DNA from: an uncultured Flavobacteriaceae bacterium
GTDB lineage: Bacteria > Bacteroidota > Bacteroidia > Flavobacteriales > Flavobacteriaceae
DNA length: 64,000 bases
Direction: 5' to 3'
NCBI GenBank assembly: GCA_938029725.1
Contig: CALHGE010000002.1
Coordinates: 62,001 to 126,000 of the forward strand
The position numbers were made by a program, and so were the translations under genes. This document shows positions 1 to 64,000 of the stretch, one piece after another. The notes under the pieces were generated by a model that was not told the DNA's origin, searched no databases, and saw only the letters and a program-made list of their open reading frames with translations. Within the stretch, counting starts at the first letter, position 1. Every line of letters starts with the position of its first letter.

Positions 1-420
1 GAAGCAAGAATTGTGCAGCGTAAACCTATTGGACGAATAGAAGGAGAAAGTAAATTTTATTTGGACGAAGACGGTAAGCGTATGCCTTTATCTATGAATC
101 ATTCGGCAAGAGTGCCCATTATTACGGGTAATGTTACTGGCGAAAGTTTAGAAGATGTCTATGAAATTTTGAAGTATGTCAATGAAGATCAATTTCTGAG
201 AAAAAATGTAATCGCTATTCATGTAGAAGAGGTGAATAAGTACCAATTGCGTTTTCGAATGGAGCAGTTTACAGTTCACTTAGGTGGAATTGATGGTTTG
301 GAAGAAAAGTTTAACAATTTTAAAGCTTTTTATACCAAAGCGAACAGAGACAAAACTTTAGGAAATTATAATAGCGTCAGTTTAGAATTCAATAACCAAG
401 TAGTGTGCACTAAAATATAA
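1..420 (+). CDS. ftsQ: Cell division protein FtsQ, C-terminal part (5' end outside window)
   Basis: The reading frame is open from base 1, so only about the last 139 residues are present. FtsQ/DivIB is a single-pass inner-membrane divisome protein with a periplasmic POTRA and beta domain; this piece is the soluble C-terminal beta domain. The stretch PIGRIEGESKFYLDEDGKRMPLS (given here in part: PIGRIEGE, YLDEDGKRMP) is typical of flavobacterial FtsQ. Position also supports the call, because ftsA starts 9 nt after the stop and ftsZ follows, the usual Bacteroidota order murC-ftsQ-ftsA-ftsZ. The family call is by motif and context. The membrane anchor and POTRA domain cannot be seen. Confidence 0.88.
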   Translation, partial: EARIVQRKPIGRIEGESKFYLDEDGKRMPLSMNHSARVPIITGNVTGESLEDVYEILKYVNEDQFLRKNVIAIHVEEVNKYQLRFRMEQFTVHLGGIDGLEEKFNNFKAFYTKANRDKTLGNYNSVSLEFNNQVVCTKI

Positions 421-429
421 ATCAATCAA

Positions 430-1761
430 ATGGAACAAGGAAAATATTCTGTCGGTCTTGACATAGGAACAACCAAAATCGTTGCCATTATAGGTAAAGA
501 AAATGAGTACGGTAAAATCGAGGTTTTGGGTATTGGTAAATCTAAAAGCTTGGGAGTTCACAGAGGTGTAGTGAATAATATCACCCAGACGATTAAATCT
601 ATTCAGCAAGCTGTTGAAGAGGCTGAAGTGAATTCTGGATTAAAGATTGGTTCAGTTGTGGTTGGTATTGCAGGGCAGCATATACGAAGTTTGCACCATA
701 GTGATTATATCACACGAGCTGATTCTGAAGAGGTGATTAATGAGGATGATTTAGATAAGCTGTGCAATCAAGTGTATAAGTTGGTTATGCTTCCAGGAGA
801 AGAAATAATTCATGTTTTACCACAAGAATATAAAGTTGATGGACAGGCTGAAATCAAACAACCTATAGGAATGTATGGCGGTCGTTTGGAAGCTAATTTT
901 CACGTGGTAGTTGGTCAAGTTTCATCTATCAAGAATGTGGCGAGATGTATTAAAAGTGCTGGACTAGATTTAGGAAATATTACCCTAGAGCCTTTGGCAT
1001 CTTCTGAAGCTGTTTTAAGTCAGGAAGAGAAAGAGGCAGGGGTTGCATTAATTGATATAGGAGGCGGTACTACCGATCTTGCGATTTTCAAAGACGGAAT
1101 TATTAGACATACCGCTGTTATTCCATTTGGTGGGGGTGTTATCACGGAAGACATAAAAGAAGGGTGCTCAATTATTGAAAAGCAAGCGGAGCTTTTGAAA
1201 ATGAAGTTTGGATCTGCATGGCCAGGAGAGAATAAAGACAACGAAATTGTTTCTATTCCGGGCTTACGAGGTAGAGAGCCAAAGGAGATTACCTTAAAAA
1301 ACCTTTCTAAAATTATACATGCGAGAGTTGTAGAGATTATTGAGCAAGTATATGTGGAGATAAAAAATTACGGTCACGAAGAGCAAAAGAAAAAATTGAT
1401 AGCTGGTATTGTGTTAACTGGCGGAGGAAGTCAATTAAAGCACCTAAAGCAATTGGTGGAGTATATCACAGGAATGGATACTCGCATCGGTTATCCAAAT
1501 GAGCATTTGGCGGGTGATTCTGATGAAGATATCGCTAGTCCTTTATACGCAACAGCAGTTGGCCTTTTGATGAATGCAATAAGGAATGAAGGTAAGGGGC
1601 AGGCAGCCGAAGAGGAGGAAATGACTTTAGCTGATGGAGAAGCGGTTTTGGCAGGTCAAGAAGGAGAAGCACAAACGGCTTCTAAAGTTAGAAAAGAACG
1701 TAAATCAGTATTTGATAAATGGTCTGAAAAGTTGAAAGATTTTTTAGATAACGCAGAGTAA
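430..1761 (+). CDS. ftsA: Cell division protein FtsA
   Basis: Actin-like ATPase that tethers FtsZ to the inner membrane. The 443-residue protein shows the phosphate-1 motif GLDIGTTKIVAIIG near residue 9 and the phosphate-2 motif LIDIGGGTTDLAIF near residue 207. An adenosine motif IVLTGGGSQL lies near residue 328. The last 16 or so residues (FDKWSEKLKDFLDNAE) form a short amphipathic helix suited to membrane binding, as in known FtsA proteins. An acidic, low-complexity stretch rich in Glu and Ala (about residues 390-420) links the ATPase core to this helix. The gene lies 9 nt after ftsQ and 51 nt before ftsZ, so co-transcription is likely. Confidence 0.97.
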   Translation: MEQGKYSVGLDIGTTKIVAIIGKENEYGKIEVLGIGKSKSLGVHRGVVNNITQTIKSIQQAVEEAEVNSGLKIGSVVVGIAGQHIRSLHHSDYITRADSEEVINEDDLDKLCNQVYKLVMLPGEEIIHVLPQEYKVDGQAEIKQPIGMYGGRLEANFHVVVGQVSSIKNVARCIKSAGLDLGNITLEPLASSEAVLSQEEKEAGVALIDIGGGTTDLAIFKDGIIRHTAVIPFGGGVITEDIKEGCSIIEKQAELLKMKFGSAWPGENKDNEIVSIPGLRGREPKEITLKNLSKIIHARVVEIIEQVYVEIKNYGHEEQKKKLIAGIVLTGGGSQLKHLKQLVEYITGMDTRIGYPNEHLAGDSDEDIASPLYATAVGLLMNAIRNEGKGQAAEEEEMTLADGEAVLAGQEGEAQTASKVRKERKSVFDKWSEKLKDFLDNAE

Positions 1762-1812
1762 AGCCCCCATAGTAGTAAAAGAATTCATCCATAAACCAGT
1801 AATAAAAACAGT

Positions 1813-3726
1813 ATGAGCAACAACACGGAATTTGAGGGAATAGCTTTTGATTTGCCCAAAAATCAAAGCAATGTAATAAAGGTCATTGGAGTCGGTGGTG
1901 GTGGTAGTAATGCCATCAATCACATGTTCCAGGCGGGAATCAACGGTGTTGATTTTGTGATTTTGAATACTGATTCACAAGCACTGAACAATAGTTCTGT
2001 GCCTAATAAAATTCAATTAGGGGTTTCTCTTACAGAAGGATTAGGCGCTGGTGCAAACCCTGAAGTTGGTGAGCAAGCAGCTATAGAAAGCACGGAGGAT
2101 ATCAAGCAAATGTTGGATGTAACCACAAAAATGGTATTCATTACCGCTGGAATGGGTGGAGGAACAGGTACTGGTGCTGCTCCGGTTATCGCTAAGATGG
2201 CTAAAGAGATGGATATCTTGACCGTTGGTATTGTAACGATGCCATTTCAGTTCGAAGGAAAAATGCGTTGCCAACAAGCTCAGTTGGGTATCGAAAGACT
2301 TCGAAACAATGTAGATTCTTTAATAGTAATTAATAATAACAAGCTTAGAGAGGTATATGGTAATCTAGGTTTTAAAGCGGGGTTCTCAAAAGCAGATGAA
2401 GTTTTGGCCACTGCAGCCCGAGGAATTGCTGAAGTTATTACCCATCATTACACGCAAAACATCGATTTGCGTGATGCTAAAACGGTACTATCGAATAGTG
2501 GTACTGCTATTATGGGTTCTGCAATTGCAACAGGTTCTTCAAGAGCAAATGAGGCAATCATGAAAGCTTTAGACTCTCCGTTATTAAATGACAACAAAAT
2601 TAAGGGAGCTAAAAACGTATTGTTGCTAATCGTTTCTGGTTCTGAAGAGATAACGATTGATGAGATCGGTGAAATTAATGATCATATTCAAGCAGAAGCT
2701 GGTCATGGTGCGAATATCATTATGGGTGTTGGTGAAGATGAAGACTTAGGTGAATCTATAGCAGTGACTGTCATTGCAACAGGTTTTGATATTGACCAAC
2801 AGGATGATATCGTAAATAGTGAAGCAAAAAAAATAATTCACACCTTAGAAGAAGGACAGAAGGCAGTTCAAAATTTGATGCCACAAAATATTGTGCATCA
2901 ATTGGTTGAAGAGAAAGAAGTTGTTCAAATTCCAGCGGTAAAGGCTGCTTTAACAGATGATTTGGATTTGATTCCAACTACGAATTACATTAGAAATTTC
3001 AATGTTTTTTATGAAGAGGTTGTTGAAGAAGTAGCTGCTGAAAATGTTTCAGAAGATGATTTTATTATTATCGATTCAAGCAGCAAAATTAATGATATTG
3101 ATGTTGTTGATTCGGAGGTGGTTTCTGGCATAGAGTTAGAAGAAGATCAGTTTGCAATGAGCTTTGAATTACCGATCGTTACTTCAAATGAGGAGGAAGA
3201 GGAAAATGTAATTATGTTTGACTTGTCAGAAGATGTTAGCGAAATGGATGTCAAGGATAGTATCGAAGTCATTCCTGTATTGGAATATAACAAAGAAGGA
3301 GAGACGCGCTATAGCTTGGATGACTATATGGAGTTAGAAAATCAATTGACTGGAGCGAAATCAAAAGCAGAGGAATTCGTGCCTAAAATTGTTGAAGACG
3401 AATTAATCTTTGAAAAAAGAACAGTAGCGGCAAAACCAGTCGCTATGCAAAAGGAAGTGGATCCTATGGAGACCCCATTGGAAGAATTGCTTAAGGAAAG
3501 AGCAGATGAAAGAAGAAGAAAGTTGAAGGACTTCAATTATAAATTTCAAAATAGCTTAAGCAATATTGACGATATTGAAAAAGAACCTGCTTACAAGCGT
3601 CAGGGAGTTAATTTAAACGATAGGCCTTCTGAGAATAGAGTGTCTAGAACATCTTTAAGTGAAGATAGCAATGATGAAATTCAATTGCGATCGAATAACT
3701 CTTTTCTACATGATAATGTAGACTAG
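1813..3726 (+). CDS. ftsZ: Cell division protein FtsZ with long C-terminal linker
   Basis: Tubulin-like GTPase that forms the division ring. The N-terminal core (about residues 1-330) has the glycine-rich start VIGVGGGGSNAINHM and the tubulin signature GGGTGTGAAPVIA. At 637 residues it is much longer than the roughly 380 of E. coli FtsZ. The excess is an acidic linker from about 335 to 610 with many Glu, Asp and Val residues, and no recognisable domain. The C-terminus EIQLRSNNSFLHDNVD resembles the flavobacterial version of the conserved tail that binds FtsA. The long linker is typical of Flavobacteriia. A strong hairpin follows the stop, so this gene probably ends the division operon. Confidence 0.97.
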   Translation: MSNNTEFEGIAFDLPKNQSNVIKVIGVGGGGSNAINHMFQAGINGVDFVILNTDSQALNNSSVPNKIQLGVSLTEGLGAGANPEVGEQAAIESTEDIKQMLDVTTKMVFITAGMGGGTGTGAAPVIAKMAKEMDILTVGIVTMPFQFEGKMRCQQAQLGIERLRNNVDSLIVINNNKLREVYGNLGFKAGFSKADEVLATAARGIAEVITHHYTQNIDLRDAKTVLSNSGTAIMGSAIATGSSRANEAIMKALDSPLLNDNKIKGAKNVLLLIVSGSEEITIDEIGEINDHIQAEAGHGANIIMGVGEDEDLGESIAVTVIATGFDIDQQDDIVNSEAKKIIHTLEEGQKAVQNLMPQNIVHQLVEEKEVVQIPAVKAALTDDLDLIPTTNYIRNFNVFYEEVVEEVAAENVSEDDFIIIDSSSKINDIDVVDSEVVSGIELEEDQFAMSFELPIVTSNEEEEENVIMFDLSEDVSEMDVKDSIEVIPVLEYNKEGETRYSLDDYMELENQLTGAKSKAEEFVPKIVEDELIFEKRTVAAKPVAMQKEVDPMETPLEELLKERADERRRKLKDFNYKFQNSLSNIDDIEKEPAYKRQGVNLNDRPSENRVSRTSLSEDSNDEIQLRSNNSFLHDNVD

Positions 3727-3746
3727 TAAAATAATTACTTTGTAGT

Positions 3747-3777
3747 AAACCCGAAAATAGCTGCTATTTTCGGGTTT
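3747..3777 (+). terminator. Rho-independent terminator after ftsZ
   Basis: Perfect 14-bp inverted repeat (AAACCCGAAAATAG / CTATTTTCGGGTTT) with a 3-nt loop, starting 20 nt after the ftsZ stop and followed by a T-rich stretch. Confidence 0.85.
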
Positions 3778-3813
3778 ATTTTTTATCTTCGCAATCCTAA
3801 AAATAGTAAAGTC

Positions 3814-4263
3814 ATGAGCTTACAACAACAAGTAATGGAAAAGATGAAGCTAGCAATGAAGGCGAAAGACAAAGTAGCTTTAGAATCACTGCGAGCTATT
3901 AAATCTGCTTTGTTGTTGATGCAAACCGAATCTGGTTCGGGGGATGATATTAGCGAAGAAGTTGAGGTGCAGCTGGTCCAAAAATTGGTAAAACAACGTA
4001 AGGATAGTGCTTCGATATTTATTGAACAAGGAAGAAACGATCTAGCGGAACCAGAGTTGGCTCAAATAGCGGTTATTGAACAGTTTTTGCCAGATCAGTT
4101 GGGTGAAGCTGAGATTGAGAAAGTAGTTCTCGATATTATCGCAGCTACTGGTGCTGAAGGAATGAAAGATATGGGAAAAGTTATGGGAATGGTTTCCAAA
4201 AAATTAGCAGGTCAAGCTGATGGGAAAACGATTTCTACTATAGTAAAAAGTAAATTGGTATAA
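3814..4263 (+). CDS. GatB/YqeY domain-containing protein
   Basis: A 149-residue protein matching the YqeY family along its whole length. It has the N-terminal helical part (MSLQQQVMEKMKLAMKAKDK...LRAIKSALL), the segment LVKQRKDSASIFIEQGRNDLAEPE, and the C-terminal LPDQLGEAEIE plus GKVMGMVSKKLAGQADGK. The family is related to the tRNA-binding tail domain of GatB, the amidotransferase subunit that makes Gln-tRNA or Asn-tRNA. Free-standing YqeY proteins have no firmly established role, so tRNA binding is an inference. The gene sits alone between the ftsZ terminator and tRNA-Arg, with its own upstream T-rich region. Confidence 0.93.
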   Translation: MSLQQQVMEKMKLAMKAKDKVALESLRAIKSALLLMQTESGSGDDISEEVEVQLVQKLVKQRKDSASIFIEQGRNDLAEPELAQIAVIEQFLPDQLGEAEIEKVVLDIIAATGAEGMKDMGKVMGMVSKKLAGQADGKTISTIVKSKLV

Positions 4264-4316
4264 GAATTAAGGTTTCAACATAAAACTTAATTTTGAGTAC
4301 TGATTACAAAAATTAA

Positions 4317-4390
4317 GGCCGCGTGGCGCAACTGAATAGCGCATCAGATTTCGGCTCTGAGGGTTGGGGGTTTGAATCCCTTCGCGGTCA
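4317..4390 (+). tRNA. tRNA-Arg (anticodon UCG)
   Basis: A 74-nt cloverleaf can be folded by hand. The acceptor stem is GGCCGCG/CGCGGTC (one G-U pair), the D arm GCGC-AACTGAATA-GCGC, and the anticodon arm TCAGA-TTTCGGC-TCTGA. The variable loop is GGGTT and the T arm GGGGG-TTTGAAT-CCCTT, with discriminator A. Anticodon positions 34-36 read TCG, which decodes CGA (Arg). CCA is not encoded. A terminator hairpin starts 2 nt after the gene. A truncated second copy lies about 380 nt downstream. Confidence 0.93.
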
Positions 4391-4391
4391 C

Positions 4392-4423
4392 AAAAAGGGT
4401 TTTGCTTTAGCAAGACCCTTTTT
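4392..4423 (+). terminator. Terminator after tRNA-Arg
   Basis: Inverted repeat AAAAAGGGT-TTTGC / GCAAG-ACCCTTTTT with a 4-nt loop (one mismatch), directly behind the tRNA. Confidence 0.75.
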
Positions 4424-4441
4424 AACTTTAAAGTCAAATTC

Positions 4442-4702
4442 ATGTTTTATGTTTATGTTCTTCAAAGCTTAAAAGATACTAGATTATATAAGGGCCTAAG
4501 TCAAGATGTAGCAAAGCGATTGAAACAGCATAACAGAGGTGAGAATAGATCTACCAAAGGGTTTGTGCTATGGAAATTAGTATATCAAGAAGAATTTGAG
4601 ACAAGGGTAGCTGCTAGAGAACGAGAGAAATTCTTTAAATCTGGCGTAGGGCGCGAATTTTTACAAAGAACAATTGAATCATCTAAGGACGCAACTGAAT
4701 AG
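4442..4702 (+). CDS. Small GIY-YIG nuclease-family protein
   Basis: The 86-residue protein is essentially one GIY-YIG domain. It shows YVYVLQSLKD, then YKG in place of YIG (residues 16-19 region), the conserved Arg in DVAKRLKQH, the STKG turn, and the catalytic Glu in AAREREKFF. The pattern FKSGVGREFL is typical of the YhbQ/UPF0213-like branch. The family acts as metal-dependent endonucleases, and the substrate here is unknown. The gene lies between an intact tRNA-Arg and a truncated copy of it. Its last codons (Ala-Thr-Glu-stop) are written by the D-loop sequence of the truncated copy. This placement suggests an association with tRNA-gene recombination, which is an inference. Confidence 0.88.
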   Translation: MFYVYVLQSLKDTRLYKGLSQDVAKRLKQHNRGENRSTKGFVLWKLVYQEEFETRVAAREREKFFKSGVGREFLQRTIESSKDATE

Positions 4703-4773
4703 TACATCAGACCTGCCTGCTGGCAGGCAGGTTTCGGCTCTGAGGGTTGGGGGTTTGAATCTCTTCGCGGTCA
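4687..4773 (+). pseudogene. 5'-truncated tRNA-Arg remnant with an insertion in the anticodon loop
   Basis: From GCAACTGAATAG at 4691 to the discriminator A at 4773 the sequence repeats the upstream tRNA-Arg with only three substitutions outside the insert: two in the D-stem 3' strand and one in the T stem. The acceptor 5' strand and most of the D-stem 5' strand are missing, and 20 bp interrupt the loop between CATCAGA and TTTCGGC. It cannot fold as a functional tRNA. The 3' half, including the T arm and acceptor 3' strand, is almost perfect and is followed by its own terminator. Confidence 0.9.
4712..4731 (+). repeat. 20-bp palindrome (CCTGCCTGC-TG-GCAGGCAGG)
   Basis: Nine-bp arms around a 2-nt centre, inserted precisely in the anticodon loop of the tRNA remnant. 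GC-rich palindromes of this type recur between genes in flavobacterial genomes; I see only this full copy in the window, plus a half-site-like GCCTGCCTA near 35120. Confidence 0.85.
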
Positions 4774-4777
4774 CTTT

Positions 4778-4809
4778 AAAAAAAGCCTTGCTTATGCAAG
4801 GCTTTTTTT
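4778..4809 (+). terminator. Terminator after tRNA remnant
   Basis: Perfect stem AAAAAAAGCCTTGC / GCAAGGCTTTTTTT with loop TTAT. It resembles the terminator behind the intact tRNA only at the TTGC/GCAAG core. Confidence 0.88.
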
Positions 4810-5151
4810 AGTTTTAAATATAGGTTTATGGAGGTGTTATTCTGGTTTTTATTTTTTGATACAAATGAAATGGTACGCTTCTAGAAAAAGGAAGCACCAT
4901 TAAAATTTATATTTTAGAAATTTTAATTGCCATAAATTAATTTATATCCATTCCGTGTTTTCTGTTTTTAAGGAAAGAAAACCTGCTTATTATAGTATGA
5001 AATTTTTCGAAACTTGTTCGCTTATCACTTTCTGAAAAATAGAAATTATTTTCTGCTTATTTACGCTCAAGATAATTATTCCATTTTGGACTCAGAATTT
5101 TACAAAGCTTCCTGGCTCTGCTAATTGTATTGTTAGTCTTTGGCGATACAA
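4810..5151. other. Non-coding stretch between tRNA remnant and cphA
   Basis: About 340 bp of AT-rich sequence. I see no ORF with family features on either strand, and no convincing terminator for the minus-strand cphA gene that ends at 5152. Confidence 0.5.
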
Positions 5152-7800
5152 TTATATTTGCCGAGTTTCGGTCATTTCTGTTTTAAGCCGTTGTTCTTTC
5201 TCTTTTAGGCTTTTAACTAAATCAAGTGCCTCAGGTACTACGTCGCTGCAAAGTACAATGAGCGAACCATCTATTGCATTGTCTATCGCATAGTGTATGG
5301 CTTCCTTTTCTGAAGGTATAACGGTCAGTTTCTTGTCAGGGTATTTCGCTAAAATACCATCTTTCAACATTGCTATAAGTTCTTCTTCGCTCTTGCCTCG
5401 TAATTGTTTGTCTTGTCGAATTATAATCTCATCGAACATTTCGGCGGCAATGGCACCTATCTCATTGTTGTCTTCAATACGGCGGTCGCCTATGCCGGCA
5501 ACGATACCTACTTTTACGGTTGCGTCTAATTCATTGGTAAAATCTTGTAGCGCGCGCATTCCAGCAGGGTTGTGAGCGTAATCTAATAATATTTTAAACC
5601 TATCAAATTCAAAAAGGTTTAATCTACCTGGTGTCTGCGATGCCGATGGTAAAAAAGTCTGGAATGCAGCTTTCATATCTTCAATACTGATTCCTTTGAC
5701 ATTACAGGCAATTACAACAGGTAGAATATTCTGTATCATAAACTTGGCTTTTCCGCCATAGGTTAATGGAATGTGCTCTGCTTTCATGATCCGCATTTTC
5801 CAGCTTCCTCTGCATAGGGTTACATAACCATTTTCATAAATTGCTGTTATACCCCCTTTTCGCTGCAAGGCCTTAATTCTTGGATTATTTTCATCCATTG
5901 AAAAAAGTGCTACGTTGCATTCAAGAGACTTTCGCATCTCATATACCAAATCATCATCGGCATTTAAAATTGCATAACCATCAGGAAGCACCGTTTCAGG
6001 CACTACTGCCTTTACTCTCGCTAATTGTTCAATAGTATGAATGCCCTTCAATCCTAAATGATCTCCCGAAACATTGGTTACTATGGCAATGTCACAATGT
6101 GAAAATGCTAGTCCAGCGCGAAGCATACCGCCACGGGCACATTCTAAAACTGCAAAGTTGACCGTTGGGTCTCTTAAAACAAATTCAGCACTTTGAGGAC
6201 CTGTACAGTCACCTGTCATCAAGAGTCTGTTTTGTATGTAGACACCGTCGCTAGTAGTATATCCAACACGGTAGCCAGACATTTTAGCCATATGGGCCAT
6301 TAGTCTGCTGGTCGTTGTTTTACCATTTGTGCCAGTTACTGCGACAATTGGAATTTTACCTTTGTTACTCGATTGTGGAAATAGTTTGTCGACTACAGGT
6401 GCCGCAACATTTCTTGGCAAGCCTTTAGTAGGTGCTAAGTGCATACGGAACCCTGGCCCTGCATTTACTTCTAATACAGCTCCGCCGGTTTCAGAAAGTG
6501 GCTGGCTGATATCGGTGGTCATAATATCAATACCGCAAATATCAAGATCTATGATTTTTGAGATGCGCTCAGCCATCGCCACATTCGCAGGGTGAACAAT
6601 GTCAGTGATATCTTCTGCAGTTCCTCCGGTGCTTAAATTAGCGGTGTCTTTTAAAATCAACCGTTCACCATCAGGCAGTACTGAATCTAATTGATATCCG
6701 GCATCAGCAATGATTGTTTTTGTAAGTTCATTAATTGTTATCGCTGTGAGTTCCTTTTCATGGCCATAACCACGGCGAGGGTCTTTGTTTACCGCTGCAA
6801 CCAATGCTTCGATCGTAGATTTTCCATCTCCGATAACGTGGGCTGGTGTGCGCAATGCTGCTGCAATCAAAACGTTATTCACTACGAGCAGACGATAGTC
6901 TTCGCCTGTGATATACTTTTCAACGATGACGCGTTTAGACACCTCTTTGGCCGCGTTAAACCCTTTTAATGCTTCGTCATAAGTGTTAATATCTACGGTA
7001 ATTCCACGTCCGTGGTTACCATCAATTGGTTTGATTACTAATGGGTAGCCGACATAATTGCAAGCTGCCTCTAAGTTTCTTTCTCTACTTATAATATCAC
7101 CACGAGGTACTTCGACTTCTGCTTGTTCGAGTAGGTATTTAGTATCTTCTTTATCACAGGCAAGTTCTACACCAATACTGCTGGTTTCACTGGTAACAGT
7201 GGCTTGTATTCTTTTTTGATTCGCGCCATAACCCAATTGGCAGAGTGAATATTTATTTAAACGTATCCATGGAATTCCTCGTGATTCAGCCTCTTCGACG
7301 ATAGAACCAGTACTTGGACCTAGACGTTGTTCTTCTCGGAGTTCGCGCATTTGTTGAATGTCATTGTCCATATTGTAATCTTCCCCAGAAATTAGAGCTT
7401 CACAGATACGTACGGCAGCCTTCGCTGCATATTTACCTGCGTTTTCCTCTATATAGGAAAATACAACGTGGTACACCCCTTTTTCGCCATACCCACGGGT
7501 TCTGCCAAAGCCAGTATCCATTCCGGCTAAGGTTTGAATTTCAAGAGCGATATGTTCTATTACATGCCCCATCCAGGTGCCTTCATCTACTCTCATGAAA
7601 AATCCGCCTTCGCAGCCTTCAGAACAACGATGCGAATACATGCTCGGAAACATAGCTTTCAAGCGCTCTGAAAAACCAGTTACTTTATCAGTTGGACGTT
7701 CTTCCATGGCTTCTAAATCTAGAACCATTACAATTAATTTATGGCGACGTACCGACCAATAGTTCGGGCCGCGCATGGCATTTATTTCTCTAATTTGCAT
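5152..7800 (-). CDS. cphA: Cyanophycin synthetase
   Basis: Makes the storage polymer multi-L-arginyl-poly-L-aspartate from Asp and Arg with ATP. The 882 residues show the three expected parts: an N-terminal domain (1 to about 160, with MRGPNYWSVRRHKLIVM), an ATP-grasp domain (about 210-470, with PLVIKPIDGNHGRGI and the metal site EVNAGPGFRMH), and a Mur-ligase-like domain. The Mur domain starts with the P-loop GTNGKTTTSR at about 490-500 and contains DYAHNPAG. The length fits the family (about 870-900). ATG at 7800 is preferred over the GTG at 7809 because MQIREINAMRGPNYW is the usual start. The gene is divergent from the cyanophycinase gene with a 98-bp gap. Confidence 0.95.
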   Translation of the reverse strand: MQIREINAMRGPNYWSVRRHKLIVMVLDLEAMEERPTDKVTGFSERLKAMFPSMYSHRCSEGCEGGFFMRVDEGTWMGHVIEHIALEIQTLAGMDTGFGRTRGYGEKGVYHVVFSYIEENAGKYAAKAAVRICEALISGEDYNMDNDIQQMRELREEQRLGPSTGSIVEEAESRGIPWIRLNKYSLCQLGYGANQKRIQATVTSETSSIGVELACDKEDTKYLLEQAEVEVPRGDIISRERNLEAACNYVGYPLVIKPIDGNHGRGITVDINTYDEALKGFNAAKEVSKRVIVEKYITGEDYRLLVVNNVLIAAALRTPAHVIGDGKSTIEALVAAVNKDPRRGYGHEKELTAITINELTKTIIADAGYQLDSVLPDGERLILKDTANLSTGGTAEDITDIVHPANVAMAERISKIIDLDICGIDIMTTDISQPLSETGGAVLEVNAGPGFRMHLAPTKGLPRNVAAPVVDKLFPQSSNKGKIPIVAVTGTNGKTTTSRLMAHMAKMSGYRVGYTTSDGVYIQNRLLMTGDCTGPQSAEFVLRDPTVNFAVLECARGGMLRAGLAFSHCDIAIVTNVSGDHLGLKGIHTIEQLARVKAVVPETVLPDGYAILNADDDLVYEMRKSLECNVALFSMDENNPRIKALQRKGGITAIYENGYVTLCRGSWKMRIMKAEHIPLTYGGKAKFMIQNILPVVIACNVKGISIEDMKAAFQTFLPSASQTPGRLNLFEFDRFKILLDYAHNPAGMRALQDFTNELDATVKVGIVAGIGDRRIEDNNEIGAIAAEMFDEIIIRQDKQLRGKSEEELIAMLKDGILAKYPDKKLTVIPSEKEAIHYAIDNAIDGSLIVLCSDVVPEALDLVKSLKEKEQRLKTEMTETRQI

Positions 7801-7869
7801 AGTATTCACGGGTTTGGTTATAACAAGTGCATTCCGTTAAATATAAGGTATTTTTCATAACAATAAGCG

Positions 7870-7877
7870 TATTTTTG
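7870..7877 (+). promoter_or_regulatory. Putative -7 box (TATTTTTG) for cyanophycinase gene
   Basis: Matches the Bacteroidota -7 consensus TAnnTTTG and lies 21 bp before the chosen ATG. No clear -33 TTTG is seen. Confidence 0.45.
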
Positions 7878-7898
7878 CGTTTGAAAAACAAATTTTAC

Positions 7899-8759
7899 AT
7901 GCAGATTAAAGGAACATTAATACCTATTGGAGGAAACGAAGATAAAGGCGTTCAGGCTGATGAGACAAACACTCTTGAATTTATTGAAGAAGGTATTTTG
8001 GCCCATGTTGTTCAGGAAGCTGGTGGAATTGATTCCAAAATTGTGGTCATTCCAACCGCATCTAGTATTCCAATCGAAGTGGGTGAAAACTATATAGATG
8101 CATTCGAAAAATTAGGATGCAAAGACATCCATATATTACATATTTTAGAACCAAAAGATTCCGAAAAACCAAGTGCTATCGCTTTGATTAAAGAAGCGGA
8201 TTGTATTATGTTCTCAGGAGGTGATCAGTCGAAAATTGCCTTGAGAATTGGTGATTCATCTATTCATAAAATTTTGATAGACCGTTATCATAATGATGCT
8301 GGTTTTGTTATTGCCGGAACCAGTGCCGGGGCCATGGCAATGGCAACTGAAATGATTTCTGGCGGCAGTAGTACAGAAGCCTTTGTTAAAGGTGCTGTAA
8401 ATATGAGGAAAGGCTTAGGTTTGATACCTGAATTAACCATTGATACGCACTTTATTCAACGGGGTCGATTCGGGAGACTTTCAGAAGCTGTAGCGAAATT
8501 TCCTAAGTTATTAGGAATTGGCTTAGCAGAAGATACCGGACTTATCATTAAAAATGGAAATGAGTTCAAAGTGATCGGTTCAGGCATGGTGATAGTTTTT
8601 GATGGGCAAAAACTGGGTCATAACAATGAGAAAATATTGAAAGAAGGTACTCCGATGACGATGACCAACCTTACGGTGCATGTGCTCTCTAATAGTGACA
8701 GCTACAATATCGAAGCGCGTAAGGTTGATGTGTTGCCTTTGGATGCCCCTTTCATGTAG
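7899..8759 (+). CDS. cphB: Cyanophycinase
   Basis: Serine exopeptidase of family S51 that cuts cyanophycin into beta-Asp-Arg dipeptides. The 286-residue protein shows GTLIPIGGNEDKG at the start, the FSGGDQSKI segment, the nucleophile elbow IAGTSAGAMAMA, and DTHFIQRGRFGRL followed by GIGLAEDTGL. All of these are hallmark cyanophycinase segments. ATG at 7899 is chosen because family homology begins there; the upstream in-frame ATG at 7827 would add 24 unrelated residues and sits before the -7 box. It is divergent from cphA, and the isoaspartyl peptidase that would finish polymer breakdown follows convergently. No signal peptide is seen, so it is cytoplasmic. Confidence 0.95.
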   Translation: MQIKGTLIPIGGNEDKGVQADETNTLEFIEEGILAHVVQEAGGIDSKIVVIPTASSIPIEVGENYIDAFEKLGCKDIHILHILEPKDSEKPSAIALIKEADCIMFSGGDQSKIALRIGDSSIHKILIDRYHNDAGFVIAGTSAGAMAMATEMISGGSSTEAFVKGAVNMRKGLGLIPELTIDTHFIQRGRFGRLSEAVAKFPKLLGIGLAEDTGLIIKNGNEFKVIGSGMVIVFDGQKLGHNNEKILKEGTPMTMTNLTVHVLSNSDSYNIEARKVDVLPLDAPFM

Positions 8760-8784
8760 ATTACTTCTGTTTTGAGGCTAAAGT

Positions 8785-9717
8785 TTAATTGGTGTAAATT
8801 GAAATTTTCTCTTTCTCTCCAGATATTCTGCTAGCGCGATACATTCCCTCTGTGTTAAAAGGCATGGCAATATTACCTTTGGCATCAACGGCTATCAAAC
8901 CGCCGTCACCACCAATTTCTAGAATTCTCTTTTGAATAACTTCGCTAGCTGCTTCGGATAATGACATGCCTTTGTACTCCATTAAACACGAAACATCATA
9001 GGCAACCACGCCCTTGATAAAAAATTCGCCGCTACCTGTACAAGAAACTGCACAAGTTTTATTATTTGCATAGTTGCCAGCGCCTATCATTGGACTATCG
9101 CCAACGCGGCCATAGCGTTTGTTTGTCATTCCACCTGTCGATGTTGCTGCTGCGATGTTTCCATTTTGGTCGCAGGCTACGGCGCCAACCGTACCAAATT
9201 TTGAATCTTTTTTTAACGAATGATCAAGTTGAAAACTATCAGTGTCTTTGATTTCATTCCATTGTTGATACCGCAATTCATCAAAGAAATACGTTTTGTC
9301 TTCCAATGTATAGTCCAAAGACTTGGCGAATTTTAAGGCCCCTTCACCCGCTAAAAAAACATGTTCGCTTTTTTCCATCACATCTTTCGCTAATGTTATT
9401 GGGTTTTTAATTCCTGTAATTAAGGATACGGCACCAGCATTTAGGTCCTTTCCATCCATAATAGAGGCGTCCATTTCATGCGTTCCATCTGTGGTGAAAA
9501 CACTTCCTTTGCCGGCATTAAAGAGATAAGAATCTTCTAGCTCAACTACGGCTTTTGCCACAGCCTCTATTGCGGTTCCGTGGTTTTCTAAAATATGATA
9601 TGCTTTCGATAACGCATTTCGTAACGCATTTTTATAAGCGATTTCTTTTTCAGGAGTCATCATGCCTTTTATCAAAGTACCGGCTCCGCCATGTATGGCT
9701 AAAGAGAATTTATTCAT
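8785..9717 (-). CDS. Isoaspartyl peptidase / plant-type L-asparaginase
   Basis: Ntn-hydrolase that self-cleaves and hydrolyses isoaspartyl dipeptides. In a cyanophycin locus its natural substrate is probably beta-Asp-Arg (inference from context). The 310-residue protein has the N-terminal SLAIHGGAGT, the segment LFNAGKGSVFTTDGTHEMDASIMDG, and the autocleavage site FGTVGAVACD, with Thr176 as the new N-terminal nucleophile. The substrate loops TSTGGMTNKRYGRVGDSPMIG and TGSGEFFI follow. The gene overlaps the 3' end of the upstream reductase gene by 8 nt, so the two are likely translated from one mRNA. The length fits the family. Confidence 0.94.
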   Translation of the reverse strand: MNKFSLAIHGGAGTLIKGMMTPEKEIAYKNALRNALSKAYHILENHGTAIEAVAKAVVELEDSYLFNAGKGSVFTTDGTHEMDASIMDGKDLNAGAVSLITGIKNPITLAKDVMEKSEHVFLAGEGALKFAKSLDYTLEDKTYFFDELRYQQWNEIKDTDSFQLDHSLKKDSKFGTVGAVACDQNGNIAAATSTGGMTNKRYGRVGDSPMIGAGNYANNKTCAVSCTGSGEFFIKGVVAYDVSCLMEYKGMSLSEAASEVIQKRILEIGGDGGLIAVDAKGNIAMPFNTEGMYRASRISGEKEKISIYTN

Positions 9718-10696
9718 GCGTTCTTGTGTTGGGGTGTTTAATACTAATATTTCTGATGATCATTTGTGCGTGAATACGCGAGTTCTCGATAAACCACTTA
9801 TGGGTTTCCATACCTCCACATATTACCCCAGCAAGATAAAGTCCTGAGACATTACTTTCCATGGTGTCTGTATTGTAAGTAGGTAGTCTTTTTTCATCTT
9901 GAGATAGTTCAACTCCTAGTTTTTTTAAAAATTCGAAATTGGGTTTATAGCCGGTTAGCGCAAGTACAAAATCATTTGCAATAAGGATCTCGCCATCAGG
10001 AGAATTGATGATTATTTTATCTTCTTGAATTTCTTTTACTGTTGAATTGTAGTAGACCTTGATGCTGCCTTCTGCGATGCGATTTATAATATCAGGTCGC
10101 ACCCAATATTTAACACGCTGACCGACTTCAGGTCCGCGAATAATCAAAACGACTTGTGCGCCTTTGCGATAGCATTCCAAAGCAGCATCAATTGCGGAAT
10201 TGCTTGCACCAATAATAGCTAGCTTTTGACTAGCATAAAAATGAGGGTTATCGTAATAATGAGAAACCTTCGGTAAGTTTTCTCCTGAAACATTTAGAGT
10301 TTTTGGTAAATCATAAAAACCTGTTGCTAACACAATATTTGAGGCGGAGTAGGTAGCCTTATCGGAAACTATAGCGAATAGACTTTCGGTTTTGTTTATA
10401 TGTGTTACTTTTTCAAAAAGATGAATGTTCAGTTTGTTGGATGTAACAATTCTACGATAATATTCCAAAGCTTCATCGCGCTTTGGTTTTGCTTCGATGC
10501 TTATGAAGGGAATAGCATCAATTTCTAGCTTTTCTGAAGAAGAAAAAAACTGCATATTCGATGGGTAATTGAAAAGCGAGTTTACAATAGGCCCTTTTTC
10601 AATGATAAGATAGTCTAGTCCTTTTTTTTTGGCTTCTAAGCCACAGGCAATTCCGATTGGTCCGCCTCCAATAATAACCAGGTCGAATACTTCCAT
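9710..10696 (-). CDS. ypdA: YpdA-family FAD/NAD(P)-dependent disulfide reductase
   Basis: Flavoprotein of 328 residues with two Rossmann motifs: an FAD site IIGGGPIGIACGLEA near residue 8 and an NAD(P) site AIIGASNSAIDAALE near residue 163. The patterns PSNMQFFSSSEKLEI and LTGYKPNFEFLKKLGV are typical of YpdA proteins, proposed to reduce bacillithiol disulfide. No CxxC redox pair is present, as expected for this family. Whether this organism makes bacillithiol cannot be judged here. The gene is packed between rpe (adjoining, sharing position 10696) and the isoaspartyl peptidase (8-nt overlap), so the three form an operon. Confidence 0.85.
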   Translation of the reverse strand: MEVFDLVIIGGGPIGIACGLEAKKKGLDYLIIEKGPIVNSLFNYPSNMQFFSSSEKLEIDAIPFISIEAKPKRDEALEYYRRIVTSNKLNIHLFEKVTHINKTESLFAIVSDKATYSASNIVLATGFYDLPKTLNVSGENLPKVSHYYDNPHFYASQKLAIIGASNSAIDAALECYRKGAQVVLIIRGPEVGQRVKYWVRPDIINRIAEGSIKVYYNSTVKEIQEDKIIINSPDGEILIANDFVLALTGYKPNFEFLKKLGVELSQDEKRLPTYNTDTMESNVSGLYLAGVICGGMETHKWFIENSRIHAQMIIRNISIKHPNTRTHE

Positions 10697-11355
10697 TACC
10701 CCGCTAATTCTTTTAAATCTTTGATGGTTTGGGTAGGGTTCGCGCTTTTGAATACAAAACTACCAGCAACCAAAATATCAGCGCCAGCGTCGGTCAATAA
10801 TTTGGCATTTAGCGAAGTTACCCCTCCATCTATTTCAATAAGAGTATGGGCTTCTTTTCTTTTAATAAGCGCTTTTAAAGCTCTAACCTTTTCATAGGTG
10901 TTTTCGATAAATGATTGCCCACCAAAACCTGGGTTAACACTCATCAAACAAACAACATCAATATCTTGGATCGTATCTTCTAAAAGTTGAACACTTGTAT
11001 GCGGATTCATAGCTACACCTGCTTTCATGCCCTCCGCTTTAATAGCTTGTAAGGTTCTATGCAGATGCGTACAGGCTTCATAATGGACGCTCAAAACACT
11101 TGCTCCTAGTTCTGCAAAAGTCTTAATATATCGGTCAGGATCAACAATCATCAAATGCACATCTAAAGGTTTTGTAGCATGTTTGGCGATAGCTTTTACC
11201 ACCGGCATTCCATATGAGATGTTCGGCACGAAAACACCGTCCATAACGTCAATATGATGCCAGTCTGCAGCACTTTGATTTATCATTTCAACATCACGTT
11301 GTAGGTTGCCAAAATCGGCAGCGAGTAGGGAAGGGGCTATTTTTGTTGTGCTCAT
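10696..11355 (-). CDS. rpe: Ribulose-phosphate 3-epimerase
   Basis: Pentose-phosphate enzyme that interconverts ribulose-5-phosphate and xylulose-5-phosphate. The 219-residue TIM barrel shows IAPSLLAADFGNL, the metal-binding HHIDVMDGVFVPNIS, DVHLMIVDP, SVNPGFGGQSF and LIEIDGGV, covering the catalytic Asp and phosphate-binding loop. ATG at 11355 is chosen because homology begins at MSTTKIAPSLL; the longer frame adds six residues without match. It is the first gene of a tight unit with ypdA and the isoaspartyl peptidase gene. Confidence 0.96.
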   Translation of the reverse strand: MSTTKIAPSLLAADFGNLQRDVEMINQSAADWHHIDVMDGVFVPNISYGMPVVKAIAKHATKPLDVHLMIVDPDRYIKTFAELGASVLSVHYEACTHLHRTLQAIKAEGMKAGVAMNPHTSVQLLEDTIQDIDVVCLMSVNPGFGGQSFIENTYEKVRALKALIKRKEAHTLIEIDGGVTSLNAKLLTDAGADILVAGSFVFKSANPTQTIKDLKELAG

Positions 11356-11436
11356 TATTATTTTAAACTTCAATGTTCGTTACAAAAGTAGTGAAACGCA
11401 GGTTCTTTTGCCGGCACTACGAATTTCTAAATCAGA

Positions 11437-14400
11437 TTACTTTTTAAGTACTTCGCTTCCTGATGCTTTCAGTACTAGGTTTACTTTCGGTAGCTGCTTA
11501 TTTAAAGTTTCGCTAAGTTGGTTTAGTTGTATTTCAAGTTCTTTAGAAAGTTCTTCAAAAACCATATACGCCCCATTAGTAGGTTTTGCTTCGCCGTTTT
11601 CCATACTACGACGCAAAGAAGCTAGCCGATTGTTCAGTTTTATAGGAAAATTTAATGGATCTTGATTCGATTGGTTTTTGACTTGATAAAGGGCTTCTTC
11701 AACTCTTGATAACTTCTCAAGAAAGGGCTTTATCGTTTTTTTGAAATCAGTACTTGAAATTTTTTCTTTTGCGCGACCAATTTGGGTCTTCATTTCTCGA
11801 ATACGAATCACCGTTTCATTAGCCAAACTTGTCTTTTGCATGATTTTATTAGCCAAATCAAATTGCTCATCCAAATCTTCTTTGGTAATCCCTTTTAGAT
11901 TAGGATTCATTTGGACTTCAAAAGAATACGTTTTTTCATAGTCTTTGGTTTTCATACGGACTTTATACTTACCTAAAGGTGCTTTGGGGCCGCGCTGTGG
12001 TCGCGCACTCCAAATAATCATGCCTTCAAATTCTGTGGCGCCAGGATATCTTAAATCCCAGGTGAAGGTATTGATGCCTTTTGCTGTTGTCGGTTTTGAA
12101 GAACCTCCTTTTTTCCACCATGGAATATCTGGGTCTACTTCATATTTCGGTTTGCTTCCAGTAAAAGTGTTTATTAATTTATCATTAGCATCTAAAACCT
12201 CAAAAGTAATGCTGTCTTGCGGCTCCTTAAGGTAGTATTGAATCGTTGCGTTTTGAATACCGCGAATGGCATCTGTTGGTTTAAAAAGAACAGCAGATTG
12301 ATTTTGCATCTCCTTTTTATACTGTCGCAAGGGTTGAATGTCATCTAAAATCCAAAACCCTCTACCATGTGAGCCTATCACCACGTCATTGTCTTTAACT
12401 ACCAAATCACGAATCGGAGTGTCAGGTAGTTTTAGCTGTAAGCTCTGCCAAAGTTTGCCATCGTTCATTGAGAAATAAACACCATGTTCGGTCGCCAAAA
12501 ACAATAAGCCTTCACGAACCGGGTCTTCACGAACTGCGCGTGCAAAATCGCCTTCCTCGATGCCATTAATAATCTTTGTCCAAGTTTTTCCGTAATCATG
12601 GGTTTTAAAAACATATGGTTGACGGTCATCAACTTGGTAGCGATTAGCCGCTACAAATAGAGTGCCTGGGCGGTGTTTTGATTCATCTATAATGCTAACT
12701 CTAGAAAACTTGGGTAAGTTTTCAGGGGTGATGTCTGCCCAGTTTTTGCCTCCATCTCTTGTAATATGAATTTTCCCATCATCAGATCCAGCCCAAATGG
12801 TATTGATGTCATGAGAAGAAGGTGCCAAAGCAAATACGGTAGCATAAATCTCAGGACCATTCATATCCATGGTTATAATTCCACCGGTTTTGCCAAGTGT
12901 TTCAGGATCCGCATAGGTTAAATCTGGACTAATTTTCTCCCAAGATTGTCCATCATCTGTTGTTTTCCAAACATGCTGTGAACAGGTATACATTAGGTTT
13001 GAATCTTGAGGAGCAAACATGATAGGGAAGGTCCATTGCCATCTTTCGGGTAGGGCACTTGCAGGTTCTCCAGAAAAGAATCTAGGGTACACTTGAATGT
13101 CTCTCGTTTGACCGTTACTTCGGTCGTAGCGCGTCAAAAGGGCCCCTTGACTTCCGGCATAAAAAATGTCTTTTTTTTCTGGATGTTGCGTAATCCATCC
13201 ACTTTCACCACCACCTACTGCATAATACCAGCCGTGGTTTGGTCCGCGAGCTTGTTTATGACTCCATCCGTCACTTGGCATGGCCAAAGTACTGTTATCT
13301 TGTTGTGCGCCAGCCACATGATAGGGTACATCACTAGTGGTCATAACATGATAAAATTGAGTCGTCACATAATCTTGTTCGGTCCAGCTTTTTCCTCCAT
13401 TAATACTGACATTTCCACCGCCGTCGTTGGAGTTGATCATGCGATCAGGGTTATTTGGGTCTATCCATAAATCATGATTGTCTCCATGAGGTACTTTAAT
13501 GGTAGTGTCAAAAGTTTTGCCTCCATCTGTCGATTTATAAAATCCGGTATTCAGGCCATACACCGTTTCTTTATCCCATGGATCTGCGTAAATTCTAGAA
13601 TAGTAAAAAGCGCGTTGTCTTAATTTGCGCTCGTCATTGGTTCGTTCCCACGTTTTTCCACCATCGTCAGAACGAAAAACGCCACCTTCATTGGCTTCTA
13701 TAATGGCCCAGACGCGATTGGAATCTGCTGGCGATACGGTTACTCCGATTTTTCCTATAGGTGGCGCTGGCATTCCTGAATTGCTTGTTAAGTCTGTCCA
13801 GGTGTCACCACCATCAATAGATTTCCATAGTTTACTGTCGCCGCCGCCGCCCCACATTTTCCATGCTTTGCGCTGAACCTCCCAGGTACTTGCGTATAAA
13901 ACTTTGGGGTTGTTACGGTCGATAATAAGATCAACAGCACCTGCTTTCGGACTTACATACAAAACCTTATCCCATGTATTTCCGCCATTTGTACTTCGAA
14001 AAACACCTCTTTCCTCATTAGCACCATACGGATGTCCTAAAGCTGCTACATATACGATATCGGGGTTGGTAGGATGAATTCGAATACGCGATACCGCCTG
14101 TGTTTCTTTTAGACCCAAATGGCGCCAGGTTTTTCCGCCGTCCTTGGTCTTGTAAACTCCATCTCCTTGGGTAATACTACCTCTTAGTTGCACTTCGCCC
14201 ATGCCGATATAAACAATATCTGGATTGGTTTCTGCCACTGCCACAGCACCTACTGAAGAGCTCGTTACTTGCCCATCGGTAACCGGTTTCCACTCTGTTC
14301 CTCCGTCTACTGTTTTCCATAGTCCGCCACCAGTAGCTCCAAAATAATATTCGTTAGGTCTTCCAGGGCTACCAGCGCAACCCAAAGAACGACCGCCTCT

Positions 14401-14556
14401 ATTGGGGCCTATGTTTCGCCATTCCAAGCCTTCATAAAATGATTTTTCTAGTATCGGGTTTTCTATAGCTTGTGTTTTTGCATTAGTTTGAGAAAAAGCA
14501 GCATACGAACTGCCGATTAAAACCGCAACAAGCAGAATTTTGAAATATGTTTTCAT
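11437..14556 (-). CDS. Secreted BNR/sortilin-like beta-propeller protein
   Basis: A 1039-residue exported protein. It starts with a signal peptide (MKTYFKILLVAVLIGSSYAAFSQ), then carries many SxDxGxTW Asp-box repeats such as STNGGNTWDKV, SDDGGKTWERT and TRDGGKNWADI over about residues 60-740. These are typical of VPS10/sortilin-type and exo-alpha-sialidase-like propellers. The last 250 residues have a GxYxVRMK-type beta region (PLGKYKVRMKTKDYEKTYSFEV) followed by a helical coiled-coil-like tail. The family is common in Bacteroidota and its substrate is unknown. ATG at 14556 is preferred because it places the signal peptide at the N-terminus. No sorting CTD is obvious. Confidence 0.85.
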   Translation of the reverse strand: MKTYFKILLVAVLIGSSYAAFSQTNAKTQAIENPILEKSFYEGLEWRNIGPNRGGRSLGCAGSPGRPNEYYFGATGGGLWKTVDGGTEWKPVTDGQVTSSSVGAVAVAETNPDIVYIGMGEVQLRGSITQGDGVYKTKDGGKTWRHLGLKETQAVSRIRIHPTNPDIVYVAALGHPYGANEERGVFRSTNGGNTWDKVLYVSPKAGAVDLIIDRNNPKVLYASTWEVQRKAWKMWGGGGDSKLWKSIDGGDTWTDLTSNSGMPAPPIGKIGVTVSPADSNRVWAIIEANEGGVFRSDDGGKTWERTNDERKLRQRAFYYSRIYADPWDKETVYGLNTGFYKSTDGGKTFDTTIKVPHGDNHDLWIDPNNPDRMINSNDGGGNVSINGGKSWTEQDYVTTQFYHVMTTSDVPYHVAGAQQDNSTLAMPSDGWSHKQARGPNHGWYYAVGGGESGWITQHPEKKDIFYAGSQGALLTRYDRSNGQTRDIQVYPRFFSGEPASALPERWQWTFPIMFAPQDSNLMYTCSQHVWKTTDDGQSWEKISPDLTYADPETLGKTGGIITMDMNGPEIYATVFALAPSSHDINTIWAGSDDGKIHITRDGGKNWADITPENLPKFSRVSIIDESKHRPGTLFVAANRYQVDDRQPYVFKTHDYGKTWTKIINGIEEGDFARAVREDPVREGLLFLATEHGVYFSMNDGKLWQSLQLKLPDTPIRDLVVKDNDVVIGSHGRGFWILDDIQPLRQYKKEMQNQSAVLFKPTDAIRGIQNATIQYYLKEPQDSITFEVLDANDKLINTFTGSKPKYEVDPDIPWWKKGGSSKPTTAKGINTFTWDLRYPGATEFEGMIIWSARPQRGPKAPLGKYKVRMKTKDYEKTYSFEVQMNPNLKGITKEDLDEQFDLANKIMQKTSLANETVIRIREMKTQIGRAKEKISSTDFKKTIKPFLEKLSRVEEALYQVKNQSNQDPLNFPIKLNNRLASLRRSMENGEAKPTNGAYMVFEELSKELEIQLNQLSETLNKQLPKVNLVLKASGSEVLKK

Positions 14557-14670
14557 AAGGTTGGTTTTAAGGTGAATTTTCAATGGAGACTTTTAAGAGC
14601 TCTTCATAAAAGTACAAAATGCTTCTGTATTTAAACCAAACTCTAGTTGGTGATAATTAAAATCTAAAGC

Positions 14671-15486
14671 TCAATTTTTTTCTGCAATAATTTCTACCAT
14701 CAAGCAGGTGGCTATTGATGAGCCGTCTGTTTTTTCTAATTCTTCTAAATCAAGGAAGGCTTCTTTTACTTCTTCTTGGCTAAGATATTTTTGGAGTACA
14801 AGTCGCGGAAAGTAGCTTTGGAAAAATGTTTTCGGCCATTGCCAAACGCCGTTTTGTGGAGTGGCGATTTTTGCCATAGGTCGGAAGCCAATGATTTTCA
14901 TCCCAATTTCAGGAAGCATGATTGATAAATGCCTGCCAATATCGATTTCATTGTCGGTATCCTTGAAACTCTTTAATGCCATAGAAATAGCTTTGGCAAG
15001 TGCGTTTTTTTTAGGCTCAGTTTGTAGTAGACCCCAATCATAATATTCATGAAGAACCATTCTTCCTCCCGGTTTTAAGGCGTCAACTACTTTTTTAAGA
15101 ATTTCTTGGGGATTTGGAATCCAAGCTAAAGCCCATCTGCAATACATACCATCTAGGCTAGCAGCTTGTAATTGCATTGAATCAAAATCAGCGTGTATGG
15201 TCTCAATATTCAAAGCATATTGTGTAGCGACCCCATCTAAAAATTTAATATACTTTTCTGATTTGTCTATTCCAATTACCTTGCCCTCCTTTCCTGTAAT
15301 AAAAGCAAGTTCTTTTGTGCAGTACCCGGGTCCGCAACCTAAATCAAGAATGGTTTGACCCGCACTAAAATTTGCTAAGCGCCATCCATTTTGTGCTTCC
15401 TCTGACCAAACTTGGTGTTGTACTCCTAGGCGAAAAAGTTCTTCTGCATCTGCCCCTAAAATATATGCTTGTTCTTTACTCAACAT
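14671..15486 (-). CDS. Class I SAM-dependent methyltransferase
   Basis: A 271-residue protein with the SAM-binding motif I TILDLGCGPGYCTKEL near residue 48, motif II VIGIDKSEKYI, and post-II GMYCRWALAWIPNPQEIL. The motif VVDALKPGGRMVLHEYYDW follows. The N-terminal EQAYILGADAEELFRLGVQHQVWSE resembles the UbiE/BioC-like methyltransferases that act on small molecules. The substrate cannot be told from sequence. It is a single gene with 124-bp and 114-bp spacers on either side. Confidence 0.85.
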   Translation of the reverse strand: MLSKEQAYILGADAEELFRLGVQHQVWSEEAQNGWRLANFSAGQTILDLGCGPGYCTKELAFITGKEGKVIGIDKSEKYIKFLDGVATQYALNIETIHADFDSMQLQAASLDGMYCRWALAWIPNPQEILKKVVDALKPGGRMVLHEYYDWGLLQTEPKKNALAKAISMALKSFKDTDNEIDIGRHLSIMLPEIGMKIIGFRPMAKIATPQNGVWQWPKTFFQSYFPRLVLQKYLSQEEVKEAFLDLEELEKTDGSSIATCLMVEIIAEKN

Positions 15487-15610
15487 TTTATTTGCTTTTT
15501 TTATGGAGATGCACTTCGCAATTTATAGGTGCTTATAAAAAAGGAGTGGTTTCTTATAAAAGTACAAAAACAAAAGTTCTTCCAAAAAGCGAATCCTATA
15601 AAAGCTTCGG

Positions 15611-16063
15611 CTATTTTAACTGCCTTAATCCTTCGTAAACAGCAATACCTACTGAATTTGCTAAATTCAAACTGCGAATATGTTCACTATATAATGGGAT
15701 TTTATAAAGTTTGGAGGAATTTTTTTTAGTGATTTCTTCTGATAAGCCAGCGGATTCTTTTCCGAAAACTAAGAACATATCATCTTTAAAGTTGATCGAC
15801 CAATGTTCTTGTTCTCCATGGCTAGAAAAATAGATCATGTTCTTTTCATTATGAATAGCATAGAATTCATCAATACTTTCATAGATGAAAACAGAAATAT
15901 GTTTCCAATAATCTAGGCCAGCTCTTTTTAATCGAGAATCACTCAATTCGAAGCCGAAGGGTTTTACCAAGTGTAAGCTTGAGTCAGTTGCTAAAGCTAA
16001 TCGGCCTATATTACCTGTATTATTTGGAATTTCAGGTTCGATAAGAACAATATTCAAAGACAT
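15611..16063 (-). CDS. trmL: tRNA (cytidine(34)-2'-O)-methyltransferase (TrmL/CspR-type SPOUT)
   Basis: A small 150-residue SPOUT methyltransferase that modifies the ribose of the wobble base in leucine tRNAs in E. coli. It begins with NIVLIEPEIPNNTGNIGRLALAT and has LVKPFGFELSDSRLKRAGLDYW. It ends with the knot motifs LVFGKESAGLSEEI and YKIPLYSEHIRSLNLANSVGIAVYE. Length and all three motifs match TrmL. It starts 20 nt upstream of the next gene region and points away from rpoD. Confidence 0.95.
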   Translation of the reverse strand: MSLNIVLIEPEIPNNTGNIGRLALATDSSLHLVKPFGFELSDSRLKRAGLDYWKHISVFIYESIDEFYAIHNEKNMIYFSSHGEQEHWSINFKDDMFLVFGKESAGLSEEITKKNSSKLYKIPLYSEHIRSLNLANSVGIAVYEGLRQLK

Positions 16064-16083
16064 GGTTTAAGGTGTTAATTGGC

Positions 16084-16329
16084 TTATGATTTGGTGTTTG
16101 TTTTGGTGCCGAGAGATTGTAAATATAATTGTTCTACTTTTTCTCTCGCCCAGGGCGTGCGTCTTAGAAATTTTAAGCTTGACTTCACGGTTGGGTTGCT
16201 TTTAAAGCAATTAATATTTACTTGACCAGCAAGATCTTCCCAAGAGTATTTGTTGCTAAGAAATTCTAAAATCTCCACCAATTTTACACCATGTAAAGGG
16301 TTGTTGGGTTGTTCTTGTTTTAGGTCCAT
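16084..16329 (-). CDS. VF530-family (DUF2132) small protein
   Basis: An 81-residue protein with NNPLHGVKLVEILEFLSNKYSWEDLAG, INCFKSNPTVKSSLKFLRRTPWAREKVEQLYL. This is the full VF530/DUF2132 pattern (xxPLHGxTLxxIL...PSxxSSLxFLRKTPWAR). The fold is known from a Vibrio fischeri structure and DNA binding has been suggested; a firm function is not known. ATG at 16329 is preferred over the upstream start because homology starts at MDLKQEQPNNPLHG. It lies 20 nt upstream of trmL, so the two may be co-transcribed. Confidence 0.92.
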   Translation of the reverse strand: MDLKQEQPNNPLHGVKLVEILEFLSNKYSWEDLAGQVNINCFKSNPTVKSSLKFLRRTPWAREKVEQLYLQSLGTKTNTKS

Positions 16330-16428
16330 GGAAATAAAAATAGATAAAAAAATATGATATGAGATTGCCAATAGTATCTTAAAGGTGTCAATTTTTTTGA
16401 CAAGCCACGAAAAAGGTCTAAAATGACA

Positions 16429-16492
16429 AAACTCCGGTAATCAGCCGGAGTTTATTCATCAATCAAAAAACGAACAGTCATGATAAACTGTT
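16429..16492 (-). terminator. Double hairpin terminator after rpoD
   Basis: Read on the minus strand, a first hairpin (AACAGT/ACTGTT, 16473-16492) is followed by CG and six T. A second hairpin (AAACTCCGG/CCGGAGTTT, 16429-16453) comes about 12 nt later. Together they separate rpoD from the VF530 gene. Confidence 0.7.
16450..16471. repeat. 22-bp sequence shared with 54892-54913
   Basis: Identical 22-bp stretch in the same orientation at two intergenic sites. In both it is, on the minus strand, the T-run and following tail of a terminator hairpin. Confidence 0.8.
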
Positions 16493-16581
16493 GTTACTAT
16501 CAAAATTACAATATATATGCCAAATTTCCAATTTAAGGAGATTTTAACAGATGTTTTGCAATAATACTATGCTAAATTGTA

Positions 16582-17445
16582 CTACCCGAGGTAAGTTTTC
16601 AAGATTTTACTTCTTGAAGTGTGCTTTAATCTTCGGATTGCCTTTTCTTTAATCTGACGTACTCTTTCTCTAGTAAGGTCAAAAGTTTCACCAATTTCCT
16701 CTAAAGTCATAGAGTGTTGACCCGCTAAACCGAAGTATAATCGAATAACATCTGCTTCTCTAGGCGTTAGAGTTTCTAAAGCGCGTTCGATTTCGGTACG
16801 TAAAGATTCGTGTAATAATTCACGATCAGGGTTTGGAGATTCACCACTACGAAGAACATCGTATAGGTTTGAATCTTCACCAGCAATCAATGGAGCATCC
16901 ATAGATACGTGACGACCTGAATTTTTCAAAGACTGTTTTACGTCTGCAACGGTCATGTCTAATTCTTTTGCAATTTCTTCGGCAGAAGGCATGCGTTCAT
17001 GCGCTTGCTCTAAGAAGGCAAAAGTTTTATTAATTTTGTTTATCGAACCAATTTTGTTCAATGGTAAACGAACAATACGTGACTGCTCGGCTAAGGCCTG
17101 TAAGATAGATTGACGAATCCACCATACGGCATAAGAGATAAATTTGAAACCACGGGTTTCATCAAAACGTTGTGCGGCTTTAATCAATCCTAAGTTTCCT
17201 TCATTGATTAAATCTGGCAGAGTAAGGCCTTGGTTTTGGTACTGCTTAGCAACTGATACTACGAAACGAAGGTTGGCTTTTGTTAGTTTTTCAAGAGCGA
17301 GTTGATCGCCTGCCTTGATACGTTGTGCCAATTCTACTTCTTCGTCTGCTGTGATCAAGTCAACTTTTCCAATTTCTTGTAAGTACTTGTCCAAAGATGC
17401 GGTCTCTCTATTGGTGACCTGTTTTGTAATCTTAAGCTGTCTCAT
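16582..17445 (-). CDS. rpoD: Primary sigma factor RpoD/SigA (Bacteroidota type)
   Basis: Housekeeping sigma-70 factor of RNA polymerase. The 287-residue protein has region 1.2 ([25 protein letters not shown]), region 2 ([54 protein letters not shown]), region 3, and region 4 ([28 protein letters not shown]) with its helix-turn-helix. It lacks region 1.1 and the long non-conserved insert, which explains the small size. This is the known form in Bacteroidota, whose promoters read TTTG/TAnnTTTG. A 161-bp spacer separates it from pnp. Confidence 0.97.
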
Positions 17446-17553
17446 TTTCGGGGATTAAATTTATAATTTAATAGACTGCATATACTTATACGTACAAATT
17501 TGTAAAATGTTACAAAACGATGAAGAAAAGATTGTTTATTAGTTAAACTGCAT

Positions 17554-17583
17554 AAAAAAAGCCCCAACGTGAAGTTGGAGCTT
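17554..17583 (-). terminator. Terminator after pnp
   Basis: On the minus strand the stem AGCTCCAAC/GTTGGGGCT with a 5-nt loop is followed by exactly seven T and then ATGC. Confidence 0.85.
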
Positions 17584-17606
17584 TGTAAAATATGATTTAA
17601 GAAACC

Positions 17607-19817
17607 TTAGTCTCTTCTAGGTTTACGATCTCTAGTATCTCTACCACGGCCGCGATCACGATCATTACTACGTGGTGGTCTTTCAACATAACCTTCTGGT
17701 TTTGGTAAAAGTGCTTTACGAGAAACTTTCTCTTTACGCGTTCTAGGATCTGTACCTAAGTACTTCACTTCAAACTCGTCACCCATATTAACAACATCAG
17801 TAACATTTTCTGTGCGTTCCCAAGCTAGTTCGGATACGTGTAATAAAGTCTCGTTACCAGGAGCATCAAGATATTCTACCACAGCACCAAAATCAAGCAT
17901 CTTAATTACTTTAACTTGGTAAGATTCGTTCATTTGAGGTTTGAACAGAATAGAATCTATTTTTGCCATAACAGCATCAATACCCTTACTACCTACACCT
18001 AAAATTTCTACGATACCTTCTTCCGTAACTGGATCTTCGTTAATTACGATAGTGGTCTCAGTCTCCTTTTGCATTTCTTGAATCACTTTTCCTCCTGGTC
18101 CAATTAACGCTCCGATAAACTCATTAGGAACACGTCTTGTTACCATTGTTGGTGCATGTTCTTTAACTTCTGTTGCTGGAGTAGCAATTGTATCAGTTAA
18201 TTTTTCTAAAATATGCAAACGGCCATTTCGTGCTTGCTGTAGTGCATTCACTAAAATCTCATAAGAAAGTCCTTTTACTTTAATATCCATTTGGCAAGCA
18301 GTAATACCTTCAGAGGTACCAGTTACTTTAAAATCCATGTCACCCAAGTGATCTTCATCACCTAAGATATCAGAAAGAACAGCATATTTTCCAGATTCAG
18401 CATCAGAGATTAAACCCATTGCGATACCAGAAACGGGTCTTTTTAATTGAACACCAGCATCCATCATAGCCATTGTTCCAGCACATACAGTTGCCATAGA
18501 AGAAGAGCCGTTAGATTCTAATACTTCAGAAACTACACGCACAGTGTAAGGGCAATCTTCAGGAATCATTCCTTTTAATCCACGTTGCGCTAGATTACCA
18601 TGTCCAACTTCTCTACGAGAAGTTCCACGAATTGGTCTTGCTTCACCGGTACAAAAAGGAGGGAAGTTATAATGTAAATAGAAATTTTCTTCGCCTTCGA
18701 AAGATGGCATATCTATTTTGTTTGCGTCTCTAGAGGTTCCTAAAGTTACAGTAGCTAATGCTTGAGTTTCACCTCTCGTAAAAATTGCTGAACCGTGTGT
18801 AGAAGGAAGATAATCAATCTCACACCAAATTGGTCTAATTTGATCTGTTTGACGACCATCTAAACGTAAACCTTCGTTTAAGGTTAAATCTCTAATAGCT
18901 GCTTTTTCAGCTTTGCGGTAATAATCAGAAACCAAACCACCATAGTCTGCTAATTCTTCTTCAGAAAAAGTAGCTTTTATGTCTGCTTTAATTTCAGCAA
19001 ATGCAGCACTTCTTTCGTGTTTTGCTGATCCAGCTTTTGCTATAGCATATACTTTATCGTATGCCATATCATGAACCTTCTTCTCTAAATCTGCATCTGT
19101 TCTATCGCCTTCGTATTCACGAACTTCTTTCTTTCCAAATGCTTCAGCTAATCTTAACTGAGCAGCACATTGTGCTTTAATCGCTTCATGTGCAAACTTA
19201 ATAGCGTCTGCCATTTCGTCTTCTGAAATCTCATCCATTTCACCTTCAACCATCATCACAGAATCAGCAGAAGCACCGATCATCATATCGATGTCAGACT
19301 CTGCTAGTTGAGCTCTGGTTGGGTTGATCACAAATTCACCATTAATACGACCAACTCTTGCTTCAGAGATTGCGCACTCAAATGGAAAATCTGATAATTG
19401 GATAGCTGCAGAAGCTGCTAAACCTGCCATAGCATCTGGCATAACATTTTCGTCATGAGACATTAACTGTATCATCACTTGTGTTTCTGCTGTATAATCT
19501 TTTGGGAATAATGGACGTAAAACTCTGTCTACTAAACGCATGGTTAATACTTCGCCGTCACTTGGTCTCGCTTCTCTTTTGAAGAAACCACCAGGATAAC
19601 GACCTGCAGCTGCAAATTTCTCTCTGTAATCTACTGTTAAGGGTAGAAAGCCAAGGTCTTTTTGCTCATAATTGGAAACAACTGTACACAAGAGCATACA
19701 TTTTCCCGATGTCACAACAACAGAGCCATGTGCCTGTTTTGCTAGTTTTCCGGTTTCGATAGTAATTTCTCTACCATCGCCAAGGTCTATGACCTCTTTA
19801 AATACTTTTGGAATCAT
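17607..19817 (-). CDS. pnp: Polyribonucleotide nucleotidyltransferase (PNPase)
   Basis: 3'-5' phosphorolytic exoribonuclease of the RNA degradation machinery. The 736-residue protein has two RNase PH domains (second one with [13 protein letters not shown] and [30 protein letters not shown], including the catalytic Asp segment [18 protein letters not shown]). A KH domain ([22 protein letters not shown]) and an S1 domain ([18 protein letters not shown]) follow. The C-terminus is an Arg/Asp-rich tail ([19 protein letters not shown]), probably for RNA or partner binding. The gene is downstream of rpsO, the same order as in E. coli, with a hairpin-rich 237-bp gap. Confidence 0.98.
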
Positions 19818-19904
19818 AAAATTGATTTTTACCCGATATTACTTTCGGGATTTTGTTAAACAAGGGTCATCCGGTTGTTGAGGCCGAACGGTTGTGTTGT
19901 TGTG

Positions 19905-20013
19905 TGTGCTGAAAGCACATGACCAATGAAAAACTGTGTGCAGCTTTTAGTTTGCTCTGAACCTGTTTCAGAATTTTATTTAAACATAAATATGTGCTGA
20001 AACAAGTTCAGCA
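19905..20013 (-). promoter_or_regulatory. pnp leader region with three short hairpins
   Basis: Three inverted repeats lie between rpsO and pnp: TGTGCT-GAA-AGCACA (19905-19919), TCTGAA-CCTGT-TTCAGA (19956-19972) and TGCTGAA-ACAAG-TTCAGCA (19995-20013). The last two share the core GAAC(A/C)(A/T)GTTTCAG type found in flavobacterial intergenic repeats. In E. coli a leader hairpin controls pnp through RNase III and PNPase; a similar role here is an inference. Confidence 0.45.
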
Positions 20014-20014
20014 T

Positions 20015-20047
20015 AAAAAAATAGGGGCTGAAAATTTTCAGCCCCTA
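20015..20047 (-). terminator. Terminator after rpsO
   Basis: A 26-bp uninterrupted palindrome (TAGGGGCTGAAAA/TTTTCAGCCCCTA) 7 nt after the rpsO stop, followed on the minus strand by exactly seven T and ATGC. Confidence 0.9.
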
Positions 20048-20054
20048 AGAAATA

Positions 20055-20324
20055 TTACTTTCTAATACCTAATTCTTTAATGAGCTCACGATATTTTACA
20101 ATGTCGTTTTTCATCATATAATCTAGAAGGCTTCTTCTTTTACCTACCAATTTCACTAATGAACGTTCGGTATTGTAATCTTTATGATTTTTTTTAAGGT
20201 GACCGGTCAAGTGATTGATACGGTGCGTAAACAATGCGATTTGACCTTCAGTAGAACCTGTGTTTTCTACTTTCCCGCCGTGTTTCTTAAAGATTTCGGC
20301 TTTTACTTCCTTTGTTAAATACAT
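20055..20324 (-). CDS. rpsO: 30S ribosomal protein S15
   Basis: Binds the central domain of 16S rRNA early in 30S assembly. The 89-residue protein carries the signature TGSTEGQIALFTHRINHLTGHLKKNHKDYNTERSLVKLVGKRRSLLDYM, matching S15 along its whole length including the rRNA-contacting residues. It is monocistronic by appearance: a strong terminator follows 7 nt after the stop, and a -7 box with a leader hairpin lies upstream. It is followed by pnp on the same strand. Confidence 0.98.
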   Translation of the reverse strand: MYLTKEVKAEIFKKHGGKVENTGSTEGQIALFTHRINHLTGHLKKNHKDYNTERSLVKLVGKRRSLLDYMMKNDIVKYRELIKELGIRK

Positions 20325-20356
20325 TCCAATATTATTTTTAATGATTCTTATGTACG

Positions 20357-20373
20357 TGACTGATTTTCAGTCA
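20357..20373 (-). promoter_or_regulatory. Hairpin at the 5' end of the rpsO leader
   Basis: Perfect 7-bp inverted repeat TGACTGA/TCAGTCA with a 3-nt loop, placed at the predicted transcription start of rpsO, 5 nt past the -7 box. It could be part of an S15-binding autoregulatory structure (inference). Confidence 0.45.
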
Positions 20374-20378
20374 AGCTG

Positions 20379-20386
20379 CAAAGATA
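20379..20386 (-). promoter_or_regulatory. Putative -7 box (TATCTTTG) for rpsO
   Basis: Exact TAnnTTTG match on the minus strand, about 55 nt before the rpsO ATG. No clear -33 TTTG. Confidence 0.5.
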
Positions 20387-20748
20387 AAAATATTTTACCA
20401 GTTGCGACCATAAGCACTCGATAATTTATAAAGATCTGGCCTTTGGTTTTTTTCGTTTCTTTTGAAAATAGCTCTTATCAGTAATCTAGATTGTTTTGCA
20501 AACCTCTCAAAACTTTATGGTTTTGTCTTGGTTGGTTTTCGCTACTTGTACACTGACTTTTGTAGTCTCAGAGCTGTCTTCTTCCTTGTCTAAAGTGTCA
20601 TAATCGCAATTAACGAGGAAGAGGAACAGGTTGTTCATGCCGTGAGAAGTATTAGAAAAGAAGAAATTGAGATTTTCATAAATACAGGTAATTTATAGTT
20701 CGTAGCCTTCGCGTTTTAGTACGATCTATTTTGAGCGCGTGCTTTCTG
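20387..20748. other. Intergenic stretch between rpsO promoter and accD terminator
   Basis: No gene is recognised. An open frame on the plus strand without a start codon (about 20583-20699, ending in FINTGNL) could be a gene remnant, but nothing supports it. Confidence 0.4.
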
Positions 20749-20795
20749 AAAAAAAATAATCGCCATTTGTAGGGGTATATTACAAATAGCGATTA
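20749..20795 (-). terminator. Terminator after accD
   Basis: Stem TAATCGC-TATTTGTA/TACAAATG-GCGATTA around a loop of about 9 nt, 25 nt after the accD stop, followed on the minus strand by eight T. Confidence 0.85.
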
Positions 20796-20819
20796 AAAAA
20801 ATGTTTAGATAAACGTATA

Positions 20820-21686
20820 CTAACTAGCCGATCGAACCGGATTATTCTGAATCAAATCAATATATAAGTTTATTTTGCTTTTCAAGTCACGACGGTGCGT
20901 AATAAAATCTAAGAACCCATGTTCTTTTAAAAATTCTGAAGACTGAAACCCTTCGGGTAAATCTTTACCGGTCGTATCTTTTACAATTCGAGGTCCGGCA
21001 AAGCCAATTAAGGCACCTGGTTCTGCAATGTTAATATCCCCTAGCATTGCATAAGACGCCGTTGTGCCGCCGGTTGTTGGGTCTGTGCATAGCGATATAT
21101 ATGGTAAACCGGCTTCCGCTAATTGTGCAAGCTTTGCTGAGGTTTTGGCTAATTGCATTAATGAAAGTGCTGCTTCCATCATTCGTGCTCCTCCTGATTT
21201 AGAAATCATTACAAAAGGAACTTTCTTTTTGATGGCATGGTCGATACCGCGAGCAATTTTTTCTCCAACGACGCTTCCCATAGAGCCGCCTATGAAATTG
21301 AAATCCATGCAACAGATTACTAGGTCTTTGCTAAAAGATTTTCCGAACCCTGTTCTTACAGCATCTATTAGCCCCGTCTTTTTTTGAGCGGCTATTAAAC
21401 GTTCTTTGTATTTCTTAGTATCCTCAAACTTTAAAGGATCCTTTGATGTCAGGTTTGCATCGAGCTCTTTGAACTTATTATCGTCGAAAAGAATTTGAAA
21501 ATATTCTTTACTACCGATGCGGACATGGTAGTCATCTTCCGGACTAACATAAAAATTCTTTGCTAAATCATCTGATTCTACAATCTTACCGGTAGGAGAT
21601 TTATACCAAAGACCTTTTGGGGTGTCTTTCTTTTCTTCGGTTGCTGTTTGTATTCCTTTTTCTTTTCGCTTAAACCACGCTGACAT
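20820..21686 (-). CDS. accD: Acetyl-CoA carboxylase carboxyltransferase subunit beta
   Basis: Part of the enzyme that makes malonyl-CoA for fatty-acid synthesis. The 288-residue protein has the crotonase-like core with [51 protein letters not shown], and [35 protein letters not shown]. The N-terminal [11 protein letters not shown] is typical. The four-cysteine zinc ribbon of E. coli AccD (about residues 27-50) is not present: the matching stretch [14 protein letters not shown]... has no Cys pairs. Loss of this ribbon appears normal for flavobacterial AccD. The gene follows fbaA, separated by a terminator. Confidence 0.96.
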
Positions 21687-21785
21687 ATTCGCTGAATTAG
21701 AACTGGAAATTTACTAAAATTTTAAAGAGACTTTTTCAAAAAAGGCAATTAATTTTTTCAAAGCCCTTTCTGACTCGTTTGATGT

Positions 21786-21830
21786 CAAAAAGGGCTATTG
21801 AAAATAAGAAGCGCTATTTAAAATAAGCCC
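21786..21830 (-). terminator. Probable terminator after fbaA
   Basis: On the minus strand an imperfect stem AGGGCTTATT/AATAGCCCT begins at the fbaA stop codon and is followed by TTTTTGAC. Confidence 0.6.
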
Positions 21831-22897
21831 TATAAAGTATTGACGTTGTTTAGATCTTCGAAAGCTTTTTTCAAGCGTTCTACGAAAGTCTGTTCGCCTG
21901 CACGTAACCAAACTCTTGGGTCGTACTTCTTCTTGTTTGGCTCATCTGCGCCTTCAGGGTTTCCTATTTGGGTTTGTAGGTAGTCTTTGTTGTCTTGAAC
22001 ATAGTCTCTAACACCGGCAAGAAAAGCATACTGTAAATCAGTATCAATATTCATTTTGATTACGCCGTAACTGATACCTTCACGAATTTCTTCAACTGTA
22101 GAACCAGAACCACCATGAAAAACAAAATCAATATGATTGTGCTCTACTCCATATTTTTCTGAAATATGCTCCTGAGAATTTTTTAAGATTTTTGGCGTCA
22201 ACTTTACGTTTCCAGGCTTGTAAACTCCATGCACATTTCCAAAAGCAGCAGCGATAGTAAATCTAGGGCTTACTTTAGAAAGCTCTTCGTAAGCGTAAGC
22301 GACCTCTTCTGGTTGCGTGTATAATTTTGAATCATCAACATCAGAATTATCAACACCGTCTTCTTCACCTCCTGTGATGCCTAATTCGATCTCTAGAGTC
22401 ATATCCATTTTCGCCATGCGCTTAAGGTAAGTTGCGCAGATAGAAATGTTTTCTTCTAAAGGCTCTTCAGAAAGATCAATCATGTGCGAACTGAATAAAG
22501 ACTTGCCAGTTTCTGCATAATGCTTTTCACTAGCATCTAATAAACCGTCTATCCAAGGTAATAATTTCTTAGCCGCATGATCGGTATGTAAAATTACAGT
22601 CGCTCCATAAGCTTCTGCTAATTGGTGTACGTGTTTTGCTCCCGCAATAGCGCCTTGAATTGCAGCATTTTGGTTTTCATTAGAAAGACCTTTTCCAGCA
22701 TTAAACTGGGCTCCTCCATTTGAGAACTGAATGATCACAGGGGCATTTAGTGTTGCTGCTGTTTCTAAAACTCCATTTATAGTGTTTGAGCCAATTACGT
22801 TTACCGCCGGAAGAGCAAAGCCCTTTTCTTTAGCATAGTTGAAAATTTCTTGAACTTCATCACCTGTAGCAACGCCTGCTTTTATATTGTGAGCCAT
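21830..22897 (-). CDS. fbaA: Class II fructose-bisphosphate aldolase
   Basis: Zn-dependent aldolase of glycolysis and gluconeogenesis. The 355-residue length fits class IIA enzymes. It contains ALPAVNVIGSNTINGVLETA, the zinc-ligand segment GATVILHTDHAAKKLLPWIDG, MTLEIELGITGGEEDGV, the second metal region AAFGNVHGVYKPGNVKL, and the phosphate-binding HNHIDFVFHGGSGS and GVIKMNIDTDLQ. A TAnnTTTG box lies about 36 nt upstream. It is a single gene bounded by a terminator. Confidence 0.97.
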   Translation of the reverse strand: MAHNIKAGVATGDEVQEIFNYAKEKGFALPAVNVIGSNTINGVLETAATLNAPVIIQFSNGGAQFNAGKGLSNENQNAAIQGAIAGAKHVHQLAEAYGATVILHTDHAAKKLLPWIDGLLDASEKHYAETGKSLFSSHMIDLSEEPLEENISICATYLKRMAKMDMTLEIELGITGGEEDGVDNSDVDDSKLYTQPEEVAYAYEELSKVSPRFTIAAAFGNVHGVYKPGNVKLTPKILKNSQEHISEKYGVEHNHIDFVFHGGSGSTVEEIREGISYGVIKMNIDTDLQYAFLAGVRDYVQDNKDYLQTQIGNPEGADEPNKKKYDPRVWLRAGEQTFVERLKKAFEDLNNVNTL

Positions 22898-22932
22898 AAT
22901 ATTGTATTGGTTAATTTTATAAAATAACGGAG

Positions 22933-22940
22933 CAAAAGTA
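22933..22940 (-). promoter_or_regulatory. Putative -7 box (TACTTTTG) for fbaA
   Basis: Exact TAnnTTTG match on the minus strand, about 36 nt before the fbaA ATG. Confidence 0.45.
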
Positions 22941-23191
22941 CTAAAAATACAAGTGCAAGTTGAAGTGGGTGTTCAAAAGAAAAATAAAATTATGAGTTTG
23001 TCGGATAAAGGATTTCATTTTGGTTTTTGCGCAAAAATTAAATTAGATTTCTATTGAATCTTTAAATTCTAGCGTTTTAATTCGTGATAATCTCATAAAA
23101 TATATCGAATTTTTATAGGGTCTAGATTGGTATTTTTAATGTCCGATTGAAATTGCCTTGGTAATTTCGACCCTAAAAAAGGAGCTGGGTT

Positions 23192-25822
23192 TTAAAAAGG
23201 ATAATTAATTCCTATTTGTAAGACAGAATTGTCTAAAGAGAAATCTTGGAACCATCTTTCTGATAATTCGACAGCTGGATTATAGGTTTTAAAACCTAAA
23301 TCAGCACGGAGTACAAAATAAGTAAAGTCATAACGAAGGCCAAAACCAGAACCAAGCGCTATATCTTTAAGCGATTCAACACCGTTAAAGGTAGCTTCAG
23401 GGTCATCGACATTATCAAAGACATTCCAAATGTTTCCGGCATCAGCGAAAAGGGCTCCTTTAAGGTTTCCTACCATAGGAAAACGATATTCTAAGCTTAA
23501 GGTGATTTTTAGATTAGCTTCATTAAAATCGTTTCCTGCATTCGTGCGACCAGGGCCTAAGGAATAGGGTCTCCATGCGCGGTTATCATTCGAACCTCCT
23601 GCAAAGTAACTTCGTACAAAGGGGATGTTGTCTGAGTTGCCATAAGGCACTGCAATGCCTAAAAAGCTTCGAAATGCTAAAACATTTGAACGAGAAAGGT
23701 CCCAATATTTCACATAGTCGAATTCGGTCTTTAGGTATTGTGAGTAGGGTACGCCAAAGACTAAAAGGTCGGGGTCACCTACCAAGAGGTCTGTAGTGTC
23801 TTCGGTTTCAAAAGGGATAATATAAGACAGTGCTGAAAGTAAATTTCCGGCGCTTTCTATTTTAAATCTAAATTGTGAAAAACTATTATCTGTTACCCCT
23901 TTTCGGTTGGTGGTATTAAAAGTATAGTTGCTGGCAAAGATGAGGTTGTTTTCTGTAAGTCGCTTCTCTCTTTCGGAAATGCTTTTAACATCAATAAAAT
24001 CTTGTTGTCTAAAATCGGTAAGGTTTGTGCCTATAGGAATTCTACCTTCTAGTACATCGTCAATAAACCTTGTTGTGCCTGGTTCTGTATCATTGTTTAC
24101 CTCCGCTTGAGTCGTTAGATTGTTGTTGTCATTAAAGTAGTCTGGGTTTACAAATTCGTTTTTGAGTTTTGCGATAATGTTCAGGCGATCAAAAGTGTTT
24201 TGATAAACATTGAAAAATCGAGTTGGATTGAGATTTCTGACATATTGAACATTCAGTACTTCAAGGGTATTCTTTTTGAGCTCGTTTGGCGTCCAATTAT
24301 ACCCTAAAATGGTATTAAAGGTCTGTTTGTCTAAACCAATATTCTGTTGAAAACTGGTACCGATAGATAAATTCGTTTTGGGAAGCATGTAATTTGGGAT
24401 AATTCTATCCGTATTTACTAAGGGAAGCCATATTCTAGGAAAACCTAAATTTGCATCTGCACCAATCTCTGAAAATGAGTTTTCTGGTAGGTCGCTGCTT
24501 AATAGTCCGTAAGTTCCATTAGCAGAAATACTCAGGTTCTCAGCCCCTTTGAATACGTTTCTAATTAAAAGCGAAAGGCCTAATCCTACACCTACTTTTC
24601 TAAGACTAGATCGCGTGACTTCAAAATTAGGTGCAAAGGTATATTTTGGCTTCCTAGATAAATAAATATCTGCGGTCAAATTTGTTCGGGTACTGTCTTC
24701 AGCGAAGGTAATGGAGGGGTATTTAAAAACGTTCAAGCTGGTCAATTGTCGTAGGGTTCTAATGCGATCTAAATCGCGATACAAACTATCTTTTTTAAAA
24801 AAGATCGCATTCTTAAGCGTTTTCGGCTTAAAGCGTAGTTTGTTTCTATAATAAACTGTGTAGTCGCCAAATCGCTCGAATTTCAGTTCGCCATCAGTGT
24901 CGTTTGAAAGGTAATCTGTGTATACATTAATCTTGTTGAATTTAAAGACTTGATATTCTGAAGTGGTTACTGAATTTTCATCTCTTTTTTTTAGGTTATC
25001 GATATGTAATTCAATTTCCATCTTACGGTCATTTCCAGCTGTTGTAGTGTCGCTAATTACATCGTATTTGATAGAGCTTTCTTGAAAATCATAAACACCT
25101 CTGTTTCTAAAAATAGCAGTTAATCGCCCCCGTTCACTATTAAAATTTTCAAGATCAAATTGCTGTCCCGCTTTTACATAAGAATCTTTCTTTACTAAAT
25201 TGTAAATAGAATCTATGGCGCTTGATGCGACCTTATGAGAAACAGAATCTAACATATAAGGCTCGCCTAGGCTAATATTGTAATGTACAGCAACCCTTTG
25301 TTTTCGTTTTAAAAAATCAACATCATAATTCGTTTTGTTATTGAAATACCCTTTTGTGCTATAGTATGCCTTTAGGCGTTCTAAGGTTCTTCGGGTTTGC
25401 GTAGTGTCTAAAACCGCAGGGGCTTCACCTATTTTTTTTAACCATTCGCTGAATCCTTTAACCAAGAATGATTCTCCCAAACGGTTTACTTGCTTTTCAG
25501 ATAAAAAATTGGTTAATCGTTGTTTTCTTTTCGGCTTTTTAATAAGCCAATTTTGATATGAAGAATCGGGGTTGGTTTTGGCTAAGTTGTATAGATTTAA
25601 ACGCAAAGGGTAGCCAAATAGATTGCTATTAGGTTCTTGTATAATCAAGCTTTCAATATCCTCGCTGAGCACCTTTACACTATCGGCCCATATGGTATTT
25701 CGCTTTATCAGCAACTTATCATCAGCAACTCTTTTCAAAGAGTTGCAAGACGTCAGTGCCACGGCTATCAATAATAAGCCTATTTTAGCAGAACTTGTTT
25801 TAACGGGCAATGGGGTCCTCAT
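23192..25822 (-). CDS. tamL: TamA/BamA-family outer-membrane assembly lipoprotein (TamL-like)
   Basis: An 876-residue outer-membrane protein of the Omp85 superfamily. It starts with a lipoprotein signal whose lipobox ends at Cys26 (LLLIAVALTSC), followed by POTRA-like repeats over about residues 30-400. The C-terminal 16-strand barrel part shows FFAGGSNDNRAWRPYSLGPGR, the usual VRGF/Y-type loop region, and ends in an aromatic-type strand (SVLQIGINYPF). A lipid-anchored TamA relative (TamL) is characteristic of Bacteroidota. ATG at 25822 is chosen because it exposes the lipobox correctly; the longer frame would overlap the divergent neighbour. It shares a 36-bp divergent spacer with an RNA methyltransferase gene. 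Confidence 0.88.
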   Translation of the reverse strand: MRTPLPVKTSSAKIGLLLIAVALTSCNSLKRVADDKLLIKRNTIWADSVKVLSEDIESLIIQEPNSNLFGYPLRLNLYNLAKTNPDSSYQNWLIKKPKRKQRLTNFLSEKQVNRLGESFLVKGFSEWLKKIGEAPAVLDTTQTRRTLERLKAYYSTKGYFNNKTNYDVDFLKRKQRVAVHYNISLGEPYMLDSVSHKVASSAIDSIYNLVKKDSYVKAGQQFDLENFNSERGRLTAIFRNRGVYDFQESSIKYDVISDTTTAGNDRKMEIELHIDNLKKRDENSVTTSEYQVFKFNKINVYTDYLSNDTDGELKFERFGDYTVYYRNKLRFKPKTLKNAIFFKKDSLYRDLDRIRTLRQLTSLNVFKYPSITFAEDSTRTNLTADIYLSRKPKYTFAPNFEVTRSSLRKVGVGLGLSLLIRNVFKGAENLSISANGTYGLLSSDLPENSFSEIGADANLGFPRIWLPLVNTDRIIPNYMLPKTNLSIGTSFQQNIGLDKQTFNTILGYNWTPNELKKNTLEVLNVQYVRNLNPTRFFNVYQNTFDRLNIIAKLKNEFVNPDYFNDNNNLTTQAEVNNDTEPGTTRFIDDVLEGRIPIGTNLTDFRQQDFIDVKSISEREKRLTENNLIFASNYTFNTTNRKGVTDNSFSQFRFKIESAGNLLSALSYIIPFETEDTTDLLVGDPDLLVFGVPYSQYLKTEFDYVKYWDLSRSNVLAFRSFLGIAVPYGNSDNIPFVRSYFAGGSNDNRAWRPYSLGPGRTNAGNDFNEANLKITLSLEYRFPMVGNLKGALFADAGNIWNVFDNVDDPEATFNGVESLKDIALGSGFGLRYDFTYFVLRADLGFKTYNPAVELSERWFQDFSLDNSVLQIGINYPF

Positions 25823-25858
25823 AGAAGTCAAAAATACATTAAAAAATAGATTATTTTG

Positions 25859-26581
25859 ATGCTTAGCAAAAGCCAAATAAAACTAATACGAAGCTTACAG
25901 CAAAAAAAGTACCGAAATCAACTTGGACTATTTTTTGTTGAAGGAAAAAAGACGGTTCAAGAGCTTTTGGATTCTAACTTTAGGCCACATTCTATTTATG
26001 CAGAGGATGTAAATATGTTTTCTATTTCAGACGATAGCTTCACGCAAATCACAGCGGCTGATCTCAAGCAGATAAGTTCTCTTAAAAACCCGAATGGGGT
26101 CTTAGGTGTTTTTTATATCCCGAAAACTAAACCTGTAGATTTAAATGATTGGATCGTAGTCTTAGATGATATTCGCGACCCTGGTAACCTTGGAACAATT
26201 ATTCGGCTTTGTGATTGGTTTGGCATCAAAAATTTAGTTTGCTCTAGTAATACGGTAGATTGTTACAACCCAAAAGTGTTGCAGGCTACAATGGGTTCTA
26301 TTTCAAGAATTCATATTACTTATACAGCGCTTGATGTTTTTTTAAAGGGTTCTGAAATTCCCATATTTGGAGCATTTATGAATGGTGCATCGGTGTATTC
26401 TTCCAAACTTCCAGAAAAAGGAATGCTAATTTTAGGAAATGAAGGTAAAGGTATTTCAAAGGAAATTGAAACGCTAGTATCGAAAAAAATCACCATTCCC
26501 CAGCATGGAAATAAAACCACAGAAAGTTTGAACGTAGCTACTGCAACGGCTATTTTATTGAATGAAATCAGAAGAGTTTAG
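25859..26581 (+). CDS. TrmH/SpoU-family RNA 2'-O-methyltransferase
   Basis: A 240-residue SPOUT methyltransferase. The N-terminal substrate-binding part reads LIRSLQQKKYRNQLGLFFVEGKKTVQELL. The SpoU domain has VVLDDIRDPGNLGTIIRLCDWFG (motif 1), MLILGNEGKGIS (motif 2) and IPQHGNKTTESLNVATATAILL (motif 3), which form the SAM-binding knot. Whether it modifies 23S rRNA or tRNA cannot be told. The first ATG is at 25859; the TTG just before it is not needed. The divergent tamL start is 36 bp away, so the two promoters must overlap or lie within the genes. Confidence 0.93.
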   Translation: MLSKSQIKLIRSLQQKKYRNQLGLFFVEGKKTVQELLDSNFRPHSIYAEDVNMFSISDDSFTQITAADLKQISSLKNPNGVLGVFYIPKTKPVDLNDWIVVLDDIRDPGNLGTIIRLCDWFGIKNLVCSSNTVDCYNPKVLQATMGSISRIHITYTALDVFLKGSEIPIFGAFMNGASVYSSKLPEKGMLILGNEGKGISKEIETLVSKKITIPQHGNKTTESLNVATATAILLNEIRRV

Positions 26582-26674
26582 GCGCCTGTATTTTTAGATA
26601 CTTAAGGCGGTCATCGTACTTTATTAGAAAATATTCTTTCTTGGATAGCTATTTAGAGTATCAAAAATGGGCTT

Positions 26675-27418
26675 CTACTCAAATGTAAAATTGATAAATA
26701 GACCCCTTGTTCTCAAGGCATCTATATTTCCTGTCCATGGGCTATCTGTGCTGTTGTCAGGAACCAATTCATCTGAAATAGCAAAAACTCCACGAATAGA
26801 AGGAGTGAATTTGAAGTATTCTAAATAGAAATCGACACCGAAGCCTAATTCATAATTATAAACCCATTTTTTCATTCGAAAGGTGCCTGATGAATTGTCG
26901 TCTAAACTAGTTTCGTTGCTTCCTAGGTTGAGTGATGTCGAAGCTCCACCCACCAGAAAAGGTTTGAAATTGCCAAATCGTCTCGTGCTAACTTTCAATA
27001 GTAGCGGAAAGTTGATGTATGTTGATTTCACTTCACGTAGTGCATTTCTTTTTGCCAAGACCGGATCGGGTTCATTTCTGAATCCTGGAAAACCTAAAGT
27101 CCGAAGATTGTATGCTAGTCCCGGTTCAAAACGAAGATCCAAAAATTCATTGATACGCATTTCGCCAATAAGTCCTACCGTAAAGCCAAATGATTTGTCA
27201 ACTAGAATATCTGTTAAATTATTTCCTTGAGCATCTCGACCTAAATTATTTTTATAGTCAAATTTAAAATCATATTGATTTAACCCGAGATAGTATCCGT
27301 AGTTTAAGAATTTTTTGTCTTTGTTCTCAATATTGAGAATAGGCTTTTCATTAAACTGAGCTTCAAGGGGCAAAGCCAGGAGAAACATTCCTAGAAAAAG
27401 AAAAAACAATCGCATCAT
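26675..27418 (-). CDS. porT: PorT-like outer-membrane protein of the type IX secretion/gliding machinery
   Basis: A 247-residue predicted outer-membrane beta-barrel protein with signal peptide (MMRLFFLFLGMFLLALPLEAQ). It has alternating strands and the segments NYGYYLGLNQYDFKF, LDLRFEPGLAYN and YINFPLLLKVSTRRFGNFKPFLVGGAST, ending in the barrel-type strand GLFINFTFE. PorT is needed for T9SS-dependent secretion in Porphyromonas and for gliding in Flavobacterium. The location directly downstream of ubiE/menG, with only a 60-bp gap, matches the usual flavobacterial porT position. The call rests on this context plus barrel features. Confidence 0.8.
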   Translation of the reverse strand: MMRLFFLFLGMFLLALPLEAQFNEKPILNIENKDKKFLNYGYYLGLNQYDFKFDYKNNLGRDAQGNNLTDILVDKSFGFTVGLIGEMRINEFLDLRFEPGLAYNLRTLGFPGFRNEPDPVLAKRNALREVKSTYINFPLLLKVSTRRFGNFKPFLVGGASTSLNLGSNETSLDDNSSGTFRMKKWVYNYELGFGVDFYLEYFKFTPSIRGVFAISDELVPDNSTDSPWTGNIDALRTRGLFINFTFE

Positions 27419-27478
27419 TTAGTAGAATTAGAAAGAGTGTAAACGCGTTTGAAAAACCAATACTGAATTTGAATTAAC

Positions 27479-28213
27479 TTATTCAGGTTTTGTCGCTACA
27501 TAAATAGATGCAACACCAAAGGTTTGCGGTTTATTCTCTACCTCTATAAACCCTATTTTGCGTAAAATATTGTTGAAGTTTTCACCGTGAGGAAAAACCG
27601 CTGCTGATTCTGATAAATAGGTATAGGCAGAACGGTCTTTTGAAAAAAGACGACCGACTAAAGGAAGAATATAATTGCAGTGAAATTTATAACCTTGTTT
27701 GTAAGGGGTTTTGGTGGGTACAGAAGTTTCAAGCACTACAAATGTGGCTGAAGGTTTGAGAACGCGGTAGATTTCAGATAAACCTTTTTCTAAGGTTTCG
27801 AAATTACGAACGCCAAAAGCTACCGTTACGGCATCAAAAGTATTTTCTTCAAAAGGGAGGTTTTCGCTATCGCCTACAATCATTTCTATAGTTTCATGCA
27901 ATTGCTTAGCATTGACCTTGTTTTTTCCAACCTCGAGCATTCCGGGGGAAATATCTAATCCAACAATTCTCTTAGCACCAGTTTCTACCATGTTGATGGC
28001 TAAATCACCTGTACCTGTTGCAATATCAAGAATTGACTGTGGTTTATTTTTTTTTAAAATAGCCACTACGCGTTTTCGCCATTTGATATCTATTCCGAAA
28101 GATATAACACGATTTAATCCATCGTAATTTTTTGAAATAGTATCGAACATTTGGGTTACTTGTTCCTTTTTTCCGAGTTCAGAATCTTTATAAGGTGTGA
28201 CTTTTTTGGCCAT
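27479..28213 (-). CDS. ubiE: Demethylmenaquinone methyltransferase (UbiE/MenG)
   Basis: Last step of menaquinone synthesis; Bacteroidota use menaquinone, so MenG activity is expected. The 244-residue protein shows [24 protein letters not shown], motif [44 protein letters not shown], and [19 protein letters not shown]. These match UbiE/COQ5 signatures 1 and 2. ATG at 28213 is chosen over an upstream TTG. It probably shares a transcript with porT. Confidence 0.95.
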
Positions 28214-28340
28214 CAAGAGCAAATTTTTGGTAAAGATACGATTTAAGCCTTCAATTACTAGCGTTCTTGAAATGCAATAAACTACTTGACTCTTAGTTTA
28301 ATACTTAGGTGAATACGGTGGTGAGATGATAAAAATTGTG

Positions 28341-28348
28341 TAATTTTG
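28341..28348 (+). promoter_or_regulatory. Putative -7 box (TAATTTTG) for trkA-trkH
   Basis: Exact TAnnTTTG match, giving a leader of about 120 nt before trkA. Confidence 0.4.
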
Positions 28349-28473
28349 CCCCGCAAATTGTTGCAAATTTTTCTTGAAAAGAGCTGTAAAAAAGCCAAAG
28401 TGTTTCAAACGACACTTCTTTCTGAGTTGAGGTGGTTAGAAAAACTACGTCTAAACTACAATAGTATTACTCG

Positions 28474-29823
28474 ATGAAAATTATAATTGCTGGCGCAGGT
28501 GAGGTAGGCTTTCACTTGGCAAAATTGCTTTCTTATGAATCTCAAGACATTACCTTGATAGATTCAGACAAAGAGAGTTTGACTTACGCAGATAATCATT
28601 TAGATATACGTGTTTTACGAGGCGATGCTACGTCAATAGCCGTATTAAAAGATGCTAGAGTTGAAAATTCAGATCTGGTTATCGGAGTTACTTCTTCAGA
28701 GACTACGAATATTACCTTGTGTATGTTAGCCAAACAATTGGGGTGCCAGCAAACCATTGCTCGAATTTCGAATACTGAATTTATAGATTGCAAGGATACC
28801 ATTAAGTTTAAAGAATTAGGAATTGATGAACTGATTTCTCCAGAAGAGTTGGCTGCTGCTGAAATTCAGCAGCTGTTGAATAAGTCTGCATTTAACGATA
28901 CCTTCGAATTTGAAGATGGAGAGCTTATTATGGTTGGTGTGTCTCTGCCAAAGTCAGCCCCTTTTGTGGGTAAGATGGTAAAGGAGGCAGCAACTATTTT
29001 TCCTGAGCTTCATTTTATGCCTATTGCGTTGAAACGCGCAGGTACACAATACACTGTAGTACCTAGAGGTGATACTATTTTTAAAGAAAGCGATCAAGTT
29101 TATTTTATTACGGTAAAAGAAGGTGTTGACGAATTGTATAAACTTACGGGCAAGAAGAAAGAGGAGATAAAAAATGTGATGATTCTTGGCGGCAGTAAGG
29201 TAGGGTTCAAAGCGGCCCGAGATCTTTGTGCCAAGAAGTTTAATGTAAAGCTTATTGAAAAAAACAAAGAGAAAGCCTTTGACCTTGCAGACGATCTTCC
29301 ATCAGCTTTAGTAATTAATGGTGATGGTCGAAATGTAGAACTCCTAGAAGAAGAAAGCCTAGAGTCGATGGATGCTTTTATAGCGGTTACAGGAAATTCA
29401 GAAACAAATATTATGTCATGTTTGGTTGCGAAATCTAAACATATTAAGAAAACAATCGCACTGGTTGAGAATATGGATTATTTTCAACTTTCACATTCTA
29501 TAGGAATTGATACGCTAATTAATAAGAAGCTATTAGCGGCTAATAAAATATTCAAACACATCAGAAAAGGAGATGTGGTCGCATCAATGCGTTTAAATAA
29601 TTTGAATGCAGAAATCTTAGAGTTCGTGGTAAAACCAGGGTCTAGGGTTACTAATAATACGATTCGAAAACTCGATTTTCCTAAAGAAGCTACCATTGGT
29701 GGTGTTGTGCGTAATGGCGTAGGGGTTATTGCGCTCGGTGGATTTAAAATTGAAGCGGGCGACCGTGTGGTGGTTTGTTGTTTGCCCGATGCCATCGCTA
29801 AAATAGAACGATTGTTTTTGTAA
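28474..29823 (+). CDS. trkA: Trk K+ uptake regulatory subunit TrkA
   Basis: Peripheral NAD(H)-binding protein that gates the TrkH potassium channel. The 449 residues form two tandem RCK units. The first Rossmann fold starts at MKIIIAGAGEVGFHLAKLL, with the acidic end TLIDSDKE and GDATSIAVLKDA. The second starts near residue 231 at NVMILGGSKVGFKAARDL, with LVINGDGRN. Each is followed by a TrkA-C domain (about 140-220 and 370-449). It is followed 1 nt later by trkH, so the pair is an operon. Confidence 0.97.
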   Translation: MKIIIAGAGEVGFHLAKLLSYESQDITLIDSDKESLTYADNHLDIRVLRGDATSIAVLKDARVENSDLVIGVTSSETTNITLCMLAKQLGCQQTIARISNTEFIDCKDTIKFKELGIDELISPEELAAAEIQQLLNKSAFNDTFEFEDGELIMVGVSLPKSAPFVGKMVKEAATIFPELHFMPIALKRAGTQYTVVPRGDTIFKESDQVYFITVKEGVDELYKLTGKKKEEIKNVMILGGSKVGFKAARDLCAKKFNVKLIEKNKEKAFDLADDLPSALVINGDGRNVELLEEESLESMDAFIAVTGNSETNIMSCLVAKSKHIKKTIALVENMDYFQLSHSIGIDTLINKKLLAANKIFKHIRKGDVVASMRLNNLNAEILEFVVKPGSRVTNNTIRKLDFPKEATIGGVVRNGVGVIALGGFKIEAGDRVVVCCLPDAIAKIERLFL

Positions 29824-29824
29824 T

Positions 29825-31315
29825 ATGAGACTAAATTCCAGAATCATTCTGCATATCATGGGTTTGCTACTGCTGGTCAACGGTGGGTTTATGTTAGTTG
29901 CTGCTTTGGTGAGTTTGATCTATGAAGATGGCGCTACTTTAGATATCACATTAGCTGCAGGAAGTACTGTAGTTACAGGGTTTCTTTTAATGTTTGCTAC
30001 CAGAAAACACAAGAAAGAAGTACAGCGAAAAGAGGGCTATATCATCGTTACTTTTGGTTGGATTGTAATGTCGCTCTCAGGGATGTTACCCTATTTGTTT
30101 TCAGGTGCAATACCTGGGGTAACCAATGCCTTCTTTGAAACGATTTCAGGTTATACCACCACAGGGGCGTCTATTGTTGATGATATTGAAGCGCTACCAA
30201 AGGGAATCTTACTTTGGCGAAGTCTTACGCATTGGATAGGGGGTATGGGTATCATCGTATTGGCTATAGCTATCTTACCGCTTTTAGGTATTGGTGGAAT
30301 GCAATTGTTTGCGGCGGAGGCTCCTGGGCCAAGTGCTGATAAGTTACACCCAAGAATTACCGATACCGCCAAACGTTTATGGCTTATTTATGTCGGTTAT
30401 ACTGCGGCTGAAACCCTATTGTTAAGTCTTGCTGGAATGTCTTTTTTTGACGCTATTAATCATGCCTTGGCAACTTTGTCTACAGGTGGATTTTCTACTA
30501 AAAACGAAAGTTTGGCCTATTGGAACGATACCCCTGCCATTCAATATATTGTTATACTATTTATGTTCTTAGCCGGAAGTAATTTCGTTTTAAGCTATTT
30601 TGCTTTTAAGGGAAAAGTACAGCGTGTATTTCAAGATGAGGAGTTTAAGTTTTATGGAGGATTTATACTATTATTCACTATTCTTTCTGCTGTCGTTGTT
30701 TATACGCAGGCAAATGTGCCGGTTTCAGAATTTCATCCAATGGTGTTTGGAGAAGCGGAAAGTTCTTTTCGTCATGCACTATTCCAAGTTGTAGCTGTCA
30801 TAACAACAACAGGATTTGTAACTGCCGATTTTACGAGCTGGACACCTTTCTTGACTATCTTTTTCTTTGGTTTGTTTTTCTTGGGTGGTTCTGCCGGATC
30901 TACCGCTGGAGGAATAAAAGTTATGCGTCACCTACTGATCATCAAAAACGGATTGTTAGAATTTAAGCGCACGCTTCACCCGAATGCTATAATTCCTGTA
31001 CGGTACAATGATAAAACCGTAAAGGAACATATTGTATATAATATCATTGCCTTTTTCGTGCTCTACATGTTGCTCTTTATAATTGGAGCTCTGGTGCTAG
31101 GCTTTTTGGGCTTGGATTTTGAATCTGCCATCGGAGGTGCTGCATCTTCTTTAGGTAATGTAGGTCCGGCGCTCGGAAGTTTAAACCCAGTCAGTAATTT
31201 TAATACTTTACCAGATGCTGGTAAATGGTGGTGTGGGTTCTTGATGCTAGCGGGTAGATTAGAGCTTTTTACAGTTTTAATTTTACTAACTCCTTATTTT
31301 TGGAAACGAACATAG
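29825..31315 (+). CDS. trkH: Trk K+ uptake transmembrane subunit TrkH
   Basis: Pore subunit of the potassium transporter in the inner membrane. The 496-residue protein has about ten hydrophobic segments and four pore loops. Selectivity-filter-like segments are SGYTTTGASIV, LSTGGFSTKNES, VITTTGFVTADF and ASSLGNVGPALG. It also has WIGGMGIIVLAIAILPLLGIGGMQLFAAEAPGP, a TrkH hallmark. The gene begins 1 nt after the trkA stop, indicating translational coupling. No terminator is obvious after it. Confidence 0.97.
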   Translation: MRLNSRIILHIMGLLLLVNGGFMLVAALVSLIYEDGATLDITLAAGSTVVTGFLLMFATRKHKKEVQRKEGYIIVTFGWIVMSLSGMLPYLFSGAIPGVTNAFFETISGYTTTGASIVDDIEALPKGILLWRSLTHWIGGMGIIVLAIAILPLLGIGGMQLFAAEAPGPSADKLHPRITDTAKRLWLIYVGYTAAETLLLSLAGMSFFDAINHALATLSTGGFSTKNESLAYWNDTPAIQYIVILFMFLAGSNFVLSYFAFKGKVQRVFQDEEFKFYGGFILLFTILSAVVVYTQANVPVSEFHPMVFGEAESSFRHALFQVVAVITTTGFVTADFTSWTPFLTIFFFGLFFLGGSAGSTAGGIKVMRHLLIIKNGLLEFKRTLHPNAIIPVRYNDKTVKEHIVYNIIAFFVLYMLLFIIGALVLGFLGLDFESAIGGAASSLGNVGPALGSLNPVSNFNTLPDAGKWWCGFLMLAGRLELFTVLILLTPYFWKRT

Positions 31316-31333
31316 CCGAGATGGGCCAACCCA

Positions 31334-31495
31334 TCAATTCTCTGGTACAGCTTTAAGGGCTCTTCGCTTTGTAAACCATGCCTTCATTGCTTCAGGTGAT
31401 TGCATTGCTATTTGACATAGTAGGCTTGGTGTCAAGATGATCAGCAGCCCTTTTTTTAACCTTTCCATAGCGTGTTTGTGACTTAGCTCTGCCAT
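31334..31495 (-). CDS. Uncertain 53-aa ORF
   Basis: I do not recognise this product. The frame encodes 53 residues beginning MAELSHKHAMERLKKG, with a short hydrophobic part (LLIILTPSLLCQIAM) and a basic C-terminus (AWFTKRRALKAVPEN). It is in the same frame as the 63-aa ORF upstream, separated by two stop codons. The pair could be small genes after the sulfatase gene or the remains of one older gene. There is no promoter or terminator to help decide. Confidence 0.25.
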   Translation of the reverse strand: MAELSHKHAMERLKKGLLIILTPSLLCQIAMQSPEAMKAWFTKRRALKAVPEN

Positions 31496-31528
31496 TTCTT
31501 TAATGGTTTTTGACTAAAACATGGTATC

Positions 31529-31720
31529 TCAGGCGTACCAAGCTGATGGCAGGTCATCGGCTTCATTTTTTTTGGCACTTAACTTTGCTAGTTCATTCAT
31601 GCAATAGCGAATTAAACTGAACTCCGTTTGATATGAATTTGATTCCCATGCTTTAAGGTACTCTTTAGGTGTAATAGGCTTTTGATTTTGATGCGAAAAC
31701 GTAGTTAACTTTTTGATCAT
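31529..31720 (-). CDS. Uncertain 63-aa ORF downstream of sulfatase
   Basis: I do not recognise this product. The 63 residues are polar and lysine-rich (MIKKLTTFSHQNQKPITPKEYLKAWESNS...), with a predicted helical middle (FSLIRYCMNELAKLSAKKNEA), and no membrane or signal segment. It starts 6 nt after the sulfatase stop on the same strand, so co-transcription is possible. The ATG and the tight spacing favour a real gene, but there is no family evidence. Confidence 0.35.
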   Translation of the reverse strand: MIKKLTTFSHQNQKPITPKEYLKAWESNSYQTEFSLIRYCMNELAKLSAKKNEADDLPSAWYA

Positions 31721-31726
31721 TTGTAC

Positions 31727-33697
31727 TTACCTGTAGCCTTTGGTGTATACCGTGCGATTTGTAGAGGTTAAGCCATTAAAAAGGCCTTCTCTGGTTGTCT
31801 CAACAACCAAAGTAGCTTCCCAAGGGGTTCTAGTGGCAGGCTCTAGCCATAAGGTCTGAGTCACTTTACTGTTTAACCATTTTCCGTTCTTCGAATCTTG
31901 AAATGGATACGAGGATGTTATGATTAATCTATTCTCTTTCCAAGCTGTTGTTGAAATGATCGGTTTTCCGGTACGGCCCATTAGTATAGCATTCTCAGAC
32001 TTTAAGCCATCTGTAGCAAAGCGATATCGTACCAATTGTTGAATTTCTCTGGGTGTGAATACTACGCGCTCTATCTCCAATTGATTTGCTGTATGTTTGA
32101 TAGATATGTTATTGCCCCAGCCACTACCGAGAGTAGGCACTAAGGGTTTATCTACGCGATTAATTACCGAAACCCTATGTAGTATTGCGGTTGACCAGGT
32201 ACCTGAAAAATCAGGTTTTTCGATTGCCTTGCTACGGGGTACAAGCGTAGTTCTATCGGTTCTTGAGTAGGTGGTTACAGGACTTCCAGAGCCAACTGGG
32301 GGAGGAAAATAGGGATCGGCAGCATTGGCACTTGCCGATACGCGAGGATGCGTAATGAAGGTGGCTTCATATTCTTTTACAATGCTGTCCATAACGCCGA
32401 TGACCCCTGGGTAGTAATCCTTGACGTCGATTTCTTCTCTTGGATCTACCCTTAAATCAAATAACCGTACTTGATTGTTTGGTTCAGGATCAGGCATTTC
32501 TGTTTTATATACATACCACAGTTTCCAATTACGCCATTTGACGGCCATTACTTGCCCAAACCGCTGTGTGAATATGGCACTTTCTCGGTTAGAATGTTTT
32601 TGTTTTCCCTCTAAAAAAGGAAGTTGATTTACCCCATCTATAATTCGATCTTTTGGAAGAGCATCAGCTGTGCCCGTAGCATTTATAATAGTCGTAAACA
32701 AATCAACCTCATGAAACATCTCGTTAGACACCTGCCCTGGTTTGATCTTATTGGGCCATCGAATAACTGCTGGTGTTCGAATACCGCCTTCCATGGCTGA
32801 ATTGTAATAGCCACGCCAAGGGCCGGGTGAACCTCTCCAAGGGCGCCTCATTTCGGCCCCGTTGTCAGTACACCATATGATAAGTGTGTTGTCTTCAATT
32901 CCCTGTTCTTTTAATTGATCTAGAATCAAACCGACATTATAGTCTACATCGGCCATTGAATCACCCATATCACCTGCGCCAGTAGTGCCAGCCTTATCAG
33001 GGTGCGGTAGGGCAGGAAAATGTAGCTGTGTCATGGCGTAATACAAAAAGAACGGTTTGTTCTTCTTGGCATTCTCCTTTATAAAAGTAATGCTGTGCTC
33101 AGCAGCTTCACGGTCAATAGTGCGTCTGGTTTCTTGATTGAAAGGTTTTATTTTTATGGAAGGGGTTCCGGCTATTCCTTTCCATATATAAGGCGTAGGT
33201 TGCATATTCTCATGAAAACCACTCATTGACGGAAACTGAGATACATGTGTGGTTCCTGGAATTCCATACCATTCGTCAAAACCCTGATTTGTGGGTTCTC
33301 TCTTATTGTGCCAATTTTTTGCTCCAAGATCCCATTTTCCAAAAAGTGCTGTTGCGTAGCCTTCTGATTTGAGGCGTTCGGCAATGGTCTCTTCCCATAA
33401 GGTGGTGCCTTCATAATACGATTCGCCAGCTCGAACGGCATACCTACCTGTAAGAATAGCTATGCGAGAAGGAGTACATGAATATTCGACATTAAAGTTT
33501 GTCAACCGCATACCTTCGCTGCCTATTCGGTCAATGTTCGGTGTAGGTACGCCTCTTGCGCCTCCATAGGCAGCTACTTCGCCTACACCTAAATTATCAG
33601 GAAAAATCAATATTACATTGGGTTTCTTTTGTGCAAAAGCAGAAAATGTAACTAGGCAAAAGATAAGTGAGGCTAAATTTAAATATAGGTTCTTCAT
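31727..33697 (-). CDS. Secreted arylsulfatase (sulfatase S1 family) with C-terminal extension
   Basis: Exported hydrolase likely to desulfate a marine polysaccharide or other sulfate ester. It has a signal peptide (MKNLYLNLASLIFCLVTFSAFAQ), the metal-site start PNVILIFPDNLGVGE, and the active-site signature CTPSRIAILTGRY. In it, Cys74 is the residue oxidised to formylglycine in C-x-P-S-R sulfatases. LIIWCTDNGAEMRRPWRG is the C-terminal metal motif. The sulfatase domain ends near residue 490. The remaining 160 residues (from DFSGTWSTAILHRV) look like a separate beta-rich, lipocalin-type domain. A maturase is not in the window, and no SusCD pair or glycoside hydrolase accompanies it. Confidence 0.9.
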   Translation of the reverse strand: MKNLYLNLASLIFCLVTFSAFAQKKPNVILIFPDNLGVGEVAAYGGARGVPTPNIDRIGSEGMRLTNFNVEYSCTPSRIAILTGRYAVRAGESYYEGTTLWEETIAERLKSEGYATALFGKWDLGAKNWHNKREPTNQGFDEWYGIPGTTHVSQFPSMSGFHENMQPTPYIWKGIAGTPSIKIKPFNQETRRTIDREAAEHSITFIKENAKKNKPFFLYYAMTQLHFPALPHPDKAGTTGAGDMGDSMADVDYNVGLILDQLKEQGIEDNTLIIWCTDNGAEMRRPWRGSPGPWRGYYNSAMEGGIRTPAVIRWPNKIKPGQVSNEMFHEVDLFTTIINATGTADALPKDRIIDGVNQLPFLEGKQKHSNRESAIFTQRFGQVMAVKWRNWKLWYVYKTEMPDPEPNNQVRLFDLRVDPREEIDVKDYYPGVIGVMDSIVKEYEATFITHPRVSASANAADPYFPPPVGSGSPVTTYSRTDRTTLVPRSKAIEKPDFSGTWSTAILHRVSVINRVDKPLVPTLGSGWGNNISIKHTANQLEIERVVFTPREIQQLVRYRFATDGLKSENAILMGRTGKPIISTTAWKENRLIITSSYPFQDSKNGKWLNSKVTQTLWLEPATRTPWEATLVVETTREGLFNGLTSTNRTVYTKGYR

Positions 33698-33846
33698 TTG
33701 TAAAGTGTTGCGAAACTCAAGATACTATTTGATTTTATGAACTGAGGTAAAATTTCATAAAATATCACATGAGCAGCACTAGAATTGGAGGTAGGTATCG
33801 GATGATAAAAGGCTATATCTGGGGTGGAACAGAGAACTTTAGGAAT

Positions 33847-33886
33847 AAAAAAACCCTCAAGAATACGGTATTCTTGAGGGTTTTTT
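33847..33886 (-). terminator. Terminator after aspartate aminotransferase gene
   Basis: Perfect 13-bp stem CCCTCAAGAATAC/GTATTCTTGAGGG with a 1-nt centre, flanked by A7 and T6, so it could act in both directions. On the minus strand the tail is seven T then ATTCC. Confidence 0.9.
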
Positions 33887-33905
33887 ACTTGTAGCTAGTG
33901 CTGTT

Positions 33906-35096
33906 CTAGCCTACAGCAATTTTTATTCTTGAAACGGCTTCGCGAATATCTTTTTCAGAGGCGGCGTACGAAATTCGGATGCAATTTCCGTTTCCAAAGG
34001 CATCACCGGTTACCGTAGCTACATTTGCATTTTCTAATAGATACATGGCAAAATCAGAAGCGTTGTTTATCATTGTTCCGTTTAGGGTTTTGCCAAAGTA
34101 TGCTTTAATATCAGGAAAAACATAAAAAGCTCCTTCGGGCTCATTGCATTTGAATCCTTCAATACTGTTTAATAATCCTAAAATTAAAGTTCTACGCTCT
34201 TTGAATTCATCAACCATAAATTGAATGCGACTGGGCGATTCTACAAGCGCGGTAATCACAGCTCGCTGCGCAATGCAGTTTGCTCCACTAGTTACTTGGC
34301 CCTGAAGTTTATTACAGGCACGAGCGATATAAGTTGGAGCACCGATGTAACCGATACGCCATCCGGTCATTGCAAAGGCTTTGGCTACCCCGTTTACGGT
34401 AACTGTGCGGTCATACATATCTTCAAAAGAAGCCATTGATGCATGCGCGGTAACTCCGTAGTTAATATGCTCGTAAATCTCATCACTAACAATTATAATT
34501 TGCGGATACTTTTTCAAAACATCTGCCAAAGCTCTTAATTCTTCTTTGCTATAAATAGAACCACTTGGATTACAGGGAGAGCTATACCATAACATTTTAG
34601 TTTTAGGCGTAATGGCAGATTCTAGCTGCTCAGGGGTCATTTTAAAATCAGTATCTATTGAAGTAGCTACTTCCACGGGTACACCGCCAGCTAATTTTAC
34701 AATATCACTATAACTTACCCAATATGGGCAGGGTAAAATCACTTCATCACCATCATTTAAAACTACTTGAGCAACGTTATATAGTGCTTGTTTTGCTCCA
34801 GTGGAAACAACTAATTGCGAGCGATCATAGGTCAGGTTATTATCTCGTTTCAATTTGGTAATAATGGCATCTTTCAAATCTACATAACCATCAACTGGTG
34901 TGTATGAATTGTAATCGTCATGTACCGCTTGTATTGCCGCGTCTTTGATGTAGTCGGGCGTATTGAAATCAGGCTCTCCTAGGCTGAGTCCGATAATATC
35001 TTTTCCTGCCGCTCTTAATTCGCGTGCTTTTGCTGCCATTTCAAGGGTTGCAGATGGGGTAACGTTGTTGATTCTATCCGATAGTTGGTTGCTCAT
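33906..35096 (-). CDS. aspC: PLP-dependent aminotransferase class I (aspartate aminotransferase type)
   Basis: Fold-type I aminotransferase, probably aspartate:2-oxoglutarate. The 396-residue protein has GLSLGEPDFNTPDYIKDAA, the cofactor-binding STGAKQALYNVAQVVLNDGDEV, the stacking segment YSSPCNPSGSIYS, IIIVSDEIYEHI, and the PLP lysine in VAKAFAMTGWRIGYIGAP. NCIRISYAAS at the end binds the substrate carboxylate. The subtype (AspC class Ib) is inferred from these patterns. It is a single gene with a strong terminator. Confidence 0.92.
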   Translation of the reverse strand: MSNQLSDRINNVTPSATLEMAAKARELRAAGKDIIGLSLGEPDFNTPDYIKDAAIQAVHDDYNSYTPVDGYVDLKDAIITKLKRDNNLTYDRSQLVVSTGAKQALYNVAQVVLNDGDEVILPCPYWVSYSDIVKLAGGVPVEVATSIDTDFKMTPEQLESAITPKTKMLWYSSPCNPSGSIYSKEELRALADVLKKYPQIIIVSDEIYEHINYGVTAHASMASFEDMYDRTVTVNGVAKAFAMTGWRIGYIGAPTYIARACNKLQGQVTSGANCIAQRAVITALVESPSRIQFMVDEFKERRTLILGLLNSIEGFKCNEPEGAFYVFPDIKAYFGKTLNGTMINNASDFAMYLLENANVATVTGDAFGNGNCIRISYAASEKDIREAVSRIKIAVG

Positions 35097-35359
35097 TGGA
35101 ATGTTCTTTTATTTTCATTGCCTGCCTATGTCGAACTTGTTTCACTAAAGACAGTAATCTAGTGTGTAACTGCTAAAATTCATTACAAAATTAAAACATT
35201 TGAAATTCTTTGAAGCTGGAAAGAGCAATTGATTATTAACTATTTGCGTGTAGTTTGTGAATAGTGTAAAAATGAATAGCCCAATAATCGCGGCTTATGT
35301 TTTCGCAAACACATCAATCGATTATTGAGCTATTAAAAAGCTTCCTTTTAAAGGTGTAC

Positions 35360-36460
35360 CTATGCTTGAAAAGCAGGCTGCTTGCCCAATTCTTTTAAAT
35401 GCTTAAAATGAGAGAAGATTGCTTTTCGTGTTGTTTTATATTCGTTGTAAGGCAGATTAAACTCTTTCGCTGTCTTTTTTACAATCTTCGCTATGTCAGT
35501 ATAATGAACATGGCTAATGTTTGGAAAAATATGATGTTCTACTTGGTGATTTAAACCACCAGTAAACCAATTTACTATTTTATTTTTGGTGCCAAAATTT
35601 ACAGTGGTAAATAGCTGATGAATGGCCCAGGTGTTTTTCATTGTGCCGCTTTCGTCAGGTAATGGCGTTTGTGCATCGTCAACGATATGTGCTAATTGAA
35701 ATGTAACACTCAAAATTACACCGGCTACGTAATGCATAATAAAGAAGCCTAAAAGAATCTGCCACCAAGCAATATCAAGGAAAATTAGAGGTACTACAAT
35801 CCAGATAGTGATATATATTAATTTAGCAATTACCATGGTACTCCAGTTCATTGCTGGGCTTGGAAGTTTGCCATAGGATAATTTTCTTTTCATGTAACGG
35901 TACATTTGCTGAAAATCAGTTGTAATGGCCCAATTAAAAGTTAATAATCCGTAGAGAAAAACGGAGTATAGATGTTGAAATTTATGATGTTTTTTCCATT
36001 CGGTATGTGTTGAAAAACGAAGTACACGACCAGCTTCCATGTCTTCATCATGCTCGTGAATGTTCGTATAGGTGTGGTGTAATACATTGTGCTGTACTTG
36101 CCAATTGTAAACGTTACCTGCTAAGATATAAATACTACCGCCCATTATCTTATTGACCCATTTTTTATTCGAATAAGAGCCATGATTTCCATCATGCATC
36201 ACATTCATTCCAACACCAGCCATTCCAACTCCCATGAGTATGGTTAGTAGTAAATTGGCCCAAGTAGGAAGCCCTAAGGTTAAAATGAGAAAATACGGGG
36301 CTAAAAACATCGTGAACATCACTATTGTTTTTAAATGCAATCGCCAGTTCCCTGTTTTTTTTAGTTTATTTTCTTTGAAATAGTCGTTTACCCGTTTGTT
36401 CAAGGTTTTGAAAAATTGAGCAGAATCTTTTCTTGAAAATCGAATTGTAGTCTGGTCCAT
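35360..36460 (-). CDS. Membrane fatty-acid / acyl-CoA desaturase
   Basis: Integral-membrane di-iron desaturase of 366 residues. The three histidine boxes are visible: HDGNHGS (His89 and His93), HNVLHHTYTNIHEH (from His124), and HQVEHHIFPN (from His305). The HQVEHH form, with Gln as first box-3 ligand spacing, is typical of front-end or linoleoyl-CoA-type desaturases. Four hydrophobic segments flank the boxes. No cytochrome b5 domain is fused. The exact regiospecificity cannot be told. A TAnnTTTG box lies 19 nt upstream, and rsmG is divergent. Confidence 0.92.
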   Translation of the reverse strand: MDQTTIRFSRKDSAQFFKTLNKRVNDYFKENKLKKTGNWRLHLKTIVMFTMFLAPYFLILTLGLPTWANLLLTILMGVGMAGVGMNVMHDGNHGSYSNKKWVNKIMGGSIYILAGNVYNWQVQHNVLHHTYTNIHEHDEDMEAGRVLRFSTHTEWKKHHKFQHLYSVFLYGLLTFNWAITTDFQQMYRYMKRKLSYGKLPSPAMNWSTMVIAKLIYITIWIVVPLIFLDIAWWQILLGFFIMHYVAGVILSVTFQLAHIVDDAQTPLPDESGTMKNTWAIHQLFTTVNFGTKNKIVNWFTGGLNHQVEHHIFPNISHVHYTDIAKIVKKTAKEFNLPYNEYKTTRKAIFSHFKHLKELGKQPAFQA

Positions 36461-36478
36461 ATCAAGCGTATTTTTTTA

Positions 36479-36486
36479 CAAAGATA
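36479..36486 (-). promoter_or_regulatory. Putative -7 box (TATCTTTG) for desaturase gene
   Basis: Exact TAnnTTTG match on the minus strand, 18 nt before the ATG at 36460. Confidence 0.5.
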
Positions 36487-36554
36487 AGGGAATAGCATCC
36501 CTATTTATCTGAATACTTTCCCAAAAAAGAAAATATTAGTCCTTGTGAATATAC

Positions 36555-36562
36555 TATTTTTG
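36555..36562 (+). promoter_or_regulatory. Putative -7 box (TATTTTTG) for rsmG
   Basis: Exact TAnnTTTG match, 16 nt before the rsmG ATG. The transcript would have a very short leader. Confidence 0.5.
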
Positions 36563-36578
36563 CGGAAATTAATTAGTG

Positions 36579-37214
36579 ATGGGGATAGAAATAGTTTTAA
36601 AGTATTTTCCTGATATAAGCGTGGAACAACAAGAACAGTTCGCTCAGTTGGAAGATTTATATAAAGACTGGAATCAGAAAATTAATGTGGTGTCTAGAAA
36701 AGATATTGATGAGCTTTACCTGCGTCATGTTCTGCATTCTCTTGGCATAGCAAAAATTCAACAATTTCTACCTGGAAGCGCGGTTTTAGATGTAGGAACA
36801 GGTGGTGGTTTTCCTGGTATTCCCTTAGCTATATTATTTCCGGAGACTCATTTTACTTTGGTAGATTCCATCGGAAAAAAAATAAAGGTTGTTGAAGAAG
36901 TGGTAGAAGGTTTGCAACTTACCAATATAACTCCAATGAATGCAAGGGTTGAAGAAATCAAAGGTCAATTTGATTTTATTGTAAGTCGGGCAGTAGCTGC
37001 TATGCCTACTTTTACGTTTTGGGTGAAAGGAAAAATAAAAAAAGAATCCGTTCATGAAAGGCGCAACGGAATACTATATTTAAAGGGTGGTGACCTCTCA
37101 GAAGAACTCAAAGCTTATCGAACCGCTGAAATTTTTGACCTACCCGATTATTTTGAAGAAGCGTTTTTTGAAACCAAGAAGGTGGTATATCTCCCTAAGA
37201 AATTCAAAGGTTGA
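36579..37214 (+). CDS. rsmG: 16S rRNA (guanine(527)-N7)-methyltransferase RsmG
   Basis: Methylates G527 of 16S rRNA; loss in other bacteria gives low-level streptomycin resistance. The 211-residue protein contains YKDWNQKINVVSRKDIDELYLRHVLHSLGI, motif I AVLDVGTGGGFPGIPLAILFPE, FTLVDSIGKKIKVVEEV, the NARVEEIKGQFDFIVSRAVA catalytic region, and LYLKGGDL. ATG at 36579 follows an in-frame GTG at 36576, and the ATG is the likelier start. It is divergent from the desaturase gene. Confidence 0.96.
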   Translation: MGIEIVLKYFPDISVEQQEQFAQLEDLYKDWNQKINVVSRKDIDELYLRHVLHSLGIAKIQQFLPGSAVLDVGTGGGFPGIPLAILFPETHFTLVDSIGKKIKVVEEVVEGLQLTNITPMNARVEEIKGQFDFIVSRAVAAMPTFTFWVKGKIKKESVHERRNGILYLKGGDLSEELKAYRTAEIFDLPDYFEEAFFETKKVVYLPKKFKG

Positions 37215-37609
37215 TATGTTTCAAGTAAAGCTGTCTAAGCGCTTAGCATTCGATTAAAGGAGTGGCGGCAGTTTTTCGCATAGCTCTTTAGGTACGTAGC
37301 GATGTTTTTTGGGCTCAAATTCTTGCTATTCTTCTGGGTTTTATTGCGCTTGCTTTCTGTCATAACCTTAGGTTTGGAGCCTTTGTATATTAGGCGAATC
37401 ATATTTAATTTACATTTACTTAACGTTAAATTTACATTGAAATTGTGTAAAAATCTAATTATTTTAACTTAAATACTTGGTTTGCAGGTTTTAAGGGTGA
37501 TTTTTTTGATGCGATAGGTGTATTTAAGTGCAAAGTGAATGAAGCAGTGGCTTTATAAAGTGAAATGAGCGCAAATTTGAAAGCGGTACTTTGTTTGGGT
37601 GAGGCGGAT
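37215..37609. other. Mostly non-coding gap after rsmG
   Basis: About 395 bp without a recognised gene family. The only candidate is the 55-aa basic ORF at 37235-37402 on the minus strand, listed separately. Confidence 0.4.
37235..37402 (-). CDS. Uncertain 55-aa basic ORF
   Basis: I do not recognise this product. The frame starts MIRLIYKGSKPKVMTESKRNK (first 20 or so residues) and is strongly basic and polar in the first half, with a helical-looking end (NIATYLKSYAKNCRHSFNRML). No promoter box is seen upstream, and AT-rich sequence surrounds it. The low stop frequency and basic character might fit a small nucleic-acid-binding protein, but chance is not excluded. Confidence 0.25.
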   Translation of the reverse strand: MIRLIYKGSKPKVMTESKRNKTQKNSKNLSPKNIATYLKSYAKNCRHSFNRMLSA

Positions 37610-37648
37610 AAAAAAAGCCTCTATTTAGGATATAAACAGAGGCCTTTT
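37610..37648 (-). terminator. Terminator after DinB-like gene
   Basis: Stem GCCTCTaTTTA/TAAAcAGAGGC 14 nt after the stop, followed on the minus strand by seven T and ATCC. Confidence 0.85.
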
Positions 37649-37661
37649 AGGTGATTTTGAT

Positions 37662-38189
37662 TTACTCTTCTTTAACGCTCCAAGGTGGTACCACATCATT
37701 TGAACGTGCATAAGCAATAAGTTGTCCTTTGTGTTCTCCGTTATGCTCCATAATAGATAGAAGTCCGCCAAGTTTGTTCATTTTAGCAAAGCCAAAATCA
37801 ACTTCTTCGTTAAGTGCGGTGGTTTCTACCATTAGAATTTTATCCAGTACAAAGGCATTTGACTTTTTTAAAGCAGCTATGATATTTTCTTTTCCTGTGA
37901 TTTTACCTAAATTCATCATGTCTACATCTTCTGGCGGTGCGAAGCCCATTTTTGACGCTAGAAAGTAATTTCCGCCTGCAACATGCAAAAGTGCCTCGCC
38001 AACCGAGACTACGCCTTCTGATGGTCTCCAATCGTATTGTTCCTCAGAAAAAGCTTCTGCTAATTGTATAACCTGACCTTGGTTGCCAGTTAGTACAGCT
38101 TGAATCGTAGTTTGTGTGAGATTGTCTTGAGCTTGTGTTCCAAAGAATGACAGGGTCAAAACTGACGCTAGTAAAAATTTTGTTTTCAT
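37662..38189 (-). CDS. Exported DinB-superfamily protein
   Basis: A 175-residue protein with a signal peptide (MKTKFLLASVLTLSFFGTQAQ) followed by a DinB-type four-helix domain. Visible landmarks are QVIQLAEAFSEEQYDWRPSEGVVSVGEALLHVAGGNYF and the C-terminal SIMEHNGEHKGQLIAYARSNDVVPPWS. The three metal-binding His are probably those in LLHVAGG and EHNGEHKGQ. Many DinB-fold proteins are cytoplasmic thiol transferases, so periplasmic export is a flavobacterial variant with unknown substrate. It is a single gene with a terminator. Confidence 0.85.
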   Translation of the reverse strand: MKTKFLLASVLTLSFFGTQAQDNLTQTTIQAVLTGNQGQVIQLAEAFSEEQYDWRPSEGVVSVGEALLHVAGGNYFLASKMGFAPPEDVDMMNLGKITGKENIIAALKKSNAFVLDKILMVETTALNEEVDFGFAKMNKLGGLLSIMEHNGEHKGQLIAYARSNDVVPPWSVKEE

Positions 38190-38317
38190 TTTTGTGCTTT
38201 TAAATTAAAAATCTATTCCCATAAAGAGAATTCAAAAGTACTACAATTAAAATGACTTAGTTGGGTTAAGAAATTAGTTTTAAGCTAGTTAAGCTTATTA
38301 GGGCGAAGGTGTTTTCT

Positions 38318-38695
38318 TTACAAATTGATCTGACATGCGAAGTCGTTGCCTTTCCAAATTATTGTTTTGTTTTTAAGCTGTTCAAATGCTAGTGCGCTTT
38401 CTTGGGTATCGATTTCAGTGCCTTCGCAGGTTAAAATAAAAATGGCCTTGTTGATTAAGGGGTTGCAATCCTCATAGATAAATACATCTTGCCCGTTAAG
38501 TTCGGCTTGTACAATATAACAGTACTTCATGTCTTTGGTAAGAGTTTCGTTTCTTCGGTCAATTTCTGCTTTTAACCAGGCTAAATCTTCTGTTGGATTG
38601 TTTACGCCACAAGCTGGTAAGGTATTGCCGTCTTTGTCAGTGCAAGCGTTCATAAAAAGTAAAGCTATTATAATGAAGGGAATATATCGTTTCAT
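38318..38695 (-). CDS. Small hypothetical lipoprotein
   Basis: A 125-residue protein with a type II signal peptide (MKRYIPFIIIALLFMNAC, lipid-anchored at Cys18). It has four more cysteines, which could form disulfides (in LPACGVN, YCYIV-type KYCYIV, EDCNPL, TCEGTE and FACQINL). The segment NPTEDLAWLKAEIDRR followed by YCYIVQAELNGQDVFIYEDCNP recurs in small Bacteroidota lipoproteins of unknown role. I infer a location at the outer membrane facing the periplasm or the outside. It is a single gene between the DinB and pruA terminators. Confidence 0.75.
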   Translation of the reverse strand: MKRYIPFIIIALLFMNACTDKDGNTLPACGVNNPTEDLAWLKAEIDRRNETLTKDMKYCYIVQAELNGQDVFIYEDCNPLINKAIFILTCEGTEIDTQESALAFEQLKNKTIIWKGNDFACQINL

Positions 38696-38748
38696 AAGAT
38701 TTGTTTTCCTCTTTGATAAGATGAAGTATATCCAAAATGGTTGCGCAT

Positions 38749-38785
38749 AAAAAAAGCCTACACTAGTATAGTTAACAGTGTAGGC
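38749..38785 (-). terminator. Terminator after pruA
   Basis: Nine-bp stem GCCTACACT/AGTGTAGGC with a 12-nt loop, followed on the minus strand by seven T and ATGC. Confidence 0.85.
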
Positions 38786-38808
38786 CTTAGATTGTTTTTA
38801 TGAGAAAA

Positions 38809-40437
38809 TTATCCCAAAAATGGGTAGCGATAATCTTCAGGAGTTACAAAAGTTTCCTTGATCAATCTAGGAGAAACCCAACGCAATAGATTCTGTGCAG
38901 AACCTGCTTTGTCGTTTGTTCCAGATGATCTAGCGCCTCCAAAAGGTTGTTGGCCAACCACGGCTCCTGTAGGTTTGTCATTAACATAGAAGTTACCAGC
39001 ACAATTCTGTAATGCTTTGGTGGCTTCTTCAATGGCATATCTATCAGTAGAAAGAACCGCTCCTGTAAGTGCATATTCTGAAGTTTGATCAACTAACTTC
39101 AAGGTTTCGCTCCAGTCCTTGTCTTCATATACATAAATCGTAACTACGGGGCCGAATAATTCGGTTTCCATAGTGCTGTATTTTGGGTCTGTAGTTACAA
39201 TAACTGTTGGCTCAATAAAGTAACCTTTTGATTTGTCATAATTACCACCTACCAAGATGCTGGCATTTTCATCTTTTTTAGCCTGATCAATATAGGAAGC
39301 TAATTTATCAAAAGAGCCTTCATGAATAACGGCTGTAACAAAGTTAGACAGGTCTTCTGGTGAACCGGGAGTATTGAAAGATTCTACATCTATTTTAACG
39401 AGCTCTAAAATTCTTTTCGAATTAGATGCTGGTAGGTATACGCGCGATGCTGCGCTACATTTTTGGCCTTGAAATTCAAAAGCACCACGAACAATAGCGG
39501 TTGCAACCTGTTCAGGTTTTGCTGATTTATGTGCTACAATAAAATCTTTACCCCCAGTTTCTCCTACGATTTTCGGGTAGGTTTTATAGCTGTGTATGTT
39601 GTTTCCGATTTGCTTCCATAATTCCTTGAAGACGTGCGTAGATCCTGTAAAATGGAGACCAGCAAAATCAGGACTTGCTAAAACGGTATTGGTGATCATA
39701 ACGGGGTCTCCGTAAATAACATTTATAACCCCGTCAGGTAAGCCAGCTTCTTTAAATACATCAACAATTACTTTTGCTGAGAATATTTGACTGTCACTAG
39801 GTTTCCAAACTACAACATTACCCATCATCGCTGCACTCGCAGGAAGGTTACCAGCAATAGCGGTGAAGTTAAAAGGAGTGATCGCGTATATAAAACCTTC
39901 TAAGGGTCTATATTCAACTCGGTTCCAAATACCTTCTGCAGAGTCAGGTTGCTCTTGATAAATCTGCGTCATGTATTCAACATTAAAACGAAGAAAATCA
40001 ATAAACTCACAGGCTGCATCAATCTCAGCTTGATGAACTGTTTTTGATTGCGCAATCATCGTTGAAGCATTAATTTTTGCGCGGTAAGGACCAGCGAGTA
40101 ATTCAGCAGCTTTTAAGAAAATTGCTGCGCGTTGCTCCCAGGCTAAATCAGCCCAAGCATCACGAGCTTTCAAAGCCGTATCAATGGCTTCTGTAACATG
40201 TGATTCATCTGCAATGTGATAGCTACCTACGATATGTTTATGGTCATGTGGAGGTGACATTGGTTTTGTGTTACCAGTTTTTACCTCTTTATCGCCTATG
40301 TACATTGGTACTTCTACCGTACCGTTAAAATAAGCTTTGTATTGTTTAAGCACGGCTTCCCGTTCTGGGCTGCCTGGAGCGAAACTATGTATAGGCTCGT
40401 TGAATGCTGTTGGTACTTGAAAAAAACCTTTTCCCAT
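38809..40437 (-). CDS. pruA: Delta-1-pyrroline-5-carboxylate dehydrogenase
   Basis: Oxidises glutamate semialdehyde from proline breakdown to glutamate with NAD+. The 542-residue single-domain form resembles the eukaryotic-type enzyme rather than the fused PutA. It has EGFIYAITPFNFTAIAGNLPASAAMMGNVVVWKPS, the catalytic glutamate in KIVGETGGKDF, and the catalytic cysteine in EFQGQKCSAASRVYLP. FYVNDKPTGAVVGQQPFGGARSSGTNDKAG lies near the end. A proline dehydrogenase gene is not in the window. Confidence 0.96.
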   Translation of the reverse strand: MGKGFFQVPTAFNEPIHSFAPGSPEREAVLKQYKAYFNGTVEVPMYIGDKEVKTGNTKPMSPPHDHKHIVGSYHIADESHVTEAIDTALKARDAWADLAWEQRAAIFLKAAELLAGPYRAKINASTMIAQSKTVHQAEIDAACEFIDFLRFNVEYMTQIYQEQPDSAEGIWNRVEYRPLEGFIYAITPFNFTAIAGNLPASAAMMGNVVVWKPSDSQIFSAKVIVDVFKEAGLPDGVINVIYGDPVMITNTVLASPDFAGLHFTGSTHVFKELWKQIGNNIHSYKTYPKIVGETGGKDFIVAHKSAKPEQVATAIVRGAFEFQGQKCSAASRVYLPASNSKRILELVKIDVESFNTPGSPEDLSNFVTAVIHEGSFDKLASYIDQAKKDENASILVGGNYDKSKGYFIEPTVIVTTDPKYSTMETELFGPVVTIYVYEDKDWSETLKLVDQTSEYALTGAVLSTDRYAIEEATKALQNCAGNFYVNDKPTGAVVGQQPFGGARSSGTNDKAGSAQNLLRWVSPRLIKETFVTPEDYRYPFLG

Positions 40438-40611
40438 GGAGTGTATTTTTGAAAAATTAAACTCCGTAAAGGTAAGGAAACCTTTGTTGATTTTGTAACA
40501 GAATCTACGAAAGAAGTTAGCTATTGCTTAGGTATAGTGGTCTGCACTTAAATGCACAATGCCACTGTTGAACTTGAAGACTGTAAAATAGTTTTGACCT
40601 TATATTCAGTA

Positions 40612-41007
40612 TTAGTTTAATGCAAAAGGAGCACTAAACTTGAAGGTAGGAATATACACTCTAAATTTTTCGGTAGAGCTAAAATTAACCATGTTGTAAT
40701 ATCCTTTCATGGCACCGATAGGAGAAGCTAGTAAGCATCCAGAATTATAGGTATGCGATTCACCGGGCCTGATAACTGGTTTTTTTCCAATTACACCTTC
40801 ACCATCTAAGATCTCCATGTCATTTAGCGCATCATAAATTTCCCAGTGACGCGATGTTAATTGAACAGAGTCTTTACTTTGATTTTCTATGGTAATGGTG
40901 TATCCAAAGGCAAAATGCATCTTGTAGTTTTTGAAGAAAGTTCCTTCAAAACTAGTGTTAACCGAAACTTTTATGCCTTTTGTAACCTGTGTTGTCATAT
41001 CATTCAT
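40612..41007 (-). CDS. apaG: ApaG-family protein
   Basis: A 131-residue ApaG protein (fibronectin-III-like fold) of unknown biochemical role, linked in some bacteria to Co2+ resistance. It shows VTKGIKVSVNTSFEGTFF, FAFGYTITIENQSKDSVQLTSRHWEIYDA, GEGVIGKKPVIRPGESHTYNSGCLLASPIGAMKGYY and FKFSAPFALN, all typical. The ATG at 41007 overlaps the stop codon of the broken membrane-protein frame upstream (ATGA), which would suit translational coupling to the intact ancestor. Confidence 0.94.
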   Translation of the reverse strand: MNDMTTQVTKGIKVSVNTSFEGTFFKNYKMHFAFGYTITIENQSKDSVQLTSRHWEIYDALNDMEILDGEGVIGKKPVIRPGESHTYNSGCLLASPIGAMKGYYNMVNFSSTEKFRVYIPTFKFSAPFALN

Positions 41008-41767
41008 TGCTCTAATAGGTAAATGCGCCTCCTGTAAAAAAGGATTACCATGGCGAACATGGCTAAAATAAAGAAAATAGTATTTACAAATGCATATTTA
41101 ACAATTGTTTTAACTAATCCTTGTCGGTAGAACTTCTGCGTTGCTAAAAATAAATAGAAGGCATAAATCAAAAAGAAAAGCCACCTTGTAACAATATCAA
41201 AAAAAGTGTCTACTAAAAAGCTAATAATGAGCAATATAAACAACAAATATTGATTGTGAAAGCTAAAGACTAGATGTTCGGTGTAGGTGTATTTTTTTCG
41301 GATGTATTTCAGTTAAATGAAGAAAGCAAAGACAGAGAGAAAGAAAATAGAACAAAAGGTAGTCGGGAAATAATATGGCTTAAGAAGCTGCCGGGTTGTT
41401 GCTTTAAGCGTAAAAAGTTTTTCGCGGCATTGAATGCAGCCTCGTTTTCGCGGGATGCTTCAATGCTGTAAGAGCTGGGAGTTTCATCAAAATCGGGTAA
41501 ACTTCCAGAGTTTGAGATAATATTTCCAGTGTTAAACTCCTTAAATTTAGGAAAGTCATCTGTTAGCCCTAGTCCTTTGAAGGGCCCATAAGTCATAAAG
41601 AGAAAAAGAGCGCTACCTATAATAAAAAGCGATAGGTATAGATTTGAGTCTAGCGTGCGATTGTAGTTTTCGCCGGTTAAAAAAACCGTTAAAATTGTAA
41701 TTCCGATTACAAGTAGTGAAACTTTAAAAACTGATTTTCCTTTTAGGTAGGTCTGTTTTGCTTTCAA
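41004..41767 (-). pseudogene. Frameshifted, possibly chimeric membrane-protein gene (C-terminal part DUF3667-like)
   Basis: Two frames make up this stretch. The first (41309-41767, 152 aa) has two hydrophobic helices near the N-terminus and GPFKGLGLTDDFPKFKEFN...LPDFDE, then a segment SFLSHIISRLPFVLFSFSLSLL. It stops at 41309. The second frame continues at once with LKYIRKKYTYTEHLVFSFHN and at least two more hydrophobic helices to 41004. Read together across the shift the parts resemble a typical DUF3667 core (LPxxLF...LK-YIR-YxEHLVFxxH). A single-base loss near 41313 would explain the break. The N-terminal 95 residues look like a different family, so a deletion-fusion is also possible. A sequencing error cannot be excluded. 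Confidence 0.6.
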
Positions 41768-41810
41768 TTGTTTTTATTCAGCCTTTTTATTTCGAAAGTG
41801 TAAAGAGAAA

Positions 41811-43055
41811 TTAATTGCTAATTTGATCAGAGTTGGCAGATCCTATTCCGATGACGCCGTCATATAGGTCTCCGAAATTACGATAATAGACCAAAACCAA
41901 ATAGTTGTTTTCTGTGAAATGGAAGTTACCTGATACTGTATTGAGGTCTACTACATCATCTTCTCTTTTTATAACATACTTGTAATTGTAGAAACCCTGC
42001 TTCATCATGATAATACCTTCCATCATGCCGGTGTCTTCATTGTAGGTTAATTTATTTTCCTCTGTAAGGGCATAGTTATTATGCTTTCCAAAGACATATA
42101 CCTCGTCTAGGGCCAATTCTTCTGCATAAGGTAACTTAAAGTGAATATTGGTGTATTCTGCTTCGCGTGAAATATCATCGCCCTGTAATGTTCGAATGAC
42201 AAAATCGCCATTGATATCAGGATAGTAGGTGTAAGGAATGCTGAATCTGTATCTATCACTGAACAAGTAGTGATGATAAATATCTTCAAGCTCAATATGA
42301 GAAATTACTGATGTAGGTGCTCTGAGGTCTTTAGTGTCAAAATTTAAAAATTCATTACCCCCGTAAAAACTAGTTTCTTTATCATATTTATATACGAGCT
42401 CGGTACCAATGGTAAACTGAGGGGGCACATCATAAATAGCTGTTTGCCAGTGATGATTTTGTAAGATTGCCAATTTCACTTCTTTTTTAGGATTTACTAA
42501 TCGAAAGCTAGAAGCGTTGATGGTGATGTGAACTACCTGCTTTTCGTTCAAATATTTAAAATCTCGCGAGCGTTTTACCAAAGCGCCTACTTGCACGGCA
42601 TCGGTATAGACAACGAATCTTCTTGAAAATTGCAGTTCGTAGCTATCGTTGTAAATTTCAATAAGAAAGTTGCCGGTCACTTTTAATCGAACATTATCGT
42701 TTGGTATGGTTAATCGATAATTTGAATAGGGTTGAAGGGTATTGTAGCTGTTGCCGTAGTCAATGATGCGTTGATTGTCTACTCCTGTTAGGTACTGTGA
42801 TTTTAAAAGTTGGGAGGGTGACCAGTCATAATCACAGTGTACTATTTTATAGTAGTAATCTTGCTCATTGGCTAATATGTCATCAAATTCAAGGCGTATC
42901 TGTTCCCCAATTTTGATGATCGGAAATTGGTCATCTGTAGGTCCTTTGAAAATAATTGATTTGATATTTTCTGGCGGATTTATCTCCTCTTGAACCTGGG
43001 CAAAAAGCGACGAGGCGAAAAGCAAAAAGAAGATTTGTTTAAGGGGTATGCGCAT
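41811..43055 (-). CDS. Type IX secretion system plug protein (DUF5103)
   Basis: A 414-residue exported protein with signal peptide (MRIPLKQIFFLLFASSLFAQ). The mature part has an Ig-like N-terminal region (IKSIIFKGPTDDQFPIIKIGEQIRLEFDDI, YYYKIVHCDYDWSPSQLLKSQY) followed by further beta domains (YGNSYNTLQPYSNYRLTIPND, FGKHNNYALTEENKLTYN). This matches the DUF5103 family, whose Flavobacterium johnsoniae member (Plug) blocks the SprA translocon from the periplasmic side. ATG at 43055 is chosen to place the signal peptide at the start. The upstream neighbour nqrA is divergent. Confidence 0.9.
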   Translation of the reverse strand: MRIPLKQIFFLLFASSLFAQVQEEINPPENIKSIIFKGPTDDQFPIIKIGEQIRLEFDDILANEQDYYYKIVHCDYDWSPSQLLKSQYLTGVDNQRIIDYGNSYNTLQPYSNYRLTIPNDNVRLKVTGNFLIEIYNDSYELQFSRRFVVYTDAVQVGALVKRSRDFKYLNEKQVVHITINASSFRLVNPKKEVKLAILQNHHWQTAIYDVPPQFTIGTELVYKYDKETSFYGGNEFLNFDTKDLRAPTSVISHIELEDIYHHYLFSDRYRFSIPYTYYPDINGDFVIRTLQGDDISREAEYTNIHFKLPYAEELALDEVYVFGKHNNYALTEENKLTYNEDTGMMEGIIMMKQGFYNYKYVIKREDDVVDLNTVSGNFHFTENNYLVLVYYRNFGDLYDGVIGIGSANSDQISN

Positions 43056-43164
43056 TAAAGGGCTATTTTTTAAACAAAGGTAAACAAAAAGCATACCTAA
43101 AAAATTAAGCTCGTTGTAATACCAAATTTATAGGCAATAATTATGAAAACAAACGTTTTAATAC

Positions 43165-43172
43165 TAAATTTG
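43165..43172 (+). promoter_or_regulatory. Putative -7 box (TAAATTTG) for nqr operon
   Basis: Exact TAnnTTTG match, 33 nt before the nqrA ATG. Confidence 0.5.
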
Positions 43173-43205
43173 CAGCATATTTGATAACCCTAAGGTCTGT
43201 AGTAT

Positions 43206-44558
43206 ATGTCTAAAGACATCCGAATCAAAAAAGGCTTGAACATCAACCTTGTAGGCGCCGCCGAAAAGGTTACTTCGAAAGCCGTTTTAAGTAATGTTTA
43301 CGCAATTAATCTTGAAGATTTTCACGGAATAACTCCTAAAATGTTAGTAAAGCAAGGTGCTGAGGTGAAAGCCGGTGAAGCGTTGTTTTATAATAAGAAC
43401 ATTGAAGATATGTTATTTGTTTCTCCCGTAAGTGGAGAGCTTGTTGAAATCGAAAGAGGCGAACGAAGACGTATTTTGACACTCAAAATATTGGCAGATA
43501 AAACACAAGCTTATGTCGAGCATCCAAAATTGGATCTTGATGCAGCGTCTGCTAAAGAAATTAAAGCACACCTGCAGAAATCAGGTTGCTGGCCCTTCAT
43601 ACAGCAAAGACCGTACAGTGTCATTGCTGATCCGAATACAACGCCAAAAGCCATTTTCGTTTCTGGATTTACCACAGCGCCATTAGCTGCGGATTTGGAT
43701 TATGTCTTGCAAGGAAAAGAAGCTGAATTACAGGCTGCGATTTCTGCTTTAGCGAAATTGACACCTGGTAAGGTTCATGTTTCAATAGCTGGTGCAGGAA
43801 ACTCGCCTTTGGCCGGATTGAATGGTATTGAATTGCATAAGGTTTCAGGGCCGCATCCAGCAGGATTGGTGGGTACTCAAATCAATAAAATAGCTCCTAT
43901 CAATAAAGGAGAACTAGTTTGGACGATTTCACCGCAAGATTTGGTGATCATCGGTGAGCTATTGCTAAGTGGAAAATTCAATGCTGAGCGTACTATTGCA
44001 TTGGCTGGGTCTTCTGTAAAGGAACCAAAGTACTATACCACGAAAATAGGAACGGAAGTTTCTACTTTTTTATATGGTAGTGGTGTAAACGGAGAAAATT
44101 TTCGAGTTATAAATGGTGATGTTCTTACGGGTTCAAAAAGTAGTCAAGATGGCTATTTAGGATACTATAATAATACAGTTACTGCCATTCCGGAGGGAGA
44201 TGATTATGATTTCTTCGGCTGGAATAAGCCAATTTTTAATAAAATATCTTCTACAAGAGCCTTGACATTTTCATGGTTAATGCCTAAGAAGAAATTCGAC
44301 TTAAATACAAATACCAATGGTGAGCACAGAGCTTTTGTGGTCACGGGGCAGTATGAGCAAGTATTTCCATTAGATATCTACCCTATGCAATTGCTTAAAG
44401 CATGTATGGTTAAGGATTTAGACGAAATGGAGCAGTTAGGCTTATACGAGGTAGCGCCAGAAGATTTTTCGTTGACGGAATTTGTTTGCATATCGAAACA
44501 ACCGCATCAGCAAATCATTCGTGAAGGATTAGATTTATTACAACAAGAAATAGGATAA
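43206..44558 (+). CDS. nqrA: Na+-translocating NADH:quinone reductase subunit A
   Basis: Peripheral subunit of the Na+-pumping respiratory complex that supplies sodium-motive force in marine bacteria. The 450-residue length fits the family. The start RIKKGLNINLVGAAE and LEDFHGITPKMLVKQGAEVKAGEALFYNKN resemble the usual biotin-carrier-like N-terminal domain. SVIADPNTTPKAIFVSGFTTAPLAADLDYVLQGKE and the GPHPAGLVGTQINKIAPINKGELVWT stretch are NqrA hallmarks. nqrB follows after 3 nt. Confidence 0.97.
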   Translation: MSKDIRIKKGLNINLVGAAEKVTSKAVLSNVYAINLEDFHGITPKMLVKQGAEVKAGEALFYNKNIEDMLFVSPVSGELVEIERGERRRILTLKILADKTQAYVEHPKLDLDAASAKEIKAHLQKSGCWPFIQQRPYSVIADPNTTPKAIFVSGFTTAPLAADLDYVLQGKEAELQAAISALAKLTPGKVHVSIAGAGNSPLAGLNGIELHKVSGPHPAGLVGTQINKIAPINKGELVWTISPQDLVIIGELLLSGKFNAERTIALAGSSVKEPKYYTTKIGTEVSTFLYGSGVNGENFRVINGDVLTGSKSSQDGYLGYYNNTVTAIPEGDDYDFFGWNKPIFNKISSTRALTFSWLMPKKKFDLNTNTNGEHRAFVVTGQYEQVFPLDIYPMQLLKACMVKDLDEMEQLGLYEVAPEDFSLTEFVCISKQPHQQIIREGLDLLQQEIG

Positions 44559-44561
44559 GAG

Positions 44562-45848
44562 ATGAGTTTAAAAACCACAATGCACGACTTGAAGATGAAG
44601 TATAAGGGCAAAAAGATGGCTCCTGCTATCAATGCTTTTCATACTTTTTTGTTCACTCCAGATGAGACCACTCATTCAGGTTCTCACGTAAGAGGTGCAG
44701 ACGATTTGAAGCGCACAATGAATACAGTAATCATGGCTTTAGTGCCTGTTTTGTTGTTTTCAGTCTTTAATGCTGGGTACCAGCATTTCTCTGCAATAAA
44801 TGGTTTTCCTGAGAATTTTTCTTTGATGGAGCACTTCTTGACTTGGGATAATGCATGGATTGGTATTATAAAAATACTGCCATTATTGGCCGTTTCTTAT
44901 GGCGTCGGACTTATAGTAGAATTTATATTCGCTGTTATAAAAGGACATGAGGTAGAGGAAGGCTATTTGGTAACAGGTATTTTAGTTCCTTTAATTGTAC
45001 CTATAGATACGCCACTTTGGATGTTGGCTGTAGCTGTTGTTTTCGGTGTTGTTATCGGAAAAGAAGTTTTTGGAGGTACAGGAATGAACATCTTAAACCC
45101 AGCACTTACGATACGTGCTTTCTTATTCTTTGCGTATCCAACTTGGATGAGTGGTGATAAAGTTTGGGTACACGAAGCGCGCGAACGTTCAGAGGCTATT
45201 TTAGCGGGTGCAACAAATGTCGATGCCATTTCAGGAGAAACAATTTTAGGATATCTAGCACAGAACAATGAAGCGGCCATGGCTGCAAAGTACTCCCTTT
45301 CAGATATGTTCTTCGGGTTTATTCCTGGATCAGTTGGCGAAACACCCACTTTTTTAATCCTATTAGGGGGTCTTTTCTTAATCTTTAGTAAAATAGCAAG
45401 CTGGCGTATTATGCTTAGCGCTGTATTAGGTTCTTTAGTTATGGGGCTGATGTTCAACCAAGTAGTTGAAATGGGATGGGTAACAGAAACAAGTAAATTC
45501 TACGGGTTAATGAATTTTGATTTCTGGAAGCATTTGATAGTTGGCGGATTAGCATTCGGTATAGTCTATATGGCAACCGACCCAGTAACGGGTGCCCAGA
45601 CCAATCGTGGTAAATGGTTCTACGGTTTTTTTATCGGGTTTCTCTCTGTAATGATTCGGGTATTTAACCCGGCCTATCCAGAAGGTGTTTTCTTAGCAAT
45701 ACTTTTGATGAATGTATTTGCACCAACCATTGACCATTACGTAGTGCGTGGAAACGTAAATAAAAGATTGAAAAGGCTTAAAAACGCTGTCGTTATTCCT
45801 AAAGATTCAGATAGTGCAGCAAAAGAACTTAAAGCAGAAACCGTTTAG
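44562..45848 (+). CDS. nqrB: Na+-translocating NADH:quinone reductase subunit B
   Basis: Membrane subunit with about ten helices that carries covalent FMN and riboflavin and forms the sodium path. The 428-residue protein has FGVVIGKEVFGGTGMNILNPALTIRAFLFFAYP and AFGIVYMATDPVTGAQTNRGKWFYG, both conserved. The expected FMN attachment site reads DAISGETI with Thr227. The usual motif is D-x-x-S-G-A-T, so Glu226 replaces the common small residue. Start follows the nqrA stop by 3 nt, and nqrC follows 2 nt after the stop. Confidence 0.97.
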   Translation: MSLKTTMHDLKMKYKGKKMAPAINAFHTFLFTPDETTHSGSHVRGADDLKRTMNTVIMALVPVLLFSVFNAGYQHFSAINGFPENFSLMEHFLTWDNAWIGIIKILPLLAVSYGVGLIVEFIFAVIKGHEVEEGYLVTGILVPLIVPIDTPLWMLAVAVVFGVVIGKEVFGGTGMNILNPALTIRAFLFFAYPTWMSGDKVWVHEARERSEAILAGATNVDAISGETILGYLAQNNEAAMAAKYSLSDMFFGFIPGSVGETPTFLILLGGLFLIFSKIASWRIMLSAVLGSLVMGLMFNQVVEMGWVTETSKFYGLMNFDFWKHLIVGGLAFGIVYMATDPVTGAQTNRGKWFYGFFIGFLSVMIRVFNPAYPEGVFLAILLMNVFAPTIDHYVVRGNVNKRLKRLKNAVVIPKDSDSAAKELKAETV

Positions 45849-45850
45849 TT

Positions 45851-46603
45851 ATGGCATTAGATACAGATAAAAACAGTTATACCATTATTTTTGCCGCTGT
45901 CATGGTGGTGATAGTTGGTTCTATTCTGGCATTTTTAGCTTCAGGATTACGTCCGAACATTGAAGAAAATGAGCGGTTTGCAAAGCAGCAGAATATACTT
46001 TACGCCATGGGTGTAAATGAAAATGGTGATGACGCAGGTAGTGTTAATTTTATTCCTACCGATAGGGTGGGCGGTGAGTTTACGACCTATATCAAGCAGC
46101 AATTAGTGATAGAAGGTGGTAAAACCACTCAAGATGAAGAGGCTTATTTAATAGACCTTAAAAAGCAACTGTCTGCAAAGAAGAAAGGAAAACCGTACAA
46201 GTTGCCACTTTTCATTGGTGAAAAGGATAGTAAGAGTTTTTATATCATACCTATGTATGGCAAAGGGCTATGGGATGCCATCTGGGGGTATATTGCCTTA
46301 GATGAAACGATGACCGTACAAGGAGTTTATTTTGATCACAAAGGTGAAACAGCAGGGTTAGGAGCAAATATTAAAATGCGGTACTTCATGGATGATTTCG
46401 AAGGAGAAAGTATTTTAGATGGCACTAAGTATGCTGGTATAGCGGTCGCGAAAGGTAATAACGATCCTTTGAATAAGACAAAAGATGACAATGAAGTAGA
46501 TGCATTGGCAGGTGCTACGATTACAGGAAACGGTGTTGCGGTCATGATTAAAGAGAGCGTGAACCTATATAAAGACTATTTAGAAACCATAAGAGTTAAA
46601 TAA
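45851..46603 (+). CDS. nqrC: Na+-translocating NADH:quinone reductase subunit C
   Basis: One membrane helix (about residues 12-33) followed by a periplasmic FMN-binding domain. The covalent FMN site is the DALAGATIT segment with Thr223, a good match to D-x-x-S/A-G-A-T. GLGANIKMRYFMDDFEG and GLWDAIWGYIALDETMTVQGVYFDHKGETAGLG are typical of the domain. ApbE, encoded 3.5 kb downstream, would attach the flavin. The 250-residue length fits. Confidence 0.96.
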   Translation: MALDTDKNSYTIIFAAVMVVIVGSILAFLASGLRPNIEENERFAKQQNILYAMGVNENGDDAGSVNFIPTDRVGGEFTTYIKQQLVIEGGKTTQDEEAYLIDLKKQLSAKKKGKPYKLPLFIGEKDSKSFYIIPMYGKGLWDAIWGYIALDETMTVQGVYFDHKGETAGLGANIKMRYFMDDFEGESILDGTKYAGIAVAKGNNDPLNKTKDDNEVDALAGATITGNGVAVMIKESVNLYKDYLETIRVK

Positions 46604-46604
46604 T

Positions 46605-47252
46605 ATGGCCTTACTTACAAAAAAAGACGCTAATTTAATTTTAGATCCTCTAACAGATAATAACCCTATAACCATACAGGTATTGGGTATTTGTTCGGCA
46701 CTCGCAATTACCGCAGAATTAGAGGCATCAATAGTGATGGCCATTTCCGTGATTTTCGTAATGGGTCTTGGTAACGTAGTAATATCGCTCATGAGAGATA
46801 TTATTCCGTCTAAAATTAGAATTATTGTGCAGCTAATTGTGGTTGCAACTTTGGTTATTATCGTAGATCAGGTTTTAAAAGCCTATGCCTATGAACTCAG
46901 TAAAACGCTGGGTGCATTTATCGGTCTGATTATTACTAACTGTATTATAATGGGCCGTTTCGAGGCTTTTGCATTAGCAAATGGGCCGTGGAAGTCCTTC
47001 TTAGATGGTATTGGTAATGCATTAGGGTATGGAATCATTCTTATTATTGTCGGGTTTTTTAGAGAATTATTAGGTTCCGGTACGCTCTTGGGCTATCCTG
47101 TGTTGGGTGATCCAATCATGAAAACTGGATTATACGCTACCGGATATGAGAATAACGGATTTATGATTATACCGCCGGCCGCTTTAATTGTGGTAGGAAT
47201 TCTTATTTGGGTGCAACGGTCAAGAAACCCTGCATTAATAGAAGAAAATTAG
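46605..47252 (+). CDS. nqrD: Na+-translocating NADH:quinone reductase subunit D
   Basis: A 215-residue membrane subunit with six helices, homologous to RnfE/NqrE. Landmarks are LGICSALAITAELEASIVMAISVIFVMGLGNVVISLMRD, IIVQLIVVATLVIIVDQVLKAYAYELSKTLGAFIGLIITNC and GIGNALGYGIILIIVGFFRELLGSGTLLGYPV. The Cys in GICSA and ITNC pair with those of NqrE to hold an iron centre. Start lies 1 nt after the nqrC stop. Confidence 0.96.
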   Translation: MALLTKKDANLILDPLTDNNPITIQVLGICSALAITAELEASIVMAISVIFVMGLGNVVISLMRDIIPSKIRIIVQLIVVATLVIIVDQVLKAYAYELSKTLGAFIGLIITNCIIMGRFEAFALANGPWKSFLDGIGNALGYGIILIIVGFFRELLGSGTLLGYPVLGDPIMKTGLYATGYENNGFMIIPPAALIVVGILIWVQRSRNPALIEEN

Positions 47253-47450
47253 AAATAATGTTCGCTGAGCAGTGTTTATTGCACAGCAAACAGATATGCT
47301 TTTACGGAAGCAAAAGAGTGTCAAAAGAATTGATTATTATAAATGAGGCAGTAGAAAAGTGAATTGATTATAGGGTTTTGAATCCAACTAGATTGGAAGA
47401 AAGAAGCGATAGTTGAGTACTGATTACTGACCACTGAATACTTATGTATT
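47253..47450 (+). other. 198-bp spacer inside the nqr operon (nqrD-nqrE)
   Basis: nqrD and nqrE usually abut. Here a 198-bp insert separates them. It holds a 34-codon ORF (47258-47362) of no recognised family and a run of short direct repeats near its end (ACTGATTACTGACCACTGAATACT-like). A 15-bp piece of this (47413-47427) also occurs before tRNA-Arg at 4293. The rest of the operon is tightly packed, so this spacer stands out. Confidence 0.7.
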
Positions 47451-48209
47451 ATGTTAGAGCATATAGAGTTATTTTTTAAGTCCATTTTCATAGATAACAT
47501 GGTATTTGCCGTGTTCTTAGGAATGTGTTCCTATTTAGCAGTATCCAAGAAAGTCGCAACCGCAGTTGGTCTTGGAGCAGCGGTTATTTTCGTTTTGGCG
47601 GTAACCGTTCCTTTGAACTGGTTGTTAGATAAGTATTTGTTGCAAGACGGTGCTTTGGTTTGGTTGGGAGAAGAATATGCAGACTACAACCTAGGTTTCC
47701 TATCTTTTATTCTTTTCATTGCTACTATTGCAACCATGGTGCAATTGGTAGAGATAGTGGTAGAGAAATTTTCACCTTCACTGTATAATTCGCTAGGAAT
47801 ATTTTTACCGCTTATTGCAGTAAACTGTGCTATTCTAGGAGGGTCTTTATTTATGCAGGCAAGAGAAATAGAAACTTTTGGTTTGGCATTGAATTACGGC
47901 ATTAGTTCCGGAATAGGATGGTTCTTGGCTATTTTGGCTATTGCAGCAATCCGTGAAAAAATCAGATATTCTAATGTTCCAGCGCCTTTAAGAGGTTTAG
48001 GAATTACGTTTATCATCACAGGGTTAATGGGTATTGGTTTTCAAAGCTTTGGTGGAATGTTAACCGGTGGAGGAGAAGAGGCACCTGTAGAAGTTGAGAA
48101 AACGACGGTTCAGCAACTAGAAACTCCTGAGGTACGCATAGAAGATGCGAAAGAAATAAAAACGGAAATAGACGAAAAGGAAATTTCTTATAACGATTTA
48201 AATAAGTAA
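47451..48209 (+). CDS. nqrE: Na+-translocating NADH:quinone reductase subunit E
   Basis: Six-helix membrane subunit paired with NqrD. The core (residues 1 to about 200) has MLEHIELFFKSIFIDNMVFAVFLGMCSYLAVSKK and SPSLYNSLGIFLPLIAVNCAILGGSLFMQAR, with the iron-centre cysteines in GMCSY and VNCAIL. FGLALNYGISSGIGWFLAI and RGLGITFIITGLMGIGFQSFGGM follow. At 252 residues it is about 50 longer than classical NqrE: an acidic, charged tail follows (EEAPVEVEKTTVQQLETPEV...). The tail may interact with a partner. nqrF starts 4 nt later. Confidence 0.95.
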   Translation: MLEHIELFFKSIFIDNMVFAVFLGMCSYLAVSKKVATAVGLGAAVIFVLAVTVPLNWLLDKYLLQDGALVWLGEEYADYNLGFLSFILFIATIATMVQLVEIVVEKFSPSLYNSLGIFLPLIAVNCAILGGSLFMQAREIETFGLALNYGISSGIGWFLAILAIAAIREKIRYSNVPAPLRGLGITFIITGLMGIGFQSFGGMLTGGGEEAPVEVEKTTVQQLETPEVRIEDAKEIKTEIDEKEISYNDLNK

Positions 48210-48213
48210 AAGA

Positions 48214-49521
48214 ATGATTTTAGCTACTAGTACAGTTGGAACAATAATGATTACCGTGGTAGCCTTTTTACTGCTATTAATGATTTTGGTGTCAATTCTG
48301 TTGTTTACGAAACAGAAGTTATCACCTTCTGGCCCTGTAACCATTACGATAAACGGAGAAAGAAAGGTAGAAGTTGCATCTGGTAGCACCTTACTTACAA
48401 CGCTTAGTGCGCAAAAAGTATTTTTGCCTTCTGCTTGTGGTGGTGGTGGAACATGCGTGCAATGTGAATGTCATGTAACTTCTGGTGGAGGTGAAGCTTT
48501 GCCTACTGAAACACCTCACTTTTCTAAAAGAGAGCTAAGTCACGGAATACGTTTGGCATGTCAAGTGAAAGTAAAGCAGGATATGGAAATTACCATTCCA
48601 GAAGAGGTTTTTGGAATAAAAAAATGGCCTGCAAAAGTAGTTCGTAACTATAACGTTGCTTCTTTTATAAAGGAATTTGTTGTGGAGATTCCAGAAGATA
48701 TGGGATACAAAGCGGGTGGTTATATTCAGATCGAAATTCCACAGTGTGAGGTTAAGTTTTCTGATATGGATATTACAGCACACCCTGAAGAGCACGAGAC
48801 GCCTGATAAATTTCAAGCGGAATGGGATAAGTTCAATCTTTGGCCTTTGGTAATGAAGAATCCAGAAACGGTTGAAAGAGCATATTCAATGGCTTCTTTT
48901 CCTGCTGAAGGAAGAGAGATTATGTTGAACGTGCGTATTGCAACTCCACCTTGGGATCGGTCTAAGAATGGTTGGATGGATGTAAACCCTGGTGTAGCTT
49001 CTTCTTATATTTTTGGATTAAAAGAGGGTGATGATGTAACTATTTCAGGCCCTTATGGTGAGTTTTTTATCCATGAATCTGATTCAGAAATGTTATACGT
49101 TGGTGGTGGTGCTGGTATGGCTCCTATGCGTTCGCATTTATACCACTTATTCAAAACATTAAAAACGAATAGAAAGGTATCGTACTGGTACGGTGGGCGT
49201 TCGAAGCGTGAATTGTTCTATTTGGAGCATTTCTATGAATTGGAAAAGGAGTTTCCAAATTTCAAATTCTACTTGGCGCTATCTGAGCCAGCGGAAGAGG
49301 ACAATTGGAAGGTAAAAGAGAATATAGACGCCCCTGGAGATGGTTTCGTTGGGTTTATACATAATTGTGTAATTGATAACTATCTAGAGCTACACGAATC
49401 TCCTGAGGATATTGAATTGTATTTCTGTGGACCACCATTAATGAACAAAGCCGTTCAAAAAATGGGTGAAGATTATGGAATACCTGATGAGCACATCCGA
49501 TTTGATGACTTTGGAGGCTAA
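48214..49521 (+). CDS. nqrF: Na+-translocating NADH:quinone reductase subunit F
   Basis: Electron-entry subunit that oxidises NADH. The 435-residue protein has one N-terminal membrane helix, a 2Fe-2S domain (PSACGGGGTCVQCECHV and later RLACQV, giving four Cys ligands), an FAD domain (ERAYSMASFP) and an NADH-binding domain (GGGAGMAPMRSHLYHL, SYWYGGRSKRELFY, ELYFCGPPLMNKAV). These are all NqrF hallmarks. A terminator lies 50 nt after the stop, so nqrF closes the operon. Confidence 0.97.
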   Translation: MILATSTVGTIMITVVAFLLLLMILVSILLFTKQKLSPSGPVTITINGERKVEVASGSTLLTTLSAQKVFLPSACGGGGTCVQCECHVTSGGGEALPTETPHFSKRELSHGIRLACQVKVKQDMEITIPEEVFGIKKWPAKVVRNYNVASFIKEFVVEIPEDMGYKAGGYIQIEIPQCEVKFSDMDITAHPEEHETPDKFQAEWDKFNLWPLVMKNPETVERAYSMASFPAEGREIMLNVRIATPPWDRSKNGWMDVNPGVASSYIFGLKEGDDVTISGPYGEFFIHESDSEMLYVGGGAGMAPMRSHLYHLFKTLKTNRKVSYWYGGRSKRELFYLEHFYELEKEFPNFKFYLALSEPAEEDNWKVKENIDAPGDGFVGFIHNCVIDNYLELHESPEDIELYFCGPPLMNKAVQKMGEDYGIPDEHIRFDDFGG

Positions 49522-49570
49522 ACGCTAGGTCTTAGTATTGGGCTGCTTAGCAGTACGTAAATAAAATTTA

Positions 49571-49597
49571 AACCGATAGCCTGCTATCGGTTTTTTT
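49571..49597 (+). terminator. Terminator after nqrF
   Basis: Stem AACCGATAG/CTATCGGTT with loop CCTG, followed by seven T then AAT. Confidence 0.9.
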
Positions 49598-49700
49598 AAT
49601 TAACTCGCATGTACGAGCAGGGTGAAGTAAGCTTTTGTTATTTCTATAAACACACAGTCTGCTTGGCGCCTCGCAAATATCTTGCTAATATATAGTAAAA

Positions 49701-50063
49701 ATGCAGCCACTAACTGAACAAGAATTACACAACTTAGCGATGAACATCGTTGGTAAAGAACTAGAGGTAGCTGGCTTTGAGTTTATGGCGGTGAATAGTG
49801 AGCTTAAAAAAAATCCTCAGTTCGTTTGCTTGAAAGATAAGAAGCTACACTTTATTGTGGTTAAGGGGGTTGAATACCCAGGAGATCCAAAAGACTTTGA
49901 GTTTTTTAGAGCAGATCTGCATAAGATGCGAGAACATGCTTTGAATTTTGAGGCAGATACCTTCTATGCGGGTGTTGGTTTGGTAAACGCTGCCGATTAT
50001 AATTTACCGGTGTATTTGAATGAGGAATATATTGTCGATTATGATGGATTAGTAAAGATTTGA
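49701..50063 (+). CDS. Conserved small protein next to nqr/apbE
   Basis: A 120-residue cytoplasmic protein (LTEQELHNLAMNIVGKELEVAGFEFMAVNSELKKNPQFVCLKDKKLHFIVVKGV...). Proteins like this are often found in flavobacteria at this place and are sometimes labelled subunit F of NQR from context, but no iron-sulfur or flavin motif is present. The pattern of alternating strands and helices with FIVVKG near a Lys resembles a small nuclease-like or PD-(D/E)XK-like fold, which is a guess only. It lies 57 nt before apbE on the same strand, so both are likely transcribed together. Confidence 0.7.
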   Translation: MQPLTEQELHNLAMNIVGKELEVAGFEFMAVNSELKKNPQFVCLKDKKLHFIVVKGVEYPGDPKDFEFFRADLHKMREHALNFEADTFYAGVGLVNAADYNLPVYLNEEYIVDYDGLVKI

Positions 50064-50119
50064 TTTTTGCTGTTATTTTGAATCGACAAAGGGTTACATT
50101 AAAATAATAATTTAAATAG

Positions 50120-51118
50120 ATGAAAAGGTTCTTGCTAATATGGAGTGTAATTTTTTTGGCTTCTTGTGGGTCAAAAGAACCAGAAATCTTTAAAAATCAA
50201 AATTATGGCGCTGCATTAGGTACCACCTATAGTCTCACGTATTTGGCAGATAAAGAAGTGGACTATCAGAAAGAAATTGATTCAGTATTCGCAGCGGTAA
50301 ACAAATCGATGTCTACCTATATTTCTGATTCAGACATCTCAAAGATTAATAAGGGTGACTCAACAATTGTAGTTGACCTGATGTTTCAAGAAGTGTTTCT
50401 GCTCTCGAAAGAGATCTACGAAAAGACGGAAGGTTATTTTGATCCAACCGTTGGGCCATTGGTAAACGCGTGGGGTTTTGGTCCAGAAAAACAAATGGCT
50501 CTTGATAGCGCCAGCGTAGACAGTTTAATGAATTACGTAGGCTTTGATAAGGTTTTTTTAACGCCTAAAAAAACCATTAGAAAAGAGAAAATTAAAATTT
50601 ATTTTGATTTTAATGCTATTGCTAAAGGCTATACAATTGATCGTTTGGCTGTCTTATTGGACAACAAAGGAATTCAAAATTATCTATTAGAAGTTGGTGG
50701 AGAGTTGGTTGCAAAAGGAGAGAATATACTACAAAACAGACCTTGGGGTATTGCAGTTACAGATCCAGAAGCGGAACGAGCTAAAATTTCAATTCGTCTA
50801 AAAGATAGAGCAATGGCTTCATCAGGTAATTATCGAAAATTTAGAATTGATTCTATTACAGGAAAAAAATATGTGCATACCATAGACCCAAAAACTGGGT
50901 TTACCAAGAATGCTAATACGCTCGCTGTAAATATCTTGGCTGCTACCTGTGCCGAAGCTGATGCGTATGCAACTGCCTTTATGGCGATGGATTTAGATAC
51001 TGCCGTAGCTTTTTTGACAAGGCAAAGTGATTTGGATGCTTATATCATTTACTTAGACGAAACAGGTGAAACACAAGAGTTTATGACAACAGGGTTTCGT
51101 ACCTTGGTGATGGAGTAA
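50120..51118 (+). CDS. apbE: FAD:protein FMN transferase (ApbE), lipoprotein
   Basis: Periplasmic flavin transferase that attaches FMN by a phosphoester to Thr in NqrB and NqrC. The 332-residue protein has a lipoprotein signal (FLLIWSVIFLASC, Cys16). The ApbE core has ALGTTYSLTY, the segment VNKSMSTYISDSDISKINKG, DPTVGPLVNAWGFGPEK, DFNAIAKGYTIDRLA, LLEVGGELVAKG, HTIDPKTGF and the metal-binding AEADAYATAFMAM. Its place 1.6 kb after nqrF supports a role in NQR maturation. Confidence 0.96.
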   Translation: MKRFLLIWSVIFLASCGSKEPEIFKNQNYGAALGTTYSLTYLADKEVDYQKEIDSVFAAVNKSMSTYISDSDISKINKGDSTIVVDLMFQEVFLLSKEIYEKTEGYFDPTVGPLVNAWGFGPEKQMALDSASVDSLMNYVGFDKVFLTPKKTIRKEKIKIYFDFNAIAKGYTIDRLAVLLDNKGIQNYLLEVGGELVAKGENILQNRPWGIAVTDPEAERAKISIRLKDRAMASSGNYRKFRIDSITGKKYVHTIDPKTGFTKNANTLAVNILAATCAEADAYATAFMAMDLDTAVAFLTRQSDLDAYIIYLDETGETQEFMTTGFRTLVME

Positions 51119-51883
51119 TTATTTTTTTACTACCGGAATTAATTCACCTTTCGCCAAGCGATATTTTTCAATGTCTTCAGTGGTCATTTTAGCAGTATAG
51201 TTTACTTCTTCCACCAAAAAGCCAATACTCCTTAGTTTTTTAAAGTAGTCTCTACCATAGATACGAACATGGTCGTATTGACCAAAGATTTTCGCACGTT
51301 CTTTCTTATCGGTTATCGTATCGTCTTCGAAAGTAGTTTCTCTTTCTAGGTCTTGTGGAATTTGTAAAATACCCCATCCACCAGGTCTTAAAATACGATA
51401 GAGTTCTTGCATTGCTTTCGTATCGTCAGGAATATGTTCTAAAACATGATTGCAAAAAATAACATCGAAAGAGGCATCTTCAAAGGGTAGCTTGCAAATA
51501 TCTGCTTGTACGTCGGCTAATGGAGAGTTCAAATCAGTAGTAGTATACTCTAAATTCTTGAGTTTCCTGAACCTTTTGTAAAATGCTTGCTCAGGGGCGA
51601 AGTGTAATACTTTTAAGGAAGCTGTAAAAAAATTGGTCTCATTCTTTAAATAAAGCCATAATAACCGATGGCGTTCAAGCGATAGCGTAGCTGGAGCTAA
51701 AACATTCGCTCGTGGGCTTTCATAACCATAAGGAAGAAAACTTCTAAATCGCTTTTCATCTATCGGGTCAACATAGGTATCGCCTCGCATTGAAAATGCC
51801 AAGATGGGCCTGACTAAATAACTGAGCTTAATTAATAAAGGTCTCGGTACCGTATTCAGGATGTATTTGAAAAGGTTTTTCAT
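51119..51883 (-). CDS. Class I SAM-dependent methyltransferase (type 11)
   Basis: A 254-residue protein. The N-terminal part carries DEKRFRSFLPYGYESPRANVLAPATLSLERHRLLWLYL, a conserved pre-domain in a Bacteroidota methyltransferase group. The SAM domain has LHFAPEQAFYKRFRKL, the acidic TTDLNSPLADVQADICKLPFEDASFDVIFCNHVLEHI and YRILRPGGWGILQIPQD. The substrate is unknown. It is convergent with apbE: its stop begins at 51119, one base after the apbE stop ends, leaving no space for a terminator. map lies 11 nt upstream on the same strand. Confidence 0.88.
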   Translation of the reverse strand: MKNLFKYILNTVPRPLLIKLSYLVRPILAFSMRGDTYVDPIDEKRFRSFLPYGYESPRANVLAPATLSLERHRLLWLYLKNETNFFTASLKVLHFAPEQAFYKRFRKLKNLEYTTTDLNSPLADVQADICKLPFEDASFDVIFCNHVLEHIPDDTKAMQELYRILRPGGWGILQIPQDLERETTFEDDTITDKKERAKIFGQYDHVRIYGRDYFKKLRSIGFLVEEVNYTAKMTTEDIEKYRLAKGELIPVVKK

Positions 51884-51894
51884 CCTAGGCAGCC

Positions 51895-52713
51895 TTAAAG
51901 CTGTAGTTTTTTCTTGCGGAATTCATCTTCCTCATTACTTTCAATTCCTAGGGCTTCATAAACGTATTGAAAAGTGGATAGCAACTCTGGCTTTCCATCT
52001 ACTAAGGCAATATTGTGCTCAAAGTGCGCACTTGGTTTTCCGTCAGCAGTTAGAATTGTCCAGCCGTCTTTCAGCTGTTTGATGCGCCGAGTTCCTAAGT
52101 TGGTCATCGGTTCAATGGCGACTACCATGCCTTCAATAAACGTTTTTCCGCGACCTCTTTTACCATAATTTGGCATTTCAGGGTCTTCATGCATTTTACG
52201 GCCTAAACCGTGACCGACTAATTCGCGAACAACACCATACCCATGATCTTCGGTAAATTTTTGAATCGCATACCCAACATCACCTACCCGATTTCCTTTT
52301 TTGAATTCGCGTATGCCTACATAGAGAGATTCTTTAGTGACATCGAGCATTTTTTTTGTTTCTATGGCAACTTCGCCAACTTCGAAAGTATAGGCATGAT
52401 CACCGTAGAAATCATTTTTTAAAACACCGCAGTCGATTGATATGATATCACCATCTACCAGTGGCTTGTCATTTGGAATACCGTGAACTACCTGAGCATT
52501 CGGACTCATGCAAAGTGAGTTAGGAAAGTCATAGAGGCCTAAAAAACCGGGTACTCCACCATGATCGCGTATAAAGGTTTCTGCAAGGGTATCCAATTGT
52601 AAAGTGCTTACACCTGGTTTTACTTCCTTCGCAAGCATTCCTAAAGTTTTAGACACGATTAACGCACTTTCACGCATCAATTCTATTTCTTCTGCTGTTT
52701 TTACTATAATCAT
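51895..52713 (-). CDS. map: Methionine aminopeptidase type I
   Basis: Removes the initiator methionine. The 272-residue protein has the metal ligands of the family: Asp in IISIDCGVLKNDFYGDHAY (two Asp), His in VRELVGHGLGRKMHE, Glu in MVVAIEPMTNLG and Glu in SAHFEHNIALVDG. KEVKPGVSTLQLDTLAE is typical. An extra short tail (ALGIESNEEDEFRKKKLQL) follows the core. Start ATG at 52713 sits 33 nt after gpmI's stop, so the minus-strand genes gpmI, map and the methyltransferase may form one unit. Confidence 0.97.
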   Translation of the reverse strand: MIIVKTAEEIELMRESALIVSKTLGMLAKEVKPGVSTLQLDTLAETFIRDHGGVPGFLGLYDFPNSLCMSPNAQVVHGIPNDKPLVDGDIISIDCGVLKNDFYGDHAYTFEVGEVAIETKKMLDVTKESLYVGIREFKKGNRVGDVGYAIQKFTEDHGYGVVRELVGHGLGRKMHEDPEMPNYGKRGRGKTFIEGMVVAIEPMTNLGTRRIKQLKDGWTILTADGKPSAHFEHNIALVDGKPELLSTFQYVYEALGIESNEEDEFRKKKLQL

Positions 52714-52746
52714 AGGTGGTAAAGGTAAAGTTTTTGCAAGAAAGGC

Positions 52747-54264
52747 TTACACTAAAGGTTTTCTAGTCATTACTTCAGGTTGAGCAACACCCATCAATTT
52801 CAAAATTGTCGGCGCAATATCACCCAAAACACCATCTTTAATAGCTTTCAACTCTTTGTCTACTAAAATCAAAGGAACAGGATTGGTAGTATGCGCGGTA
52901 TTCGGACTACCGTCTGGATTGATCATGGTTTCACAATTGCCGTGATCAGCAATTACGATGGTCGTATAGCCCTTGTCAAGTGCGGTAGAAATTACAGATT
53001 CTGCACAACTATCAACAACTTCACAGGCTTTTATTGCCGCCTTCATATCACCAGTATGCCCAACCATGTCGGGGTTTGCGAAATTCAAGCAAACAAAATC
53101 TACAGCTCCTTTTTCCAATTCAGGAATAATAGCATCACGAATTTCATAAGCACTCATTTCAGGCTGAAGATCATAGGTAGCTACTTTTGGTGAAGGGCAT
53201 AACAAGCGTTCTTCCCCCTCAAAAGGTGTTTCCCTGCCTCCATTAAAGAAAAAAGTAACATGTGGATATTTTTCCGTCTCTGCGATTCGTATTTGCTTTT
53301 TGCCAGCTTTCTCCAATACTTCACCCAAGGTCATTTCAATATTGTCTTTGTCGTAAATCACTTGAACACCCGTATAGGAGTCATCGTAATTGGTCATGGT
53401 CACATAATGAAGATCTAACTTATGCGTGTTCTGCTCGTGAAAATCTGCTTGACTCAGCATTTGAGTAAGCTCTCTACCACGATCTGTTCTGAAATTGAAA
53501 AATACAATAACATCACCATCAGAAATACGAGTTAGGGCTTTGCCTTGGTCATCTGTCATGAGCAAAGGTTTTATAAATTCATCGGTAACCCCTGAATCAT
53601 AACTTTTCTGAATGGCAGAAGAAATAGCTGTAGATTTTTCACCCAAACCATTCACCAAAAGGTCGTAGGCTAGTTTTACTCTTTCCCAACGTTTATCACG
53701 ATCCATGGCGTAGTACCTTCCAATTACAGAGGCTAATTTTGCGTGTTTATCAGCGCAAAAACTGTTTAAATCTTCCAAATATCCTTTTCCACTTTTAGGA
53801 TCGACATCTCTACCATCAGTAAAGGCATGAATAAACATGTTAGGTACCCCGGCTTCCTCGCCTGCACGTATCAATCCTTTTAGGTGTGAGGTATGGCTGT
53901 GAACGCCACCGTCACTTAGTAATCCTAAAAAATGAACGGGTTTATGATGCTCTTTCGCATAAGAGAAAGCATTTTGTAGCACCTGTTCATCTCCGAGGGT
54001 ATTTTCTTTGACCGCTAAATTTATTTTTGCTAAATCTTGGTATACGATTCTACCAGCTCCTAAATTCATATGTCCTACTTCGCTGTTTCCCATCTGGCCT
54101 TCTGGTAGTCCAACATTCATACCGTCAGTCAATAGATTGGCATTGGGGTATTTTGTATATAGCGAATCTACAAAGGGTGTATTGGCATTATCTATGGCAG
54201 ATATTTTTGGATCTGGAGATTTCCCCCAGCCGTCCAAAATCATCAATATAACTTTTTTGTTCAT
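52747..54264 (-). CDS. gpmI: 2,3-bisphosphoglycerate-independent phosphoglycerate mutase
   Basis: Mn-dependent glycolytic enzyme. The 505-residue protein starts KKVILMILDGWGKSPDPK, has the phosphoserine loop QMGNSEVGHMNLGAGRIVYQD, FLGLLSDGGVHSHTSHL, HAFTDGRDVDPKSG, FVCLNFANPDMVGHTGDMKAA and TTIVIADHGNCETMINPDGSPNTAHTTNPVP. All metal ligands and the Ser nucleophile are in place. A TAnnTTTG box lies 20 nt upstream. Confidence 0.98.
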   Translation of the reverse strand: MNKKVILMILDGWGKSPDPKISAIDNANTPFVDSLYTKYPNANLLTDGMNVGLPEGQMGNSEVGHMNLGAGRIVYQDLAKINLAVKENTLGDEQVLQNAFSYAKEHHKPVHFLGLLSDGGVHSHTSHLKGLIRAGEEAGVPNMFIHAFTDGRDVDPKSGKGYLEDLNSFCADKHAKLASVIGRYYAMDRDKRWERVKLAYDLLVNGLGEKSTAISSAIQKSYDSGVTDEFIKPLLMTDDQGKALTRISDGDVIVFFNFRTDRGRELTQMLSQADFHEQNTHKLDLHYVTMTNYDDSYTGVQVIYDKDNIEMTLGEVLEKAGKKQIRIAETEKYPHVTFFFNGGRETPFEGEERLLCPSPKVATYDLQPEMSAYEIRDAIIPELEKGAVDFVCLNFANPDMVGHTGDMKAAIKACEVVDSCAESVISTALDKGYTTIVIADHGNCETMINPDGSPNTAHTTNPVPLILVDKELKAIKDGVLGDIAPTILKLMGVAQPEVMTRKPLV

Positions 54265-54283
54265 TTTATTTTAATTGGAATTT

Positions 54284-54291
54284 CAAAAATA
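54284..54291 (-). promoter_or_regulatory. Putative -7 box (TATTTTTG) for gpmI
   Basis: Exact TAnnTTTG match on the minus strand, 19 nt before the gpmI ATG. Confidence 0.5.
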
Positions 54292-54495
54292 GGGTGATTT
54301 GGTTTGTATCACTAGTAAATTAGAAAGCTTTTTAGGTATTCAGAAATTCTTTTGTCAAGTCTTAAATAAATCCAAATGAATTTTCCGAAGATGTTAAACT
54401 TTAGTTATTTAACTGTTAATCGTGAAACAAAAAGCGATAGACGCTGTCTATATTTATATAATCAAAATTTATTCATTAATCTAAATTCACTCATC

Positions 54496-54882
54496 ATGAA
54501 AAAAACGATTTTAACTACTATGGCATTTTGTATGCTGATGGTTACCGTGGCTGATGCCAAAATTGAAACAGGTAACTCCAATGAAAATGGTACTGAGCTA
54601 GCTCTAAAAAAGGAGGCAAGTATTTTTTGCAAAGCAATTATGAGCGGAGATATCGACCGGGTTAGAGGTTTAATTGAACTCGGAGAAAATGTGAATGCGA
54701 AGTCTCTTGGTATGACCCCGGCGATTTTTGCAGCGCGTTACAATAAAGCTGAAATTTTGGAGCTTTTGATTGCGAAAGGAGCGAACCTTAAACTGAAGTG
54801 TAATAAGGGCTGGTCTATAGCGAAACATGCCAAACTCTCAAATGCCAAAGCGGTACTTAGGGTACTTAAAAATAATGTTTGA
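54496..54882 (+). CDS. Exported ankyrin-repeat protein
   Basis: A 128-residue protein with a signal peptide (MKKTILTTMAFCMLMVTVADA) followed by ankyrin repeats. The repeats are visible as AIMSGDIDRVRGLIELGENVNAKSLGMTPAIFAARYNKAEILELLIAKGANLKLKCNKGWSIAKHAKLSNAKAVLRVL, covering two and a half ankyrin units. Small periplasmic ankyrin proteins occur in Bacteroidota; the binding partner is unknown. ATG at 54496 is chosen because it begins the signal peptide; the longer frame upstream (from 54376) looks like leader. A terminator follows 25 nt after the stop. Confidence 0.85.
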   Translation: MKKTILTTMAFCMLMVTVADAKIETGNSNENGTELALKKEASIFCKAIMSGDIDRVRGLIELGENVNAKSLGMTPAIFAARYNKAEILELLIAKGANLKLKCNKGWSIAKHAKLSNAKAVLRVLKNNV

Positions 54883-54891
54883 CAGCTACGT

Positions 54892-54913
54892 GTTTATTCA
54901 TCAATCAAAAAAC
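54892..54913. repeat. 22-bp sequence shared with 16450-16471
   Basis: Identical to the copy near rpoD. Here it overlaps the left arm of the terminator at 54907-54941, whose minus-strand T-run and tail it forms. Confidence 0.8.
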
Positions 54914-54941
54914 CCGTTCACCTTAAGGCAAACGGGTTTTT
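54907..54941. terminator. Bidirectional terminator between ankyrin gene and 55-aa gene
   Basis: Stem AAAAACCCGTT/AACGGGTTTTT with a 12-nt loop that itself contains CCTTAAGG. The A- and T-runs allow use from both sides. Confidence 0.85.
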
Positions 54942-54999
54942 AAATTCATAAAATAATCCGTTCAATTAGTGTTCAAGTAAAAGAGCGATTCGTGTTTTC

Positions 55000-55167
55000 T
55001 TAGAAATCCCAACCATTCAATGCTCTGTGAGATAAGGCGTAAATCGCCATAAAAATCATGATAGCACAAAATACAGAATATGCCTTTAGCAATACAACTA
55101 TTGCTACTGGTTTACAATTTTCAAATGCCTGCGTGTAAAGACTACTAAAGTGTGATAGTGTTCCCAT
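55000..55167 (-). CDS. Small membrane protein (55 aa, DUF6747-like)
   Basis: The frame encodes 55 residues: a polar N-terminus with SLYTQAFENCKPVAIVVLLKAYSVF, then a hydrophobic helix (VFCAIMIFMAIYALSHRA) and the end LNGWDF. The pattern YxxAFxNCKPxxIVVLxKxYS, then a helix and RAxNG, is one I associate with the small DUF6747 family of flavobacteria, without being able to check. It is preceded by an upstream gap of about 150 bp and followed at about 60 nt by a bidirectional terminator. A transmembrane role is inferred. Confidence 0.6.
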   Translation of the reverse strand: MGTLSHFSSLYTQAFENCKPVAIVVLLKAYSVFCAIMIFMAIYALSHRALNGWDF

Positions 55168-55316
55168 TATAGTTCTATTAAAATGCTGAGTACTAGTTCA
55201 GCATGAATTATTAATTAAAAGCTATAAGGGTTAAATTTGAAACGGTGTAAAGATGTTGGGAATGTCAAATATACAAAAAACTTGTCGCTTAAAAGTGCAG
55301 TTCATCGAATTTGCAA

Positions 55317-56087
55317 CTATCCTTGGTTTTTGTATTTGTTAATCGCCTCCTTTATTTTTTCAATACGATTCTCTGGATCTGGGTGCGTACTTTGAAATTC
55401 TGGCGTGCGATTTGGTCCAGCTGCCGCCTTTAGAATTTTCATTACTTCTATCATCTGGTTAGGGTTGTAACCTGATTGTATCATAAAAAGAACACCTAAC
55501 TCATCGCTTTCGAGTTCATCACCACGACCGTTTTTAAGTAATGTGTTTTGGCCAATTCCACCAACGACATTACCAATATCGCCAGCGCCTACGGTAGCGC
55601 CCATGGTTGCAGTTTGCCAAAATTCGCTAGAGGCAATGCGCTCCGCGGAGTGCCTTCCAATGACATGTCCTATTTCATGCCCTAGTACGCCTGCTAATTG
55701 TTCTTCATTTAATTGTTTGAAAAGGGCATAGGTTATAAAACATTGCCCGCCAGGTAGTGCAAAAGCATTTATGGTTTGCTCATCTGCCAGTAAATGAAAA
55801 TCAAATTTATAAGGAGTTTCTCGTGCTATGCTACTTTGTACAAGCTTTCTACCAACTTGGTCTACATAACTTTGAAGCCGTTCATCAGGGTACAAGCCAC
55901 CATGCTGTTGCGCCATTTGGGGTGCGCTTTGAAGTCCGATCGCAATTTCTTGATCAGCAGACATCGTGATGTGCTGAGATCTGCCCGTATAGGGGTTTTC
56001 TTCCGTATTATTACATTTCTTGATAAGCGCAAAGGCAACAATGGCCAGGCCTATAAATATTCGAATTTTCCAACTTCCTCTGTTCAT
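55317..56087 (-). CDS. M48-family metallopeptidase
   Basis: A 256-residue zinc peptidase of the M48 (BepA/LoiP/HtpX-like) family in the envelope. It has an N-terminal hydrophobic segment (IFIGLAIVAFALIKK), MSADQEIAIGLQSAPQM, LPGGQCFITYALFKQLNEEQLAGVLGHEIGHVIGRHSAERI with HEIGH at 137-141, and the third ligand Glu in ESDELGVLFMIQSGYNP. In E. coli BepA such a protease serves outer-membrane protein quality control. The Bacteroidota version is single-domain, without the TPR part of BepA. It is likely co-transcribed with the M15 gene upstream (51-bp gap). Confidence 0.92.
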   Translation of the reverse strand: MNRGSWKIRIFIGLAIVAFALIKKCNNTEENPYTGRSQHITMSADQEIAIGLQSAPQMAQQHGGLYPDERLQSYVDQVGRKLVQSSIARETPYKFDFHLLADEQTINAFALPGGQCFITYALFKQLNEEQLAGVLGHEIGHVIGRHSAERIASSEFWQTATMGATVGAGDIGNVVGGIGQNTLLKNGRGDELESDELGVLFMIQSGYNPNQMIEVMKILKAAAGPNRTPEFQSTHPDPENRIEKIKEAINKYKNQG

Positions 56088-56138
56088 GCTAGTATGCTAT
56101 TAGTGTCGGAAGGAAGGTACAAAAAAGCTATAAAAGAC

Positions 56139-56879
56139 CTATAGAAGTTCTTTATTTATGTCTAAAATATTGTTTTGGATATACGTTTTTAAGAATCCGT
56201 TGGTGAAGTGCTCGCTACCCAAGAAAGTTTCTTGTTGTAAAATTTGAAGAATATTTTTTCTTCTGAATTCGGTTAGCATGGGTACTGAAAGCGGAGCAAA
56301 GCTGTAATGCCAAGGTTCGTATTTGAAACCTTTTCTTTTAGGTTTGTCTGTGTAAACTAAGTGAAAATCAAAGACTTTCGCGTTTTCATCCATCCAATTT
56401 TTGAAATTCTCATAGGGGCCTCCCGGGCCAAATTTTTCAGGAACTAATACATCACCCTCTGCTTTTGGATACCCGTCAATAAGGTCAATATCAGTACCCC
56501 AGTGGTGTCTACTGGTTCCAGGAATGGTGGAGTATTCTATGATTTTATCAATAGCTTCTATAGGTTCTAGTCCGTCTTCTTCTGTATAGCGCTCAAATTT
56601 TCGTTCAAAAATAGCTTCTTGACGCATAAAATTACGGTAGCTAGAAACTACTTTTAAATCGATACCATCGCTATAGGCCGCTTTTTTCATTTCTACAAAA
56701 GCATCATGAGCTTGGGCTCTTAGATTGATACCTTTACCATAGAGCTCAATATCAGTTTTTCCCATAAGCTCAAGAATGGAGAATTGAAAATCTTTGTCTT
56801 TTGCGAATGCTAGGCTCGGCGCGATGGCCAAGGCTAAACCTGATATACTACTTCTTTTAATGAATGATCTGCGTTCCAT
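56139..56879 (-). CDS. M15-family D-alanyl-D-alanine carboxypeptidase-type peptidase
   Basis: A 246-residue exported peptidase. The N-terminus MERRSFIKRSSISGLALAIAPSLAFA has a twin-arginine-like signal (RRSFIKR). The catalytic part has SYRNFMRQEAIFERKF, the zinc motif GTSRHHWGTDIDLIDG (His and Asp ligands) and the final PWHYSFAP with the third ligand His. These match the VanY/LdcB-like M15 family that trims peptidoglycan stem peptides. The exact bond cut (D,D or L,D) cannot be told. The gene lies upstream of the M48 gene. Confidence 0.9.
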   Translation of the reverse strand: MERRSFIKRSSISGLALAIAPSLAFAKDKDFQFSILELMGKTDIELYGKGINLRAQAHDAFVEMKKAAYSDGIDLKVVSSYRNFMRQEAIFERKFERYTEEDGLEPIEAIDKIIEYSTIPGTSRHHWGTDIDLIDGYPKAEGDVLVPEKFGPGGPYENFKNWMDENAKVFDFHLVYTDKPKRKGFKYEPWHYSFAPLSVPMLTEFRRKNILQILQQETFLGSEHFTNGFLKTYIQNNILDINKELL

Positions 56880-56999
56880 ACGTATCTATTTAACTGCTGT
56901 AGTATTTAATACAAAAACGTTGCCAAATGCAATGTATTATGTAATTAACGACTTTAAAAGTAATTAATTATTCGCTTTGCGCTTAGCGAGCATCAATAA

Positions 57000-58151
57000 T
57001 CAATTCGCCAAGTACAAAAACCCTTGAAAATCAAGCCCTATATCGCTTAAAGAAAGAATGTAAAAATACACTCCGGCAGGTAGCCCTTTGTCTTTAGCGA
57101 TTACAAAATTATTGGTAGTTGCAAAACCGTTAAATTCATTGGTGTAGTTATTCATCTCAAAAACTTTTAAACCATAGCGGTCAAAAATTTGGATGGCATT
57201 GTTAGGGGATAGTTCAGTTTCTGGAATCACCAAAAAATCATTTATACCATCTCCATTTGGCGTAACTAAAAAGTTATCGGGGTTGATTAGTGCTGTTGCT
57301 TCGCCTAAACTGTTACCAAAAGTAATGATCTCATACGCATCAGGAATAAAGCTTGTTGATCGAATAAAGCCTTGGCTAAGATCACCTACAGCTCCGTTAC
57401 TTGGTATACTAACCCATTGATTGCTAGCTTTGCTCCAGCCTACAATACCTAGTCGATTTACATCGGTTACTAGGCTTTCTATAGCACTGCGCTCGTTCCA
57501 GGTAATCTGAATGGTAGAAGGTACATTTCCTTCGAGTCTCCAAAACTCTGTGCTGCTAATTGGGCCAAGGGTATTTGCTTTGGTATTGGTGTTAAAGCCT
57601 TGAGCAAAAGTGGAGGGGTTGTTCGCATCTTCAAAAAAATAGGCACATCTTGCAAATATATTTACGGCATTTGAATTCAGTACTAATTGGCGCAATTGGA
57701 ACTCATCACCAACAGGAAAGCTGAAGTTTTGCTGATTGCTGATACCGGTATAACCATCTACTTTTGAAATATTACCACTACCATTGCTGGTGGCGGTATC
57801 TAAAAAATTCAAGTAATTGTCAGTTAGCGCACGGTTGGTGAAAAAATCACCCATAATAAAATTGCTGTTGTTGCGGGTATTCAAACTGGTTTCTAAACTT
57901 ACATTATCAGGGTTAGAAATCTCCAGATCAAAAAAAGTAACGGCAAAAGCCCCGGATACGGTTAAGGGTAAATCGCCATAAAAACCCGCCAAGCCTAAAT
58001 TTTCATCAAAAGAACCGTCATTAATCAAATTGGTATGAAAACCCATTTGACCTTGGTCATGAATTTGCATAGTGCCGGAGTTGTATAGCGCGGTTTGGGC
58101 TTGACAGAGCAGGCCTTGGAAAGCGAATAGTATAAAGGCGAGTTTTTTCAT
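57000..58151 (-). CDS. Secreted T9SS type-B cargo (gliding-motility-associated C-terminal domain)
   Basis: A 383-residue protein with signal peptide (MKKLAFILFAFQGLLCQAQ). The final 90 residues form a type-B sorting domain (CHU_C): TPNGDGINDFLVIPETE, IQIFDRYGLKVFEMNNY, FNGFATT... and GVYFYILSLSD. The middle is beta-rich with no family I recognise (ISNPDNVSLETSLNTRNNSNFIMGDF, FWRLEGNVPSTIQITWNERSA). Such CTDs direct export and surface attachment by T9SS. It starts 3 nt after the tail-fibre-like gene ends, so the two are translated from one mRNA. Confidence 0.88.
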   Translation of the reverse strand: MKKLAFILFAFQGLLCQAQTALYNSGTMQIHDQGQMGFHTNLINDGSFDENLGLAGFYGDLPLTVSGAFAVTFFDLEISNPDNVSLETSLNTRNNSNFIMGDFFTNRALTDNYLNFLDTATSNGSGNISKVDGYTGISNQQNFSFPVGDEFQLRQLVLNSNAVNIFARCAYFFEDANNPSTFAQGFNTNTKANTLGPISSTEFWRLEGNVPSTIQITWNERSAIESLVTDVNRLGIVGWSKASNQWVSIPSNGAVGDLSQGFIRSTSFIPDAYEIITFGNSLGEATALINPDNFLVTPNGDGINDFLVIPETELSPNNAIQIFDRYGLKVFEMNNYTNEFNGFATTNNFVIAKDKGLPAGVYFYILSLSDIGLDFQGFLYLAN

Positions 58152-58154
58152 GGT

Positions 58155-61151
58155 TTATAAGTCAGTTATGGTAAAGAAAAAGTCTGAATTAAATGGAGCA
58201 CTGTTAAAGGGTAATGCTGCATTTGAATTAGTTAATTCCGTAATCTTTACGGTAAATCTAGTTGGAAACTGATCTGAAACCCTTATAAATACAGGGTTGC
58301 CCGAAGCGGTAAATACCGTCGCGTTTACGATATAATTAGCATCAGTTAACCCAAGTGATGCAGGAAGATTGATGGTATAGTTTCCTGCACTTGGATTATC
58401 AATTGTAATCCCCGGTGTTACATTGATAAGAGCGCCAGTTAACCCTACTTTTCCCATAGCTATTATGGTAGGCACTGAGGCTATTTTGTCATCTACATAT
58501 TTTTTAGTTGCTGCGTCAGCATCTGCTGTTGGTTCATCCAAATTGGTTATTTTGAAACCACCCATACTTACTGCTGCTGTAGGGTCTGCAAAGCCACTCA
58601 AGGGAATATTAGTTTTATCAAGCATCGTATCTTCAATTGCATCTGCTTGAATAGTTAGCGCTCCGGTATTAGAAATACGCGCATCTCCTAACATGGGAAC
58701 AGCGGTAGCTTGACTTGAAGTATTTCCTACAAATATCTGGCCGTCAGGAAGCTCAGGTGCTCCACTAGTGTCTGTGCCCAGTACCCATGTGGAGCTAGTA
58801 TTGTCCCATTTGATGACTTGATTAGCTGCTGTTCCTGTTGGTAGCCCTTGAACCCATTTCACCGGGTTTCCTAGACCGCCCGAAGCCAATACCTGATTGT
58901 CTAAGCCAAAACCAGTACCTGTGCCGCCGATGTCTATACCTTTCTTTAATCGAATATCACCATCATCTTCAATGGTAAAAACGCTTTCATCAAACGCGGG
59001 TCGCTCTGATTTAGCGGATTGACTTATCAGAAAATGGAAATCTCCTTGACTTTCCGTCGTGCCTCTCTGAAAAACCAGGGCGCCTTTACCCGGGTCTCCA
59101 TCCTCGTTTATTGCGAAAAGTACCCCAACACCTGTTGCATCAACTAAAGATTCATTTCTTAGTTGTAAAGGAAAGGCCAAAGAAAACTCTCCTGAAGTTG
59201 CATCGTATTGCTCAGCTACAACTAATTTGGACTGTCCACGTGGATTTGACTCCAGAACACTACCAGCAGGGTTTTCTTCATTTCCGTTACCCTTTAAGCC
59301 TAAATATAAGGTCCCCGTATCAAAACGTTTGGTTCCATCCCAGAAAAAGCCGCCGTTGTCTTTTGTTGTAGTTGTCGCTTGCGTATCTGTTGGTTTTCCA
59401 TCCGCACCAGCAAAGAATATGTTCTTGCGCTCACCAGTATGGCTTTCATTTGCTGTAGGCACCCAAGCCCCAACTTCTGGGTCTGGAGCTGCAGCATCAT
59501 CTACCCATACTAGAACTTGTTGATCAAGAGCGCCCATTCGGTCTAGCTTTTCTGCGGTTATGCCATCATTCTTTATTTGAATTACATTATCTGTGCCGTT
59601 ATCAAAAGCTTCAATAGAAACGCCATCTAACTTTACCGAAGAGTTAATGCTTGCGTCGGCATTGAGTAAGTTGATTGCATTCGTTCCGTCGTCGGTTAGT
59701 GCAATACTTTGTTCGTCACTTATGACCCCTGCTACAATCTCATCAATAGCCGCCTGAGTTGTGATAGCTGTAAGCGCTGAGGTTGTATTGTCGTATGCTA
59801 CTTCGGTTGCTGTTTGGTCATCTGAACCACCTGCTGCTGCAATCTCATCAATAGCTGCTTGCGTTGTGGTCGCTGTAAGCGCTGAGGTTGTATTGTCATA
59901 AGCTACTTCAATTGCTGTTTGATCATCTGAACCACCTGCTGCCGCAATCTCATCAATAGCCGCTTGCGTTGTGGTTGCTGTAAGCGCTGAGGTTGTATTG
60001 TCGTAAGCTACTTCAATTGCTGTTTGGTCATCTGAACCACCTGCTGCTACAATTTCATCAATAGCCGCTTGCGTTGTGGTCGCTGTAAGCGCTGAAACGG
60101 TGTTGTCATAAACAACTTCAGTTGCTGTTTGGTCGTCAGTGCCTCCGCCAGCAAGAAGAGGTGTTAAATCAATAATGTTTCCATTTTCGATTTCAATGGT
60201 ATTACCAGAAAGCGTCAAATTTTGATCGTCCGTACCCGCAGTGGTAAGAATAGGTGTTAAATCAATAGTGTTTCCATCTTCGATTTCAATTGTATTAGCA
60301 TTCAAGATGAGATTTTGATTATCCGACCCTCCAGCTGCTACTTGTGCGTCAACATAGCCCTTATTGGCTGCATCAGCAGGGTTAGTAGGGTCAGCAAGAC
60401 CCGTAATGCTAAGGTTAAGCGCGTTGTTATTCTCCGTAAGAACTTCATTTAAAGTTGGAATACCAATCGCATTTATAGCTGAGGTATTATCTAGAATATC
60501 ATTCATCAAAACACTATCATCATAAAAAGCCCCATTGTCAGTTCCTATTTGGAGAACATTTAAAGGATCTGCGCTAATGATTTCAGTAGCTCGTATAAAG
60601 CCAGAAGCGTTATTGAAATCATCAAGGTCAATAGCGGTATGATCTAATTCTACCAGACCTACCGAGTTTTCAGATAAATTCTCTCGCGTAATGGAGTTCA
60701 ATTGCAGTTCTCTCGATCCGATGGTATTGCCCTGTAAATCTTCACCTCTTATCGAGCTATTTACAATTTGTTCGGTTCGAATACCGTTTTCAGCTACTTC
60801 GATATTGTTTCCTGTAGCTGTCGGTGTTATGACGATGCTAGCTTGCGTATTAACTATGGGGTTTGCTGTCAAAGACCCACCAGCGCCATCGCCAATATTT
60901 AACCATTGGCTGCCATCGTAGTAATGAATACTTTGCAAATCAATGTTGTAGCACAAAGCCCCTTGAAGTGGTGCAATTGCATTCATCTGAGCAGTTGTAA
61001 CCCGGGTTACAACCAATACTTTATCAGTGCTTTCGAGTTCCAAAATAGAGGAAGGGTCAATGTTTTGGGGGTTGTTGCCAATTTTCACCTGTGCACTAAC
61101 GGTAGCGACAGCGAAAAAGCTAAGTAGTAGGAATAATAATGAATTTCTCAT
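58155..61151 (-). CDS. Large exported phage-tail-fibre-like repeat protein
   Basis: A 998-residue protein with signal peptide (MRNSLLFLLLSFFAVATVSAQ). An N-terminal NPQNIDPSSILELESTDKVLVVTRVTTAQMNAI unit occurs often at the start of Bacteroidota surface proteins. Then come tail-fibre-type units ITGLADPTNPADAANKGYVDAQV and ITNLDEPTADADAATKKYVDDKI. Two 31-residue NLxLxxNTIEIExGNxIDLTP units and four near-identical 35-residue VxYDNxxSALTATTTQAAIDEI units follow. No T9SS CTD is seen at the C-terminus, so the partner CHU_C protein may carry the sorting signal (inference). The start at 61151 exposes the signal peptide. Confidence 0.8.
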   Translation of the reverse strand: MRNSLLFLLLSFFAVATVSAQVKIGNNPQNIDPSSILELESTDKVLVVTRVTTAQMNAIAPLQGALCYNIDLQSIHYYDGSQWLNIGDGAGGSLTANPIVNTQASIVITPTATGNNIEVAENGIRTEQIVNSSIRGEDLQGNTIGSRELQLNSITRENLSENSVGLVELDHTAIDLDDFNNASGFIRATEIISADPLNVLQIGTDNGAFYDDSVLMNDILDNTSAINAIGIPTLNEVLTENNNALNLSITGLADPTNPADAANKGYVDAQVAAGGSDNQNLILNANTIEIEDGNTIDLTPILTTAGTDDQNLTLSGNTIEIENGNIIDLTPLLAGGGTDDQTATEVVYDNTVSALTATTTQAAIDEIVAAGGSDDQTAIEVAYDNTTSALTATTTQAAIDEIAAAGGSDDQTAIEVAYDNTTSALTATTTQAAIDEIAAAGGSDDQTATEVAYDNTTSALTAITTQAAIDEIVAGVISDEQSIALTDDGTNAINLLNADASINSSVKLDGVSIEAFDNGTDNVIQIKNDGITAEKLDRMGALDQQVLVWVDDAAAPDPEVGAWVPTANESHTGERKNIFFAGADGKPTDTQATTTTKDNGGFFWDGTKRFDTGTLYLGLKGNGNEENPAGSVLESNPRGQSKLVVAEQYDATSGEFSLAFPLQLRNESLVDATGVGVLFAINEDGDPGKGALVFQRGTTESQGDFHFLISQSAKSERPAFDESVFTIEDDGDIRLKKGIDIGGTGTGFGLDNQVLASGGLGNPVKWVQGLPTGTAANQVIKWDNTSSTWVLGTDTSGAPELPDGQIFVGNTSSQATAVPMLGDARISNTGALTIQADAIEDTMLDKTNIPLSGFADPTAAVSMGGFKITNLDEPTADADAATKKYVDDKIASVPTIIAMGKVGLTGALINVTPGITIDNPSAGNYTINLPASLGLTDANYIVNATVFTASGNPVFIRVSDQFPTRFTVKITELTNSNAALPFNSAPFNSDFFFTITDL
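59718..60137 (-). repeat. Four 105-bp tandem coding repeats
   Basis: Each unit encodes 35 residues of the type DDQTAxEVxYDNTxSALTA-TTTQAAIDEIxAAGGS. Copies two and three are identical in protein. They lie within the tail-fibre-like gene. Confidence 0.9.
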
Positions 61152-61458
61152 AGTATATGGGTGTAAAATCAATCGAACAAACAAAAATAAAATTATACAG
61201 TTACAAACCTCACTTTACTAGTTAAAATGTACATCGAGTGGGGTGAAGAACGGAGGTGATACTTGAAATACGTTTTTTTGACCAATAGATTCTGGTGTTT
61301 TTACTTTCTTATCTACGTATGTTTACAAATTAACAAAAATTTAGTGGTGTTGGTTTTTTTTAGAACTAAACTTATATGTTCTTTATAACCATTTAATACG
61401 CAAAAACCCTACGTGTAAAAACCTATTTATTTTAGGTCATTCACGAAAATAAAAGAGA

Positions 61459-62211
61459 ATGAAACAAATTTTACTTTTCGCCTTAGTAGTACTTTTTTCG
61501 ATAGCTGGTTGGTCACAAGATGATGAACGAACGATTTTACGAGGTAAGGTGCTGTATCGAAATATGAATGTGCCGAACGAAAATGTGATCAATGCTACCT
61601 CTGAAAAAGGAACCATCACCAATGCGAATGGGGAATACCAAATTCGTGTAAAAGTGGGTGACGAATTGTATTTTTCTGCCTTGAATTACCAAATAGAAAT
61701 TGTTGAAATCACCGAAGAAATCCTAAAAAAGAACCGACTGGTTATAGAGGTTAATGAGAAAGTTACCGAGTTAGAAGAGGTTGTGGTAACCCCTGAACAA
61801 CAAGAACGTTTTTTAGCAGCAAAAAGTAAAATGCTAAAAGAAGAATTTGAATACGAAATAGATCGATCATCAGAAGTTGAAAATATTGGTTTGTCTCAAG
61901 CAGAGTTAGGTATGCGCGACGGACTTAATTTCGTAGGTATGTACAAAGCCTTAGCGAAACTTATTAATAAAAATAAAGTTGAAGAAAAAGCGCCTCTTAA
62001 GGTGAGTCAGGTATTACGCCAAGTGTATGAAGATGAATTTTTCGTGACTGATTTGAAACTTCCACAAGACAAAATCGATGCCTTCTTATTTTATTGTGAC
62101 ACCAAAATGCCGGTGCAATCACTACTCAAGAAAGAAAATGAGTTTGAGCTAATCGATTTTCTTGTGACTGAAAGTAAACTGTTTCTCAACGAATTAAATG
62201 ATCAGAAATAG
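61459..62211 (+). CDS. Carboxypeptidase-regulatory-like domain protein (paralogue 1 of 3)
   Basis: A 250-residue exported protein with signal peptide (MKQILLFALVVLFSIAGWSQ). The N-terminal carboxypeptidase-D-regulatory-like beta domain is seen as GKVLYRNMNVPNENVINATSEKGTITNANGEYQIRVKVGDELYFSALNYQ. It is followed by VTELEEVVVTPEQQERF, the type of start seen in TonB-dependent receptors but here with no barrel. The rest is helical. Function unknown. It overlaps the second paralogue by 14 nt. Confidence 0.82.
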   Translation: MKQILLFALVVLFSIAGWSQDDERTILRGKVLYRNMNVPNENVINATSEKGTITNANGEYQIRVKVGDELYFSALNYQIEIVEITEEILKKNRLVIEVNEKVTELEEVVVTPEQQERFLAAKSKMLKEEFEYEIDRSSEVENIGLSQAELGMRDGLNFVGMYKALAKLINKNKVEEKAPLKVSQVLRQVYEDEFFVTDLKLPQDKIDAFLFYCDTKMPVQSLLKKENEFELIDFLVTESKLFLNELNDQK

Positions 62212-62977
62212 CCTTCTTTTTTTAGGTTTTATTTTGATTTCTGCTTCTCTTGGAGCACAGTCACTTTTTTCAAAAAAAATTGAAGGGCGCGTTTATAGTA
62301 AAGGCGGCGATGTCGCGGCCACCACCGTTCAAAATATTTCAACAGATCGAGCAACCATTACTAATACGGACGGTTTTTTTCAGATTGCTGGCAACCTGAA
62401 CGATACGCTTGTGTTTTCTGCGGTTCAGTTCAAGAAGAAGGAACTTATTCTCACGCGTGAAGTTTTACGGCAACGCCTGCTGAATGTTGGGCTTGAAGAC
62501 GCACTAACCGAATTAGATGAGGTAATCGTTACGCCTTATAATCTAACCGGTGATATTTTGAAAGACATTGCTATCATAAAGACAGATGCTGTGGTGACTG
62601 CATCAACCTTGGGTTTACCAAATGCTTATGTATTGCCTATTTCCAAGGCCGAAAGAGAATTGTATGCTGCTACTGCCAACCCATTAATGAGTTTTGACCC
62701 CTTAATTAATGCCATTACCGGGCGTACAAAGATGTTGAAAAAGCGGATTGAAAGAAATAAATTGTATTCTAGGACGGAACGTGTAAAAGAGTTTTATGCA
62801 GATTCTCTATTTCGAAAAGATTTGAAGATACCTGAAGATAAAATTGATGATTTACTATATTTCTGCGAGGTAGATGATGCTTTTCAAGCGGTTGTAGATA
62901 GCCATGATAGACTCAAAATTTGGGAGTTTATTCGTAGAAAGAGTATTCGCTATCGTGAGAATAATGATTTTGATTGA
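62198..62977 (+). CDS. Carboxypeptidase-regulatory-like domain protein (paralogue 2 of 3)
   Basis: A 259-residue paralogue of its neighbours, with signal peptide (MIRNSLLFLGFILISASLGAQ). The domain reads GRVYSKGGDVAATTVQNISTDRATITNTDGFFQIAGNLNDTLVFSAVQFKKK. Then come LTELDEVIVTPYNLTGDILKDI and a helical C-terminal part ending EDKIDDLLYFCEVDDAF...LKIWEFI. It closely matches paralogue 3 (SAVQFKKK / SAVQFKRK, LTELDEVIVTPYNLTGD / LTELNEVVVMPYNLSGD) and less so paralogue 1. The ATG overlaps the upstream gene end, so translation is probably coupled. Confidence 0.82.
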   Translation: MIRNSLLFLGFILISASLGAQSLFSKKIEGRVYSKGGDVAATTVQNISTDRATITNTDGFFQIAGNLNDTLVFSAVQFKKKELILTREVLRQRLLNVGLEDALTELDEVIVTPYNLTGDILKDIAIIKTDAVVTASTLGLPNAYVLPISKAERELYAATANPLMSFDPLINAITGRTKMLKKRIERNKLYSRTERVKEFYADSLFRKDLKIPEDKIDDLLYFCEVDDAFQAVVDSHDRLKIWEFIRRKSIRYRENNDFD

Positions 62978-63010
62978 TCCGATCGAATCTCATTTTTTAA
63001 TAAAATAGTA

Positions 63011-63805
63011 GTGCGCATTAGTAGTAAACATATTGTTTTTCTGTTGTTGCTTTTCTTCGGTTGTTTTTCAAACGCACAAGAATATAGCACAAAAATTGAA
63101 GGGCATATTTTTAGTAAAGAAGGAGATGTAGCGGCTATTCATGTGTCTAATATTTCACAAAATCGGGGTACCATTACCGATGCAGCAGGCTATTTTGATA
63201 TCTCAGTAAAATTGAATGACACGCTTGTTTTTTCGGCCGTTCAATTTAAAAGGAAACAAGTTGTAGTAACGATAGCGATTCTTAAAAGTAAGCAATTACA
63301 AATTCCGTTAGAGCGGTCGCTCACAGAATTAAATGAAGTTGTGGTGATGCCGTATAATTTATCTGGTGACATCAACCGCGATATGGATAGATTAGAAACA
63401 GGAAGAATTATAACTGCTGCTACGGAGAAGTTGCCCAATTCACAAGTATTAGTCCCCACACAAACCGAACGTAAATTATTTGCTGCTACTGATTGGGGTT
63501 GCAAGTGCATAGGAGTAAAACTAGACCCTCTTTTTAATTATTTTTCTGGTCGAACTAAGCTCTTGAATAAGAGAGCTGCTCGAGACGCTCAAGAAGATGT
63601 AACGAATCAAGTTCGTGACTATTATGCTGATGTTCTCTATGTAGTACATCTAAAAATTCCGAAGAATAAAATTGATGATTTTATATTTTTTTCCGAAAGA
63701 GATTCCAGTTTTAAAAGTATAGTAGTAGCAAATGATAAGTTGAAGTTATGGGAATTCTTTCAAAGTAAAAGTATAGCATATAGAAACCTTAACAATCTAG
63801 ATTAA
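63011..63805 (+). CDS. Carboxypeptidase-regulatory-like domain protein (paralogue 3 of 3)
   Basis: A 264-residue paralogue with GTG start and signal peptide (MRISSKHIVFLLLLFFGCFSNAQ). The domain reads GHIFSKEGDVAAIHVSNISQNRGTITDAAGYFDISVKLNDTLVFSAVQFKRK. LTELNEVVVMPYNLSGDINRDMDRL follows, then the helical tail NKIDDFIFFSERDSSF...LKLWEFF. Compared with paralogue 2 it carries a small insert with two cysteines (DWGCKCIGVKLDP) in the middle. It lies 33 nt after paralogue 2, so the three genes are one unit. Confidence 0.82.
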   Translation: MRISSKHIVFLLLLFFGCFSNAQEYSTKIEGHIFSKEGDVAAIHVSNISQNRGTITDAAGYFDISVKLNDTLVFSAVQFKRKQVVVTIAILKSKQLQIPLERSLTELNEVVVMPYNLSGDINRDMDRLETGRIITAATEKLPNSQVLVPTQTERKLFAATDWGCKCIGVKLDPLFNYFSGRTKLLNKRAARDAQEDVTNQVRDYYADVLYVVHLKIPKNKIDDFIFFSERDSSFKSIVVANDKLKLWEFFQSKSIAYRNLNNLD

Positions 63806-63859
63806 TGGGCATCTTGGCACACCATTTGCTTATTTTTGAACGATTAAAGCGAATATGAA

Positions 63860-64000
63860 ATGAAACATTTGAAAAAGGGACTTCTTATTTTATTACTTCC
63901 GTTGGTTGCATTTACAACTGTGCACAAATTCTATGTCAGTGTTACAAATGTCGGCTACTCTGAAAAAGATGATGCTTTGCAAATTACCACCAGAATCTTT
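63860..64000 (+). CDS. DUF6702-like exported protein, N-terminal part (3' end outside window)
   Basis: The frame runs off the window after 47 residues. It begins MKHLKKGLLILLLPLVAFTTVHKFYVSVTNV, a signal peptide followed by HKFYVSVTNVGYSEKDDALQITTRIF. This is the start I associate with a small flavobacterial family (DUF6702), often next to M1 aminopeptidase genes. It follows the three-paralogue array on the same strand after 54 nt. Confidence 0.65.
   Translation, partial: MKHLKKGLLILLLPLVAFTTVHKFYVSVTNVGYSEKDDALQITTRIF

Follow-up and report, generated by a model that had tools for sequence, protein, structure and literature searches.

How does a nuclease gene come to lie between an intact tRNA gene and a broken copy of the same tRNA? 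The question was raised by a locus in the window, the whole stretch of 64,000 nucleotides that was analysed. The window corresponds to G000:C2:62001–126000, and its genome measures 3.8 Mb. The locus (L001 of genome G000) contained, all on the forward strand, an intact tRNA-Arg gene, an ORF encoding a single-domain GIY-YIG nuclease of 86 amino acids (4442–4702; Pfam PF01541) and a partial copy of the tRNA-Arg, and these three parts, reported in an initial annotation of the sequence, were recovered by ARAGORN, Rfam and Pfam. A single tRNA was called, tRNA-Arg with the anticodon TCG, at 4317–4391 by ARAGORN and at 4317–4390 by Rfam (RF00005, 56.3 bits). The partial copy was described initially as extending from the D-loop to the 3' end. 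It did so, matching positions 11–75 of the intact tRNA, yet it was interrupted by a palindrome of 20 nt that had not been reported. Positions 11–32 of the tRNA were found at 4690–4711 and positions 33–75 at 4732–4774, and the palindrome CCTGCCTGCTGGCAGGCAGG (4712–4731) separated positions 32 and 33 at the border of the anticodon stem and loop. The copy differed from the intact tRNA by one substitution, at tRNA position 63, and the stop codon of the nuclease (TAG, 4700–4702) lay inside its D-loop.

A terminator had been claimed after each tRNA copy. The second, a forward-strand hairpin at 4776–4811, 3' of the partial copy, was called by the terminator scan, whereas the first, a terminator-like hairpin on the same strand at 4392–4423 between the intact tRNA and the nuclease gene, was readable in the sequence but escaped the scan, possibly owing to a T run that takes part in the pairing of the stem. 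Hairpins like the first were seen by eye at the same place in other cassettes, and it was probably brought in by the cassette. The hairpin at 4776–4811 resembled, by eye, the nuclease-free site of genome G006 downstream of the T run, and is probably the terminator that the tRNA gene had originally. The ftsA, ftsZ and yqeY genes (Pfam) were present 5' of the window tRNA, and a tRNA-Arg gene was found behind yqeY in the genus genomes compared. A second cassette of the same genome (L002, G000:C67:1–1750) was found at a contig start; its nuclease gene preceded a palindrome-interrupted 3' piece of a tRNA, and its intact tRNA would be past the contig end.

Features of the GIY-YIG nuclease

The window ORF matched the Pfam GIY-YIG domain with 46.9 bits (cut-off 22.6). 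The Y5, Y16, R26, E62 and K66 residues were invariant in an alignment of 66 sequences, and the protein thus contained the catalytic domain with the conserved Y, Y, R and E residues by which the GIY-YIG superfamily is recognised. An alignment-based structure model (pLDDT 91.7) was used in place of a single-sequence model, which was poor (pLDDT 56.3). The nearest fold neighbour of the model was UPF0213 (1zg2, E 8.5e-4), followed by Slx1 (E about 0.004) and, weakly, I-TevI (E 0.1), and the best sequence neighbours were UPF0213 and small GIY-YIG proteins (PDB 1zg2 and 1ywl; E 0.0065 and 0.0084). UPF0213 and Slx1 contain a single GIY-YIG domain like the window nuclease, the matches being distant. 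Slx1 acts in host repair together with Slx4, and none of these proteins is known to be associated with tRNA. SegB, a phage enzyme considered below, is larger than one catalytic domain.

The median dN/dS was 0.07–0.29 in five nuclease groups (unsaturated pairs), which shows purifying selection; the Arg group of the window's form gave just three unsaturated pairs. Some nuclease copies contained internal stop codons, in the family search as well as in the phylum search. No intron family was present among the 15 Rfam matches of positions 4200–4900 of the window at E up to 1, and the locus is not a group I intron with a homing endonuclease, as Rfam found no self-splicing intron around the ORF.

Occupied and nuclease-free sites

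YqeY was found in 13 of the 14 genus genomes. The cassette was present behind yqeY in three of these 13 (G000, G007 and G003), with two tandem nuclease genes at the site in G007 and with a cassette split over two contigs in G003. The other ten junctions of yqeY and tRNA-Arg (TCG) showed no GIY-YIG match in the available sequence. Eight of the ten nuclease-free sites were clean over 620 to 1413 bases, and the call for G004 was based on 144 bases after the tRNA. In G013 (L035), 17 nt from the 3' end of the tRNA recurred 148 bases downstream of the tRNA-Arg with no nuclease nearby; this scrap may be a relic of a lost cassette. With three occupied and ten nuclease-free sites, occupancy of the site therefore differs among the genomes of the genus, whether through gain, through loss or through both. 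The initial annotation had proposed a minimal unit, mobile or formerly mobile, and had set against it the vertical descent of one arrangement with no empty site; such descent did not hold in the genus, and the proposal was supported by the patchy presence at the orthologous site and by the position of the nuclease near tRNAs. As in homing genes, a defined site was occupied by the cassette in some genomes and not in close relatives, and the cassette showed a sporadic distribution together with signs of horizontal spread.

The window nuclease was 60–61% identical to the same-site copies of its own genus, and 68, 64 and 66% identical to the copies in G116, G049 and G079, which belong to three other genera. 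The host YqeY was 79% and 79% identical within the genus and 78, 67 and 61% identical to that of the same three genera. This conflict between nuclease and host points to gain, and the direction of the difference in the sequences is clear, though the proteins are short and the genomes few. With one protein of the family as the query, no relative was found in 50,697 phage records, in plasmids or in viral contigs, and carriage by any of these thus found no support.

The intact tRNA beside the cassettes of G000 and G007 was identical to the tRNA of seven of the ten nuclease-free genus sites. The carrier allele combined a palindrome-split partial copy with an unchanged intact tRNA. Self-immunity through an altered tRNA sequence was not seen in the genus, and it follows that the tRNA carries no immunising sequence change, unlike what classical homing needs.

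Two further observations were made at the occupied sites. In G007 (L013/L038; G007:C7, about 78824–79090), the first of the two tandem nuclease genes was found to hold an in-frame inverted tRNA-Arg fragment. In G003 (L033 and L007), two 5' partial tRNA-Arg copies with palindromes were present before the tRNA and a 3' copy was present after the nuclease, which places remnants on both sides of the tRNA when the two contig ends are read together.

Association of the nuclease with tRNA genes

Nuclease matches (E up to 1e-8) were found in 82 of the 249 family genomes. An intact tRNA was present within 500 bp in 95 of the 111 family clusters, and within 150 bp in 89; these 111 are the fetched loci, and at least three listed match places, as well as any beyond the listing, were not among them. 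The tRNA was on the strand of the nuclease in 95/95. The chance expectation of a tRNA within 500 bp was about 0.9% before strand is considered (32 tRNAs in 3.8 Mb), and 0/13 of the weaker GIY-YIG genes of the window's genus had a tRNA within that distance. The arrangement of tRNA and nuclease is far beyond chance. Of the 16 clusters that had no nearby intact tRNA, five were in protein genes and nine, of which six were close to a contig end, showed tRNA pieces when inspected by eye. A partial copy of the same tRNA was found across the nuclease in 75 of the 104 testable loci (the 95 tRNA-adjacent clusters and nine genus loci), against 2.5% for a wrong-tRNA control; in the other 29 it was not found at the score used.

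A second set was obtained with another query, chosen by sequence from phylum genomes with the window's family left out, and the phylum search gave nuclease matches in 149 of 392 genomes. The second set contained 64 loci, 24 returned as loci and 40 taken in list order. A tRNA was present within 500 bp in 59/64, on the same strand in 59/59, and a partial copy was found across the nuclease in 51/59, against 1.9% for a decoy. The five loci that had no nearby tRNA also showed tRNA or tmRNA pieces by eye. The expectation of the initial annotation that the GIY-YIG clade would recur within 500 bp of tRNA genes was thus confirmed inside and outside the family, and placement at random sites, which it had named as the contrary outcome, did not hold, all tRNA neighbours being on the strand of the nuclease. 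In a third, small set of named loci, 18 of 20 had a tRNA no more than 184 bp away, in every case on the same strand as the nuclease; this set included bins labelled Paceibacter, Parcubacteria, Kazan, Terriglobia and Deltaproteobacteria, in which misplaced contigs are possible, and all members labelled as other phyla came from metagenome bins.

The nearby tRNAs served 15 amino acids across all sets. Those found were Arg, Leu, Met, Ala, Asp, Asn, Phe, Val, Pro, Ser and Cys, to which the named bins added Lys, Thr, Glu and Ile. At L236 (G515:C7, 1124–1737), the target was tmRNA instead: the cassette directly followed a tmRNA gene, and a palindrome-split partial copy of the 3' end of the tmRNA was seen by eye after the nuclease. 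In a related protein-gene clade (L121, L130, L132 and L137, and also L136), the nuclease was located between two different 5' ends of epimerase-like genes, the target gene of L130 being an NAD-dependent epimerase (Pfam). The nuclease in this clade was bounded by short inverted repeats, ACC(C/T)GTGAAAT ... ATTTCACAGGT, and no palindrome of the cassette kind was seen, both as judged by eye. At L136, the nuclease appears, by eye, to split another small gene. Taken together, the family is large, and its cassettes seem to spread selfishly from one tRNA gene to another in Bacteroidota and probably in other bacteria as well. The cassettes of L088, L105, L114, L125, L135 and L146, among others, were located at or near contig ends, and their presence may be undercounted because assemblies may break at cassettes.

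A host function would also account for a nuclease that is always on the strand of the tRNA and is under purifying selection, if the enzyme acted on tRNA, on tRNA genes or on invading DNA and the tRNA was adjacent for co-expression. We consider this highly improbable, as the nuclease was patchily present in both searches, some copies contained internal stops, arrays of nuclease genes occurred, and the palindrome-split partial tRNA copies would be left unexplained.

Geometry of the cassettes and tandem arrays

Two geometries were found. The window's form, here form A, consisted of the intact tRNA, the nuclease and a 3' partial copy and was present in 28 of the 104 loci. In its mirror image, form B (76/104), a 5' partial copy was followed by the nuclease and then by the intact tRNA, and the nuclease frame often extended into the tRNA. 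This second geometry, the palindrome, the arrays and the breadth of the family go beyond what was initially annotated.

The intact tRNA and 3' fragment of form A look like attL and attR, and the locus could be read as a relic of an integrase-driven island with the tRNA as its attachment site. Such an origin is scarcely tenable. In form B, to which most loci belong, the order is reversed and the 5' partial copy comes first, upstream of the nuclease; only a few hundred bases separate the tRNA pieces, and the nuclease alone lies between them, which is too little for an integrase. No recombinase was found between the tRNA copies of the window, where the GIY-YIG ORF was accompanied only by frames of less than 60 amino acids, and the single-nuclease cargo noted initially was thereby borne out.

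Two to eight nuclease genes were found in a row in 22 of the 111 family clusters, with the maximum of eight in L115, and at least two in a row in 21 of the 64 clusters of the second set. The periods of the arrays gave a unit length of about 300–450 bp. The arrays show that local duplication happens, and an ordinary duplication, in which part of a tRNA gene was copied and an immobile nuclease gene became trapped between the two copies, might be proposed for the whole arrangement. This is hardly plausible in view of the recurrence beside many tRNA kinds, tmRNA and protein genes, the nuclease-free sites and the conflict with host relatedness.

The origin of the partial copy was seen at L080. The intact tRNA of this locus was identical to that of the congener G080, whereas the 5' partial copy differed at 4 of 22 positions and was equal to the start of the tRNA at L057, in another genus. 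The partial copy therefore came with the cassette. A simple target-site duplication, or a displacement of the resident tRNA half, is contradicted at this locus as a general rule.

The lineage of the nuclease predicted its target. On a tree of 112 nucleases, the target labels needed 23 changes against 67 when shuffled (0/200 shuffles as low), and the 14 Leu (CAA) nucleases formed one group with a support of 100. The tree was built from 73 columns, with many forks unresolved, and omitted the C-terminal columns, which can overlap tRNAs. It took 112 of 133 nucleases, the 21 with stops or of less than 70 amino acids being left out, and the labels epimerase and S23, as well as Met and Arg of loci that had no intact tRNA, were set by hand.

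Palindromes of the cassettes

In form B, an insert at the 3' border of the D-loop was cleanly parsed in 44 of 75 loci, with none in the other 31, and 41 of the 44 parsed inserts folded better than shuffled sequences. The form-B inserts of at least 10 nt were located at tRNA positions 22–23 in 31 of 59, at positions 8–9 in 17 and at position 11 in five. Palindromes were found in the anticodon and T-loops too. When fixed junction windows of 40 nt were used, significant hairpins were present in 42/75 and 20/51 against 11% of random windows, a weaker signal than that of the parsed D-loop inserts. Palindromes of many other sequences were found outside the family. In the window's own genome, CCTGCCTGCTGGCAGGCAGG is not a genome-wide repeat, as one other site was found within 2 mismatches.

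The similarity of the palindromes followed the identity of the nucleases within one tRNA kind (Mantel r 0.72, p 0.0005, 148 pairs), and the same was found for the Arg (TCG) loci alone (r 0.72, p 0.001, 13 loci). In this test, 11 of the 44 parsed palindromes, which had no clean nuclease ORF, were left out, and the form-A palindromes of L001, L007, L043, L044 and L045 were added by hand; L006 was not included. Five Arg (TCG) cassettes, whose nucleases fell among the Ala and Arg (ACG) groups, contained CCCGCCCG-like palindromes as in those groups, and the eight other Arg (TCG) cassettes contained the CCTGCCTG type. Across the 14 loci of the Leu group, the palindrome had a mean identity of 94%, compared with 68% in the ORF and 58% in the spacer. 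The palindrome is best seen as a part of the cassette because its sequence follows the nuclease and not only the tRNA.

Such tracking would be expected if the GIY-YIG enzyme binds the palindrome and moves it together with the gene, much as REPs are bound by RAYT transposases, the dispersed palindromes being non-autonomous copies. The exact palindrome CCTGCCTGCCGGCAGGCAGG was present in 38 of the 82 genomes with a nuclease against 12 of the 167 others (Fisher p 2e-12), and 13 of the 14 genomes with five or more copies had a nuclease, which, together with the high conservation of the Leu palindromes, speaks for this transposition. These genome counts include the copies within cassettes and are not corrected for host relatedness, and recognition of the palindrome by the enzyme is not implied, because linked inheritance alone yields the same pattern. 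Dispersed copies also occurred where no matching nuclease was found: G077 contained 11 dispersed Leu-type palindromes and its three nuclease matches were Arg cassettes, and G254 contained four with no nuclease match. Insertion at hairpin tips was not supported as a rule for the dispersed palindromes, since 32 sites, a few of them inside cassettes, showed no significant preference for hairpin loops (p 0.09). The protein-gene clade, in which no such palindrome was seen by eye, also stands against transposition, and we regard it as unlikely.

Proposed mechanism

As read from the sequences compared, the cassette is quite probably a selfish homing element of minimal size that keeps the tRNA it targets complete, with a mode of action like that of phage SegB and of mobile ORFs in fungal mitochondria. 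The support observed for homing consists of the anatomy, the clade-specific targets, the patchy distribution in conflict with the hosts, the nuclease-free sites, the arrays and the purifying selection. By analogy, the cassette would work like a free-standing homing endonuclease gene with a presumed cleavage activity. The element would comprise one small GIY-YIG gene and a palindrome-split partial copy of its target tRNA; it would directly adjoin the intact tRNA gene on the upstream or the downstream side, and the tRNA would thus survive. In a first step, the nuclease would cut a tRNA gene of the kind it targets, and the break would probably fall close to where the palindrome sits in the partial copy; the candidate cut points are 22^23 in the D-loop for the commoner form and 32^33 at the anticodon stem/loop border for the window's form. 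The break would then be repaired from the cassette-bearing chromosome, with the tRNA sequence as homology, whereby the nuclease, the palindrome and the spare tRNA piece would be copied in and one complete tRNA kept. The palindrome may keep the spare copy from functioning as a tRNA, and perhaps also from being cut or from recombining with loss of the cassette. The complete tRNA may be cut again, leading to a tandem pile-up of units, and the arrays would be explained because the intact tRNA is unchanged. Since the partial copy at L080 is foreign, the element would not, in general, displace the resident tRNA half. The spread by tRNA-end homology that was suggested initially would fit the partial copies and the tandem arrays.

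A further-reaching reading is possible, though we hold it as rather doubtful. The nuclease of 80–90 amino acids and a cognate palindrome would here form a two-part machine and a new class of minimal mobile element, with the dispersed palindromes as its non-autonomous offspring. Each nuclease would have a single structured-RNA gene as its target, either one tRNA kind or tmRNA; the palindrome would mark the spare copy and disarm it, and the complete target that is always kept would permit re-entry and stacking. If this were true, some bacterial palindromic repeats would gain a mobilising enzyme.

Comparison with known systems and significance

Among the matches listed in a search of open-access full texts, none described chromosomal GIY-YIG cassettes that combine partial tRNA copies with palindromes, and the cassette family is apparently undescribed. 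A close counterpart, and an experimental parallel for the proposed homing, is SegB of the phages T4 and T6, a free-standing GIY-YIG homing endonuclease that cuts in tRNA genes; segB is co-located with tRNA genes of many kinds, and in phage T6 it builds tandem tRNA-segB arrays through microhomology between the tRNA 5' end and the gene 3' end (PMC13096335). It shares with the cassettes the GIY-YIG enzyme, the neighbourhood of tRNA genes and the tandem repeats, whereas it belongs to phage genomes, and a palindrome-bearing partial tRNA copy is not described in the cited passages (PMC13096335). The SegB motif given there, RAWTSGAAC, would read like a tRNA T-loop when reverse-complemented.

Mobile endonuclease ORFs of fungal mitochondria were reported in atp6, atp9, cox2 and nad3 of Glomus and in atp6 of Allomyces (PMC3630166). 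As in the cassettes, the essential target gene stays whole, the element bringing a substitute end with the native end beside it; unlike the cassettes, the targets are protein genes and the enzyme in Glomus atp6 is of the LAGLIDADG type, and neither tRNA targets nor palindromes are described in the passages cited (PMC3630166). The protein-gene clade, with its two different 5' ends, resembles these ORFs that bring a substitute gene end (PMC3630166). The REP/RAYT systems contain short dispersed palindromes tied to a nuclease gene, a trait that the cassettes may share, whereas RAYT is a tyrosine (HUH) transposase (PMC3733652) and the cassettes have a GIY-YIG enzyme with palindromes in partial tRNA copies. 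The window nuclease does not belong to RAYT/REP, since Pfam found GIY-YIG only and no HUH transposase. There is a real chance that the pair of nuclease and palindrome is something new.

The cassettes sit at tRNA and tmRNA genes needed by cells, and they suggest how a selfish gene can occupy an essential RNA gene with neither an intron nor an integrase. As target choice follows the nuclease clade, they offer a natural collection of small nucleases whose tRNA-gene targets can be predicted. In genome annotation, the cassettes may be the source of some small GIY-YIG proteins whose C-termini derive from tRNA and may explain some tRNA pseudogenes and palindromic repeats.

A more distant GIY-YIG class was found at L003 (G000:C70) and L026 (G007:C28), not near tRNAs, with other palindromic repeats adjoining; these were of the CTTCGGCTACGCTCAG type in tandem and of the form ATTCCCGC...GCGGGAAT on both sides. 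Further along the window, at 5152–9717, ORFs with Pfam matches to the cyanophycin synthase N-terminal domain, Mur ligase, peptidase S51 and asparaginase 2 were found, which probably form a group for the synthesis and breakdown of cyanophycin.
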